IMG/VR virus record: IMGVR_UViG_3300037485_000466
Location: 1-37,056 of that record
Direction: 5' to 3' (one strand)
Source of the DNA: a virus
Length of the DNA stretch: 37,056 nucleotides
Each line of letters starts with the position of its first letter. Position 1 is the first letter of the stretch. Made by a program: the position numbers and the translations under genes. A model generated the notes under the pieces. The model did not search any database, was not told where the DNA came from, and saw nothing but the letters and a program-made list of their open reading frames with translations. This document shows positions 1 to 37,056 of this stretch, one piece after another.

Positions 1-51
1 TCAGGCGCAACGCGCGGATGGGAAATGCAGGTCGGCATGATGCTGGTTTGC
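1..51. repeat. 51-bp terminal identity, left copy
   Basis: This stretch is identical to the last 51 bases of the window (37006-37056). Both copies fall inside one open reading frame and keep it in frame, so the simplest reading is the overlap of a circular assembly, from either a circularly permuted or a circular phage genome. True direct terminal repeats of podoviruses are usually hundreds of bases long. Confidence 0.93.
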
Positions 52-369
52 ACGAACGGTGAAGACAAGGATATGCAGGCGCGCTTCACGGCTACATCAG
101 TCGGCGGCAAGCGCGCAGTGCAGGCGTTGGCCGTCGCCATCGCCGATCAGGTGGACAAGGACCAGACTAAGCCTGTGCCATTGCTCACACTGACGTCTGA
201 GCATTACCAGCACAAGACCTATGGTCGTATCTATACGCCTATCTTTAATATTGTCGATTGGGTGTCGATGGACACCGCATCGGCTGAAGAAGCAGATGAC
301 GCGGAGTTGGAAGTCGCCGCTGAAGCTGAAGCCGCTGATGGTGCGCGTCGTCGTCGTCGCGTAGTATAA
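1..369 (+). CDS. Putative ssDNA-binding protein, C-terminal part (gene continues from the right end)
   Basis: This is the last 122 codons of a 220-residue protein whose start lies at 36712; the join through the 51-bp identity is in frame. I do not recognise the sequence by family. Its place between a DUF2800 nuclease and a family A DNA polymerase is where many phages carry a DUF2815-type single-stranded DNA-binding protein, so that role is inferred from position only. The tail is odd: after a run of Glu, Asp and Ala it ends in five arginines and two valines. The arginines come from a CGT-repeat near 346-360 that could be prone to slippage. Acidic tails are usual for SSB proteins, but a basic end after the acidic stretch is not. 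Confidence 0.8.
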   Translation, partial: SGATRGWEMQVGMMLVCTNGEDKDMQARFTATSVGGKRAVQALAVAIADQVDKDQTKPVPLLTLTSEHYQHKTYGRIYTPIFNIVDWVSMDTASAEEADDAELEVAAEAEAADGARRRRRVV

Positions 370-381
370 CAGGGCGCGAAA

Positions 382-407
382 GCCGGGGGTGAACCACCAC
401 CCTCGGC
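382..407 (+). other. Intergenic RNA hairpin between the SSB-like and polymerase genes
   Basis: Positions 382-391 and 398-407 form a 10-bp stem with one G.U pair and a 6-base loop. No T run follows, so it is not a standard intrinsic terminator. It sits 25 bases ahead of the polymerase start and could stabilise the upstream mRNA or lower polymerase translation. The structure is seen; the role is inferred. Confidence 0.45.
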
Positions 408-432
408 GAGTAGCGGAAGAGTGAGAACTTCT

Positions 433-2388
433 ATGTCTAAATTATGGGTTGACTTTGAAACGCGCAGCCGGTGCGACCTTCGCAGCCGCGGCGTGTACAA
501 TTACGCGCAGGACGCCAGCACCGACGTGCTGTGTATGTCATACGCATTTGATGACGAAGACGTGCGGACGTGGCTCCCTAGTGAGCCTTTCCCGCAAGCC
601 GTCAAAGACCACAAGGGGCTGGTGTACGCGCACAACGCAGCGTTCGAGCGCCTGATATTCTGGTATGTCCTTCAGGTCGATTTCAAGCTGGAGCAGTTCT
701 ACTGCACCGCAGCGCAGGCCCGCGCCAACTGTGCGCCGGGCAGCCTTGAGGATGTGGGCCGCTTCGCTGGCGCGACCATGAAGAAAGACCATCGCGGCGG
801 ACAACTGATCCGCGCGCTATCCATCCCGCAGTCCGACGGCACATTCCGTGAAGACGCCGCGCTGATGCAGGAGATGGTTGACTATTGCGAACAGGACGTC
901 AGGGCCATGCGCGCCATCGCGCAGGCGCAGCGCCCGCTGTCGGCGGAAGAGTTGGAAGACTATCACATCAACGAGCGCATTAACGACCGCGGCGTCCTGC
1001 TTGACAGGCCGCTGGCGCTGGCGGCTGTGCGCTACGCTGAAACCGAATTGGCTGAGATACAGTCCATCGTCGCAGAGGTGACGCACGGCGAGATTAAGTC
1101 CGTCCGCAGCCCGAAGATGAAGGATTGGGTGTTAGCTAGGGTAGGGCCGCAGGCTGTAGCTGTGGCGACCGTGATGAAGGACGGCGTCGAGAAGCTGTCC
1201 ATTGACAAGAACGTGCGCGCTAACTTACTCGTGCTGGCAGAGGAGAACCCTGATGAAGTACCAGCAGAAGTCGCGGAAGTCATCCAGTGCGCGGACGATC
1301 TGTGGGCATCGTCCGTGGCAAAATTCCAGCGTGCCGCGGCGCTTGCTGATGAGGAAGATTTTCGAGTTAGAGGAGCGTTTGTATTTGCAGGAGGCAGTGC
1401 TACTGGCCGCGCTTCATCATTTGGGCTTCAGGTCCATAACTTCCCCCGCAAGTGTGCCGACGACCCTGCATTAGTGCGGCAGGCTATGGTGCGCGGTCAC
1501 CAGATTGTTCCTGAGTATGGCCGCCGCGTGACAGACGTGCTGAAGGGTATGTTACGCCCTGCGCTGATGGCCGACAAAGGCAAGCGGCTTATCGTCGCTG
1601 ACTGGGCCGCCATCGAAGCGCGTGTGACGCCGTGGGCGTCCAACAGCATCTTTGGTGCGAACAAGCTGGACATCTTTGCCAAGGGTGAAGACGTCTACAA
1701 GCACAACGCTATGGCGACTTTCCATGTCGGCTATAACGAAGTCGATAAAGACCAGCGCCAAATCGGCAAGGTGCAAGAGTTGGCGTGCGGCTTCGCCGGC
1801 GGCGTCGGTGCGTTCGCCAGCATGGGCCGCATCTACGGCCTGATGATGTCGGAGAGCGACGCGAAGCGCATGGTGGACGCATGGCGCAGGGCTAACAAGT
1901 GGGCCGTGCCTTACTGGTCTGGCCTTGAGGAAACCTATATGCGCGCTATGCGTAACAAGGGCCGCGAGTTTACCATTGGCCGCGTCACATATTTATTTGA
2001 TGGCCTGCATCTTTGGTATGCTCTTCCGTCCGGCCGTGTGTTATGTTATCCTTTCGCCCGCTTCGACGAGGAAGGCAATCTAACCTATGCCAAGGCTTCA
2101 TGGAAGCCAGCCGCAGACGCTAAAGAGTGGCCTAGAGCGCGGCTGTGGCGCGGTCTGGCGTGTGAGAACATCACGCAGGCTGTTGCTAACGACTTGCTGC
2201 GCTACGCCTTGCGCCGGCTGGATGACGTGATTTTACACTGCCACGATGAAATCGTCTTGGAAGTGCCAGAAGAAGATGCAGAGGCCGCCGCAAAGCGGCT
2301 GGAGCAGATTATGTGTGAGCCGCCACCTTGGGCGTCGGGTTTACCCCTGAACGCAGAAGTGGCAATTATGAGTAGGTATGGCAAGTAG
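433..2388 (+). CDS. Family A DNA polymerase with 3'-5' exonuclease domain
   Basis: This is the phage replicative DNA polymerase (651 residues, usual size for short phage Pol A enzymes). The N-terminal proofreading exonuclease shows Exo I (VDFET, D7 and E9), Exo II (HNAAFE, 67-72) and Exo III (YCEQD, 151-155). The polymerase half shows motif A (DWAAIEAR, D390, E395, R397), motif B (RQIGK at 442-446 followed by a Gly-rich stretch) and motif C (HDE at 604-606). All expected catalytic residues are present, so it should be active for synthesis and proofreading. There is no 5'-3' exonuclease domain. I chose the ATG at 433 because the in-frame GTG at 421 abuts the purine-rich GGAAGA at 415-420, while ATG 433 sits 12 bases past it and starts right before the Exo I motif. 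It is followed after 11 bases by the primase-helicase. Confidence 0.96.
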   Translation: MSKLWVDFETRSRCDLRSRGVYNYAQDASTDVLCMSYAFDDEDVRTWLPSEPFPQAVKDHKGLVYAHNAAFERLIFWYVLQVDFKLEQFYCTAAQARANCAPGSLEDVGRFAGATMKKDHRGGQLIRALSIPQSDGTFREDAALMQEMVDYCEQDVRAMRAIAQAQRPLSAEELEDYHINERINDRGVLLDRPLALAAVRYAETELAEIQSIVAEVTHGEIKSVRSPKMKDWVLARVGPQAVAVATVMKDGVEKLSIDKNVRANLLVLAEENPDEVPAEVAEVIQCADDLWASSVAKFQRAAALADEEDFRVRGAFVFAGGSATGRASSFGLQVHNFPRKCADDPALVRQAMVRGHQIVPEYGRRVTDVLKGMLRPALMADKGKRLIVADWAAIEARVTPWASNSIFGANKLDIFAKGEDVYKHNAMATFHVGYNEVDKDQRQIGKVQELACGFAGGVGAFASMGRIYGLMMSESDAKRMVDAWRRANKWAVPYWSGLEETYMRAMRNKGREFTIGRVTYLFDGLHLWYALPSGRVLCYPFARFDEEGNLTYAKASWKPAADAKEWPRARLWRGLACENITQAVANDLLRYALRRLDDVILHCHDEIVLEVPEEDAEAAAKRLEQIMCEPPPWASGLPLNAEVAIMSRYGK

Positions 2389-2399
2389 AGGAGCAAGCG

Positions 2400-4748
2400 A
2401 TGAGTGAGGATCGCACGAAGTTCATAGAGTATATAACTGGCTTGGCGACAGACAATGTCGGCGAGACAGCTTTAGTTGTGCGGCAGAAGCCGCAGCACGA
2501 CAGCGACGGCAACATGATATTCCACGCAGACGGCGCGCCGAAGGCGACCTTCCCTGCGTTTTTGCCAGAAAAGACCCGCATGAAAGAAGGCGAGGCATGG
2601 TATGTCAACACAGGCTCGTTCATCGTTGACCGCTTTGTAGACGGCAAGCCGTCCGCCAAGTCCAGCAACGTCGAGTATGTGTTGTTTATGATGCTGGATG
2701 ATGTCGGCACCAAGTCGAAAGAACCGCCGCTAGAGCCGACATGGGTGCTGGAAACAAGCGAAGGTTCGTTTCAGTGGGGCTACGCGTTCAGCGAACAGCC
2801 AAAGAAGGGCGACTTCTGCGCTGCCATCAAGGCGATTGCCGACGCAGGCTACACTGACCCCGGCGCGACTAACGCTGTCCGCAACTGCCGTATCCCCGGC
2901 AGCGTCAACCTGAAGCAAGGGCGCAATAACTTTCCTGCGCGGCTGGTATCGTTCAACCCTGAGCGTGAGTATACGCTGGATGAGATATGCAAGGCGCTTG
3001 ACGTGACGCCAGAGGAAGGCGACACAGCCGAATATAAAGCGGTGCAGTTGCGCGACACTGGGCTGGACAACGTCCTGACATGGCTTGCCGAAAAGAACCT
3101 AGTCCTAAGCACGCCCAACAATGACGGCTGGTGCGGCATCGTCTGCCCTAACCATCGCGAACACAGCGACGGCATGATAGAGGCGCGCTACAAACCGCTG
3201 GATCGTTCGTTCTGCTGCTATCATGGGCATTGCCAAGACTTAGACAGCCGCACCTTTCTTGATTGGGTAGCCAACAACGACGGCCCGAAGGTAACGCCGG
3301 GCTTGCGTGACGAACTAATCGCTGAACGTCTGGCGTCGATGTATGAGAAAATCGCACCGACCGAAGCCTTTCCTGATGAAGCCGCAGCGCGTGTGCGTGA
3401 GGTCGAGAAAAAAGAAGCAGGACGGCTGGAACAAAGCGAGTGGTTCGAGCGTTTCGCATACATACAGTCCGATGACTGCTATTTTGACATGGTGACGCGT
3501 CAAGAGATAGCCCGCAACGTCTTTAATGCGTTGTTCCGTCACGTTGACTGCCGCTCCATCCACAAGAAAACGCAGCGCGTGCAGTCGTCCATCTATTTTG
3601 ATGAGCGCCGTCAAGACCGCGGCGCGCCTGCGCTGTCGGCGGTGACGTTCGCCGCTGGCGATGACGTTCTGGTGACGCGCGACGGGTTGGTTTACGGCAA
3701 CCGCTGGACAAACGCCCGCCCTGATGTGTCGGGCAGTGACAAGATTGCAGACCATGACGTCGAGCCTTGGCTAGAGCATTGCCGCAATCTGGTGGCGGAT
3801 GACGCCGAGTTAGACCACATCCTTAACGCTATGGCGTTCAAGATACAGCGTCCCAACGTCAAGATTAACCATGCCATCCTGATTGGCGGCGATGAAGGCG
3901 CTGGTAAGGACAGTATGTTTCAGCCGTTCCTGTGGGCGCTTGGTGGTCAACACTGGCGCAATCGGTCAGTCATTGAGGCTGGCGGCTTAGACAGCCAGTG
4001 GGGTTATTCGCTGGAGGCTGAAGTTGTCATCCTAAACGAGTTGAAGGAGCCAGAGGCAAGAGAGCGCCGCGCTATGGCTAACAAACTGAAGCCGCTCATC
4101 GCTGCACCACCTGAAACGCTGTCGGTAAACCGCAAGGGGATGCACCCCTATGAGTTGGTCAACCGCCTGATGGTGATTGCTTACACGAACGATCCGCTGC
4201 CTATCACGCTGCCGACACAGGACCGTCGCTGGTTCTGCGTGTGGACGCGCGCGCCGCGTATGACAACGGCGGCGGCTAAGGCGCTGTGGGGCTGGTATGA
4301 GAACGGCGGCTATGAGAAGTGCGCCGCTTGGCTGCATCAGCGCGATGTGTCGGCGTTCAACCCTGCCGCTGCGCCTCCTGTCACCGAATGGAAGCTGAAC
4401 ATGGTTGAACATGGCATGAGCGTAGCGGAAAGCTATCTTGTGGACATGATGCGGACGCGGTCGGGCGTGTTCTCTGACGGCGTCATTGGTGGGCCTTTCC
4501 ACCGCATCTGTGACGCGCTGGCGGTCAATGTCCCTGCCGGTGTGAAGATACCGCAGGCGGCGCTCCTACACGCACTAAAAGAGGCTGGCTGGGTCGATAT
4601 GGGGCGGATCGGTTCAACTGAACTGCCGACCAAGAAACACATCTTTGTCGCGCCTGATCTTGTTAAGAAGCACAGCAAGTCAGAGTTGCGCCGCATGGCG
4701 GAAGAATTACCTAAGTCGGGCATCATGCCAAACTTAGGCAAGAATTGA
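2400..4748 (+). CDS. Primase-helicase (RepB-like AEP primase plus DUF5906/VapE-type SF3 ATPase)
   Basis: This 782-residue protein probably primes and unwinds DNA for the upstream polymerase. The N-terminal part resembles archaeo-eukaryotic (RepB-type) primases: a hydrophobic strand ending in MLDD (D100, D101), the FQWGY stretch near 125, and RIPGSVN at 164-170. A Cys/His cluster near residues 244-280 (CGIVCPNH then CCYHGHC) could bind zinc. The C-terminal half is a P-loop ATPase: Walker A GGDEGAGKDS at about 496-505, an acidic Walker B-like VVILNELKE strand, and an arginine-rich TQDRRWF segment typical of VapE/DUF5906 helicases. A good ribosome site (AGAGGAG) precedes the ATG. Fusion of primase and helicase in one chain is common in phages. 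It is the last gene of the replication arm; a strong terminator follows. Confidence 0.92.
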   Translation: MSEDRTKFIEYITGLATDNVGETALVVRQKPQHDSDGNMIFHADGAPKATFPAFLPEKTRMKEGEAWYVNTGSFIVDRFVDGKPSAKSSNVEYVLFMMLDDVGTKSKEPPLEPTWVLETSEGSFQWGYAFSEQPKKGDFCAAIKAIADAGYTDPGATNAVRNCRIPGSVNLKQGRNNFPARLVSFNPEREYTLDEICKALDVTPEEGDTAEYKAVQLRDTGLDNVLTWLAEKNLVLSTPNNDGWCGIVCPNHREHSDGMIEARYKPLDRSFCCYHGHCQDLDSRTFLDWVANNDGPKVTPGLRDELIAERLASMYEKIAPTEAFPDEAAARVREVEKKEAGRLEQSEWFERFAYIQSDDCYFDMVTRQEIARNVFNALFRHVDCRSIHKKTQRVQSSIYFDERRQDRGAPALSAVTFAAGDDVLVTRDGLVYGNRWTNARPDVSGSDKIADHDVEPWLEHCRNLVADDAELDHILNAMAFKIQRPNVKINHAILIGGDEGAGKDSMFQPFLWALGGQHWRNRSVIEAGGLDSQWGYSLEAEVVILNELKEPEARERRAMANKLKPLIAAPPETLSVNRKGMHPYELVNRLMVIAYTNDPLPITLPTQDRRWFCVWTRAPRMTTAAAKALWGWYENGGYEKCAAWLHQRDVSAFNPAAAPPVTEWKLNMVEHGMSVAESYLVDMMRTRSGVFSDGVIGGPFHRICDALAVNVPAGVKIPQAALLHALKEAGWVDMGRIGSTELPTKKHIFVAPDLVKKHSKSELRRMAEELPKSGIMPNLGKN

Positions 4749-4806
4749 CACGGGATAACGTGCGATGATATACGGATAAGGTCGGTGAAACTCCGCTGGC
4801 CTTTTT

Positions 4807-4842
4807 AAGCCCCCTGCGTCCTCACTCCGCAGGGGGCTTTTT
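4807..4842 (+). terminator. Intrinsic terminator ending the replication arm
   Basis: A perfect 12-bp GC-rich stem (4807-4818 with 4828-4839), a 9-base loop and five T residues (4838-4842) make a strong plus-strand terminator, 58 bases after the primase-helicase stop. A weaker stem with a T run (about 4780-4806) lies just before it. The stem overlaps the end of the convergent minus-strand gene at 4822-5019 and encodes part of that protein's tail. On the minus strand no U run follows, so it would terminate mainly the plus-strand transcript. Confidence 0.85.
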
Positions 4843-5019
4843 ATTGTCTGCTAGCGCAGCCTTTCTCTTTAGGTTCCTGTAGCGGCCTTCGACGGACGCA
4901 ATCGTCAGCCCCATTTGCTCCGCCATGTAGGATGGTCTTAGGCCATGCTCATAATAAGCCAGCAACTCTGCATCCATTTCAGGCGTCCACACGCGTCTAG
5001 GCCGTTTTACTATGGGCAT
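4822..5019 (-). CDS. Small Myb/SANT-like helix-turn-helix DNA-binding protein
   Basis: This 65-residue basic protein begins with a Pro/Arg-rich stretch and then WTPEMDAELL, the tryptophan-acidic pattern of Myb/SANT or GcrA-like domains. A turn and a recognition-like helix (MAEQMGLTIASVEGRYRNLK) follow. This size and pattern are typical of small phage DNA-binding proteins. It is the last gene of the early minus-strand arm and the only clear sequence-specific DNA-binding candidate outside the nucleases, so it could be a regulator of the divergent control region at 9.1-9.8 kb; that link is a guess. An AAAGGA ribosome site lies 7 bases upstream, and the start overlaps the previous stop (TAATG). 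Its last codons lie in the terminator stem of the opposite strand. Confidence 0.8.
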   Translation of the reverse strand: MPIVKRPRRVWTPEMDAELLAYYEHGLRPSYMAEQMGLTIASVEGRYRNLKRKAALADNKKPPAE

Positions 5020-5201
5020 TATTCGTCCTTTAATGCGGCTTCGGCATCTTCGATCAAGTCAATGGGCGGATAGCGCAGATAGCTTACATGGTCAGCGGTT
5101 ATTACGCCAAGAAACTCAAGATACTCCATCAGGCGGTAGGCCAAGGTTTCGGCTGCCCGTTCGGTGTATCTGTCGGGCAGTGTGTCGTCGTCATCAATCA
5201 T
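5019..5201 (-). CDS. Acidic small protein, unknown function
   Basis: This 60-residue protein is not recognised. It starts MIDDDD and is rich in Asp and Glu, with one long predicted helix region (RAAETLAYRLMEYLEFLGVI). Being small, acidic and early-expressed, it could be a host-protein inhibitor or DNA mimic, but nothing in the sequence proves this. It overlaps its upstream neighbour by 8 bases and its downstream neighbour by one base (TAATG), so the three are almost certainly translated together. Confidence 0.72.
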   Translation of the reverse strand: MIDDDDTLPDRYTERAAETLAYRLMEYLEFLGVITADHVSYLRYPPIDLIEDAEAALKDE

Positions 5202-5463
5202 TTGCTTTCCAATCTTTAGGGTAGGGGACTGTTCGATAGCTGGTCATGTGAAGTCTGCCATCTTCGCCCCAGTGTTCGCTTATGGTGGTTCCGTCATCGT
5301 TCAGCAAAACGGCTAGGTCGCCATAAATATGTAGCGGCTTTCCTGTCTTGGGGTCGATGCGGTAGCGTATGTCGGCTGCGTCTATGAACCCACCATCCGG
5401 CCAAGGGTCATCCCGCCACACTGGCCGTGCGGCGTGAACGTAGACTGGTATTTTGTCATTCAT
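5194..5463 (-). CDS. Conserved-looking early protein, unknown function
   Basis: This 89-residue soluble protein is not recognised. The middle (RYRIDPKTGKPLHIYGDLAV) reads like a beta-rich fold with a hairpin at DPKTGKP, followed by a second hairpin (LLNDDGTTISEHWGEDGRLH). There is no signal peptide and no metal-binding motif. The gene overlaps the next start by 8 bases, and its final codons (AAAGCAAATGATTGA) are a degenerate form of the stop/start module shared by other junctions in this arm. Confidence 0.72.
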   Translation of the reverse strand: MNDKIPVYVHAARPVWRDDPWPDGGFIDAADIRYRIDPKTGKPLHIYGDLAVLLNDDGTTISEHWGEDGRLHMTSYRTVPYPKDWKAND

Positions 5464-5620
5464 CGTCTTTCTCCGGTGTTAGAAGTGCAGTCAACACTAC
5501 TGCGTGAACTGTTCCGTTTGGTTTGCGAAACTCTGTATATCCATCAGGCATATCTTCGCGGGCGCAACCATTGAAGTCCCAGCCTTGCCGTTTACCAGCT
5601 AGTCTGTAAGTGGCTGTCAT
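5456..5620 (-). CDS. 54-residue early protein, unknown function
   Basis: This short frame (MTATYRLAGK... ending TPEKDDE) fills the gap between two longer genes with no leftover space. It overlaps the downstream start by 8 bases and its own ATG overlaps the upstream stop as ATGA. It has an AAGGA ribosome site supplied by the repeated junction module. The continuous coupling on both sides makes it a likely real gene. The pattern of Gly, Trp, Tyr and Phe suggests a small beta-rich fold. No function is recognised. Confidence 0.68.
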   Translation of the reverse strand: MTATYRLAGKRQGWDFNGCAREDMPDGYTEFRKPNGTVHAVVLTALLTPEKDDE

Positions 5621-5634
5621 TTGCTTTGTTCCTT
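5617..5634 (-). repeat. 18-bp coupled stop/RBS/start module, copy 1
   Basis: On the minus strand this reads AAGGAACAAAGCAAATGA. It encodes the last codons (EQSK, stop) of the upstream gene, supplies the AAGGA ribosome site and contains the next ATG overlapping the stop. Identical copies lie at 6061-6078 and 6330-6347. Confidence 0.85.
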
Positions 5635-5874
5635 GATGTAGTCGGCGCGTTTAACGCTGTCTGCCAACTGGCGCTGGTTGTAAGCCAAAAACCAATCCGC
5701 AATTTTGGTGCGTTCGATCTCCATGCCTTTGCGTAGGCCAGCTTCAGCAAGGCGCATCCATACAGTGCGATCTAAATCGCCTGTTAAATAACGCTGGCTA
5801 TCATCATTGGTCTGCCGTTCCGCTTGGATGGAACAGATAGTGCGGGCTGCTTTTGTAATTTGTTCATTTGTCAT
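5617..5874 (-). CDS. Early protein with ERxKIAxW helix, unknown function
   Basis: This 85-residue, mostly helical protein is not recognised by name. The C-terminal half (MEIERTKIADWFLAYNQ) resembles the corresponding part of the early protein at 6061-6333 (IAERKRIVAWLRSQ), and both end in KEQSK. The two may share a small helical domain that I know only as a recurring element of short phage proteins. It has its own ribosome site (AGGA, 7 bases from ATG) and overlaps the next start by 4 bases. Confidence 0.72.
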   Translation of the reverse strand: MTNEQITKAARTICSIQAERQTNDDSQRYLTGDLDRTVWMRLAEAGLRKGMEIERTKIADWFLAYNQRQLADSVKRADYIKEQSK

Positions 5875-5878
5875 TTTC

Positions 5879-6064
5879 TTATCCTAATCTAGTGATGAAT
5901 GTAACGCCGTTGATCGTGCGGCACTTGAACGACTTGCCGTTGCGTATCCCGTATTGCGACACGTTGCGGCTGGTGCGCTTGGCATCGCCGCGCTTGTCGG
6001 CTGGCATGGTGGCGCTCTCGCCTACGGCTAGCGTTCCCATAGGGTAAAACATCGGGCGGCTCAT
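5879..6064 (-). CDS. 61-residue basic early protein, unknown function
   Basis: The protein is small and basic, with a central DKRGDAKRTSRNVSQYG segment and a C-terminal strand pattern (GKSFKCRTINGVTFITRLG). The charge pattern would suit nucleic-acid binding, but no motif is decisive. The start overlaps the upstream stop as ATGA inside the repeated module; only 4 bases separate its stop from the next gene. Confidence 0.7.
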   Translation of the reverse strand: MSRPMFYPMGTLAVGESATMPADKRGDAKRTSRNVSQYGIRNGKSFKCRTINGVTFITRLG

Positions 6065-6078
6065 TTGCTTTGTTCCTT
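6061..6078 (-). repeat. 18-bp coupled stop/RBS/start module, copy 2
   Basis: This copy is identical to 5617-5634 and 6330-6347. It links the stop of the 90-residue gene to the start of the 61-residue gene. Confidence 0.85.
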
Positions 6079-6333
6079 TAAATGTTCGCCGGCTTCAATA
6101 TCATCGGCGGCTTCCTCGTAAATGTCGTCATGGTGGCCGCCTTGCGACCGCAGCCACGCCACAATCCGTTTGCGCTCCGCGATGGCCGCTTGGCCTGCCA
6201 ATGCGCGGTTGTGTTCGTCACAATATGCGTCGGCTTCTTCTTCGCTGTCGAACGTTATTTCAGGGTCGTTTACCAAATACCACCCCCGCCCGTCCTCTCT
6301 CCAAACCACCCATTGTTCTTGCAATTCGCTCAT
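6061..6333 (-). CDS. Acidic early protein with ERKRIVAWL helix, unknown function
   Basis: This 90-residue protein starts with a Trp-rich strand pattern (EQWVVWREDGRGWYLV). An acidic helix (SEEEADAYCDEHNRAL) follows, then the amphipathic IAERKRIVAWLRSQ segment and an acidic tail ending HLKEQSK. The second half resembles the neighbouring 85-residue protein. It is linked by 4-base ATGA overlaps at both ends, using two copies of the same 18-bp module. Confidence 0.72.
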   Translation of the reverse strand: MSELQEQWVVWREDGRGWYLVNDPEITFDSEEEADAYCDEHNRALAGQAAIAERKRIVAWLRSQGGHHDDIYEEAADDIEAGEHLKEQSK

Positions 6334-6347
6334 TTGCTTTGTTCCTT
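6330..6347 (-). repeat. 18-bp coupled stop/RBS/start module, copy 3
   Basis: This copy is identical to the modules at 5617-5634 and 6061-6078. It joins the 44-residue gene to the 90-residue gene. Confidence 0.85.
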
Positions 6348-6464
6348 TTCATCCCGTTTGCGCTCCGCAAAGGTCTTACCGTCCAGCCCGCGCAGCGGCC
6401 ATGCGCTGTCGGACGATACGCGATATTTGCGCCCCATTGGCGCGGCTTGTTGTGGCTTTATCAT
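6330..6464 (-). CDS. 44-residue early protein, unknown function
   Basis: This short frame (MIKPQQAAPMGRKYRV... ending RDEKEQSK) lies exactly between two larger genes, 4 bases after the previous stop and overlapping the next start by 4 bases. It has the same KEQSK end as two neighbours, which supports it being translated. A GGAG lies 10 bases before the ATG. It contains FAERKR, echoing the AERKR of the 90-residue protein, so it may be a shortened relative. Function is unknown. Confidence 0.65.
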   Translation of the reverse strand: MIKPQQAAPMGRKYRVSSDSAWPLRGLDGKTFAERKRDEKEQSK

Positions 6465-6468
6465 GGTC

Positions 6469-6810
6469 TCATATCTCCAATGTTGTCGATGGCTTGGCGC
6501 GCTTGTCGGTCAGCCTATCCAGCCAAAAGACTTGCTCAGGTCCATAGGACCGCGCGGCATGGTATTTGAACAACGCTAAGGCCAAGTCATCATATCCCTT
6601 GCGCTTGTGCGTGACGATTAGCGGTGACGGCGTCATGGCCTCTAGGTCAGTGCGCCGTGCGCGTATATTCTTGCGCTTGATGACTTCCTCTAGGTCGTGC
6701 AGCGTCAGGCGTAGGTTATGCTCGCGGTTAACGTGCTGAAGCACGGCGGATTTATCGCTGATATAGCCGCATAGGTGCTTTATCTGCTTTTTGACTGCAT
6801 GGTCTATCAT
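6469..6810 (-). CDS. Basic early protein, possible DNA-binding protein
   Basis: This is a 113-residue protein rich in Lys, Arg and His. The segment LRLTLHDLEEVIKRKNIRARR has the spacing of a helix-turn-helix followed by a basic patch, but I cannot assign a family. An open frame extends upstream to 6918, but I prefer the ATG at 6810. It overlaps the upstream stop as ATGA, has AAGGA upstream, and avoids a long overlap with the membrane-protein gene. Confidence 0.7.
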   Translation of the reverse strand: MIDHAVKKQIKHLCGYISDKSAVLQHVNREHNLRLTLHDLEEVIKRKNIRARRTDLEAMTPSPLIVTHKRKGYDDLALALFKYHAARSYGPEQVFWLDRLTDKRAKPSTTLEI

Positions 6811-7010
6811 GTGCGCTTGTCCTTTTTGACATATTTGCCAGTGTTTGGATCGCGCAGCACGGCGTTGCGTTTCCAATAAAGCAATTCGGACGTGTCGCGC
6901 ATCCATGCGTCCCGCCATTTGTCGCCATGCTTAACGGCTTCCCATAGCAAGAACAGCGTGACGCCCTGCGATATTAAGAATAATATGATTACGATTTGAT
7001 AATGGTCCAT
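6807..7010 (-). CDS. Small single-pass membrane protein
   Basis: This 67-residue protein has one hydrophobic segment at about residues 5-24 (QIVIILFLISQGVTLFLLW) followed by a highly charged tail ending KKDKRT. The positive charge after the helix suggests the N-terminus faces out and the tail faces the cytoplasm. It is one of three tiny membrane proteins in this early arm. Possible roles are superinfection exclusion or modification of the host envelope early in infection; there is no direct evidence. Confidence 0.72.
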   Translation of the reverse strand: MDHYQIVIILFLISQGVTLFLLWEAVKHGDKWRDAWMRDTSELLYWKRNAVLRDPNTGKYVKKDKRT

Positions 7011-7012
7011 GA

Positions 7013-7072
7013 TTAATCATCCAATAATAAGGTTAATAGAAATAGGGCGGCGCCGGCTAATAAAGCCGTCAT
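7013..7072 (-). CDS. 19-residue hydrophobic peptide (possible micro-gene)
   Basis: The frame encodes MTALLAGAALFLLTLLLDD, almost entirely a membrane helix. Its ATG overlaps the upstream stop as ATGA, the linkage used throughout this arm, and the next gene begins 3 bases beyond its stop. There is no clear ribosome site, so expression would depend on coupling. It could also be chance; without it there would be a 58-base gap in an otherwise packed operon. Confidence 0.4.
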   Translation of the reverse strand: MTALLAGAALFLLTLLLDD

Positions 7073-7311
7073 TTGACGCCGCGTAGGGCGTCTAATTCGT
7101 CCATTGCTTCGATCGCCTGTTGTTTCCAGATATCGCACCGGGCGTCTAATTCGTCTCGTTCATTGGTTACGTTTTCCAATTGCTCTTGAACGTCCAGCAG
7201 GGCGATCAGGCGCTCGGCTAGTACTAAGGCAAGCTCGTTGTCACTGGCGCGCCCGGCGTCGATCAATCCGCTATCCGATAGCATACGTAAATAGTTTCGA
7301 TCGTATGTCAT
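7069..7311 (-). CDS. Coiled-coil early protein, unknown function
   Basis: This 80-residue acidic protein is largely helical. The segment ERLIALLDVQEQLENVTNE, continuing to about residue 75, has regular hydrophobic spacing typical of a coiled coil, with one Cys. It may form a dimer or bind a partner. AAAGGA lies upstream of the ATG, and the previous gene ends 3 bases before. Confidence 0.7.
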   Translation of the reverse strand: MTYDRNYLRMLSDSGLIDAGRASDNELALVLAERLIALLDVQEQLENVTNERDELDARCDIWKQQAIEAMDELDALRGVK

Positions 7312-7314
7312 TGC

Positions 7315-7413
7315 TTACTGTCCTTTCAACGTGATAGTTATTGCATATATTGATAGGGCGCCGACGCCCCAAAAGAACGTTATGACGGCTATATGGGCTA
7401 ATTGCGCTAGCAT
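7315..7413 (-). CDS. 32-residue membrane peptide
   Basis: The frame encodes a hydrophobic peptide (MLAQLAHIAVITFFWGVGAL, then IYAITITLKGQ), probably one membrane helix. It fits exactly between two genes: 3 bases after the upstream stop, and 3 bases before the next ATG. The AAAGGACAG that encodes its last codons also acts as the next ribosome site. It lacks a strong ribosome site of its own. Confidence 0.52.
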   Translation of the reverse strand: MLAQLAHIAVITFFWGVGALSIYAITITLKGQ

Positions 7414-7416
7414 GGC

Positions 7417-7653
7417 TTAGGCGCCCTTCAGCATGGCTTTTAATTCGGCTTTGATCGATCGCGCCGTGTCGCCTTTCCATGTTGTGGTATTAGCCAAGAA
7501 ATAGCGCACGACGCTTTCTGCATCGTCATAATAGTACTTATCGCGGATCGATTGCAGGCTATGCATCGCGTCAAGATAAGGCACGGCACCAAAATAGGGT
7601 TTGGTCCAGTCGCGGCTAATATCGCGGGCGATCGTATCAATTGAACGGTTCAT
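7417..7653 (-). CDS. 78-residue early protein, unknown function
   Basis: This soluble, helical protein is rich in aromatic residues (RDWTKPYFGAVPYLDAM, YYYDDAESVVRYFLAN) and ends in a basic helix. It looks like a conserved short phage protein, but I cannot name a family. AAAGGA precedes the ATG. An unusual hairpin (7688-7739) lies just upstream in the transcript. Confidence 0.72.
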   Translation of the reverse strand: MNRSIDTIARDISRDWTKPYFGAVPYLDAMHSLQSIRDKYYYDDAESVVRYFLANTTTWKGDTARSIKAELKAMLKGA

Positions 7654-7687
7654 AATATATTGTCCTTTACTGTACTGTTGCTGGCAT

Positions 7688-7739
7688 TAGCGCCATAAAC
7701 GCCGCGCGCGGTAACGATCGCGCGGCTAATATGGCGCTA
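7688..7739 (-). other. Two-tier perfect hairpin between early genes
   Basis: An outer 10-bp perfect stem (7688-7697 with 7730-7739) encloses an inner 8-bp perfect GC-only stem (7701-7708 with 7719-7726) and a 10-base loop. The outer arm contains the TAG stop of the upstream gene. No U run follows, so it is not a standard terminator. It may be an RNA processing or stability element that sets different levels for genes on either side. Confidence 0.7.
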
Positions 7740-7901
7740 GCCGTCTTGCAGATAGCCGCATTTCTTGATCGCGACGCCGCGGTAAAGCATACCGCGCTTG
7801 AGAAAATCAAAGCGCCATTTGGCCTGCCCCTGCCTTAGATTAGGCCAAGCGATCTGTTGCCCGTCGTTCAAGATCGCCCAAGCTTTCCAATTCTTTTCCA
7901 T
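7737..7901 (-). CDS. 54-residue early protein, unknown function
   Basis: The frame (MEKNWKAWAILNDGQQIAWP... ending KKCGYLQDG) has an excellent ribosome site (AAGGGG about 9 bases before ATG) and lies 12 bases after the Gp88-like gene. It is basic with four Trp residues. Strong translation signals and tight packing support it as a gene. Its stop codon lies in the stem of the hairpin at 7688-7739. Confidence 0.68.
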   Translation of the reverse strand: MEKNWKAWAILNDGQQIAWPNLRQGQAKWRFDFLKRGMLYRGVAIKKCGYLQDG

Positions 7902-7913
7902 TATGCTTTCCCC

Positions 7914-8777
7914 TTATCCTACAACAAAGCCGGATTGATCGCGGCGCGCCTTGCCTTTAGCGTAAAGCGCAACGACGGCGCCTTTCGGATCTAAATGGCG
8001 GATATCAGTGTTATCGCCGTCAACGACGGGCAGGCCTAAAAACGTATCGCCATTGGCAAGCATAGCGTTAACGATCGCGCGATCGCGGAAAACGGCGGCG
8101 ATCCGCTCGCCATTAGCGACGGCTTTAGCGACAAACGGTTGATAAGCTTCGACACCGCTATAGCTAAAAGTTAGATCGTAATTAGCCGGCACGTTTTTAC
8201 GGTTAGCGATCTTGGTATAGTCATAGAATTGGATATCCGGCAACGCTTGCATAATGTTAGCATATGCATGGCCTATAGGTTCGTTTTCCCACCGGATATC
8301 GCTTGTACCGTTCAAGCGCACAATAAGCTTATAGCCTTTACGCTTGGCTTTAGCGCGCTCGCGGATCAATTCGTTCTGCAATTGCAACATGAATTGATCG
8401 CGGTATTGATTGAAGTATAGCGTCTTGCGTAAACGCGACAACATAACGCTATTCATGGCGCCGCGACCGGCGGTGAATAGGCACGCCTTTTCACAACCCG
8501 CCGTTTTCGCCATTGGACACAATTGAGTACCGCCTTGCTCGGCTGGCATTAGATAAAGGATAGCCGTCTTGATCCCGTATTGCTCGCCCTTGATCGTTTT
8601 CGCGTTTGTATCGATCCCTAAAAGCTTTTCGGGCAAGCGCGCGAATAGCGAGCGATTGTGATCGTTACCTAAAATCTGCAGTTGGATATCTAACGATAGC
8701 GCCGAAATATCATAAGCAAGCGCGGCGTCGACGGCTTTGTGATTATATGCGAACGGGTGATTGATTAAATGTATCAT
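7914..8777 (-). CDS. Gp88-family phage protein
   Basis: This 287-residue protein is the largest in the early minus-strand arm. It matches my memory of the phage Gp88 family (proteins containing GTQLCPMAKTAGCEKACLF and the later VRLNGTSDIRWE and QFYDYTK blocks). It has a C-x8-C-x3-C cluster at about residues 87-100 that could hold a metal or Fe-S centre. The family is common in phages, but its biochemical role is not established. Some members are labelled radical SAM-like; the canonical CxxxCxxC motif is not present here. The DNA is rich in GATC compared with the late genes. It is the second gene after the early promoter and so should be strongly expressed early. Confidence 0.8.
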   Translation of the reverse strand: MIHLINHPFAYNHKAVDAALAYDISALSLDIQLQILGNDHNRSLFARLPEKLLGIDTNAKTIKGEQYGIKTAILYLMPAEQGGTQLCPMAKTAGCEKACLFTAGRGAMNSVMLSRLRKTLYFNQYRDQFMLQLQNELIRERAKAKRKGYKLIVRLNGTSDIRWENEPIGHAYANIMQALPDIQFYDYTKIANRKNVPANYDLTFSYSGVEAYQPFVAKAVANGERIAAVFRDRAIVNAMLANGDTFLGLPVVDGDNTDIRHLDPKGAVVALYAKGKARRDQSGFVVG

Positions 8778-8802
8778 AATAGTTTCTCACTCTATTGATT
8801 GA

Positions 8803-9018
8803 TTAAATATGAATAATGCCCGTATCATCCATTAGCGTCGCATAATGGACCGGGCGCTCGTACAAGCCGGTAACGCCGTCGCGATAGATCGATATCCAGC
8901 GACCGGCGATCGCAAGCGCGACCGTAGCGCCATAAGGCACGCTAGCCGTGATAGGCCATATATCGATCAAGCTTTCACTATCCAGCGCGGCGTTTAACGT
9001 ATCGAAATAGTTTTGCAT
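8803..9018 (-). CDS. First gene of the early arm, unknown function
   Basis: This 71-residue protein (MQNYFDTLNAALDSES..., strand-rich C-terminal half with Trp, Tyr and Thr) has no recognised family. I chose the ATG at 9018, which follows GAGG with a 9-base gap. The frame stays open to a TTG at 9159, so a longer 118-residue form cannot be excluded, although it would run into the repeat region. With the ATG start the transcript from the promoter near 9231-9258 has a leader of about 200 bases. Confidence 0.55.
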   Translation of the reverse strand: MQNYFDTLNAALDSESLIDIWPITASVPYGATVALAIAGRWISIYRDGVTGLYERPVHYATLMDDTGIIHI

Positions 9019-9197
9019 TAGTTTTGCCTCATATTGTGTTGCAAACCGTCCGTCGCATAGTTTGAGGGTACTTACAATAGCTAAAATGCATCGGCGGAGA
9101 AAATAGTCGCGATCTAGGCTATGGAAAGGGGTGAAATAGCCTAGGGTAAAGCGACGCAATTCTGCGCGTCTGCGATCGATCTAGGCGATCTAGGCTA

Positions 9198-9220
9198 TTG
9201 GTTGTGTAGTCACTAACCAA
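9198..9220 (-). promoter_or_regulatory. 5' stem-loop at the start of the early transcript
   Basis: TTGGTT at 9198-9203 pairs with AACCAA at 9215-9220, and GTG/CAC extend the stem around a TAGT loop with one bulged T. It begins about 4 bases after the expected transcription start of the early minus-strand promoter, so it could be a 5' stability hairpin of the early mRNA or a protein-binding site. Confidence 0.5.
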
Positions 9221-9230
9221 AAACAATAAA

Positions 9231-9258
9231 ATTATATGGTATGTAGGGCATAACGCAA
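9231..9258 (-). promoter_or_regulatory. Early minus-strand sigma-70-type promoter
   Basis: On the minus strand a perfect -10 box TATAAT (9231-9236) lies 16 bases from a -35-like TTGCGT (9253-9258). The box is in the most AT-rich part of the region, at the centre of the mirror-image repeat array. It points toward the early gene arm ending at 4822. Transcription should start near 9224. Confidence 0.65.
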
Positions 9259-9286
9259 TAAGCCGCGTACGGTAACGCCGCGTTAT
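9250..9286. other. Hairpin at the symmetry centre of the repeat array
   Basis: ATAACGC at 9250-9256 pairs perfectly with GCGTTAT at 9280-9286. A smaller inverted pair, TAACG/CGTTA, lies within 9273-9285. It overlaps the -35 box of the early promoter and sits next to the centre of the repeat array. A structure here could serve origin melting or promoter control; only the symmetry is seen. Confidence 0.45.
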
Positions 9287-9400
9287 TTTCGCGCGACTTG
9301 AAAACGCATAGCCTAGATCGCCTAGATCGCCTAGACTTGACGTTAACGTAAAGCAATGACTCGGTTCATCGGCGACTTGCGATCGCATAGCCTAGATCGC

Positions 9401-9436
9401 CAATTGTGTTAACAATTGTAAACAGCATGGCCATGC
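9401..9436. promoter_or_regulatory. Two operator-like palindromes
   Basis: CAATTGT-GTTA-ACAATTG (9401-9418) is a perfect 7-4-7 inverted repeat, and GCATGGCCATGC (9425-9436) is a perfect 12-bp palindrome. They overlap the -35 box and the spacer of a possible plus-strand promoter (9416-9444). They directly follow the last CCTAGATCG repeat. This layout is typical of binding sites for dimeric repressors or activators. Confidence 0.5.
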
Positions 9437-9444
9437 AATATGTT
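9416..9444 (+). promoter_or_regulatory. Possible plus-strand promoter
   Basis: TTGTAA (9416-9421) and TATGTT (9439-9444) are separated by 17 bases, each matching 4 of 6 consensus bases. It is moderate by sequence alone. Its position, overlapped by two palindromes and upstream of an orphan terminator, is what makes it worth listing. Confidence 0.3.
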
Positions 9445-9450
9445 GCACCG

Positions 9451-9716
9451 CAGCATAGCCAGCTAGCCGATGTGTTTTTTACTAACATCGCTGTAAGCAG
9501 ACAGTGAAAGGCCAATCCAAAATCTGTAGCTAGAACAGAACCAGAACGCTGGCTGGCAGGAGGCCACCCCCCTAGGGCCGAGGGCCGCGTGACTGTCACG
9601 GGCACCGATCGCAAACAATTTTTTTTTATTTGTAAATGTTGCAAGTTAAGAGTAACCCGTTTTGCAACATGGCCGTCCCCGCTGTTGCCTATGGCATCAA
9701 GGGGCGGCCTTTTTTT
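9451..9716 (+). ncRNA. Possible untranslated RNA ending at an orphan terminator
   Basis: No convincing gene lies on the plus strand here, yet the stretch ends in a strong intrinsic terminator (9671-9716) and has a possible promoter at 9416-9444. It contains further self-complementary pieces: CGATGT/ACATCG (9468-9473 with 9485-9490) and CGTGAC-T-GTCACG (9588-9600). It could be a small phage RNA of roughly 265 bases, or a leader whose terminator is read through under antitermination. Its existence is inferred. Confidence 0.3.
9671..9716 (+). terminator. Orphan intrinsic terminator upstream of the late operon
   Basis: GGCCG(T)CCCC at 9671-9680 pairs with GGGGCGGCC at 9701-9709 (9 bp with one bulged T). 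An inner TTGCC/GGCA element follows, and seven T residues (9710-9716) come directly after the stem. This is a strong plus-strand terminator, although no plus-strand gene precedes it back to 4748. Confidence 0.8.
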
Positions 9717-9746
9717 ATTTTCAAAATCTCACTGCACCAAAGCCTG

Positions 9747-9775
9747 TTGCATACCAACCACAACTCGATTAGTAT
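9747..9775 (+). promoter_or_regulatory. Possible late promoter just before the terminase genes
   Basis: TTGCAT (9747-9752), 17 bases, TAGTAT (9770-9775) could be a weak sigma-70-type promoter located after the orphan terminator. The -35 box TTGCAT is the same as in the candidate promoter at 35514. Transcription would start within a few bases of the terminase small-subunit ATG, giving an almost leaderless mRNA. Confidence 0.3.
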
Positions 9776-9783
9776 GCGGCCCG

Positions 9784-10284
9784 ATGACTTTCTACTCACT
9801 GCCATTCACACCAGAACGGACGCAAGCCACCGAGGCGCGGCTAGAGGCAATCTATGAAGCCGCCCGCTACGGCTTGAAGGGTGACAGCCTTGCGATGGCG
9901 GCTGGATTGACCCCGCGGCAGTTCCGCGTGCTGGCCGACGCTGACCCGCTGGTGGAGATGGCTGAGATCAAAGGTCGCACTGATGGCGAGTTCACCGCGG
10001 CTAAAACTATGTACGAAGCGGCGCGCGATGGCGACGCTAAAGCTGCGCTCGACATATTGAAGCACAACCATGGTTGGGTAGCGAAACAGCAGATCGACGT
10101 GAACATTGACCAGCAGATCAGCATTACAGGCGCGCTCGAAAAGGCACAGCAGCGCGTCATCGAAGGGACGTATCTTGAGATACCCCAGCTAGAGGATAAC
10201 ACACCAAATGCAGCAGCCGATTTACAGCGCATCGGAAGAAATGGAATTGATGTCGAGGCTGTGGTCGCCGACGATCAAGGATGA
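9784..10284 (+). CDS. Terminase small subunit
   Basis: This 166-residue protein precedes the large terminase gene and has the usual layout of a small subunit. An N-terminal helix-turn-helix (about residues 15-55, GDSLAMAAGLTPRQFRVL) would recognise the packaging site. A helical oligomerisation part (EFTAAKTMYEAARDGDAKAALDILKHN) and a short C-terminal tail for contact with the large subunit follow. The frame is open upstream to 9589, but that part runs through the terminator hairpin and has a poor, Cys-rich translation, so I start at ATG 9784. No ribosome site is visible before it. The end overlaps the large-subunit start by 77 bases. Confidence 0.85.
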   Translation: MTFYSLPFTPERTQATEARLEAIYEAARYGLKGDSLAMAAGLTPRQFRVLADADPLVEMAEIKGRTDGEFTAAKTMYEAARDGDAKAALDILKHNHGWVAKQQIDVNIDQQISITGALEKAQQRVIEGTYLEIPQLEDNTPNAAADLQRIGRNGIDVEAVVADDQG

Positions 10285-11734
10285 CCCACTAGCTTTTGTA
10301 TTGCTGACATTCCCGTGGGGCGAAAAAGGTACGCCGCTGGAGCATTTCCAAGGACCGCGTAAATGGCAACGCGAAGTGCTAGGGACGCTACGCGACCACA
10401 TCAAGCAGAACAACGGCAAGATAGACTATGACACCATGCGGCTGGCGATTGCGTCAGGGCGCGGTATCGGCAAGTCGGCTTTAGTGTCATGGCTGACGAT
10501 ATGGATGCTGTCTACGCGCATTGGCAGCACTACCATCGTGTCGGCAAACTCTGAGGCGCAGTTACGCTCCGTCACATGGGCAGAAATTACCAAGTGGCTG
10601 GCGATGTCGCTAAACAGTCACTGGTTCGAGATAGCCGCCACACGCATCATGCCAGCCAAGTGGCTGACGGAACTGGTCGAGCGCGACCTGAAAAAAGGCA
10701 CGCGCTACTGGTCCGTCGAAGGGCGGCTATGGTCAGAAGAGAACCCTGACGCGTACGCAGGGGTTCACAATTTCGACGGTGTGCTGCTGATCTTCGACGA
10801 AGCCAGCGGTATACCAGACAGCATCTGGTCAGTGAGTGATGGTTTCTTCACAGAGAACACACCGCACCGCTTTCACGTCGCCTTTTCCAACCCGCGGCGT
10901 AACACTGGCTATTTCTACGAAACATTCCACAGCAAGCGGGCGTTCTGGCAGACGCGCAACATCGACGCGCGTGAAGTCGAGGGTACAGACAAAAACCTGT
11001 ACCAGCGCATTATCGACGAATATGGGCCAGACAGCTACCAAGCGCACGTCGAAGTGTTCGGTAAGTTCCCGTCTGAAGGTGACGATCAGTTCATCGGCGT
11101 CAATCTGGTAGACGATGCAATGGCACGACCCAAGTATAAGGACGAAACGGCACCCATCGCCATCGGTGTTGACCCTGCACGCTTCGGCGCTGACGCCACC
11201 GTCATCGCTGTACGGCAGGGCCGCGACATCATCGCCATCAAGCGGCTGAAAGGCGCTGACACGATGGAAGTGGTAGGGCACGTCATAGAAGCGATAGAGG
11301 AATACAAGCCGGCGCTGGTCGTCATCGACGAAGGTGGGCTAGGCGCGGGCATCGTAGACCGGCTGAAAGAGCAAAGGTACAAGATACGCGGCGTGAACTT
11401 CGGCAATAAGGCCATGAAGCAGATGATGTACGGCAACAAACGTGCTGAGATGTGGGGCGCCATGCGTGACTGGCTAAAGACGGCGCACATACCAGCGGAT
11501 CGGTTTCTGAAAACGGACCTGATAAGCCCGAAGATAAAGCCTGACAGCAAGGGGACGATCTTCCTCGAAAGCAAGAAGGACATGAAGTCGCGCGGGCTGG
11601 CCTCACCAGACGCAGCAGACGCCATTGCGGTGACGTTTGCATTTCCTATCGCACACCGCGAAGCACGCGTTGACAAGCGACGCATGAGCAGTTATTCTCC
11701 ACAGGGAATATCTACTTCTTGGATGGGTTCTTAG
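10208..11734 (+). CDS. Terminase large subunit (ATPase plus nuclease)
   Basis: This 508-residue packaging motor cuts concatemeric DNA and pumps it into the procapsid through the portal. The N-terminal ATPase shows Walker A ASGRGIGKS (82-90) and Walker B LLIFDEAS (D197, E198). The C-terminal RNase H-like nuclease shows acidic residues in GVDPARFGAD (D322), VVIDEGG (D374) and SPDAADA (D468, D471). All core residues are present. The start at 10208 keeps the YSASEEMELMSRLW N-terminus seen in related large subunits and has AGAGGA 11 bases upstream; internal ATGs at 10241 and 10250 are alternatives. Confidence 0.96.
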   Translation: MQQPIYSASEEMELMSRLWSPTIKDDPLAFVLLTFPWGEKGTPLEHFQGPRKWQREVLGTLRDHIKQNNGKIDYDTMRLAIASGRGIGKSALVSWLTIWMLSTRIGSTTIVSANSEAQLRSVTWAEITKWLAMSLNSHWFEIAATRIMPAKWLTELVERDLKKGTRYWSVEGRLWSEENPDAYAGVHNFDGVLLIFDEASGIPDSIWSVSDGFFTENTPHRFHVAFSNPRRNTGYFYETFHSKRAFWQTRNIDAREVEGTDKNLYQRIIDEYGPDSYQAHVEVFGKFPSEGDDQFIGVNLVDDAMARPKYKDETAPIAIGVDPARFGADATVIAVRQGRDIIAIKRLKGADTMEVVGHVIEAIEEYKPALVVIDEGGLGAGIVDRLKEQRYKIRGVNFGNKAMKQMMYGNKRAEMWGAMRDWLKTAHIPADRFLKTDLISPKIKPDSKGTIFLESKKDMKSRGLASPDAADAIAVTFAFPIAHREARVDKRRMSSYSPQGISTSWMGS

Positions 11735-11736
11735 GC

Positions 11737-12003
11737 ATGGCGGACAAGAAAAAGTCTGTATCGCTGTCAGTTGGCCGTGGGGAGAAGCTGTCTGCTGCCA
11801 AAGGCGCGGGACTGACTGCCAAGGGCCGCGCGAAGTACAACGCTGCGACAGGCTCGAAGCTGAAGGCGCCAGCACCCAACCCGAAGACAAAGGCCGATGC
11901 AGGCCGCAAAGCGTCATTTTGCGCCCGCATGGGCGCTGTAGCAGCCAAAGCCAAGGACGGCACCCGCGCTAAGGCTAGTTTGAAAAGGTGGAATTGCTCA
12001 TGA
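11737..12003 (+). CDS. DUF6321-like small basic protein
   Basis: This 88-residue Lys/Ala-rich protein begins MADKKKSVSLSVGRGEKLS and contains KGRAKYNAATGSKLKAP and KASFCARMG. The pattern matches my memory of the DUF6321 phage family. The function is unknown; its charge suggests nucleic-acid binding. The upstream ATG at 11719 lies inside the large-terminase gene, so I use ATG 11737, two bases after that stop. It overlaps the next gene by 4 bases (ATGA). Confidence 0.85.
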   Translation: MADKKKSVSLSVGRGEKLSAAKGAGLTAKGRAKYNAATGSKLKAPAPNPKTKADAGRKASFCARMGAVAAKAKDGTRAKASLKRWNCS

Positions 12004-12161
12004 AGCCCGGTCTGTACAGTAATATTCATGCTAAAAAGGCCCGCATAGCGGCTGGATCAGGCGAAAAAATGCGTAAACCCGGCGCTAAGGGCGCACCAAC
12101 AGCCAAAGCGTTCAAAGAGAGCGCCAAAACAGCTAAAAAACCAGCTAAGAAGGGTAAGTAA
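12000..12161 (+). CDS. 53-residue lysine-rich protein
   Basis: The frame encodes MKPGLYSNIHAKKARIAAG followed by a Lys/Ala/Pro tail ending KKPAKKGK. The tail resembles histone H1-like or other bacterial chromatin-like tails. The GLYxNIHAK(R)xRIAAGSGEKMR start is a pattern I associate with small phage proteins found next to terminase or portal genes. It overlaps the previous stop (ATGA) and abuts the next ATG with no gap. Confidence 0.75.
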   Translation: MKPGLYSNIHAKKARIAAGSGEKMRKPGAKGAPTAKAFKESAKTAKKPAKKGK

Positions 12162-12422
12162 ATGCCAGCCAACAAATACACCAAAGCATTGTACAAGTCT
12201 GGTACGATAAAGAATGAGCGCATGGCTGAAATGCTGCGCGAACGCGCTAAATCGCCGATGCCAAAGGAAGGCACGACAAACCCCAGCGGCGGACGCCCAG
12301 CAGCAGCATCTAAAATGATGGCGCCAAAAGCCGCTCCAAAACTCAAGCCGATGCCAAAAGCGCCACAAGTCATTCGTACAACGACGATGATGAAGCCTTC
12401 GCCAGCTACAAAGAAGAAATAA
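12162..12422 (+). CDS. 86-residue basic Pro/Ala/Lys-rich protein
   Basis: The N-terminal part (KYTKALYKSGTIKNERMAEMLRERAK) could be a short helix pair. The rest is a low-complexity tail of Lys, Pro, Ala and Met ending KPSPATKKK. It is likely disordered and DNA- or RNA-binding by charge. No family is recognised. It is third of four small basic genes packed between terminase and portal. Confidence 0.7.
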   Translation: MPANKYTKALYKSGTIKNERMAEMLRERAKSPMPKEGTTNPSGGRPAAASKMMAPKAAPKLKPMPKAPQVIRTTTMMKPSPATKKK

Positions 12423-12424
12423 TC

Positions 12425-12565
12425 ATGCCGCTCGTCAAATCGACAGGCAAAGCCGCGTTCCGCAAGAACATCAAGGCCGAAGTAAACGCTGGCAAGCCTG
12501 TGAAGCAGGCTGTGGCGATAGCCTACAGCGTCAAGCGGGAAGCCGCCAAGAAGGGCAAGAAATAG
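12425..12565 (+). CDS. DUF6496-like 46-residue protein
   Basis: The frame MPLVKSTGKAAFRKNIKAEV... through QAVAIAYSVKRE matches a very common short protein of phages and microbes that I recall as DUF6496 (MPLVKS start, GKPxKQAVAIAY core). The function is unknown. It begins 2 bases after the preceding stop and ends 3 bases before the portal ATG. Confidence 0.78.
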   Translation: MPLVKSTGKAAFRKNIKAEVNAGKPVKQAVAIAYSVKREAAKKGKK

Positions 12566-12568
12566 CAC

Positions 12569-14863
12569 ATGGCCGACCCTACAGGCATTAACACGGCAGG
12601 AAAAGTCGCCAACGTAGGCTCTAACGCGCCGAAAACGACCGGCGACGACCATGACAAGATGGCAACCATGCGGTCGCGCCTGCAAATGGCGCAGGCTGCG
12701 TACTCTGACAGCCGTGAAGACGAACTGGACGACCTGCGGTTTATGGCAGGCTCGCCTGACAACCAGTGGCAGTGGCCTGCTGACGTGTTGGCGACCCGCG
12801 GAAGCGTCCAAGGGCAGACAATTAACGCACGTCCATGCTTGACAATTAACAAATTGCCGCAGCACGTCCGTCAAGTTACCAACGAACAGCGTCAAAACCG
12901 CCCTAGCGGTAAGGTAATACCAGCCGACGACAACGCTGACGTGCAGGTAGCAGAGATTTTCAACGGTGTGGTGCGCCACATCGAGTATATGTCAGACGCC
13001 GACGTTGCCTATGACACCGCCTGCGACAACCAAGTCACCTACGGCGAAGGTTATATCCGCCTGCTGACGGAATACTGCAACGAAGAGAGTTTCGACCAAG
13101 ACATCCGCATCGCGCGCGTCCGCAACGCGTTCAGCGTCTATATGGACCCAACGATCCAAGACCCATGCGGCGCAGACGCTGAATGGTGCTTTGTCACCGA
13201 AGACATCCTGATTTCCGACTATGAGCGTATGTTCCCAGACGCATCACCTGTCTCGACTATCATGTCGCAGGGCGTTGGCAACGAGAGCATGGCGCAGTGG
13301 CTGGCTGAAGACACCATCCGCATCGCGGAATACTTCTACAAGTCGTATGAAAAAGCCACACTGAACCTGTATCCAGACAATCAGACAGCTTTCAAAGGCA
13401 CACCGCAAGACGCCAATTTGCAGATGATGTTTGGTAAGCCTATTCGCTCACGCGAAGTAGACCGCCAAAAAGTCATGTGGATGAAAACCAACGGGTTTGA
13501 CATCCTCGACGAGCGTGAATGGCCCGGCAAGTGGATACCTGTCGTGCGCGTTGTCGGTAACGAATGGGAAGTCGAAGGTAAGCTGTACATCTCTGGCCTT
13601 GTGCGTAACGCCAAGGACGCCCAGCGTATGTACAACTACTGGACCAGCCAAGAGGCAGAAATGCTGGCGCTGGCACCGAAAGCACCGTTTATCGGTTACG
13701 GCGGCCAGTTCGAAGGCTACGAAATGCAGTGGAAAACTGCCAATACGACCAACTGGCCGTATCTGGAAGTCAATCCAGACGTCACAGACGGCGCTGGAGC
13801 CGTTTTGCCGCTTCCACAGCGTGCAGCACCCCCGCTACCCCAAACAGGTCTGATACAGGCTAAAATGGGCGCTGGTGAGGATATTAAGGCCACCACAGGC
13901 CAGTATGACGCCTCGCTGGGTCAACAGGGCAACGAACGGTCGGCTAAGGCCATCGTAGCGCGTGAAAAGCAGGGCGATGTTGGTACGTACCACTACGTAG
14001 ACAACCTTGCGCGTGCCATCCGGCACATCACACGCCAGATCGTAGACCTGATACCGAAGATTTACGACACGCAGCGCATCGCACGCATTATCGGCGTTGA
14101 CGGTGACGTTGACATGGTCAAGTTCAACCCGACGCAGAAAGAGCCTGTCAAGGAAATTCGTGACGAAATGGGTGCGCTGATCGAAAAGGTCTACAACCCC
14201 GGCGTTGGTACTTACGACGTCATGGTCACAACTGGCCCCGGCTACATGACGAAGCGCCAAGAAGCCCTCGACGCCATGAGCCAGATTTTGCAGTCCAACC
14301 CAGCACTTTGGTCGGTTGCAGGCGATTTGTTCATCAAGAATATGGATTGGCCCGGCGCGCAGGAAATGGCAGAGCGGTTCAAGAAAATCCTTGATCCGAA
14401 GGTATTGTCGGAAGGCGATCAGTCGCCTGAGATGATGGCCGCACAGCAGCAGATGGAAGCCATGACGCAAGAACTGAACCGGATGACAGACATCATCCAG
14501 AATGTTCAGGACAGCGTTGCACAGCGCGAAGTGGACATCAAGGAATACAAGGCGCAGGTAGATGCCTACGACGCCGAAACGAAGCGCATTTCTGCGGTTC
14601 AGAACAGTATGTCACCTGAGCAAATTCAAGACATCGTCATGGGTACTATTGCTGCGGCGATGGACACAGGCGATCTGATTGGCGGCGCACCTGAAATGCG
14701 TGAGCAGCCTCAGATGGACGAAGAGATGATGCAGCCCCAGCAGCCAATGCCTGAAATGGGCATGGAAGAGGCGCCTGAGATGCAGCAAATGCCAGAAATG
14801 GGTATGGAAGAAGCAATGGCACCGCCAGAAGAACCCGGCCAATCGCCTGAAGGAATGATGTAA
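12569..14863 (+). CDS. Portal protein, P22-like
   Basis: This 764-residue protein would form the dodecameric portal ring through which DNA enters and leaves the head. Its length, its place after terminase, and stretches such as LTINKLPQHVRQVTNEQRQN and FNGVVRHIEYMSDADVAYDT match P22-type portals (P22 gp1 is 725 residues). The last 70 residues are a Met/Glu/Gln/Pro-rich low-complexity tail with an imperfect duplication (PEMGMEEA twice). P22 portals carry a helical barrel at this end; here it would follow the coiled segment QQQMEAMTQELNRM. The stop overlaps the next start (TAATG). Confidence 0.92.
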   Translation: MADPTGINTAGKVANVGSNAPKTTGDDHDKMATMRSRLQMAQAAYSDSREDELDDLRFMAGSPDNQWQWPADVLATRGSVQGQTINARPCLTINKLPQHVRQVTNEQRQNRPSGKVIPADDNADVQVAEIFNGVVRHIEYMSDADVAYDTACDNQVTYGEGYIRLLTEYCNEESFDQDIRIARVRNAFSVYMDPTIQDPCGADAEWCFVTEDILISDYERMFPDASPVSTIMSQGVGNESMAQWLAEDTIRIAEYFYKSYEKATLNLYPDNQTAFKGTPQDANLQMMFGKPIRSREVDRQKVMWMKTNGFDILDEREWPGKWIPVVRVVGNEWEVEGKLYISGLVRNAKDAQRMYNYWTSQEAEMLALAPKAPFIGYGGQFEGYEMQWKTANTTNWPYLEVNPDVTDGAGAVLPLPQRAAPPLPQTGLIQAKMGAGEDIKATTGQYDASLGQQGNERSAKAIVAREKQGDVGTYHYVDNLARAIRHITRQIVDLIPKIYDTQRIARIIGVDGDVDMVKFNPTQKEPVKEIRDEMGALIEKVYNPGVGTYDVMVTTGPGYMTKRQEALDAMSQILQSNPALWSVAGDLFIKNMDWPGAQEMAERFKKILDPKVLSEGDQSPEMMAAQQQMEAMTQELNRMTDIIQNVQDSVAQREVDIKEYKAQVDAYDAETKRISAVQNSMSPEQIQDIVMGTIAAAMDTGDLIGGAPEMREQPQMDEEMMQPQQPMPEMGMEEAPEMQQMPEMGMEEAMAPPEEPGQSPEGMM

Positions 14864-15225
14864 TGAATTGCGCTGATTTTGTAGGCACACTGTTTTTGGC
14901 GCGTGATGTGGCTCACTCGACGCATCTGAACACACGCAGCTTCGCTAAACACTCCGCTTTGAACGAGTTTTACGAAGAAGTAATCGAACTGGCGGACAAA
15001 TTCGCCGAAGCCTATCAGGGCAAATATGGCCTAATTGGCCCTATTTCGCTCATGTCGGCTAAGAAAACCAACAACATTGTCGAGTTTCTTGAAGGTCAGG
15101 TAGACGAACTGATGGAAATGCGGTATAAAGTCGTCGATAAGGATTGCACTCCAATCCAAAACATTATCGACGAAATTTTTGGGTTGTATTATTCAACCTT
15201 ATACAAACTGAAATTTTTGGCTTAG
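14863..15225 (+). CDS. DUF5856-like helical protein (possible Dps/ferritin-like fold)
   Basis: This is a 120-residue helical protein. The run LARDVAHSTHLNTRSFAKH, then ALNEFYEEVIELADKFAE, resembles proteins I recall as DUF5856. It also echoes the His...His and Glu...Asp...Glu spacing of Dps/ferritin-like four-helix proteins, so iron or DNA protection is a possible role. The resemblance is by eye and weak. It is translationally coupled to the portal gene. Confidence 0.7.
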   Translation: MNCADFVGTLFLARDVAHSTHLNTRSFAKHSALNEFYEEVIELADKFAEAYQGKYGLIGPISLMSAKKTNNIVEFLEGQVDELMEMRYKVVDKDCTPIQNIIDEIFGLYYSTLYKLKFLA

Positions 15226-15235
15226 GATAATATGT

Positions 15236-15514
15236 ATGTCTGCTAATTTTATCGCTTTGAGTGCCACCGCGCAAATCAAGATTGGTCTTGGCAAGCTGAA
15301 GGGTATTTTTGTGTCATCAGGCACTACACCTACTATTGCTGTTTACGACTCCGCAACAGCGTCCACCGGCGATCCACTTATTATAGCAACTTTTACAGGG
15401 GCTACTCCGGGTAACTATGTGTTTACTGGCGATGCAGATGGTGTAGTATTTAGCAGGGGGCTGTACATCGTTCTCGGCGGTACATCACCTAAAGTTTCTG
15501 TTTTTTACGAATAA
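15236..15514 (+). CDS. Small beta-rich virion-type protein
   Basis: This 92-residue protein is Gly/Thr/Ser-rich with alternating hydrophobic residues, as in a beta-sandwich (GIFVSSGTTPTIAVYDSATA, FTGDADGVVFSRGLYIVLGG). I know similar small proteins from head and decoration or tailspike-adjacent positions in aquatic phages, but cannot name a family. It has AGGA upstream. Its DNA appears more AT-rich than the terminase and portal genes, like the tailspike after it. Confidence 0.68.
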   Translation: MSANFIALSATAQIKIGLGKLKGIFVSSGTTPTIAVYDSATASTGDPLIIATFTGATPGNYVFTGDADGVVFSRGLYIVLGGTSPKVSVFYE

Positions 15515-15556
15515 TATCGTAATTAACATATTACTTTTAATGTGTAAGGACAGTTT

Positions 15557-17290
15557 ATGTCAGTATTTCTTTCCCCTTTAGGTGGCGCCGCCGCTCAGTT
15601 TTTTGATAATAACGGCGTTATCCTGTCGGGCGGTAAGATATATACCTACGCAGCAGGCACAACTACGCCGCGGACAACGTACACTAGTTCGTCAGGCGCT
15701 ACGGCACACGCAAACCCTATCGTTTTGGATAGCGCAGGACGCGTACCGGGCGGGGAGATTTGGCTGACTAACGGTCTGATATATAAGTTTGTCATCGAAA
15801 CATCGGCAGCCGGTTTGCTCGGTACATACGACAATGTGTCAGGTATAAATGCAATATCAATTAACGCCACTAATGTTGAATATGATCCGCCGTTTACTGG
15901 GGCGCTTACTAGCGGCTACACAGTAGCGGATAAACTAGAACAGACTGTTTCAGTAAAAGATTTCGGCGCAGTTGGCGACGGCGTGGCAAATGATACAGCG
16001 GCAGTTCAAGCGGCGATTACCGCTTCAAACGCAGTATATTTTCCTGCAGGCACTTACCTGATGACCGCCGCTATTACGGGCGGAAACAAAAGTCTTAGTT
16101 TGATGGGCGACGGCATTGGCGTCACCGTGCTACGCTGGACTCAAACTGGCGGTTTTGATTTATCGTTTAACAATATTCTTCAAAAACTTACAGTCAATAA
16201 TATGTCGCTTCAAGCAGCAAGAGCCGACGCAGGCACGGCAATTTCGGCTGCATGGCCGCTTGTATCATCTTCGACATTCCCCAGCACTGTAATAGAAAAC
16301 ATAGAAATCATTCAAGCAGACGGTTCCACGCAGTATTGGTCAAACGGGATTATTTTGGAAAATGCGTGGAATGGCAAGATTGATAACGTCCTTATCCGCG
16401 GGAAAAACAACTCCGTCGATATGGATCAGGCCATTGCGCTATATGGTCGGTCTAACGACTTTATTATCTCTAACGCATTTATCTATTTTGCTAATGAAGC
16501 AGTTGCAACCGGCGCGACTACCGAAGGAACGCTCTGGTCAAACTCAAAAGTCATATACGTAAACTATGGCGGCGTATTTTCGGGTTCAACTTCAGCTCCG
16601 GGTCTTACTGTACGCGATGTCCACATTTCTTCGTTTATTGCGGGTGTCATTACTAATAACAAACCACAAACTTGCATAAGCGGGTGCTTGTTCTACAAAC
16701 GCGCAGAAAGCACAGTTACTTGGGTAGGCATACAGTATTCTGCTGGCAGCGATGACACTGTAACAACAGATAACTGCTTTGTGCTTGAAGGTGGAGCAAC
16801 GGGTACGACTATAGCAATAGTTATGGTGGCTGGCGAAAGACATCTTGTATCAAACAATGTTGGTCAGAACATGGACACTTTGATTGAAGCGCAGGCTGGC
16901 GCGTCTAATTATACTATTACGGATAACCGCCGCGTAAACGGAACAACAACTATATTGGCAAGCGGCACCGGCACAAACGTCATTAGCAACAATATGCCGA
17001 TTGATGGTGTAACAACCTTTACGGCCAACACGGCAACACCAAGCGTAATTAATTCTCCAAGCAACTTTTTTAACACGGCAAACAGCACTGCCACGACAAT
17101 CACCGATTTTTCTAACGGCTACACGGGCCAAACAATTTTCGTGTTGGCAAACGATGCCAACACAACCGTTCAAAACAACGCAAATATTTCCCTTCAGGGC
17201 GCTGTTAATTTTGTAATGACTAGCGGCGCTATTCTTACGCTTCGGCGCGACCCCGGCCTATGGCGGGAAGTTGCGCGACGGACAGGATAA
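15557..17290 (+). CDS. Tailspike with P22-like head-binding domain and pectate-lyase-like beta-helix
   Basis: This 577-residue receptor-binding protein has two visible parts. Residues 1 to about 100 (FFDNNGVILSGGKIYTYAAGTTTPRTTY) match the particle-binding domain found on P22-type tailspikes. From about 131 the VSVKDFGAVGDGVANDTAAV signature opens a right-handed beta-helix of the pectate lyase superfamily, which often digests host polysaccharide. The C-terminal part is Thr/Asn-rich and probably trimeric. The catalytic residues cannot be assigned by eye. It lies between portal and scaffold, away from the other tail genes, and is relatively AT-rich, which suggests acquisition as a host-range cassette. 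AAGGA precedes the ATG. Confidence 0.88.
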   Translation: MSVFLSPLGGAAAQFFDNNGVILSGGKIYTYAAGTTTPRTTYTSSSGATAHANPIVLDSAGRVPGGEIWLTNGLIYKFVIETSAAGLLGTYDNVSGINAISINATNVEYDPPFTGALTSGYTVADKLEQTVSVKDFGAVGDGVANDTAAVQAAITASNAVYFPAGTYLMTAAITGGNKSLSLMGDGIGVTVLRWTQTGGFDLSFNNILQKLTVNNMSLQAARADAGTAISAAWPLVSSSTFPSTVIENIEIIQADGSTQYWSNGIILENAWNGKIDNVLIRGKNNSVDMDQAIALYGRSNDFIISNAFIYFANEAVATGATTEGTLWSNSKVIYVNYGGVFSGSTSAPGLTVRDVHISSFIAGVITNNKPQTCISGCLFYKRAESTVTWVGIQYSAGSDDTVTTDNCFVLEGGATGTTIAIVMVAGERHLVSNNVGQNMDTLIEAQAGASNYTITDNRRVNGTTTILASGTGTNVISNNMPIDGVTTFTANTATPSVINSPSNFFNTANSTATTITDFSNGYTGQTIFVLANDANTTVQNNANISLQGAVNFVMTSGAILTLRRDPGLWREVARRTG

Positions 17291-17302
17291 CAGGAAAACA
17301 TA

Positions 17303-17422
17303 ATGGACAAATTTGAACTTCTTTTAGCGTGCTATAAATCTGGACAAGTCAGCGAACGCCAATGGCAAGAGCATTTGAAAGACGCTGACTTTGCTGAATG
17401 GATGGAAAAGCGCGCAAATTAA
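17303..17422 (+). CDS. 39-residue protein, unknown function
   Basis: The frame MDKFELLLACYKSGQVSERQ, then WQEHLKDADFAEWMEKRAN, has a good ribosome site (AGGAAA, 7 bases before the ATG) 12 bases after the tailspike stop. It reads as two amphipathic helices. Similar tiny proteins with SGQxSExQWQEHL are familiar from phage genomes, but no role is known to me. Confidence 0.68.
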   Translation: MDKFELLLACYKSGQVSERQWQEHLKDADFAEWMEKRAN

Positions 17423-17433
17423 CTAAGATTGCC

Positions 17434-17457
17434 AGACTGCATCAAATGATGTAGTCT
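17434..17457 (+). other. Hairpin between the tailspike block and the scaffold gene
   Basis: AGACTGCATC (17434-17443) pairs with GATGTAGTCT (17448-17457) over 10 bp with one G.U pair and an AAAT loop. No T run follows. It may separate expression of the tailspike block from the abundant scaffold and coat genes, for example as an RNA-processing site. Confidence 0.5.
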
Positions 17458-17508
17458 AGCCTACAACCGTACTGATGCGGCTCATCAGGAACTCTTTAAG
17501 GGTTAAAC

Positions 17509-18300
17509 ATGGACGATAATGTTCCTATTGAAGCGGATGCCTCCGCGCCAGAACTCGAAGCCACGGCAGCGATCGAGCCTGTAGAAAACACGACGCCGGA
17601 AACGCCTGCTGAACAGGAAGCATCTAAGACCTTCTCGCAAGAAGAATTAGACGCTATTGTAGGCAAGCGACTTGCGAGAGAACAACGCAAGTGGGAGCGA
17701 GAGCAAGCACAGAAGCTGTCAGAAGCACAGGCTCGGCAACCGGCGCAATCGCCAACCGATCTGGTCCCTGAGCAGTTTGACACTTACGAAGATTATGCCG
17801 ATGCCTTGGCAGAGCATAAAGCGGAAGTGTTGCTGGAACGGCGGGCAACCGCCAAAGAACAGCAGGCATTGCTTGAGCAGTACCATGACCGTGAAGAAAC
17901 GGCGCGGGATAGATATGACGACTTCGACCAAGTCGCCTACAATCCTAACCTGCCTGTCACGGAATACATGGCACAAAGCATACAGTCTTCGGACGTTGGC
18001 CCTGACCTGCTTTATTGGTTAGGCACCAACCCCAAAGAAGCTGATCGCATTTCTCGCTTGAACCCAATCTTGCAAGCAAAGGAAATCGGAAAAATTGAGG
18101 CCGGATTGGCTTCTAATCCGCCGGTTAAGAAAACTTCAACCGCCCCGGCACCGATTGCTCCTGTCACTGCACGTTCTACTGGCACCAGCCAGTACGATAC
18201 GACCGACCCTCGTTCGACTAAGTCGATGAGTACGTCGGAATGGATTGAAGCTGAACGACTGCGGCAGATCAAGAAGTACGAGGCACAACGTAACCGTTAA
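17509..18300 (+). CDS. Scaffolding protein
   Basis: This 263-residue acidic, helical protein lies directly before the coat gene. It has a disordered Glu/Pro/Ala-rich N-terminus, then coiled-coil stretches (LAREQRKWEREQAQKLSEAQ, ALAEHKAEVLLERR). A basic C-terminal helix (WIEAERLRQIKKYEAQRNR) is the feature P22-type scaffolds use to bind coat protein. It would guide procapsid assembly and then leave. The ribosome site is weak (AAGGG about 8 bases before the ATG). Confidence 0.9.
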   Translation: MDDNVPIEADASAPELEATAAIEPVENTTPETPAEQEASKTFSQEELDAIVGKRLAREQRKWEREQAQKLSEAQARQPAQSPTDLVPEQFDTYEDYADALAEHKAEVLLERRATAKEQQALLEQYHDREETARDRYDDFDQVAYNPNLPVTEYMAQSIQSSDVGPDLLYWLGTNPKEADRISRLNPILQAKEIGKIEAGLASNPPVKKTSTAPAPIAPVTARSTGTSQYDTTDPRSTKSMSTSEWIEAERLRQIKKYEAQRNR

Positions 18301-18314
18301 ATAGGGAATACCCC

Positions 18315-19514
18315 ATGTCCAATAGCATTTTAACCATTGATATGATTACGCGGAAGGCGCTCGAAATCCTTGAGAACAACCTCGTACTTACACGTAACGT
18401 AAACCGCCAGTACGACGACAGCTTTGCTGTTGAAGGCGCCAAGATTGGCTCAACTCTGCGTATCCGTCTTCCAGACCGTGCGCTTGTTACCGACGGTGCA
18501 GCCCTTCAGGTACAGGACGACAACGAGCAGTTCACAACGCTGACCGTTGCCAACCAGAAGCACATCGGCGTTAACTTCACGACTGCTGAATTGACCATGC
18601 AGTTGGATGATTTCGCAGAGCGCGTCCTCAAGCCACGTATCTCGCAGCTTGCTTCCAGCATCGACGCTGACGTTGCAAACTCGTTCCTCACCATCGGTAA
18701 CACTGTTGGCACGCCCGGCACTACACCATCGACTTCGGCAGTCCTTCTTGCTGCACAGCAGAAGCTGAACGAAAACGCTGCTGTAATGTCGCCACGTTAT
18801 GCCACCGTCAACCCAGCCGCAAACGCTGGTTTGGTCGAAGGCATGAAGGGCTTGTTCAACCCAACCGACACCATCAGCAAGCAGTTCAAGAACGGCATGA
18901 TGGGTACTGGCGTACTTGGTTTCGACGAAATCAATATGTCGCAGTCCATCAAGCAGTTCACCACTGGTTCGCGTACCAACGGTACAACGGCTGCTGCTGT
19001 AACGGCTGAAGGCGCAACTTCGATCTCGTTGACAGGTCTTGGCAGCACCAACACTGTTCTTGCTGGCGACGTATTTACTGTAGCTGACTGCTTTGCAGTT
19101 AACCCACAGACCCGTGAAAGCACAGGTTCGTTGTTCCAGTTCGTTGCACTTGCAAACGTAACTGCATCGGGTGGCGCGGCAACTGTTACGGTTGCTCCAA
19201 TCTACTCGGCTGGTCACGCTTTGGCGACTGTCAACACACTGCCCGGCAACAGCAAGGCTGCTACGTTCGTTGGCGCGGCTTCTACGCAATACGCGCAGAA
19301 CCTCGTATACCACAAGGACGCCATCACCTTCGCAACCGCCGACCTTCTGCTCCCACAGGGCGTAGACATGGCTTCGCGTCAGGTACACAACGGCATCTCG
19401 CTTCGCGTTGTTCGTCAGTACGACATCAACAACGACCGTATGCCTTGCCGTATTGACGTTCTGTATGGCTACAGCACGATCCGTCCGCAAATGGCCGTTC
19501 GGATGTGGGGCTAA
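18315..19514 (+). CDS. Major capsid protein, P22 coat-like
   Basis: This 399-residue shell protein (P22 gp5 is 430) has the expected P22-coat landmarks: a helical N-arm (ITRKALEILENNLVLTRNVNRQYDD), an RIRLPDRALVTDG strand region, a Gly/Thr/Ala-rich insertion around 225-310, and NGISLRVVRQYDINNDRMPC followed by RIDVLYGY near the C-terminus. It follows the scaffold by 14 bases. Codon choice appears strongly biased toward C-ending codons, as expected for the most abundant protein. A stable UUCG-capped hairpin follows. Confidence 0.94.
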   Translation: MSNSILTIDMITRKALEILENNLVLTRNVNRQYDDSFAVEGAKIGSTLRIRLPDRALVTDGAALQVQDDNEQFTTLTVANQKHIGVNFTTAELTMQLDDFAERVLKPRISQLASSIDADVANSFLTIGNTVGTPGTTPSTSAVLLAAQQKLNENAAVMSPRYATVNPAANAGLVEGMKGLFNPTDTISKQFKNGMMGTGVLGFDEINMSQSIKQFTTGSRTNGTTAAAVTAEGATSISLTGLGSTNTVLAGDVFTVADCFAVNPQTRESTGSLFQFVALANVTASGGAATVTVAPIYSAGHALATVNTLPGNSKAATFVGAASTQYAQNLVYHKDAITFATADLLLPQGVDMASRQVHNGISLRVVRQYDINNDRMPCRIDVLYGYSTIRPQMAVRMWG

Positions 19515-19523
19515 TTTAATCAC

Positions 19524-19554
19524 GGCCTCCGGTTCGCCGGAGGCCAAACTTTTT
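19524..19554 (+). terminator. UUCG-capped hairpin after the coat gene
   Basis: GGCCTCCGG (19524-19532) pairs perfectly with CCGGAGGCC (19537-19545) around a TTCG tetraloop, one of the most stable RNA loops known. AAAC and then five T residues follow. The late T run suggests partial termination and mRNA 3'-end protection of the coat transcript rather than a full stop. Confidence 0.7.
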
Positions 19555-19568
19555 AAAGGATTTATATT

Positions 19569-19964
19569 ATGGCTATTCCAAATGGTGCCGGCGGTTATCA
19601 AGTCGGTGACGGCAATCTCGGCGAAGTTACTCTGTCAACTTCGGCAATTCCTACTGCGTACACCGCAGGTGCTACACTGACCACTGCCGATTTGGCTGGT
19701 GGCGCAGTTGTTTACACTTCGAGCAGCACTGCTGACCTCGCACTCCCTGCTGTTAGCGTTGTTAACGCTGACATCAGCAGCGCAAAAGTTAACTCGTCGT
19801 TCGAGTTTTCCTTGATCGCAACCAGCACCGGCGTACCTACAATCACCGCTGGCACAGGCTGGACGTTGGTTGGCGTTGGTCTTGGCATTGCATCGCGCAG
19901 CGTATTGTTCCGTGCTGTTAAAACCGGCGCGACAACGTACAACCTGTACCGCATCGCTGGCTAA
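19569..19964 (+). CDS. Beta-rich virion protein, possible head decoration
   Basis: This 131-residue Ala/Thr/Gly/Ser-rich protein has regular beta-strand alternation and no charged helices (TLTTADLAGGAVVYTSSSTAD, VPTITAGTGWTLVGVGLGIA). Its place between two hairpins directly after coat suggests an abundant capsid surface or cement protein. AAAGGA lies upstream of the ATG. No family is recognised. Confidence 0.72.
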   Translation: MAIPNGAGGYQVGDGNLGEVTLSTSAIPTAYTAGATLTTADLAGGAVVYTSSSTADLALPAVSVVNADISSAKVNSSFEFSLIATSTGVPTITAGTGWTLVGVGLGIASRSVLFRAVKTGATTYNLYRIAG

Positions 19965-19970
19965 TAGGTT

Positions 19971-20000
19971 TGCCCCAGCTTAGGCTGGGGCATCCTTTTC
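19971..20000 (+). terminator. Perfect hairpin after the first decoration-like gene
   Basis: TGCCCCAGC (19971-19979) pairs perfectly with GCTGGGGCA (19984-19992) around a TTAG loop. TCCTTTTC follows, a broken T run. It is likely a partial terminator or RNA-stability element. Confidence 0.65.
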
Positions 20001-20012
20001 AGGAGAAAACTA

Positions 20013-20423
20013 ATGGCTAACACAAAATCTATTGGCGTTGCCTTCCTCGACCAAAACATCGACGGCGCTGATTTCGTCTATGTTGATGGCGAATTAGGCT
20101 ACACCGCCGCAGCGCAAGGTACGGTCACGCAGGGCGTTAACAAAGCTGAACCTGTCACGCTGAACAAGTCGGCAGGTCAAATCACAATGAACGCTGCAAC
20201 GCTTAACGCAGCAACCAACGTGACGTTCACGTTGAACAACAGCACGGTCAGCACAAAAGATGTGGTTGTTTTGAGCGTCGCTTCAGGTGCCACTGCCGGC
20301 GCTTACAACTGCTGGGTTTCCGGCAAAGGCGTCGGAACAGTTACTATCACCGTCCGTAATATCTCTGGCGGTAACTTGAGCGAAGCAGTAGTGATTAACT
20401 TTGCGGTTATTCACTGCCTTTAA
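20013..20423 (+). CDS. Immunoglobulin-like or beta-sandwich virion protein
   Basis: This 136-residue protein contains PVTLNKSAGQITMNAATLNA, continuing as NVTFTLNNSTV and ending GNLSEAVVINFAVI. This is a beta-sandwich pattern I recall from many phage structural proteins after coat (decoration or head-fibre domains). CAGGAGAAA precedes the ATG. It sits between two hairpins, consistent with separately tuned, high expression. Confidence 0.75.
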   Translation: MANTKSIGVAFLDQNIDGADFVYVDGELGYTAAAQGTVTQGVNKAEPVTLNKSAGQITMNAATLNAATNVTFTLNNSTVSTKDVVVLSVASGATAGAYNCWVSGKGVGTVTITVRNISGGNLSEAVVINFAVIHCL

Positions 20424-20430
20424 CTAATCT

Positions 20431-20450
20431 GGGCGGCTTTCGGGCCGTCC
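20431..20450 (+). other. Hairpin after the second decoration-like gene
   Basis: GGGCGGC (20431-20437) pairs with GCCGTCC (20444-20450) with one G.U pair; ATTTTA follows. It is weaker than the two preceding hairpins, but occupies the same position after a gene. Confidence 0.45.
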
Positions 20451-20466
20451 ATTTTACGGAGTTTCT

Positions 20467-20646
20467 ATGGCTGTTATCTATCTCGCCCACACGCGGCACG
20501 GCTCAAAAGTCGCTATTTCTGAAGAAGAAGCGCGCTGCGACGAAGAGTTTGGTTGGGAACGCTATTACCCCACCGCCCCTGTAGAGGCGCCCGTTAACGA
20601 AATGTCGGCAGGCAGTAAACGCCGCCGCGCAACGCAGGAAGACTAA
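20467..20646 (+). CDS. 59-residue virion-associated protein, unknown
   Basis: The frame MAVIYLAHTRHGSKVAISEE, followed by EARCDEEFGWERY and a basic KRRR end, is a pattern I recognise from short phage genes in the capsid-to-tail interval. Their role is unclear to me. It lies 3 bases before the GIY-YIG gene and after a hairpin. A GGAG site lies 7 bases before the ATG. Confidence 0.7.
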   Translation: MAVIYLAHTRHGSKVAISEEEARCDEEFGWERYYPTAPVEAPVNEMSAGSKRRRATQED

Positions 20647-20649
20647 CCA

Positions 20650-21162
20650 ATGGAAACGGCTGGCATCTACGCGATTGTGAACACGGAGACTTGCGATATG
20701 TACGTAGGGTCCGCTGTTAACGTCGTTCGCAGATGGCGCCGCCATAAGCACGATCTTCGTAAAAGCGTACACGCTTGCCGCCATTTGCAAAACGCTTACC
20801 GTAAGTACGGCGCAGATGCGTTTGATTGGGAAGTTGTTGAGGTGGTCGGCAACAAAGAAGATTTGATTTCCCGCGAGCAATTCTGGATGGATTTTTTTCA
20901 TCCCGCATATAACAAACGCAGTATAGCTAATTCGTGCCTTGGCCTAAAACGCTCTCCAGAAGCGCGCGAAAAAATGCGCCAAGCACATCTCGGACGCAAA
21001 CAATCACCTGAAACGATTGCAAAACGCGCAGCAGCTTTGCGGGGTAAGCCGCGTTCGTCCGAAGTCCGCGCAAAAATTAGCGCGTCGCACATCGGTATAC
21101 GTCCATCTGCTGAGTCAAGGGCAAAAATGTCCGCATCCGCCAAGCAAAGGAAAACGAAATGA
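20650..21162 (+). CDS. GIY-YIG homing endonuclease with NUMOD3 repeats
   Basis: This 170-residue mobile nuclease has the GIY-YIG core at residues 1-90: GIY (5-7), YVG (18-20), Arg 27/28, Glu 76 as metal ligand, and N88. From about 95 it carries NUMOD3-type DNA-binding repeats (LGLKRSPEAREKM, HLGRKQSPETIAKR, LRGKPRSSEVRAKI, IGIRPSAESRAKM). It is free-standing between structural genes, not in an intron, and overlaps the gp4-like start by 4 bases. All key residues are present, so it is probably active and would cut related genomes lacking it. Confidence 0.93.
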   Translation: METAGIYAIVNTETCDMYVGSAVNVVRRWRRHKHDLRKSVHACRHLQNAYRKYGADAFDWEVVEVVGNKEDLISREQFWMDFFHPAYNKRSIANSCLGLKRSPEAREKMRQAHLGRKQSPETIAKRAAALRGKPRSSEVRAKISASHIGIRPSAESRAKMSASAKQRKTK

Positions 21163-21875
21163 CCATAACCACTGCCGGCGATCAAATTAACAGCGCGCTT
21201 CGTCTGCTTGGTGTTCTGGCGGAAGGCGAAGTCCCTTCAGCAGAAACGTCGCAAGACGCATTGAATGCGCTGCAACAGATGATCGATAGTTGGAACACTG
21301 AGCGCCTCGCGGTCTACGCAACGCAAGACCAGATATTCATGTGGCCTGCCGGCCAGTTGTCGCGCACGCTTGGCCCTTCCGGCAACTTCTCCGGCAACCG
21401 CCCTGTGCTGCTTGAGGACTCGACATACTTCCGCGATCCCGGCACTGGCGTCAGCTACGGCATCAAATTTATTAACCAGCAGCAGTATAATGGCATCGCG
21501 GTCAAGACCGTGACGTCCACCTACCCGCAGGTTATCTTCGTCAACATGACGTTCCCCGACATTGAAATGTACATCTACCCGCGCCCTACGCGCGAACTGG
21601 AATGGCACTTTATTTCGGTCGAAGAACTGACCCAGCCAGCAACGCTGGCGACCACACTGCATTTCCCGCCCGGCTATCTGCGTGCGTTCCGTTACAACTT
21701 GGCGTGCGAGATGGCACCTGAGTTTGGCGTTGAGCCGTCGCCGCAAGTGTCGCGTCTGGCTATGGCATCGAAACGCAACCTGAAGCGCATCAACAACCCT
21801 GACGACATCATGTCCATGCCGTACAGCCTTGTGGCAACGCGTCAGCGGTTCAACATCTTCGCGGGTAACTACTAA
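21159..21875 (+). CDS. P22 gp4-like head-tail connector
   Basis: This 238-residue protein would bind the portal ring after packaging and start the short tail, as P22 gp4 does. Typical features are the helical start with ALNALQQMIDSWNTERLAVY, the QDQIFMWPAGQ segment, the central beta part, and a C-terminal helical piece rich in Arg. It starts inside the end of the homing endonuclease (ATGA overlap) and its stop overlaps the next gene by one base (TAATG). Confidence 0.88.
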   Translation: MTITTAGDQINSALRLLGVLAEGEVPSAETSQDALNALQQMIDSWNTERLAVYATQDQIFMWPAGQLSRTLGPSGNFSGNRPVLLEDSTYFRDPGTGVSYGIKFINQQQYNGIAVKTVTSTYPQVIFVNMTFPDIEMYIYPRPTRELEWHFISVEELTQPATLATTLHFPPGYLRAFRYNLACEMAPEFGVEPSPQVSRLAMASKRNLKRINNPDDIMSMPYSLVATRQRFNIFAGNY

Positions 21876-23305
21876 TGAAAACGCCGATCTTGGGATCGGC
21901 GTATGTCGCAAGAAGCGTCAACGCCGCAGACAACCGAATGGTGAACCTTTTTCCGGAGATCGTACCGGAGGGCGGCAAAGAGCCTGCCTTTCTTCAGCGC
22001 GCGCCGGGGTTGACCGCAATAGCCACTATTGGCACTGGCCCCATTCGGGGCTTGTGGACGTATGGCAACTATGGCTATGCCGTATCAGGTAACATATTGT
22101 ACCAGATAGACAGCAACTGGAACGCGTATGCTAAAGGTAGTGTGGGCGGTTCTGGCCCTGTTAGCATGGCTGACAATGGTACACAGCTATTTATAGCCGC
22201 CAACCCGCAAAGCTACATTTACAACGCCAGCACTGATGTGTTCCAGCAGATCACCGATCCTGACTTCCCCGGCGCGGGTACGGTCGGATACATCGACGGC
22301 TATTTCACATTCAACGAACCAAACAGCCAGAAAATCTGGGTTACGCAGCTATTGGATGGGACAAGCGTTGACCCACTAGAGTTTTCCAGTGCCGAAGGCA
22401 ATCCTGACAATGTGGTCGCCATCTTTGTGGACCACCGCGAAGTATGGGTGTTTGGGTCAAACTCAACCGAAGTCTGGTACGACGCAGGGCTTCTCGACTT
22501 TCCCCTAACTCGTATTCAAGGTGCGTTTAACGAGTTAGGCTGCGCCGCCCCATACAGCATCGCTAAGATGGACAACCAAGTCTATTGGCTGGGTAAGGAC
22601 GCACGCGGTCAAGGGATCGTCTACAGGGCCGCGGGCTACATCGGTCAGCGCGTGTCTACACACGCTATCGAATGGCAGATGCAAGAATACGCTGACATCT
22701 CAGACGCGACCGGCTACACGTATCAGCAGGACGGCCACAGCTTCTACGTTCTAAACTTCCCGACCGCTGACACAACATGGGTGTACGATGTCGCTACCGG
22801 CGCATGGCATGAGCGCGCGTCATTTACTGACGGCGATTTTAACCGCCACCGCGCCGATAATCAAATGTTCTTCAATAACACCACTGTTGTCGGCGACTAC
22901 GAAAACGGCAAAATTTATGCGTTTGACCTAAACGTGTACGCGGATGATGGTGCACCGCAGAAATGGCTGCGGTCGTGGCGGGCGTTGCCCACAGGCGCCA
23001 ACAACCTTGCACGTACTATCCAACACTCAATGCAGCTTGACTGCGAAACAGGTGTAGGACTTGTTACGGGTCAAGGCAGCGATCCGCAAGTTATGCTGCG
23101 CTTTTCCGATGACGGCGGCCATACGTGGTCTAACGAGCATTGGAAATCAATGGGCGCGATAGGTAAGTTTGGCAAACGTACAATCTGGCGGCGTCTTGGC
23201 GCAACGATGAAAATACGTGACCGCGTTTACGAAGTGTCTGGCACAGACCCTGTACGGATTTATATCATGGGCGCTGAACTATTGCTGTCAGGGACACGGG
23301 CCTAA
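21875..23305 (+). CDS. P22 gp10-like packaged-DNA stabilisation protein
   Basis: This 476-residue protein (P22 gp10 is 472) is a beta-propeller-like tail-hub factor that closes the channel after packaging. The N-terminal NAADNRMVNLFPEIVPEGGK, the propeller repeats with DGYFTFNEPNSQ and VWVFGSNSTEVWYD, and the Trp-rich WVYDVATGAWHER are typical. It follows gp4 in the P22 order. No tail-needle gene (gp26) is recognisable after it; the fibre gene occupies that slot. Confidence 0.9.
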   Translation: MKTPILGSAYVARSVNAADNRMVNLFPEIVPEGGKEPAFLQRAPGLTAIATIGTGPIRGLWTYGNYGYAVSGNILYQIDSNWNAYAKGSVGGSGPVSMADNGTQLFIAANPQSYIYNASTDVFQQITDPDFPGAGTVGYIDGYFTFNEPNSQKIWVTQLLDGTSVDPLEFSSAEGNPDNVVAIFVDHREVWVFGSNSTEVWYDAGLLDFPLTRIQGAFNELGCAAPYSIAKMDNQVYWLGKDARGQGIVYRAAGYIGQRVSTHAIEWQMQEYADISDATGYTYQQDGHSFYVLNFPTADTTWVYDVATGAWHERASFTDGDFNRHRADNQMFFNNTTVVGDYENGKIYAFDLNVYADDGAPQKWLRSWRALPTGANNLARTIQHSMQLDCETGVGLVTGQGSDPQVMLRFSDDGGHTWSNEHWKSMGAIGKFGKRTIWRRLGATMKIRDRVYEVSGTDPVRIYIMGAELLLSGTRA

Positions 23306-25431
23306 TGGCTCTAGCGCCAATCAATCCAACTAACCTTACGCCGCCGCGCGTCGCTTTAATTGATGAGCGGTCGGGGGCAATCAGCCGTGAATGGTATAGG
23401 TTCTTTTTATCGTTGTTGACGGCTACGCAGGCTAACCAAGAAGAAGTTACGCTGGGGGTGGACACAGCGTCGCTGTTAGCTACCTACGACGCCATGCTGG
23501 CAACAGCTACGCAAGCGACCGAAGTTACGTCAGATGGCATGGTGGCAAGCCTAGAAAGCAGCCTAAACAGTCTGCAAAATGCTTTTGGTGTGACGCCGCC
23601 TGACCTTGGCGGCACTGTCACTTCGGTAGCTGCATCTGGCGGCGCAACAGGACTGACCTTTACAGGTTCGCCAATTACGACAAGCGGCACACTTACGCTT
23701 GGCGGCACGTTGGCTGTAGCTAGTGGCGGTACGGGACAAACATCTTACGTTGATGGCGAACTTCTAATTGGCAACACGATTGGCAATACACTAACCAAAG
23801 CCACGCTTATTGCCGGATCAAATATCAATATAACCAATGGCGCTGGTTCAATTACGATTGCGTCTACGGCTGGTTCTGGAACGGTCACAAGCATTTCAGT
23901 TGTGTCGGCAAATGGATTCGCAGGAACGGTTGCTAACCCTACAACAACTCCTGCAATCACTCTATCCACTTCGGTTACAGGTCTGATAAAGGGTAACGGA
24001 ACTGCGCTGTCGGCAGCGGTCGCTGCGACTGACTATGTCGCCCCTAGCGCCTATGCTTCGGCCAATGGCCTTACGATGTCTACCAGCCGTCTATTGGGGC
24101 GCACTACTGCCAGCACAGGCGCAGCCGAAGAGATTAGCGTAGCTGGTGGTCTAACGCTGTCAGGTGGCGTTTTGACCGGCGCGTCAGGCACAGTCACCAG
24201 CGTAACTGGAACTTCACCTGTTGTATCTAGCGGCGGCACGACACCCGCCATTAGTATGCCTGCCGCAACAACATCGGTTAACGGATACCTTACCAGTACC
24301 GATTGGACTACGTTTAATAACAAGGGTTCAGGCACAGTCACCAGCGTCAGCGGCACTGGCACAGTCAACGGCATTACGCTTACAGGAACGGTAACGTCTA
24401 CAGGATCGCTTACGCTTGGCGGCACACTATCGAATGTCAATCTTACATCACAAGTCACGGGGACGCTGCCCGCAGCGAACGGCGGCACAGGCACGGCCAC
24501 TGCCTTTACCGCTGGCTCCGTTGTGTTTGCTGGCGCTTCTGGCGTATATACGCAGGATAACGCCAACCTATTTTGGGATGACACTAACAACCGATTAGGG
24601 ATTGGTACAGCTACGCCAACAAGTAAACTAGAGGTTGGTTCAGGAGACTTGCGGTTTAGCAGCACTGGCCAACGTATTCTTGCGGATATGTCAAACGGCA
24701 CACTAACTAACCGACTTGCTTTCCAAACTACCACACTCAACACCAACACTAACGTCCATATTATACCAAACGGCACTAGCACCGTAGCAGGCTTAAAAGT
24801 TGAAAGCGACTCCGCCATTGCTAGCGGCCAAACTATGGCAATAGATATAGTCGGCGGTAACGACGCGCGCATTACATCTAGTATTCGCGGCGCTGCTGCT
24901 TACGTCCCAATGACTTTTTACACTGGCGCGGCGGAGCGTGTGCGGATTGATACCAGCGGCAACGTAGGGATCGGCACAAATAGCCCTGCGGATTTGTTGC
25001 AAATATATCGTTCTAGTGGGACTGGGATAACTTCGGGTATTGCATTGTCAACCGCTGCTGGCGGCGTCGGCGATGGCAGCTACATAAAATGGCTGAGTGC
25101 CGTAACTGCTGAAAAAGTTGCCCGCATTGATGGCGTGCTAGAAGGCACAGACGTTGGATCAATACGATTTAACACAGGAGATGGCGCGGATGGCTTTGCG
25201 GAACGTATGCGTATCGACGCCAGCGGCAATGTTGGTATTGGGGCTACAGCTAACGCTTCTGCAATTTTGGACGCGCAGTCTACGACTAAAGGCTTTCGCC
25301 TTCCCAACATGACAACAGTTCAAAAGAACGCTATATCTAGCCCTGCCGCTGGTCTTATGGTATTTGATACTACATTAGCTAAAGCCTGTGTATATAGTGG
25401 TACGGCTTGGCAAACAATTACTTCGATATAA
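23305..25431 (+). CDS. Tail fibre with repeated GTVTSV and GNVGIG modules
   Basis: This 708-residue Thr/Gly/Ser-rich fibre has an N-terminus (PINPTNLTPPRVALIDERSG and REWYRFFLSLL) that looks like a virion anchor with a short coiled coil. The shaft repeats GTVTSV at least four times, with LTLGGTL and GTLPAANGGTG modules. Then come NRLGIGTATP and two GNVGIG blocks, and a C-terminal tip (STTKGFRLPNM, VFDTTLAKACVY, GTAWQTI). There is no S74-type intramolecular chaperone. Together with the separate tailspike it gives two possible receptor binders. The stop is followed by the next gene after 10 bases. Confidence 0.87.
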   Translation: MALAPINPTNLTPPRVALIDERSGAISREWYRFFLSLLTATQANQEEVTLGVDTASLLATYDAMLATATQATEVTSDGMVASLESSLNSLQNAFGVTPPDLGGTVTSVAASGGATGLTFTGSPITTSGTLTLGGTLAVASGGTGQTSYVDGELLIGNTIGNTLTKATLIAGSNINITNGAGSITIASTAGSGTVTSISVVSANGFAGTVANPTTTPAITLSTSVTGLIKGNGTALSAAVAATDYVAPSAYASANGLTMSTSRLLGRTTASTGAAEEISVAGGLTLSGGVLTGASGTVTSVTGTSPVVSSGGTTPAISMPAATTSVNGYLTSTDWTTFNNKGSGTVTSVSGTGTVNGITLTGTVTSTGSLTLGGTLSNVNLTSQVTGTLPAANGGTGTATAFTAGSVVFAGASGVYTQDNANLFWDDTNNRLGIGTATPTSKLEVGSGDLRFSSTGQRILADMSNGTLTNRLAFQTTTLNTNTNVHIIPNGTSTVAGLKVESDSAIASGQTMAIDIVGGNDARITSSIRGAAAYVPMTFYTGAAERVRIDTSGNVGIGTNSPADLLQIYRSSGTGITSGIALSTAAGGVGDGSYIKWLSAVTAEKVARIDGVLEGTDVGSIRFNTGDGADGFAERMRIDASGNVGIGATANASAILDAQSTTKGFRLPNMTTVQKNAISSPAAGLMVFDTTLAKACVYSGTAWQTITSI

Positions 25432-25441
25432 GGATTGACCA

Positions 25442-25777
25442 ATGGCCGTATCTATCAGTAACATCATCCCCGCTAAGACGGCGGAGAATACGCAGACAAC
25501 GCAGTACACGTCGAACGGCGTGCAGACGATCATCGACAAGTTTACCGCGACGAATTACAGCGTTTCGGCTGCGACGATCAGCGTCAACCTTGTCACGGCT
25601 GCGGGCAGCGCCGGTAACGATAACTTGATTGTCAAGACCAAAACGCTTCAGCCGTCTGAGACTTACACCTTTCCTGAACTGGTCGGCCATGTGCTGCCTA
25701 ACAATGGTTTCATCAGCACCATCGCTGGCACGGCGTCGGCCATCAACATCCGCGCGTCAGGCCGTCTGGTTAGCTAA
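25442..25777 (+). CDS. Small beta-rich tail protein, unknown
   Basis: This 111-residue protein starts MAVSISNIIPAKTAENTQTT, with beta-strand alternation through TISVNLVTAAGSAGNDNLIV and a C-terminal INIRASGRLVS. It resembles small fibre-associated or tip proteins of aquatic podoviruses, but is not assigned to a family. The stop overlaps the next start by one base. Confidence 0.7.
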   Translation: MAVSISNIIPAKTAENTQTTQYTSNGVQTIIDKFTATNYSVSAATISVNLVTAAGSAGNDNLIVKTKTLQPSETYTFPELVGHVLPNNGFISTIAGTASAINIRASGRLVS

Positions 25778-26319
25778 TGCAGCACTTTCTATGTCTGGCT
25801 GATAACATAGACGTCATTCCCGTTATGCGGGAGTTGGCGACGCAGCCAGACCTATGGAACCAGAACCCGCTGCGGACGCAACACCCTGACACGGCACACG
25901 CCGACGTCAGCGACATCTGGCTTTGGTTTAACGAGATACCGCAAGACCCGACCGCGGTTATCAATGACATCCAGACTGTGCCGTACCCTGCGTGGACGCA
26001 GTTGCCGTCGCTGCGCCGCTTGGTGCTAGACCTTATGCACCGCGTCAACGGTGTGCAGTTGGGCCGCTGCATCGTGACCAAGCTGCCGCCCGGCGGTCAG
26101 ATAACGCCGCACGTCGATCATGGCGCGCCGGCTGAGTTTTACACCCGCTATCAGATTGCGCTTCAGTCACTGCCCGGCGCGCTGTTCCATTGCGAAGATG
26201 AGACAGCAGGTTTTCGCACCGGCGAAGTCTGGTGGGTAAACAATCGTGTAAAACATTCTGTTGTAAATAACAGCGCCGATGATAGGATTGTCTGCATAGT
26301 GGACATCAGGAGCGCATAA
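25777..26319 (+). CDS. 2-oxoglutarate/Fe(II) oxygenase, aspartyl/asparaginyl hydroxylase-like
   Basis: This 180-residue protein carries the facial triad of Fe(II)/2-oxoglutarate oxygenases: H112 and D114 in ITPHVDHG, H160 in NNRVKHSVVN, and R170 ten residues later to bind 2-oxoglutarate. RTGEVWWVNN before the distal His is typical of the aspartyl/asparaginyl beta-hydroxylase type. The substrate is unknown; being coupled to fibre-side and acetyltransferase genes suggests modification of a virion protein or a host surface molecule. The start overlaps the previous stop by one base and the end overlaps the acetyltransferase start by one base. Confidence 0.85.
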   Translation: MQHFLCLADNIDVIPVMRELATQPDLWNQNPLRTQHPDTAHADVSDIWLWFNEIPQDPTAVINDIQTVPYPAWTQLPSLRRLVLDLMHRVNGVQLGRCIVTKLPPGGQITPHVDHGAPAEFYTRYQIALQSLPGALFHCEDETAGFRTGEVWWVNNRVKHSVVNNSADDRIVCIVDIRSA

Positions 26320-26774
26320 TGATTACGGCACAAGTCGAGCCTTACATGGACTGCCTACCGGAGTTAATGGCGTGCTACGACCATCACTGGGAAGAGTTGG
26401 CGCTGAACAAAGATAAGGTTCCGCTTGCGCCGCAGTACGATGTATACGAAGCGCGCGACGACGCAGGGCAGTTGCTGCTCGTTACGCTGCGCGACACAGG
26501 CCGATTAGTCGGCTATTTTATTGGTTTTATTGCGCCGGGGCTGCACTATAAGACGTGCCTGACGCTGACGATGGACATCTTCTGGACGCACCCTGATGTG
26601 CGTGGTGGATTTGCTGGCGTGAAACTCTTTCGCGCCGTCGAAAAAGATGCTAGAAGGCGCGGCGTACACAGAATTTTTTACGGCTCCAAAATGCATAAAG
26701 ACGCATCTAGGCTGTTTGAGTTTTTAAAGATGGAACCTGTAGAGATGTACTACACGAAATGGATCGGAGACTGA
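26319..26774 (+). CDS. GNAT-family N-acetyltransferase
   Basis: This 151-residue protein has the GNAT core: a strand and loop LTLTMDIFWTHPDVRGGFAG with the acetyl-CoA-binding RGGFAG (95-100), the helix VKLFRAVEKDARRRG, and a C-terminal strand ending in YYTKW. The target is unknown. GNAT genes are commonly found beside ejection-protein genes in phages. Coupling to the oxygenase (TAATG) and a 1-base gap to the ejection-protein gene suggest co-expression late in infection, so a virion protein could be the substrate. Confidence 0.85.
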   Translation: MITAQVEPYMDCLPELMACYDHHWEELALNKDKVPLAPQYDVYEARDDAGQLLLVTLRDTGRLVGYFIGFIAPGLHYKTCLTLTMDIFWTHPDVRGGFAGVKLFRAVEKDARRRGVHRIFYGSKMHKDASRLFEFLKMEPVEMYYTKWIGD

Positions 26775-26775
26775 C

Positions 26776-27525
26776 ATGGTCGCAGCAGCAGTAACCGCAG
26801 CAGCCGCAGTTGGCGGCGCTGTAATCTCTAGCAAAGCGTCTAAAAAGGCGTCAAAGGCGCAAGTCCAAGCGGCGCAAGATGCTAACGCTGCACAGGAGCG
26901 TATGTTCCAGCGGCAAGTTGAATTGCAAGAGCCATTTCGTCAGGGCGGTATTACCGCGCAAGACCAGATCATGCAGTTGCTGGGCATCGGCGGTGACAAG
27001 ACCGCCGCTGGCTACGGCAGCATGGCGAAAGCCTTTGGTACGGATCAATTCCAGCAAGACCCCGGCTATGCGTTCCGCCAAGCGGAAGGTATGAAGGCGC
27101 TGGAACGGTCGGCAGCAGCGCGCGGCAATCTCATGTCGGGCAGCACTCTGAAGGGCATCCAGCGTTTTGGTCAGGACTTGGCAAGCCAAGAGTATCAGAA
27201 CGCATTTAACCGCTATCAAGTCGAGCGGTCAGCACGTCTTAATCCGCTTCAGTCATTGATGGGTGCTGGTCAGTCCGCAACCAACGTGATGACTAGCGCC
27301 GCAGGGCAGATGGGTCAGAACCAAGCATCGAACCTGTACAACGCAGGACAAGCCCGCGCGTCTGGATATATCGGGTCTGCTAACGCGTTGACAAACGCGT
27401 TAGGCCAGATAGGGGGTTACGCCTCTAACGCACCTATGAACAAGGCAATAATGGGCTACTACAACCGCGGTTCCGCCGGCGGTAGCCGCGGCGGTCCTTA
27501 TACTCCTATTTCAGACGACGGATAA
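26776..27525 (+). CDS. Ejection (injection) protein, P22 gp7-like position
   Basis: This 249-residue Ala/Gln/Gly-rich protein has an N-terminal hydrophobic Ala/Val/Gly helix (AAAVTAAAAVGGAVISSKAS) and a Gln-rich coil. The EYQNAFNRYQVERSARLNPLQ region is familiar from phage internal virion and DNA-transfer proteins. It probably enters the host envelope with the DNA and helps form the conduit. The Gly/Ser-rich C-terminus is likely flexible. Confidence 0.82.
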   Translation: MVAAAVTAAAAVGGAVISSKASKKASKAQVQAAQDANAAQERMFQRQVELQEPFRQGGITAQDQIMQLLGIGGDKTAAGYGSMAKAFGTDQFQQDPGYAFRQAEGMKALERSAAARGNLMSGSTLKGIQRFGQDLASQEYQNAFNRYQVERSARLNPLQSLMGAGQSATNVMTSAAGQMGQNQASNLYNAGQARASGYIGSANALTNALGQIGGYASNAPMNKAIMGYYNRGSAGGSRGGPYTPISDDG

Positions 27526-27530
27526 TAAAT

Positions 27531-29315
27531 ATGCCAAACCAGATGATAGCTTTGCAAGCACGTAGTCCGCAGCTTCCCGACCCGTCGCGGCGCACGGCGC
27601 AGTTTGTGAACATGATGAACATGGCGCGCCAGCAGGAAGCGGCGGAGCGGCAGACCGCGCTGGCACAGCAGACGATGGACATCAACAAAGCGCAAGAAGC
27701 GCGTGCAGCGGCATTGCAAGGGCCAGCGTTAACAAAAGCGCAGCAAGACAATATAGTTCAGGCGTTAAGCATATTCCGCGAAGCCGTTGGAGACATAGCG
27801 GAGGGTGATGTTACCGCGGCAGAAGCAGTGCGCGCCGATCTAGTGGCGCGTGTGCCGGGCTTCGATAAGTTTTTACCTCCGGCATCTACATGGGACCGCA
27901 ATACGCGGAACCGGCTTATGCTTACATCCGAAAAAGAAATCGAAAAAACTATCGCAACGCCTGTTGCCAGCTTGCAGCTTACACCTGATAACCAAGGAGT
28001 AAGCGTTACTGTTGGCGGGATGGCGCCCGGCGGCGAACTTCTTAATACTGGGCGCGCGCAGGGTGCAGCTACCGCACCACCCCGCGCAACACCAACAACG
28101 CCGCCGGCATCCGCTATGGATCGTTCGCCGTCGGCGGCGTCCGACGCGCCGATGACCTTTGGCACTGACGCGGAGCGGCCTCTAAACGCGTATCAACAAG
28201 AGGATTTGCGTAACCTGCAAAGCGAACTAGGTATGTCGAACACGCCAGCATCCTTTACCCGCGGCGGTATGGCTGCGCAGATGACACCCGACGTAATGTC
28301 GCGCATTGTGGACTCTGCGTTCCAGACAGGCGTTATGGCGCAAGTGGACTTTGACCAGCTTTTAGCATCCCAACCCCCGCAAAATAAGCAGGCGCTCATG
28401 GACGCCTTTCGGCAAGCCAAAATCACGCTGCAAGCGGATGCACCGTCGCTGGCGGACAGCGCAATGGGCCAGCAGCAATCGTTTGCGGCTAACCCTGTAC
28501 AAAGACCACAGGCAGGATTTGCTGATTTTCGTGGCCCGGCACCGCAAATTTCAAACGCTGACTTAGGAGGCCAGCCGATGATGCGCCAGACGCAGTTAGG
28601 CGCAGGGCAACCTCTCATATTAAAAACACCGACGCCGCCAAGCGCGAATGTTGCACCCCAAGTGTTAGGTAGCCAGAGAGCGGCTGAAACTGCCGGGTCG
28701 GAAAATGTTAAGGTCGGTACTGAGCCGCGCATTGTAGCAGGCACAGAACGCGCAAAACGGCTGGAAAATTTGCGCGGTGAAATGCCGCGCGCGTTGTCTG
28801 AAACGCAGGTGTTGGTGAACAACCTTACAGGTCGTATTGAGGCAATCGACGAATTTTTGCGTTCGGGTTCCCGAAACAGCATTATTGGTGCTATTGAAGG
28901 CCGCATACCGCGCGCCCTTCAGTCCGAAACGCGCGCCGACGCACAGGCACTTTACGATTACATCACTAGCAACCAAGTCCTTCAAAAACTTATCGACGAT
29001 AGGGCGCAAACCGAAACTGGCGCATCTCCGCAGGGTGTCGTGTCCGACCGCGATTTAGCGGTAGCTGTACAAGCGGCCACCAAGCTGACGCAGACAGGTA
29101 CCGAGCGCAAACAGGAAATTGAAATGCAGCGTTTGCGCGACGTGTTGTACCGCGCGCGCGAACAAGCACTGCAAAAATACGGCGATGTATACCGCGAAGT
29201 CATAAAGGAAGCGCCTGAACTTCGTTTAAAAATTAAACCTGTAGCGCCGAAATATAAATCGTCTCCGCAAACACCCACAAGAGCTAAGTCCCTTGAAAAT
29301 ATTTTTGGCGGTTAA
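27531..29315 (+). CDS. Large internal virion/ejection protein
   Basis: This 594-residue, Ala/Gln/Pro-rich protein has a Gln-rich helical N-terminus (MARQQEAAERQTALAQQTMD), a disordered middle, and a helical C-terminal third (LVNNLTGRIEAIDEFLRSGS, IEMQRLRDVLYRAREQALQK). Size, composition and its place between two other ejection-type genes fit the P22 gp20/gp16 group, but no motif proves it. It starts 5 bases after the previous stop. Confidence 0.78.
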   Translation: MPNQMIALQARSPQLPDPSRRTAQFVNMMNMARQQEAAERQTALAQQTMDINKAQEARAAALQGPALTKAQQDNIVQALSIFREAVGDIAEGDVTAAEAVRADLVARVPGFDKFLPPASTWDRNTRNRLMLTSEKEIEKTIATPVASLQLTPDNQGVSVTVGGMAPGGELLNTGRAQGAATAPPRATPTTPPASAMDRSPSAASDAPMTFGTDAERPLNAYQQEDLRNLQSELGMSNTPASFTRGGMAAQMTPDVMSRIVDSAFQTGVMAQVDFDQLLASQPPQNKQALMDAFRQAKITLQADAPSLADSAMGQQQSFAANPVQRPQAGFADFRGPAPQISNADLGGQPMMRQTQLGAGQPLILKTPTPPSANVAPQVLGSQRAAETAGSENVKVGTEPRIVAGTERAKRLENLRGEMPRALSETQVLVNNLTGRIEAIDEFLRSGSRNSIIGAIEGRIPRALQSETRADAQALYDYITSNQVLQKLIDDRAQTETGASPQGVVSDRDLAVAVQAATKLTQTGTERKQEIEMQRLRDVLYRAREQALQKYGDVYREVIKEAPELRLKIKPVAPKYKSSPQTPTRAKSLENIFGG

Positions 29316-29327
29316 GGGTATTTATTT

Positions 29328-31805
29328 ATGGCACCTGTAGACTATAAATTGAAAATCCGCGAGGCCCGCCGAAACGGGTATACTGACGCGGAAATCATTG
29401 CGTACTTAGCGGCCACCGATCCTAAAGTTAAGGATGCGGTAGACAGTGGCTATAAGCCTACTGAGATCATAAATTTTATCTCCCCACCCAAAAAGGCGGC
29501 ACCGCGTAACCGCGGCACAGGTATCGGTGCAATAGACACTACGTTAGATGTCATTAACGAAGCCCTGATTGGCATCCCTGAAGGCGCGTACAACGCCGCT
29601 GCCATGATTACAGACCCCATATCACGTTTGATTTTTGGCGAGAAGGCTGTGAAACAAGCGCAAGGGCAGCGCCAGCGCGCGGTTGATACGGTAGCGCGGA
29701 AGTTGACCACGCAGCCGCGCCCCGTCGCCCGCGAAATCGGACGCATGGTAGGCCCAGTTGCGGGGGTTACTCGCGCCGCTAGTATGGCTGCACCGGTACT
29801 GCAAAAAGCGCCTGTGGTGGGTAACGCGTTAGCGCGCATTGCTAAAGCTACAGCTTCCGGCGGCGTAGGTGGGGGACGTACCGCCGCGCAGTCAGCCAAA
29901 CTTACCCGTCTTCAGCGGGCAAAACAACTAGGTGAGCGCGTCGCCGGCGGCGCCATCTCCGGCGGTGCTACCGCAGCGTTGATGGACCAAGATGTTTTAG
30001 AGGGTGCGGGGTATGGTGCTGGCCTTCCCGTCGTGCTTAACGTGCTGAAGCGCCTTGGCAGCCCCGTGGTTGATTTTTTTCGTCCCGGTTTCACTATGGC
30101 TAAAGGTAAAGCTGCTGAAATCTTACGCCGCGCCTTTGCAGATAACCTTGACGCAGCCCGCGCGGAGTTTGCAAAGCTATCGCCGGACGATCAGCGCATG
30201 GCCGAGCAGTTTCTTGTGGACGTTAACATTGAGCCGCGCGCGGTGTTCGGCATTGGTAAGTTAGCGCAAGAACAGACTGAAACCGGCGCCAATGTCATGG
30301 GCCGTAAACTAAAAAGCGAAGCTGGAGCGCGCAAAACTCGTCTGGCTGAAGCCGCTGGCGGCGGTACAATGGAAGATATACGCGCTGCGGTGCGCGGCGA
30401 ACGGGCAGCGGTTACTGAAGATGTAGCGCCATTACGCGAAGAAATGTATCGCCGCGCCGGCTACGCCAGCGAGTTTGTTCCAGCTAAATTAGGTGAAGCC
30501 GCCGATTTAGAAAGGCTGGCCGCGCAGCAGTCAGGTCTTAACCGCCGCATGACTGAGGGAGCCATAGGCGCTGAAACGCGGCTGGGCCAGATGGACGATT
30601 TAGGTGATCCTTTTGCGGCGGAAGCGATTAACCGTCAACGCGGTATTGCGGGTGCCATGACGCAACGCGGCGAAAAGGCTGGGTTGACAGCCATAACTGC
30701 CCGCGAACGCGCCGGCGATATATTTGATGAAGTTGACAGCTTGGCTGCTGAAGGCATACGGCCTATGCGCGCTGCTGATCTTATAGTCTCGCTGCAACGC
30801 AAAATGGCAGACCCCGAAATTCTGCGCGGTTCGGTAGAAGAAGGCGCGATAAAAGGTGTCATCAGACAGCTTGAAAAAGCCACCGATGCAAACGGTATGC
30901 TCAACCCAAAAGCGTTGGGTAAAATTCGCCGCTCAGGTATCAACAACATTGTCAACAAACTGTCCATGCAAATGGGCGGCGTTCCATCTCGCACAGGTAC
31001 ACCTGAAGCAGCGCAAGGAACCGTGTTAGAACTCCGTTCGCTGATTGACGATACGCTGCGCCGCGGCGGCGCCGGCGATCTTGTAGATGAGTTTTTACAG
31101 CGGTCGGAACGCGGCTACGCCGCCGTTAACCGTCAGCAACTAGCGGGTGAAGCGTTCCGCCGGTATGAAGCCTCGCCGGAAACGGGCGCTGATTTTTTAA
31201 GACTGGTCGGCGGTAACGATCCAAAGGCAGTCTCTAAAATTATGGGCGGCGCCGCAGAAAACGAAACGATTGCGGGCGCATTTGCTGGCGATCCTAGACG
31301 TTTAAACGCACTTAAAATGACTGCTGACGAGTTAGAAAGACTTAACACGATAGAAGGTTTACGCCGTGAAGGGATCGGCGCCGCCGGTAAGGTTATGCTG
31401 CGCGAGACACCTAACTTTTTAACGCGCGGTTTTGGGTACCTGATGAACACGCCAGCAGCCCCTATCGCTGTAGCGGCTGAAGGCGCTCGCCGAGCGCAAA
31501 CCGGCTACCTTGCGCCGCGGGTAGAAAAAGAACTTGTTGATGCGTTTGTGTCTGCGCCGCGTATGGGCGAACTTATCAACACTTTTCCAACGCGCCAGAT
31601 AGTATCCGAGGGTGTTAGCCGCGTGCCGGCTGGTCTGCGTAACGTCATGGCGCAACAGTTTGGGCCGTCCCCTACACTTGGATCGCAATACGGCTTTCCT
31701 GAAATAGACCCTGACTCCGGTGAACCGCTGATAGATATTGATTTTTCAGAAGGCTACGCCGTGCCTATATACGGCAGAGTATCACGCAACAATATGAGAC
31801 GCTAA
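29328..31805 (+). CDS. Largest internal virion/ejection protein
   Basis: This 825-residue protein begins with two short helical repeats (REARRNGYTDAEIIAYLAAT and DSGYKPTEIINFI), a layout common at the start of phage ejection proteins. A long Ala/Gly-rich, partly amphipathic region that could insert in membranes follows (roughly residues 75-240), then helical charged segments. No lytic transglycosylase motif is visible. It is last of the ejection gene set and sits beside the lysis block. Confidence 0.8.
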   Translation: MAPVDYKLKIREARRNGYTDAEIIAYLAATDPKVKDAVDSGYKPTEIINFISPPKKAAPRNRGTGIGAIDTTLDVINEALIGIPEGAYNAAAMITDPISRLIFGEKAVKQAQGQRQRAVDTVARKLTTQPRPVAREIGRMVGPVAGVTRAASMAAPVLQKAPVVGNALARIAKATASGGVGGGRTAAQSAKLTRLQRAKQLGERVAGGAISGGATAALMDQDVLEGAGYGAGLPVVLNVLKRLGSPVVDFFRPGFTMAKGKAAEILRRAFADNLDAARAEFAKLSPDDQRMAEQFLVDVNIEPRAVFGIGKLAQEQTETGANVMGRKLKSEAGARKTRLAEAAGGGTMEDIRAAVRGERAAVTEDVAPLREEMYRRAGYASEFVPAKLGEAADLERLAAQQSGLNRRMTEGAIGAETRLGQMDDLGDPFAAEAINRQRGIAGAMTQRGEKAGLTAITARERAGDIFDEVDSLAAEGIRPMRAADLIVSLQRKMADPEILRGSVEEGAIKGVIRQLEKATDANGMLNPKALGKIRRSGINNIVNKLSMQMGGVPSRTGTPEAAQGTVLELRSLIDDTLRRGGAGDLVDEFLQRSERGYAAVNRQQLAGEAFRRYEASPETGADFLRLVGGNDPKAVSKIMGGAAENETIAGAFAGDPRRLNALKMTADELERLNTIEGLRREGIGAAGKVMLRETPNFLTRGFGYLMNTPAAPIAVAAEGARRAQTGYLAPRVEKELVDAFVSAPRMGELINTFPTRQIVSEGVSRVPAGLRNVMAQQFGPSPTLGSQYGFPEIDPDSGEPLIDIDFSEGYAVPIYGRVSRNNMRR

Positions 31806-31808
31806 CCC

Positions 31809-31985
31809 ATGACTTCTATCGACCAGACCCAAGCACAACTAAACACGCACGAACAGGTCTGCGCGTTCAGGTACGACAGTATCTGCGCGCGCCTGAAGCG
31901 TCTGGAGAGCGTCGGCATGGGCGCCGCCGGTACAATCATCATATTGCTGGTCGGCATATTGCTGGCGTTGCTAGGCGTGAAATGA
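31809..31985 (+). CDS. 58-residue membrane protein of the lysis block (XhlA-like)
   Basis: The N-terminal half is a charged helix (AQLNTHEQVCAFRYDSICARLKR) and the C-terminal half is one membrane segment (GTIIILLVGILLALLGV). This layout, next to an endolysin, is typical of XhlA-like or accessory holin proteins. It could act in lysis timing or membrane attachment. The stop overlaps the endolysin start by 4 bases (ATGA). Confidence 0.72.
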   Translation: MTSIDQTQAQLNTHEQVCAFRYDSICARLKRLESVGMGAAGTIIILLVGILLALLGVK

Positions 31986-32413
31986 GTATCGTCCTTGGCA
32001 CGCGGTCACTGTCGCGGCTTGAGGGCGTGCATCCAGACCTTGTCCGCGTCGTCAAGAAGGCGGCTGCAATGTCGGACCTTGACTTCACGGTGCTAGAAGG
32101 CTTGCGTACCGTCGCGCGCCAGACGCAGTTGGTAGCCCAAGGCGCATCAAAGACGATGAACTCGCGTCACATTACAGGACACGCCGTCGATTTAGGCGCA
32201 ATGGTTGATAATTCCGTCCGCTGGGATTGGGGTTTGTATTTGAAGCTAGGCGAAATTATGCGGGCGGCGTCTTTGACCGAAAAAGTCCCTGTGCGCTGGG
32301 GCGGCACATGGAAGCTGTTGTCGTCGCTTGAAGGCCCAATCACCGCTAAAAATCTAAGCCGGTCTTTTCCCGACGGGCCTCATTTTGAACTTCCGCGTGC
32401 AAACTATCCATGA
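31982..32413 (+). CDS. Endolysin, M15-family peptidase
   Basis: This 143-residue zinc peptidase cuts the peptide stems of peptidoglycan. The zinc ligands are visible as SRHITGHAVD (H63 and D70) and PDGPHFE (H134). There is no signal peptide and no cell-wall-binding domain, as usual for phages of Gram-negative bacteria, so a holin is needed to release it. It is coupled at both ends by 4-base overlaps. Confidence 0.92.
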   Translation: MSIVLGTRSLSRLEGVHPDLVRVVKKAAAMSDLDFTVLEGLRTVARQTQLVAQGASKTMNSRHITGHAVDLGAMVDNSVRWDWGLYLKLGEIMRAASLTEKVPVRWGGTWKLLSSLEGPITAKNLSRSFPDGPHFELPRANYP

Positions 32414-32832
32414 TTGACCGCGTATCTTTAGCGCAGCAGCGTGGATGGGCTGTGTCGGAGATATACCGCGCTAAGGATGCGTGGCGCAAACTATATGTAA
32501 GGCAGCCGCAGTCAGATTTAACTTTTGACGCGTACTTAGATATGCAAGCCGCAGCCGGTTTGCGCCCTAGCATGATTGGCTTGCGCCGCGGTCAATATCA
32601 TTTGGCCCGCTACGACGATAGTGGCTCGTACACTAAAGATAATTGCCGGTTCATCCCGCAAGAAGAAAACCAGCGGGAACGAAAAGAAGGTTATCAAAGT
32701 AAACCTGAATTCCGTGCGTTAGTATCTAAACTCGCTTTGCAGCGTAAACGCACTGAATGCCCCCAATGTGGGAAATCCGTGACGCCGGGTATGTACGCTC
32801 GGTGGCACGGCGATAAATGCAAAGGAAACTAA
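32410..32832 (+). CDS. HNH-like homing endonuclease with C-terminal zinc finger
   Basis: This is a 140-residue basic protein. The central GQYHLARYDDSGSYTKDNCR reads like the beta-beta-metal fold of small phage HNH endonucleases (H64, D69/D70, N78). The C-terminus has C117-x2-C120-x12-H133-x3-C137, a zinc-finger pattern often found at the end of phage homing endonucleases. Its presence inside the lysis block, between endolysin and holin, fits a mobile insertion. The nuclease assignment is fair, not certain. Confidence 0.7.
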   Translation: MIDRVSLAQQRGWAVSEIYRAKDAWRKLYVRQPQSDLTFDAYLDMQAAAGLRPSMIGLRRGQYHLARYDDSGSYTKDNCRFIPQEENQRERKEGYQSKPEFRALVSKLALQRKRTECPQCGKSVTPGMYARWHGDKCKGN

Positions 32833-32833
32833 T

Positions 32834-32992
32834 ATGCTTAAAGGTTATCGCACATACGTTCTGGCTGCGCTGGGCGTTCTCTCCGCCGCCGCCAGCTATC
32901 TGGTCGGCGACACTGACTTGATGACGGCGGCTAACGCTGCCTTTACCGCAGGCGCTCTAGCGTTCTTGCGTGCGAGTGTCCCTCGCCCGTAA
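32834..32992 (+). CDS. Holin-like protein
   Basis: This is a 52-residue protein with two hydrophobic segments (YVLAALGVLSAAASYLVG and AANAAFTAGALAFLRASV) separated by a short Asp-rich turn and a Lys/Arg start. It matches the short two-helix holins I know from podovirus lysis blocks. It would form the membrane lesion that frees the endolysin. AAAGGA lies 8 bases upstream. The last 36 bases overlap the convergent DUF3310 gene on the other strand. Confidence 0.8.
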   Translation: MLKGYRTYVLAALGVLSAAASYLVGDTDLMTAANAAFTAGALAFLRASVPRP

Positions 32993-33235
32993 CCAACGCT
33001 CACCGTACCAAATAGCTTTACGCATCTCTTGAGCCGCTTCGTCCTTATGGCCTAAGCGGCTCAAGTATTTCAGCATATTCCCAAGACAGTATCCGTCGAA
33101 CTCTTCTGGCGTCAGCTTCGCCTGAATGTAGTCGATAGCTTCAATCCCGCCGCGCTTGTAATGGTCGGGGTTGACCGCGTCCTTGAACGCCATAGCTTCT
33201 GCCCACGATCCAGCGTCGCTCTTGTCGTCTATCAT
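32957..33235 (-). CDS. DUF3310 protein (T7 gp1.7-related domain)
   Basis: This 92-residue protein has the DUF3310 signature VNPDHYKRGGIEAIDYIQAK, the central GNMLKYLSRLGHKDE and the closing RKAIWYGERWL. The domain occurs in T7 gp1.7, a nucleotide kinase, so a role in nucleotide metabolism is possible. T7 gp1.7 is longer, and this protein has only the domain. It is the last gene of the second minus-strand arm. Confidence 0.9.
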   Translation of the reverse strand: MIDDKSDAGSWAEAMAFKDAVNPDHYKRGGIEAIDYIQAKLTPEEFDGYCLGNMLKYLSRLGHKDEAAQEMRKAIWYGERWLRARDTRTQER

Positions 33236-33423
33236 TTCTTCAGCCCCTTCATAATTTCGACGCGCTCTCGCGCTGTCCGCATCGCAGAGTAACGCTGATG
33301 CAACCGCCGCGCGATGGCTGGGCGCTTGTGCGTCTTCAGTTCCGCGTCCAGCGCGTCCTTTAGCTGTTCTTCCGTAAGGTCGGACAGCACGGCGATCATC
33401 GACCGCCAGTTTAGTTTACTCAT
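33232..33423 (-). CDS. 63-residue helical protein, unknown
   Basis: This protein is basic and all-helical (LSDLTEEQLKDALDAELKTH, then RRLHQRYSAMRTARERVEIM). The first helix pair resembles a short substrate- or DNA-binding bundle, but no family is recognised. It overlaps its neighbours by 4 and 8 bases and belongs to the replication-repair arm. Confidence 0.7.
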   Translation of the reverse strand: MSKLNWRSMIAVLSDLTEEQLKDALDAELKTHKRPAIARRLHQRYSAMRTARERVEIMKGLKK

Positions 33424-33916
33424 TTTTTAATTCTCCAGTGTTTGCAAATGCGCCGTGCATAGTTTTCTGCGCTGCATCTATGGCGGCGGCAGCGTCCTCT
33501 ATATTACGAAAATACCCTAGTCTTTTACGCTGACCGTTTACGCGGATTTGCGCGGTCCAACGCTTAGTCGGCGCATACCACACAACATTTTTTACGCCGG
33601 AAGTGTTGTCGGTACGTTTTCGTGTGTTCCATTGATTTTCTGCGCGCGTAGCGGCACGTAGGTTTTCAATTCGGTTGTTAGACGCATCGTTATCTTTATG
33701 ATCTATCTCGTCAGGAAGCCAACCGTTGTGCAGCAGAAACACTAATCTGTGGGTGTACATTAGTTTCCCGTCAACGCTTACGATCCGCCGGCCATTATCT
33801 TTTCGGGTATACCCCGCTTCGTCGCCTACGCGGATTTTATGCGACCGGCTAACGCGCCAAAATAGCTTTCCTTCGCGGTAACTAAACAAATCTGAAACAT
33901 ATTGTTGTGTCAACAT
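33416..33916 (-). CDS. HNH homing endonuclease with AP2-like DNA-binding domain
   Basis: This is a 166-residue free-standing nuclease. The HNH part spans about 54-97: THRLVFLLHNGWLPDEIDHK with D72 and H73 in the active site, then NRIENLRAATRAENQ. Residues about 106-152 form an AP2-like domain (SGVKNVVWYAPTKRWTAQIR, GYFRNIEDAAAAIDAA). I start at ATG 33916, which overlaps the helicase stop by 7 bases; the frame open to 33973 lies inside the helicase gene. It is probably an active mobile element inserted at the helicase 3' end. Confidence 0.9.
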   Translation of the reverse strand: MLTQQYVSDLFSYREGKLFWRVSRSHKIRVGDEAGYTRKDNGRRIVSVDGKLMYTHRLVFLLHNGWLPDEIDHKDNDASNNRIENLRAATRAENQWNTRKRTDNTSGVKNVVWYAPTKRWTAQIRVNGQRKRLGYFRNIEDAAAAIDAAQKTMHGAFANTGELKNE

Positions 33917-35220
33917 TTTAACTCTTCCAAGGCTATGTCGGACACCGCACGCTTGTCGTGCAGCGCCGCCCATATGCGTTCATCAATACTCTTTTCGGTT
34001 AACATCACATAGACCCAGACATCTTTCGTCTGGCCGCTGCGGTGCAGGCGCCCGACCGTCTGCTCGTACAGTTCCAGCGACCAAGGCAGCGACAGGAACA
34101 CCATGTGGCAGCCGCCATGCTGTAGGTTCAGGCCGTGGCCTGCCGACTTAGGGTGGGCCAACAGCAATTCGACCTGCCCTGCGTTCCAGTGTTCGATGAC
34201 GTTGTCGTCGTCCATCGTCTTTGCGTGCGGGAAGCGGCGCTTCAGTTCTGCCAACTCTTCCTGATAGGTGTACGCGACGATGGTGTTGGCCCGCTGGTTC
34301 TCCGCCAGCAGTTCTTCCAGCCGGTCAAACTTGTGGCTGCTGAACCAGATGGACGGCGTGCCAGCGTCGCGGTTGTAGACAAAGCCTGACGCCATCTGTT
34401 GCAGCTTGGTTGTCACCGACGCTGCGTTCTGCGCTACGATCTGGTCGTCGCCGAAGCGCACGACATATTCGCGCTTCATCTTTTCATATGGCTTGCGGTC
34501 GTCCAGCGCGACGCGCACTTCCGTGACGTGGCACGGCGGCAGCTTGTCCTTGTACTCGCCCGGCTCCAGCACGAACGTCGCAGGGCGGATGCGCTGCATG
34601 ACTTGCTCCAGCGCGCCGGCGGCGGGAACCCACTGGCCGAAGTCGCGGTTGGTGCAGATGAAATACTGCTGCATGAACGCGCCCTTGGCGCGGCCCAGCA
34701 GCCCTTGGTCGATGATCTTGCACTGGCCGAAGACATCCTCCAGCCCGTTCGACGTGAACGAGCCTGTCAGACCCCAGCGCACCTTGACGTTAGCCAGCAG
34801 CTTGTCCAGCGCCTTGAAGCGTTTGCCGCTGGGGTTCTTCAGCCGCGTCAGTTCGTCGAATACAATTCCATCAAAGCCCGATAAATCCTCTAGCTTATCT
34901 AGGTTGTCATAGTTAATGACGACGACACTGGCGTCGCTCCGCAACGCATCCACCCTTTGCGCTGGCGTGCCGACAGCCAGCGCAGGAGCGACGCCAGACC
35001 ACTTCGGTGCTTCGACAGGCCACACGTCCGTGCAGACGCGCTTCGGCGCTACGACCAGCCAGCGTTTGACATGGCCGCCGCGCAGCATCTCGTCCATCGC
35101 CGTCAGGGTGATGGCGGTCTTGCCCGCGCCGACAGGCGCAAGAATCATGGCGCGGTCGCGCTCGTACAGGAACGTCGCCGCCTGCTGCTGATAATCTCTT
35201 AGCTGAAGCGTTTGAGCCAT
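33910..35220 (-). CDS. SNF2/SF2-type DNA helicase
   Basis: This 436-residue ATPase has Walker A APVGAGKTA (28-36), the DEAD-box equivalent VFDEL (D122, E123), motif III LTGS (151-154), motif V SAGHGLNLQ and motif VI QTVGRLHRSGQ (387-397). It probably remodels replication or recombination intermediates. The pairing with VRR-NUC, DUF2800 nuclease and Pol A forms a module shared by many phages and prophages. ATG 35220 has GAGGTGG at ideal spacing; a start at 35244 is less likely. It overlaps the VRR-NUC end by 22 bases. Confidence 0.93.
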   Translation of the reverse strand: MAQTLQLRDYQQQAATFLYERDRAMILAPVGAGKTAITLTAMDEMLRGGHVKRWLVVAPKRVCTDVWPVEAPKWSGVAPALAVGTPAQRVDALRSDASVVVINYDNLDKLEDLSGFDGIVFDELTRLKNPSGKRFKALDKLLANVKVRWGLTGSFTSNGLEDVFGQCKIIDQGLLGRAKGAFMQQYFICTNRDFGQWVPAAGALEQVMQRIRPATFVLEPGEYKDKLPPCHVTEVRVALDDRKPYEKMKREYVVRFGDDQIVAQNAASVTTKLQQMASGFVYNRDAGTPSIWFSSHKFDRLEELLAENQRANTIVAYTYQEELAELKRRFPHAKTMDDDNVIEHWNAGQVELLLAHPKSAGHGLNLQHGGCHMVFLSLPWSLELYEQTVGRLHRSGQTKDVWVYVMLTEKSIDERIWAALHDKRAVSDIALEELKC

Positions 35221-35474
35221 TCGTCCACCTCGTCCTTTGACCACAGGCAGGCGTAGTGCTGCTTGGTGTGCGTCATCTCATCAGAAAAGATACGCTGCAA
35301 CGCAGACAGACGCCCACCAGCTTTTTTAAGCTCAATGAACCAGCATTCACCGTTGGGCATACAGGCGATGCGGTCGGCAACGCCAATCTGCGTAATGCTG
35401 CGGAACTTATAGGCAAAACCGCCCGCCGCCCGCACACGTTTACAGAAATACCGCTCTATCTCTTTCTCAGTCAT
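35199..35474 (-). CDS. VRR-NUC domain nuclease
   Basis: This 91-residue single-domain nuclease of the PD-(D/E)XK fold has G31-VAD34, then E48-L-K50 and Q60, matching the VRR-NUC core GxxD...ExK...Q. Stand-alone phage VRR-NUC proteins act on branched DNA. It is the first gene of the second minus-strand arm. No ribosome site is visible before its ATG; the leader is AT-rich, and translation may start on a short or nearly leaderless message. Confidence 0.92.
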   Translation of the reverse strand: MTEKEIERYFCKRVRAAGGFAYKFRSITQIGVADRIACMPNGECWFIELKKAGGRLSALQRIFSDEMTHTKQHYACLWSKDEVDEWLKRFS

Positions 35475-35571
35475 AAAAGGGGGCTACCACAAAATTTTTT
35501 GCGTTTAAAGCCCTTGCATCATATTTTGTTGTATGTATATTGGCCGTTCAAACAGTAGAGTGAGGTACGAT
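35475..35571. promoter_or_regulatory. Divergent promoter region between the two replication arms
   Basis: These 97 bases separate the VRR-NUC gene (minus) from the DUF2800 gene (plus). They are clearly more AT-rich than the flanking genes. They hold a plus-strand promoter candidate (35514-35541), an AAAATTTT core flanked by GGGCT (35481-35485) and AGCCC, and a minus-strand TATGAT box without a good -35. The early replication genes on both sides are likely started from here. Confidence 0.6.
35514..35541 (+). promoter_or_regulatory. Promoter candidate for the replication arm
   Basis: TTGCAT (35514-35519) and TATATT (35536-35541, 5 of 6 consensus) are 16 bases apart. Transcription would begin near 35548, leaving a leader of about 24 bases with GAGG about 6 bases before the DUF2800 ATG at 35572. 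Confidence 0.5.
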
Positions 35572-36693
35572 ATGCAACACAGTAAGATAGTCGGCGGTTC
35601 GACCGCCAAACGCGTCATCGCCTGCCCCGGCAGCGTGGCGCTGGTGGACAGCGTTCCACCAAAGCCTAGCAGCAGCTACGCCGACGAAGGCACGCTCCTG
35701 CATGACACTATAGCAACTATATTAGAGCGTGACCTTGACCCTTACGACATGGTCGGCACAAAATACGCTGATAGCGTACTTACTGAAGCACTGGTCGATG
35801 ACAAGCTGATACCGGCGCTGCGCGCGCTGGACGAGATAGACCCTACAGGGGAGTTGGTTTATGCAGTCGAAAGCAGGGTTGGTTTTGGTGATTTTCTGCC
35901 TGACGTTTTTGGTTCTACCGATCTTCTTGGTCGCATTGGTGATAGAGCGGTCGTTCTGGATTGGAAGTTCGGCGATGGCGTGGCTGTCGAAGTCGAAGAG
36001 AACAGCCAATTACTCTTCTACGCTGCGGCGGCTAAACGCACGGCGGATACGGCTTGGGCTTTTGAAGGCGCAAAAGAAGTCGAACTAATCATTGTACAAC
36101 CACCGTTCGTTAAGCGGTGGGTGACAACGCTAGCCCGCGTTGACGCGTTTGAGCAAGAACTTGCCGCTGCCGTCAAGATTGCTGCGCGGCCAGACGCGCC
36201 GTTGGCGTCAGGCGACCATTGCAAGTGGTGCGCGGCCAAGCCCATCTGCCCTGTCATGACAGGCGCTGTAGACCGCGCGCTGAAAGCCAAGATTGACGCG
36301 CTGCCGATTGACCAGATTGCACACTATCTGGAGCAGGCGCCGCTGATTGAAGCGTTCATCAAGGACTTGCAGCAGATGGCGCACGGGCTTCTGGAAGAAG
36401 GCCGTAAAGTCCCCGGCTGGAAGCTGGTCAACAAACGCGCCACAAGACAGTGGACAAATGAGGATAAGGCTGTAGCCTTCCTGACAGGTGTTGGTGTAGA
36501 AGCATGGGGCGACCCCAAGCCGCTGTCACCAGCCCAAGCGGAAAAGGCTTTGAAGAAAGCCAAAATAGAATTGCCAGCGGACTTAGTTGTCGCTGTCTCC
36601 ACAGGCTCTACCCTTGCGCCGGAAAATGATCCCCGGCCAGCGGTTTTGCAAATCGGGCAGACGCTTACCAAAGCTATGTCTAAAATCCAGTAA
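35572..36693 (+). CDS. DUF2800 Cas4/RecB-like nuclease with four-cysteine cluster
   Basis: This 373-residue protein belongs to the DUF2800 group of PD-(D/E)XK nucleases. Visible catalytic residues are H44 (LLHD), D117 (GSTD), D130 and K132 (LDWKFG), and Q146/Y150 (QLLFY). One cysteine near the N-terminus (C18 in ACPGS) and three toward the middle (C217, C220, C226 in CKWCAAKPIC) match the split Fe-S cluster of Cas4 and AddB. It is probably a 5'-end processing exonuclease for replication or recombination. The frame is open to 35533, but ATG 35572 has GAGG at proper spacing. It is followed by the SSB-like gene after 18 bases. Confidence 0.92.
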   Translation: MQHSKIVGGSTAKRVIACPGSVALVDSVPPKPSSSYADEGTLLHDTIATILERDLDPYDMVGTKYADSVLTEALVDDKLIPALRALDEIDPTGELVYAVESRVGFGDFLPDVFGSTDLLGRIGDRAVVLDWKFGDGVAVEVEENSQLLFYAAAAKRTADTAWAFEGAKEVELIIVQPPFVKRWVTTLARVDAFEQELAAAVKIAARPDAPLASGDHCKWCAAKPICPVMTGAVDRALKAKIDALPIDQIAHYLEQAPLIEAFIKDLQQMAHGLLEEGRKVPGWKLVNKRATRQWTNEDKAVAFLTGVGVEAWGDPKPLSPAQAEKALKKAKIELPADLVVAVSTGSTLAPENDPRPAVLQIGQTLTKAMSKIQ

Positions 36694-36711
36694 CAGAAAA
36701 GGTACAATACA

Positions 36712-37056
36712 ATGTCGAATATCACAACTTTTGGTGGCGCTGGTTTGCCATCCGTCCAATCTCTCTCCGGTGCGCTGCGCTCCATCCAGTCCGAAGTCGG
36801 GCCGGGCGGCACAGTCATCTTGAAGATGGACAAGACAGGCCATTGGGTTTTCGGTGCTGACCAGACCGAAGTAGAAGACGGCAGCCTGTGGGCCGCCAAT
36901 CCGTTCTCGTTCGTTCACGGCTATATTGCGTGGGGTAACGGCGAAGTGCTGGCTGAGAAGCTGGTTCCGGTGTCAGAGCCGCTGCCAGAGTTAGAACCAG
37001 CGCCATCAGGCGCAACGCGCGGATGGGAAATGCAGGTCGGCATGATGCTGGTTTGC
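36712..37056 (+). CDS. Putative ssDNA-binding protein, N-terminal part (continues at position 1)
   Basis: This is the first 115 codons of the gene that closes the circle; the last 51 bases repeat positions 1-51, so the joined protein has 220 residues. It starts MSNITTFGGAGLPSVQSLSG and has beta-strand alternation (GGTVILKMDKTGHWVFGADQ, SFVHGYIAWGNGEVL). A Pro/Glu linker follows, compatible with an OB-like fold but not diagnostic. The placement between DUF2800 and DNA polymerase is the main reason to propose ssDNA binding. Confidence 0.8.
   Translation, partial: MSNITTFGGAGLPSVQSLSGALRSIQSEVGPGGTVILKMDKTGHWVFGADQTEVEDGSLWAANPFSFVHGYIAWGNGEVLAEKLVPVSEPLPELEPAPSGATRGWEMQVGMMLVC
37006..37056. 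repeat. 51-bp terminal identity, right copy
   Basis: This stretch is identical to positions 1-51; see that entry. Removing one copy gives a circle of 37,005 bp with the wrapping gene intact. Confidence 0.93.

Follow-up and report, generated by a model that had tools for sequence, protein, structure and literature searches.

The window and its small genes

The window, that is, the entire stretch of 37,056 nt that was analysed, is a whole virus record. Its first 51 bases (1-51) are identical to its last (37006-37056) and an ORF of 220 aa runs across the record join, so the window is probably a complete, circularly assembled genome. Because this ORF reads across the join, positions 25-369 probably form the end of a longer gene adjacent to that of the DUF2800 exonuclease; a Pfam search with the protein encoded across the join gave no match. 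The window encodes a family A DNA polymerase, a DUF5906 primase-like protein, P22-like portal and coat proteins, an SNF2-type helicase and a DUF2800 / PD-(D/E)XK exonuclease, and to judge from this predicted gene set it is a P22-like phage. The closest DNA polymerase was that of MW202483 (60.7% identity). A phage collection contained no match for the DNA of positions 3000-9000 or for the protein of 5620-5874.

A group of small genes lies on the minus strand at 4822-8777, beside the primase gene (2400-4748). Their size and position suggest that they may be early genes. Family searches with ten of them gave nothing firm except for an HTH-like match; the other matches were weak and led to unknown families. 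The features of the locus, with the basis of each assignment, are as follows.

6330-6464, minus strand: U1, 44 aa, MIKPQQAAP...KEQSK, followed by at least 13 next-gene families in relatives (translation, relatives)
6330-6347, minus strand: module copy 1, KEQSK-stop of U1, Shine-Dalgarno (SD) site and start of the next gene (exact match, translation)
6061-6333, minus strand: 90-aa gene with the module on both sides; locus L321 is without the gene and one module (translation, alignment)
6061-6078, minus strand: module copy 2 (exact match, translation)
5879-6064, minus strand: fam0, 61 aa, SRPMxYPMGTL..., the commonest gene of the sampled region; searches found no function for it (translation, families)
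5617-5874, minus strand: 85-aa gene, TNEQITKAAR..., ending ADYIKEQSK, with other tails in homologues (translation, homologues)
5617-5634, minus strand: module copy 3 (exact match, translation)
5456-5620, minus strand: 54-aa gene, TATYRLAG..., after module copy 3 (translation; homologue in L351)
4822-5019, minus strand: HTH-like gene, MPIVKR..., closing the variable segment (family searches, relatives)
2400-4748, plus strand: primase-like protein, DUF5906, used as a bait for relatives independent of the module (family searches)
20650-21162, plus strand: GIY-YIG-type homing endonuclease gene among structural genes (family searches)
33416-33973, minus strand: HNH endonuclease gene adjoining the helicase gene (family searches)
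35536-36690, plus strand: DUF2800 / PD-(D/E)XK exonuclease, a candidate recombination enzyme (family searches)

An 18-bp module at three gene junctions

A scan of the whole 37,056-nt record confirmed an earlier sequence-only reading, according to which an identical 18-mer stands at three minus-strand junctions: AAGGAACAAAGCAAATGA occurs exactly at 5617-5634, 6061-6078 and 6330-6347, and no fourth copy with up to three mismatches is present in the window. In 100 shuffles the 18-mer occurred 0.03 times on average, and three copies were never reached (0/100).

Translation also bore out the anatomy proposed in that reading, a C-terminal EQSK and stop, a ribosome site and an overlapping ATG. Read with the upstream gene, each copy is AAG GAA CAA AGC AAA TGA, i.e. 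KEQSK-stop, and this ends all three upstream genes (6330-6464, 6061-6333 and 5617-5874). Read with the downstream gene, it is an SD site, a spacer and an overlapping ATGA start, which begins the genes at 6061-6333, 5879-6064 and 5456-5620. The SD site is AAGGAA or AAGGAG and lies inside the last codons of the upstream gene. Degenerate forms had been suspected near 5201 and 7311, but both differ from the module at more than three positions: the start near 5201 has five mismatches over 18 positions, and near 7311 only SD-like and AGCA letters are in common.

Occurrence of the module in other contigs

The exact 18-mer was found in 38 stretches of viral contigs and its reversed form, used as a control, in none. 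A variant with GAG was found in 92 stretches of viral contigs, 80 of which were listed. When the spacer was scrambled and the SD site and start were kept, both variants together matched 29 stretches of viral contigs; these matches showed no reassortment, the upstream and downstream clusters being the same loci. In the far larger collection of genome contigs, 95 stretches matched one or the other variant, mostly with apparently unrelated genes, which we regard as background; these matches were left out of the analyses of reassortment, of edges with one gene fixed and of segments between copies.

A scan with synonymous codons matched at least 119 stretches. Among the first 80 listed, the GAG form accounted for 31 copies and the exact form for nine, most other variants being located in unrelated, often A+T-rich contigs; in this phage group, only GAA and GAG were common among these 80, with one other clear variant in L072. 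The use of the A or G variant within a genome followed no clear pattern in 45 loci with at least two copies. Literature searches, within their reach, returned nothing on this module.

In a second phage group the GAG module is present in 21 loci (L046, L074, L079 and 18 others), always between the same gene pair, one ending ESIQK.KEQSK and the next beginning MSAFRFG or MSGFKFG. In these loci the module is conserved without swapping.

Different genes on both sides of the module

After removal of genome matches and repeated contexts, 115 copies remained, 112 of them followed by an ORF of 24 aa or more. These 112 distinct copies, which include unrelated phages and therefore overstate the numbers for this phage group, comprised 51 downstream families, 25 in-frame upstream families and 64 pairs. 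Among them U1 was combined with 11 downstream families, genes ending GEHLKEQSK with five, and those ending RAIKEQSK or ADYIKEQSK with three each. U1 itself gave 152 matches, 72 of them distinct, and the next genes belonged to 13 called families (one U1 had no called next gene); genes were called with a simple custom script, and the single-linkage families may merge genes with a common tail, as was seen in this next-gene set. U1 overlaps the next start by exactly 4 nt in 70/72 distinct loci. Its last 18 nt are within one mismatch of the module in 42/72, which is not an unbiased rate because some loci of the set were collected by the module and others by U1. The module is therefore a reused joint between many unrelated small genes. 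The sequence-only reading had pointed to relatives as the place to look for different genes at the 18-mer, and related phages do carry them there.

Three copies within 731 bp, two of which (at 6061 and 6330) have 21 bp in common (AAAGGAACAAAGCAAATGAGC), could also be the product of a single local duplication in this genome. However, no paralogy links the genes at the three copies, so the duplication of genes envisaged in the sequence-only reading was not supported, and 38 viral stretches carry the same 18-mer beside many further partners. Because of this spread over many contigs and gene pairs, local duplication was rejected; we give it a negligible probability. The sequence-only reading would have taken relatives with the same gene order and no module as a sign of such a duplication. 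Relatives of this kind exist: among 33 sequences with the U1-fam0 pair, 12 have the module (up to one mismatch) and 13 do not (at least six mismatches). The spread of the module nevertheless excludes the duplication that was to follow from them.

KEQSK might also be a selected C-terminal peptide tag, e.g. for degradation or binding, with DNA identity as a consequence. In agreement with this, 84/112 distinct copies form the end of an upstream ORF that is in frame and 30 residues or longer. The other 28/112 have no in-frame upstream ORF of 30 residues, and five of these (L035, L081, L098, L160 and L171; L007 and L022 are other contexts) follow a gene in a different frame; this gene ends EIRF-TAA, its stop abutting or overlapping the module, and in the five loci the module leads to four different genes. 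The near restriction of this phage group to GAA and GAG among the synonymous matches listed first speaks against selection on the peptide as well, and so do homologues of the same proteins without the KEQSK tail: a homologue of 6061-6333 in L347 (74% identical) ends KELDE and follows another gene. On the strength of the frame-free copies, the few synonymous variants and the tail-less homologues, the tag was rejected as the main cause and is very unlikely.

Homology ends at the module

With U1 fixed, 728 pairs with different next genes and both modules within one mismatch were compared. Identity was 0.93 in the module. Just upstream it was about 0.6, a value depressed by gaps at the end of U1, and beyond the module it was 0.23-0.27 from base four onwards. 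The reverse comparison, with fam0 fixed behind upstream genes of three types (13 pairs among 8 copies), gave 0.23-0.26 before the module, 0.96 within and 0.82/0.76 after it; for the HTH gene as the fixed one (10 pairs among 5 copies), the values were 0.32-0.33, 0.97 and 0.95/0.75. The classes ALPERY (a U1 variant labelled 'other') and TM (two genes lumped) were left out of the fixed-gene comparison. The compared junctions thus have the module and little else in common, and homology ends at both module edges.

A pair of loci illustrates the consequence for gene content. From the start of U1 to the stop of fam0 the window has 586 nt and L321 has 317 nt, with closely aligning flanks. The difference of 269 nt corresponds to one gene (6061-6333) plus one module, which makes L321 the empty site. 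To the 23 segments between neighbouring copies of a 15-nt core, this phage group contributes about eight single-gene cassettes (L005, L018, L029, L049, L140, L326, L457 and the window); the other segments are longer or come from other phages. Single genes can apparently be slotted in or out at the module with their neighbours left intact.

The gene at 6061-6333 has its C-terminal stretch, ER..IV.WLR...GEHLKEQSK, in common with genes of L005, L016, L022 and L415, whereas the N-terminal halves differ, which suggests exchange inside genes as well. The 54-aa gene at 5456-5620 has a homologue in L351 (90% identical) that stands behind another junction. In L022 a tandem TTTTTAG repeat on the minus strand runs up to the module, before the HTH gene.

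Start words in an unselected sample

As a sample not selected by the module, 80 loci were chosen by the primase gene out of 181 primase-encoding stretches. Genes were called beside the primase gene in these loci and the window, and 69/81 with at least 3000 nt were kept, giving 1229 proteins in 236 families. The gene order has a conserved frame (families 3, 1, 2, 4, U1 or fam10, 0, 9, 5) with variable insertions between its members. Upstream of 948 SD-bearing starts, 44 14-mers (counted as distinct word-family pairs) were common to at least two families, compared with 0.09 expected from a position-specific Markov null.

Three words had varied neighbours on both sides: C1, GGARCAAAGCAA, which is this module; C2, GGAGTGAG-; and C3, GGAAACTRAACC. 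Along the region they follow in the order C2, C3, C1. The candidates C4, C5 and C6 were rejected as independent words; their upstream flanks are long and identical, and the break that they show is located at the start codon. In the 56 loci (995 genes) left after deduplication, C1 was located in the segment after U1 or fam10 in 22/24 instances, C2 in the first segment in 72/72 and C3 between fam3 and fam1 in 26/26, a result that is exploratory because the C1-C3 patterns were defined after the shared words had been seen. Counted by family, 12/14 (C1, segment D), 35/35 (C2, segment A) and 6/6 (C3, segment B) agreed, the hypergeometric values of the test ignoring the relatedness of the loci. No family in the 56 loci carried two of these words. 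C2 and C3 are absent from the window, and none of the three words was found in the 15,293 bases of MW202483 examined.

A tentative interpretation is that the segments might be addresses, each with its own start-joint word, and that recombination between like words might move genes within a segment and seldom between segments. Exchange would then be largely confined to segments, and the order of the operon would therefore be kept while its content turns over.

Many C2 copies are preceded by an inverted repeat, TGGCGCTAGTGCCA, that is common to different downstream families. Elements of this type occur in the first segment of L316, L319, L321, L326 and others, and at about 7640-7700 on the minus strand of the window; they lie within 60 nt of a start in 14 families.

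Gene turnover at junctions with and without the module

Per sample of 15 loci, 4.3 distinct next genes were counted after U1, 5.1 after fam10, 9.2 after fam0, 7.2 after fam5 and 8.0 after fam8. C1 was present at 12/26 U1 junctions and 4/24 fam8 junctions and at none of those of fam10, fam0 and fam5. Gene turnover is thus equal or higher at module-free junctions and does not need the joint. The swap connector of the sequence-only reading therefore stands as a reused joint with varied partners, homology edges and an empty site; the module as the driver of swapping is not supported, given a next-gene diversity of 4.3 after U1 against 5.1-9.2 after the module-free fam10, fam0 and fam5.

Start words that agreed to within 2 of 14 on both sides were found for 11/164 insertion configurations, which exceeds both random pairs of unrelated starts (0.45%) and successive starts in a locus (26/891). 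Insertions with like words on both sides are a minority. The U1-fam0 pairs without the module and the second phage group with its constant gene pair likewise speak against a recombination joint. Look-alike start pairs per record numbered three in the window, 10 in the right half of Adephagia and five in T7 (none identical), and from zero to three in 16 stretches of relatives; lambda and P22 had none. By this count per record the window stands out less than Adephagia and does not exceed T7.

These data bear on the possibility that the module is a start signal only, kept alike by selection or convergence, and that illegitimate recombination close to gene ends swaps the genes, with the crossover outside the shared letters. 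The position of the SD site and start within the module, the high turnover at module-free junctions and the majority of insertions without like words on both sides would all fit, and passages of the work on start-associated sequences propose a role in translation initiation for those elements (PMC3203893). On the other hand, the letters outside the SD site, CAAAGCAA, vary no more than the SD site itself, a single best start does not predict different words in different operon segments, the null expects almost no word sharing, and the empty site is precise and retains one module. Taken together, we regard a start signal alone as unlikely.

A probable start element that may double as a recombination joint

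The explanation that we favour, and hold to be probable with some reserve, is that the 18-mer is a translation-coupling start element doubling as a recombination joint. Observed are the reuse of partners on both sides, homology ending at the edges, the pair of empty and occupied sites and the use of the module outside the upstream frame. Recombination itself, its enzyme and translational coupling, the last deduced from the anatomy of the module, are putative steps. A ribosome ending one gene could begin the next at the ATGA where stop and start overlap, with the SD site in the upstream codons. As the variable region has these letters at many of its junctions, recombination could join genes there: by annealing or homology between copies, a gene with the module at its end could be connected to any gene starting within it, and recombination between direct repeats could insert or delete one gene plus one module. 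The DUF2800 exonuclease points to a capacity for recombination, its tie to the module being purely putative.

Whether phage mosaicism arises via short shared joints or by random breakage and selection is an old question. Here, a natural group of uncultured phages with many related contigs makes joints readable and comparable with joint-free junctions. If the segment-specific words hold, they would indicate how gene exchange in a compact operon is reconciled with preserved order and translational coupling. A limit follows from the data as well, since the joint is not required for turnover.

Comparison with known systems

According to passages of PMC3203893, start-associated sequences (SAS) of cluster K mycobacteriophages are 13-bp repeats with an SD core (consensus GGGATAGGAGCCC) located just before starts in the non-structural half of the genome; they precede genes of different families, in 11-19 copies per genome, and about half carry an upstream inverted repeat (ESAS). 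The present scan recovered them in Adephagia as its 10 look-alike pairs, which served as a positive control. As an SD-core repeat before starts of different non-structural gene families, the module is the same general kind of element, and some C2 copies recall ESAS by their upstream inverted repeat. It does not belong to the cluster K family itself, its sequence being AAGGARCAAAGCAAATGA. Compared with 11-19 SAS copies per genome, the window has three of C1, and C1 lies mostly inside the upstream gene, to which it supplies the last codons and the stop. Recombination is not proposed for SAS in the passages of PMC3203893 considered here.

In lambdoid phages, passages of PMC3029335 describe boundary sequences as short shared gene borders at which exchange occurs by homologous recombination. 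A short shared sequence at gene borders with unrelated sequence beyond is also found here, whereas a concentration of gene exchange at the shared sequence, as for boundary sequences, is not. The same source reports that an inserted gene of Island3 (gene 68) repeats the 18 C-terminal residues of the gene upstream of it. This is the geometry of U1 and the gene 6061-6333 in the window, but the Island3 repeat covers about 50 bp and represents one event, compared with 18-21 bp and many gene pairs here. PeSLs of T4-like phages, repeated gene-border elements said in parts of PMC4503421 to mediate the shuffling of small genes, likewise stand at borders of small genes; they are described there as a promoter plus stem-loop, whereas the module is an SD/start joint and mostly coding. 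The module thus differs from SAS and boundary sequences in its letters, in its position within the coding end of the upstream gene and in the presence of sister words in other segments.

Follow-up and report, generated by a model that had tools for sequence, protein, structure and literature searches.

The window, by which we mean the whole stretch of DNA analysed, is a 37,056-bp virus record with a podovirus-like genome that encodes portal, head, tail and lysis genes. It ends in an exact 51-bp terminal direct repeat (1-51 and 37006-37056), and the record is therefore probably a complete genome, the alternative being an assembly overlap. The genome encodes a family A DNA polymerase (PolA; 421-2388), a primase-helicase of 782 amino acids (2400-4748, plus strand) and a terminase (10208-11734). 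An intergenic stretch of about 0.77 kb separates a group of leftward small early genes from the rightward terminase block, and it is here that we find the repeat array studied in this work. The array starts at 9109, about 4.5 kb from the end of the primase-helicase gene at 4748, and lies about 400 bp upstream of the start codon of the small terminase gene (TerS) at 9784. A terminator-like hairpin followed by a T-run (9664-9716, plus strand) separates the array from the terminase genes; it was read from the sequence and did not score in the scan for sigma-70-like sites described below. This hairpin overlaps the sole blastn match (51 bp, 90%, MT840004) that the region gave against the phage collection, and a different terminator-like hairpin occupies the equivalent place in one relative (L012, about 3976-4034). 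Also nearby is a gene for a GP88 family protein (PF17338; 7914-8777, minus strand) with a cysteine cluster, which is found in some relatives only (G009/L020, L036). Rfam and tRNA scans of the window gave no match, and a scan of bacterial genomes for the host matched only metagenome-assembled contigs with mixed labels.

We identified six exact copies of the 9-bp unit CCTAGATCG, all within 9110-9399 and none elsewhere in the record. They lie at 9110, 9177 and 9186 on the minus strand and at 9312, 9321 and 9391 on the plus strand. Two perfect inverted repeats, one of 22 bp (9177-9198/9308-9329, centre 9253) and one of 15 bp (9109-9123/9386-9400, centre 9254.5), are nested and concentric, and an ATAG points towards the centre in all four clusters. 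The original prediction had described each of these elements and expected the 9-mer to be nearly exclusive to the region, and our analysis bears this out. The longest perfect inverted repeat in 150 Markov simulations of 500 bp was at most 14 bp, as against the 22 bp observed, and the commonest 9-mer reached at most five copies in 2000 such simulations, as against six.

In the register common to the relatives described below, the unit reads ATNGCCTA (AT-N-GCCTA-R) with a period of 9 bp, and eight matches to it lie within 9115-9394. An inner left pair (9177-9198, minus strand; units 9182-9189 and 9191-9198) and an inner right triplet (9308-9334, plus strand; units at 9308, 9317 and 9326) flank a central AT-rich spacer of 109 bp (9199-9307), which is a candidate unwinding element. 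The outer iterons, ATAGCCTA(G) on both sides (9115-9122, minus strand; 9387-9394, plus strand), are located inside the 15-bp inverted repeat. One extra ATAGCCTA(G) iteron in the left half (9136-9143, plus strand) is directed outward and breaks the mirror; the predicted symmetry thus holds for the nested inverted repeats and is incomplete for the array as a whole. The hairpin predicted at the centre is at chance level (z = -0.56). Nor does the cumulative GC skew, which had been suggested as a check, show a clear switch at 9.25 kb beyond the effect of gene orientation, with which it is confounded, so that it is uninformative here.

We collected 80 relatives by terminase similarity and hundreds more loci with four primase queries. 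CCTAGATCG is missing from most of the 80 terminase-related relatives, and loss of the array in most of them, as a literal search for the 9-mer would suggest, was rejected as misleading: the unit has been exchanged. Where the gene order is shared, relatives have an array in the equivalent place, upstream of the terminase, built from other units. Repeats absent from relatives that keep the gene order had been named as an outcome that would speak against the prediction; one such relative (L007), with a TerL 99% identical and a TerS closely similar to those of the window, does lack CCTAGATCG, but it has an equivalent array of GGACGTCAT units, which also occur in L029, L034, L038 and L047. Other relatives use CTGGGTCAT, TTTGGGTCAT, TGTGGGTCAT, TGTGGACAAT, TGTGAGTCAT, TTAGGCTAT, TTAGGCAAT and further units. 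Read from one end, the majority of units follow the form AT-N-5mer, in which the 5-bp core is exchanged among relatives (GCCTA, ACGTC, ACCCA, GTCCA, GCCGA and others). DnaA boxes were considered and rejected, as TTGTCCACA in the GTCCA types is DnaA-box-like but is a member of the exchangeable iteron series.

The layout of the array recurs among relatives. Inward-facing iteron pairs around an AT-rich spacer, defined by an iteron step of 8-11 bp and a spacer of 76-119 bp, were detected in 86 of 123 records, compared with 14 of 123 for an outward-facing control, and the iterons of a pair are about 9 bp apart. The facing layout was found in 25 of 28 records with the core GCCTA, 39 of 46 with ACCCA and 22 of 26 with GTCCA (86 of 100 in total). 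It was found in none of the 23 records of the other five core types (ACGTC, ACCTA, GCCGA, GCCCA and ACAAC), for which one fixed register was tried; some arrays of these types are nearly one-directional (for example, L222-L224). The 86 spacers have a mean AT content of 64%, compared with 52% in the surrounding region. The spacer can be homologous between core types, as suggested by a pair of relatives (L252, ACCCA, and L290, GTCCA) whose spacers are 81% identical and whose iterons differ.

The primase-helicase comprises an N-terminal RepB_primase domain (PF16793, E = 2.9e-5, at the cut-off), a DUF5906 helicase domain of the D5/SF3 type (PF19263, E = 2.4e-9) and a predicted C-terminal winged helix. 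The fusion of a primase domain to a D5/SF3 helicase and the predicted C-terminal winged-helix DNA-binding domain are both hallmarks of initiators of the P4 alpha/SaPI PriRep kind. In an AlphaFold model of the last 150 residues, the winged helix has the topology H-E-H-H-E-wing-E, with a pLDDT of about 78-89 over residues 40-130 of the model. This model puts residues 738-743 in the loop that joins the two strands of the wing; the helix at the usual recognition-helix position (719-729) is nearly constant. The closest solved structures to the full-length model, whose pTM of 0.38 leaves the domain arrangement uncertain, are NrS-1 (6k9c), poxvirus D5/E5 and SaPI5 PriRep1 (7pds); the model also matches a PrimPol domain (S-2L PrimPol, 6zp9), and these matches are consistent with the Pfam domains. 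For the C-terminal domain, VIA matched many winged-helix domains (best Z 6.0), Foldseek returned winged-helix proteins only, with no significant specific match, and a PDB sequence search gave no meaningful match. These comparisons favour the winged-helix fold as such and point to no particular family; the P4 origin-binding domain is not among the Foldseek and VIA matches listed, an absence that is not evidence of difference.

The primase-helicases of 15 close relatives are 86-95% identical, but close to the C terminus they contain a short segment (GRIGSTELPTKKH in the window) that varies together with the iteron. Across proteins of this similarity, the loop GRIGS accompanies GCCTA, GRLNSK accompanies ACGTC and GRVHS accompanies ACCCA. 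The wing of the window protein is RIGSTELPT (codons 736-744; 4605-4631, plus strand), in which residues 737, 738, 740, 741 and 743 covary with the iteron core. We scanned all 392 variable primase columns without bias, comparing residue difference with core difference in 2551 pairs drawn from 153 non-redundant records with a clear array, each pair being at least 85% identical over residues 1-715 (the backbone). The best-scoring columns were 738, 740, 737, 734 and 741. Cores were assigned automatically, and 21 of the 153 records fall outside the ten main core types, some of them probably by miscalling; the phi of residue 738 was 0.76 with raw cores and 0.85 after merging of strand-shifted names (TGGGT, TTGTC and GGTCA). 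The probability that two cores differ was 0.99 when residue 738 differed and 0.16 when it was the same. Best-column values for other proteins were 0.20 for TerS, 0.18 for TerL and 0.26 for PolA, and for the small early proteins 0.17 (orf6469), 0.19 (orf5879) and 0.44 (orf7069, 39 records only). A cognate regulator among the leftward early genes nearest the array was also considered and rejected, as these small ORFs are mosaic and none tracks the unit. Because of the covariation, we conclude on sequence grounds that iterons and primase wing are partners, and direct contact would be the simplest reason for it.

The correspondence extends to single bases. In cores that fit [AG]CCNA, residue 738 corresponds to the fourth base as follows: glycine with T in 30 of 30 records, alanine with C in 42 of 44, histidine with C in all three and aspartate with G in all five. 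Ten loop residues predicted the held-out core in 122 of 131 cases, compared with 105 of 131 for the other 715 residues; when neighbours with a backbone identity of at least 90% were barred, the loop was correct in 100 of 130 cases and the backbone in 68 of 131. Between proteins with at least 92% backbone identity and different cores, the wings are 46% identical, compared with 93% for the recognition helix and 94% for the backbone; wings of same-core pairs are 92% identical. The closest such pair (L198 and L209) has backbones 98.3% identical, and both wings and iterons differ. The pattern is also present in a deposited circular genome with a primase 53% identical (MW202483.1), where an array of ATGTAAAC units lies between the leftward block and the terminase and the wing differs too (GMCFAPELSTKRH).

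Core switching has occurred repeatedly. At least 30 core changes map to the tree of primase backbones, with matching changes in the wing. Using independent pairs, that is, pairs without a common branch on this tree, we found that the association of GCCTA with G738 was supported by nine and opposed by none of ten pairs (p about 0.004). Associations of GTCCA with K738 and of ACGTC with N738 were each supported by five pairs and opposed by none, and that of ACCCA with A738 or H738 was supported by 12 and opposed by about one.

Given these analyses, we propose, with a probability of roughly 85%, that the array is the replication origin of the phage, bound by the C-terminal winged helix of its own primase-helicase, the wing selecting the core and the layout serving the loading of facing hexamers. 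The original prediction had offered a bidirectional origin or a looping divergent operator; the former is well supported by the covariation with the primase-helicase, the symmetric placement around an AT-rich spacer and the recurrence of this layout. Specifically, the ATNGCCTA units would be the iterons to which the winged helix binds. Wing residues 736-744 would select the 5-bp core, which varies, and the constant helix would probably recognize the AT side, which does not. We infer this division of roles because the variable wing tracks the variable core. One protomer may occupy each 9-bp unit, and the inward-facing pairs may seed the assembly of two SF3 hexamers that flank the AT-rich spacer; the spacer would be melted so that bidirectional synthesis begins. 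The inward-facing layout would fit two facing rings and bidirectional replication. In related phages, the iteron sequence is exchanged as a block along with a handful of wing residues; spacer, recognition helix and the remainder of the genome are retained. That a few wing residues, and not the recognition helix, set the 5-bp core, and that at least 30 specificity changes arose in this large environmental podovirus lineage, with origin-directed nucleases, satellites or superinfecting relatives as possible drivers, would amount to a rapidly evolvable origin code; for this proposal we see about even odds.

The array might instead be mainly a transcriptional operator, at which the primase-helicase or another phage protein represses or autoregulates a divergent early promoter while replication begins elsewhere. 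We consider this unlikely, although the array does lie between the leftward early and the rightward late blocks, and a covarying DNA-binding domain would also be expected if the primase-helicase only repressed a promoter at this place. The perfect TATAAT promoter predicted at the centre exists as a motif on the minus strand (9232-9237), but across the 86 equivalent spacers TATAAT occurs at chance level (seven per strand, compared with 8.2 expected). The sigma-70-like sites in 4600-10300 do not exceed background, and the array contains none of the sites listed. Moreover, the protein that tracks the iterons is the primase-helicase and not a dedicated repressor, and the accessory genes adjoining the array are mosaic and do not follow the iteron type. 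With the TATAAT and the central hairpin both at chance level and no adjoining regulator gene tracking the repeats, the looping divergent operator finds no footing in these data.

The position of the array just upstream of TerS could also suggest a DNA-packaging (pac/cos) site for the small terminase encoded there. We regard this as very improbable, since no TerS column tracks the core (best phi 0.20, as above), the relative with the 99% identical TerL and closely similar TerS has a different array, and an apparent terminator separates the array from TerS. Least credible of all is a role as a parS-like partition site or as a site for a host protein. Short repeats in clusters do typify centromeres and the sites of host regulators, but there is no ParA/ParB family match among the window proteins scanned (a subset of the ORFs), and one would not expect a protein of the host to follow the wing of a phage primase.

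A replication origin of the P4 alpha or SaPI Rep type, with a self-loading initiator and two facing hexamers, is by analogy the best explanation of the array. P4 alpha combines primase, SF3-type helicase and a winged-helix domain through which it binds short repeats at its origin (PMC4234260). Its primase domain is of the TOPRIM type (PMC4234260), whereas that of the window protein is RepB_primase-like, with a match to the PrimPol AEP structure 6zp9; the window protein may thus work like P4 alpha while standing outside the P4 alpha family in the strict sense. For P4, we found in the literature searched no account of repeat specificity being exchanged at the level of residues across hundreds of relatives. 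In the SaPI Rep helicases, iteron recognition resides in the C-terminal domain, and binding appears to involve two hexamers (PMC7581432). SaPI Rep/PriRep and SCCmec Cch2 resemble the proposed initiator in their self-loading helicase, C-terminal iteron recognition and two proposed hexamers (PMC7581432), and the closest solved structures include SaPI5 PriRep1. SaPI origins, however, lie directly downstream of rep, whereas the array of the window is remote from the initiator gene and beside the terminase, in a lineage of 37-kb phages with their own PolA. NrS-1 PrimPol-helicase and poxvirus D5/E5, the best full-length structural matches, share the DUF5906/D5-type helicase fold, but their C-terminal parts show no specific match to the wing domain of the window protein.

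The closest precedent for the exchange itself is RepA_N of the Vibrio cholerae PLE, in which the initiator DNA-binding domain and the origin iterons covary and are exchanged, and in which selection for this exchange is believed to come from an origin-directed nuclease, Odn (PMC8263062). The PLE system has two specificity groups, whole-domain exchange and semi-palindromic iterons of roughly 30 bp, whereas the lineage studied here has more than eight specificities, 9-bp units and changes in few wing residues. The array is thus explained in outline as a novel form of the iteron origins of primase-helicase initiators, and what is unusual about it is the repeated exchange of a 5-bp specificity via few wing residues, not the symmetry. 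We found no prior report of such a residue-level origin code in a literature search made mostly without subscription papers. The relatives amount to a natural data set: well over 100 initiators are paired with their matching origins, and few residues suffice to read off a 5-bp specificity. These pairs allow direct tests of how origin specificity evolves, of whether a winged-helix domain can recognize sequence mainly via its wing, and of satellites, origin-directed nucleases and exclusion between relatives as candidate drivers of switching. They also yield a rule by which the primase wing alone can point to the origin in many phage genomes that lack annotation.

Several further repeats were observed. 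A TTTGAGGGTA-like element directly to the left of the array (9059-9068) recurs in L007, L041 and L054, with several copies in the latter two. A second cluster of repeated 9-mers (count 4) at about 30901-31500 lies inside the ORF at 29328-31805 and probably represents coding repeats. Finally, a distant clade (L352-L403; GMC[NA]SRS) has a different wing type, GMCNSRSSKTKKH, and has arrays of ACNGCCTA along with ACNGCAGG/ACNGCAGA repeats in high copy number, downstream of the primase.
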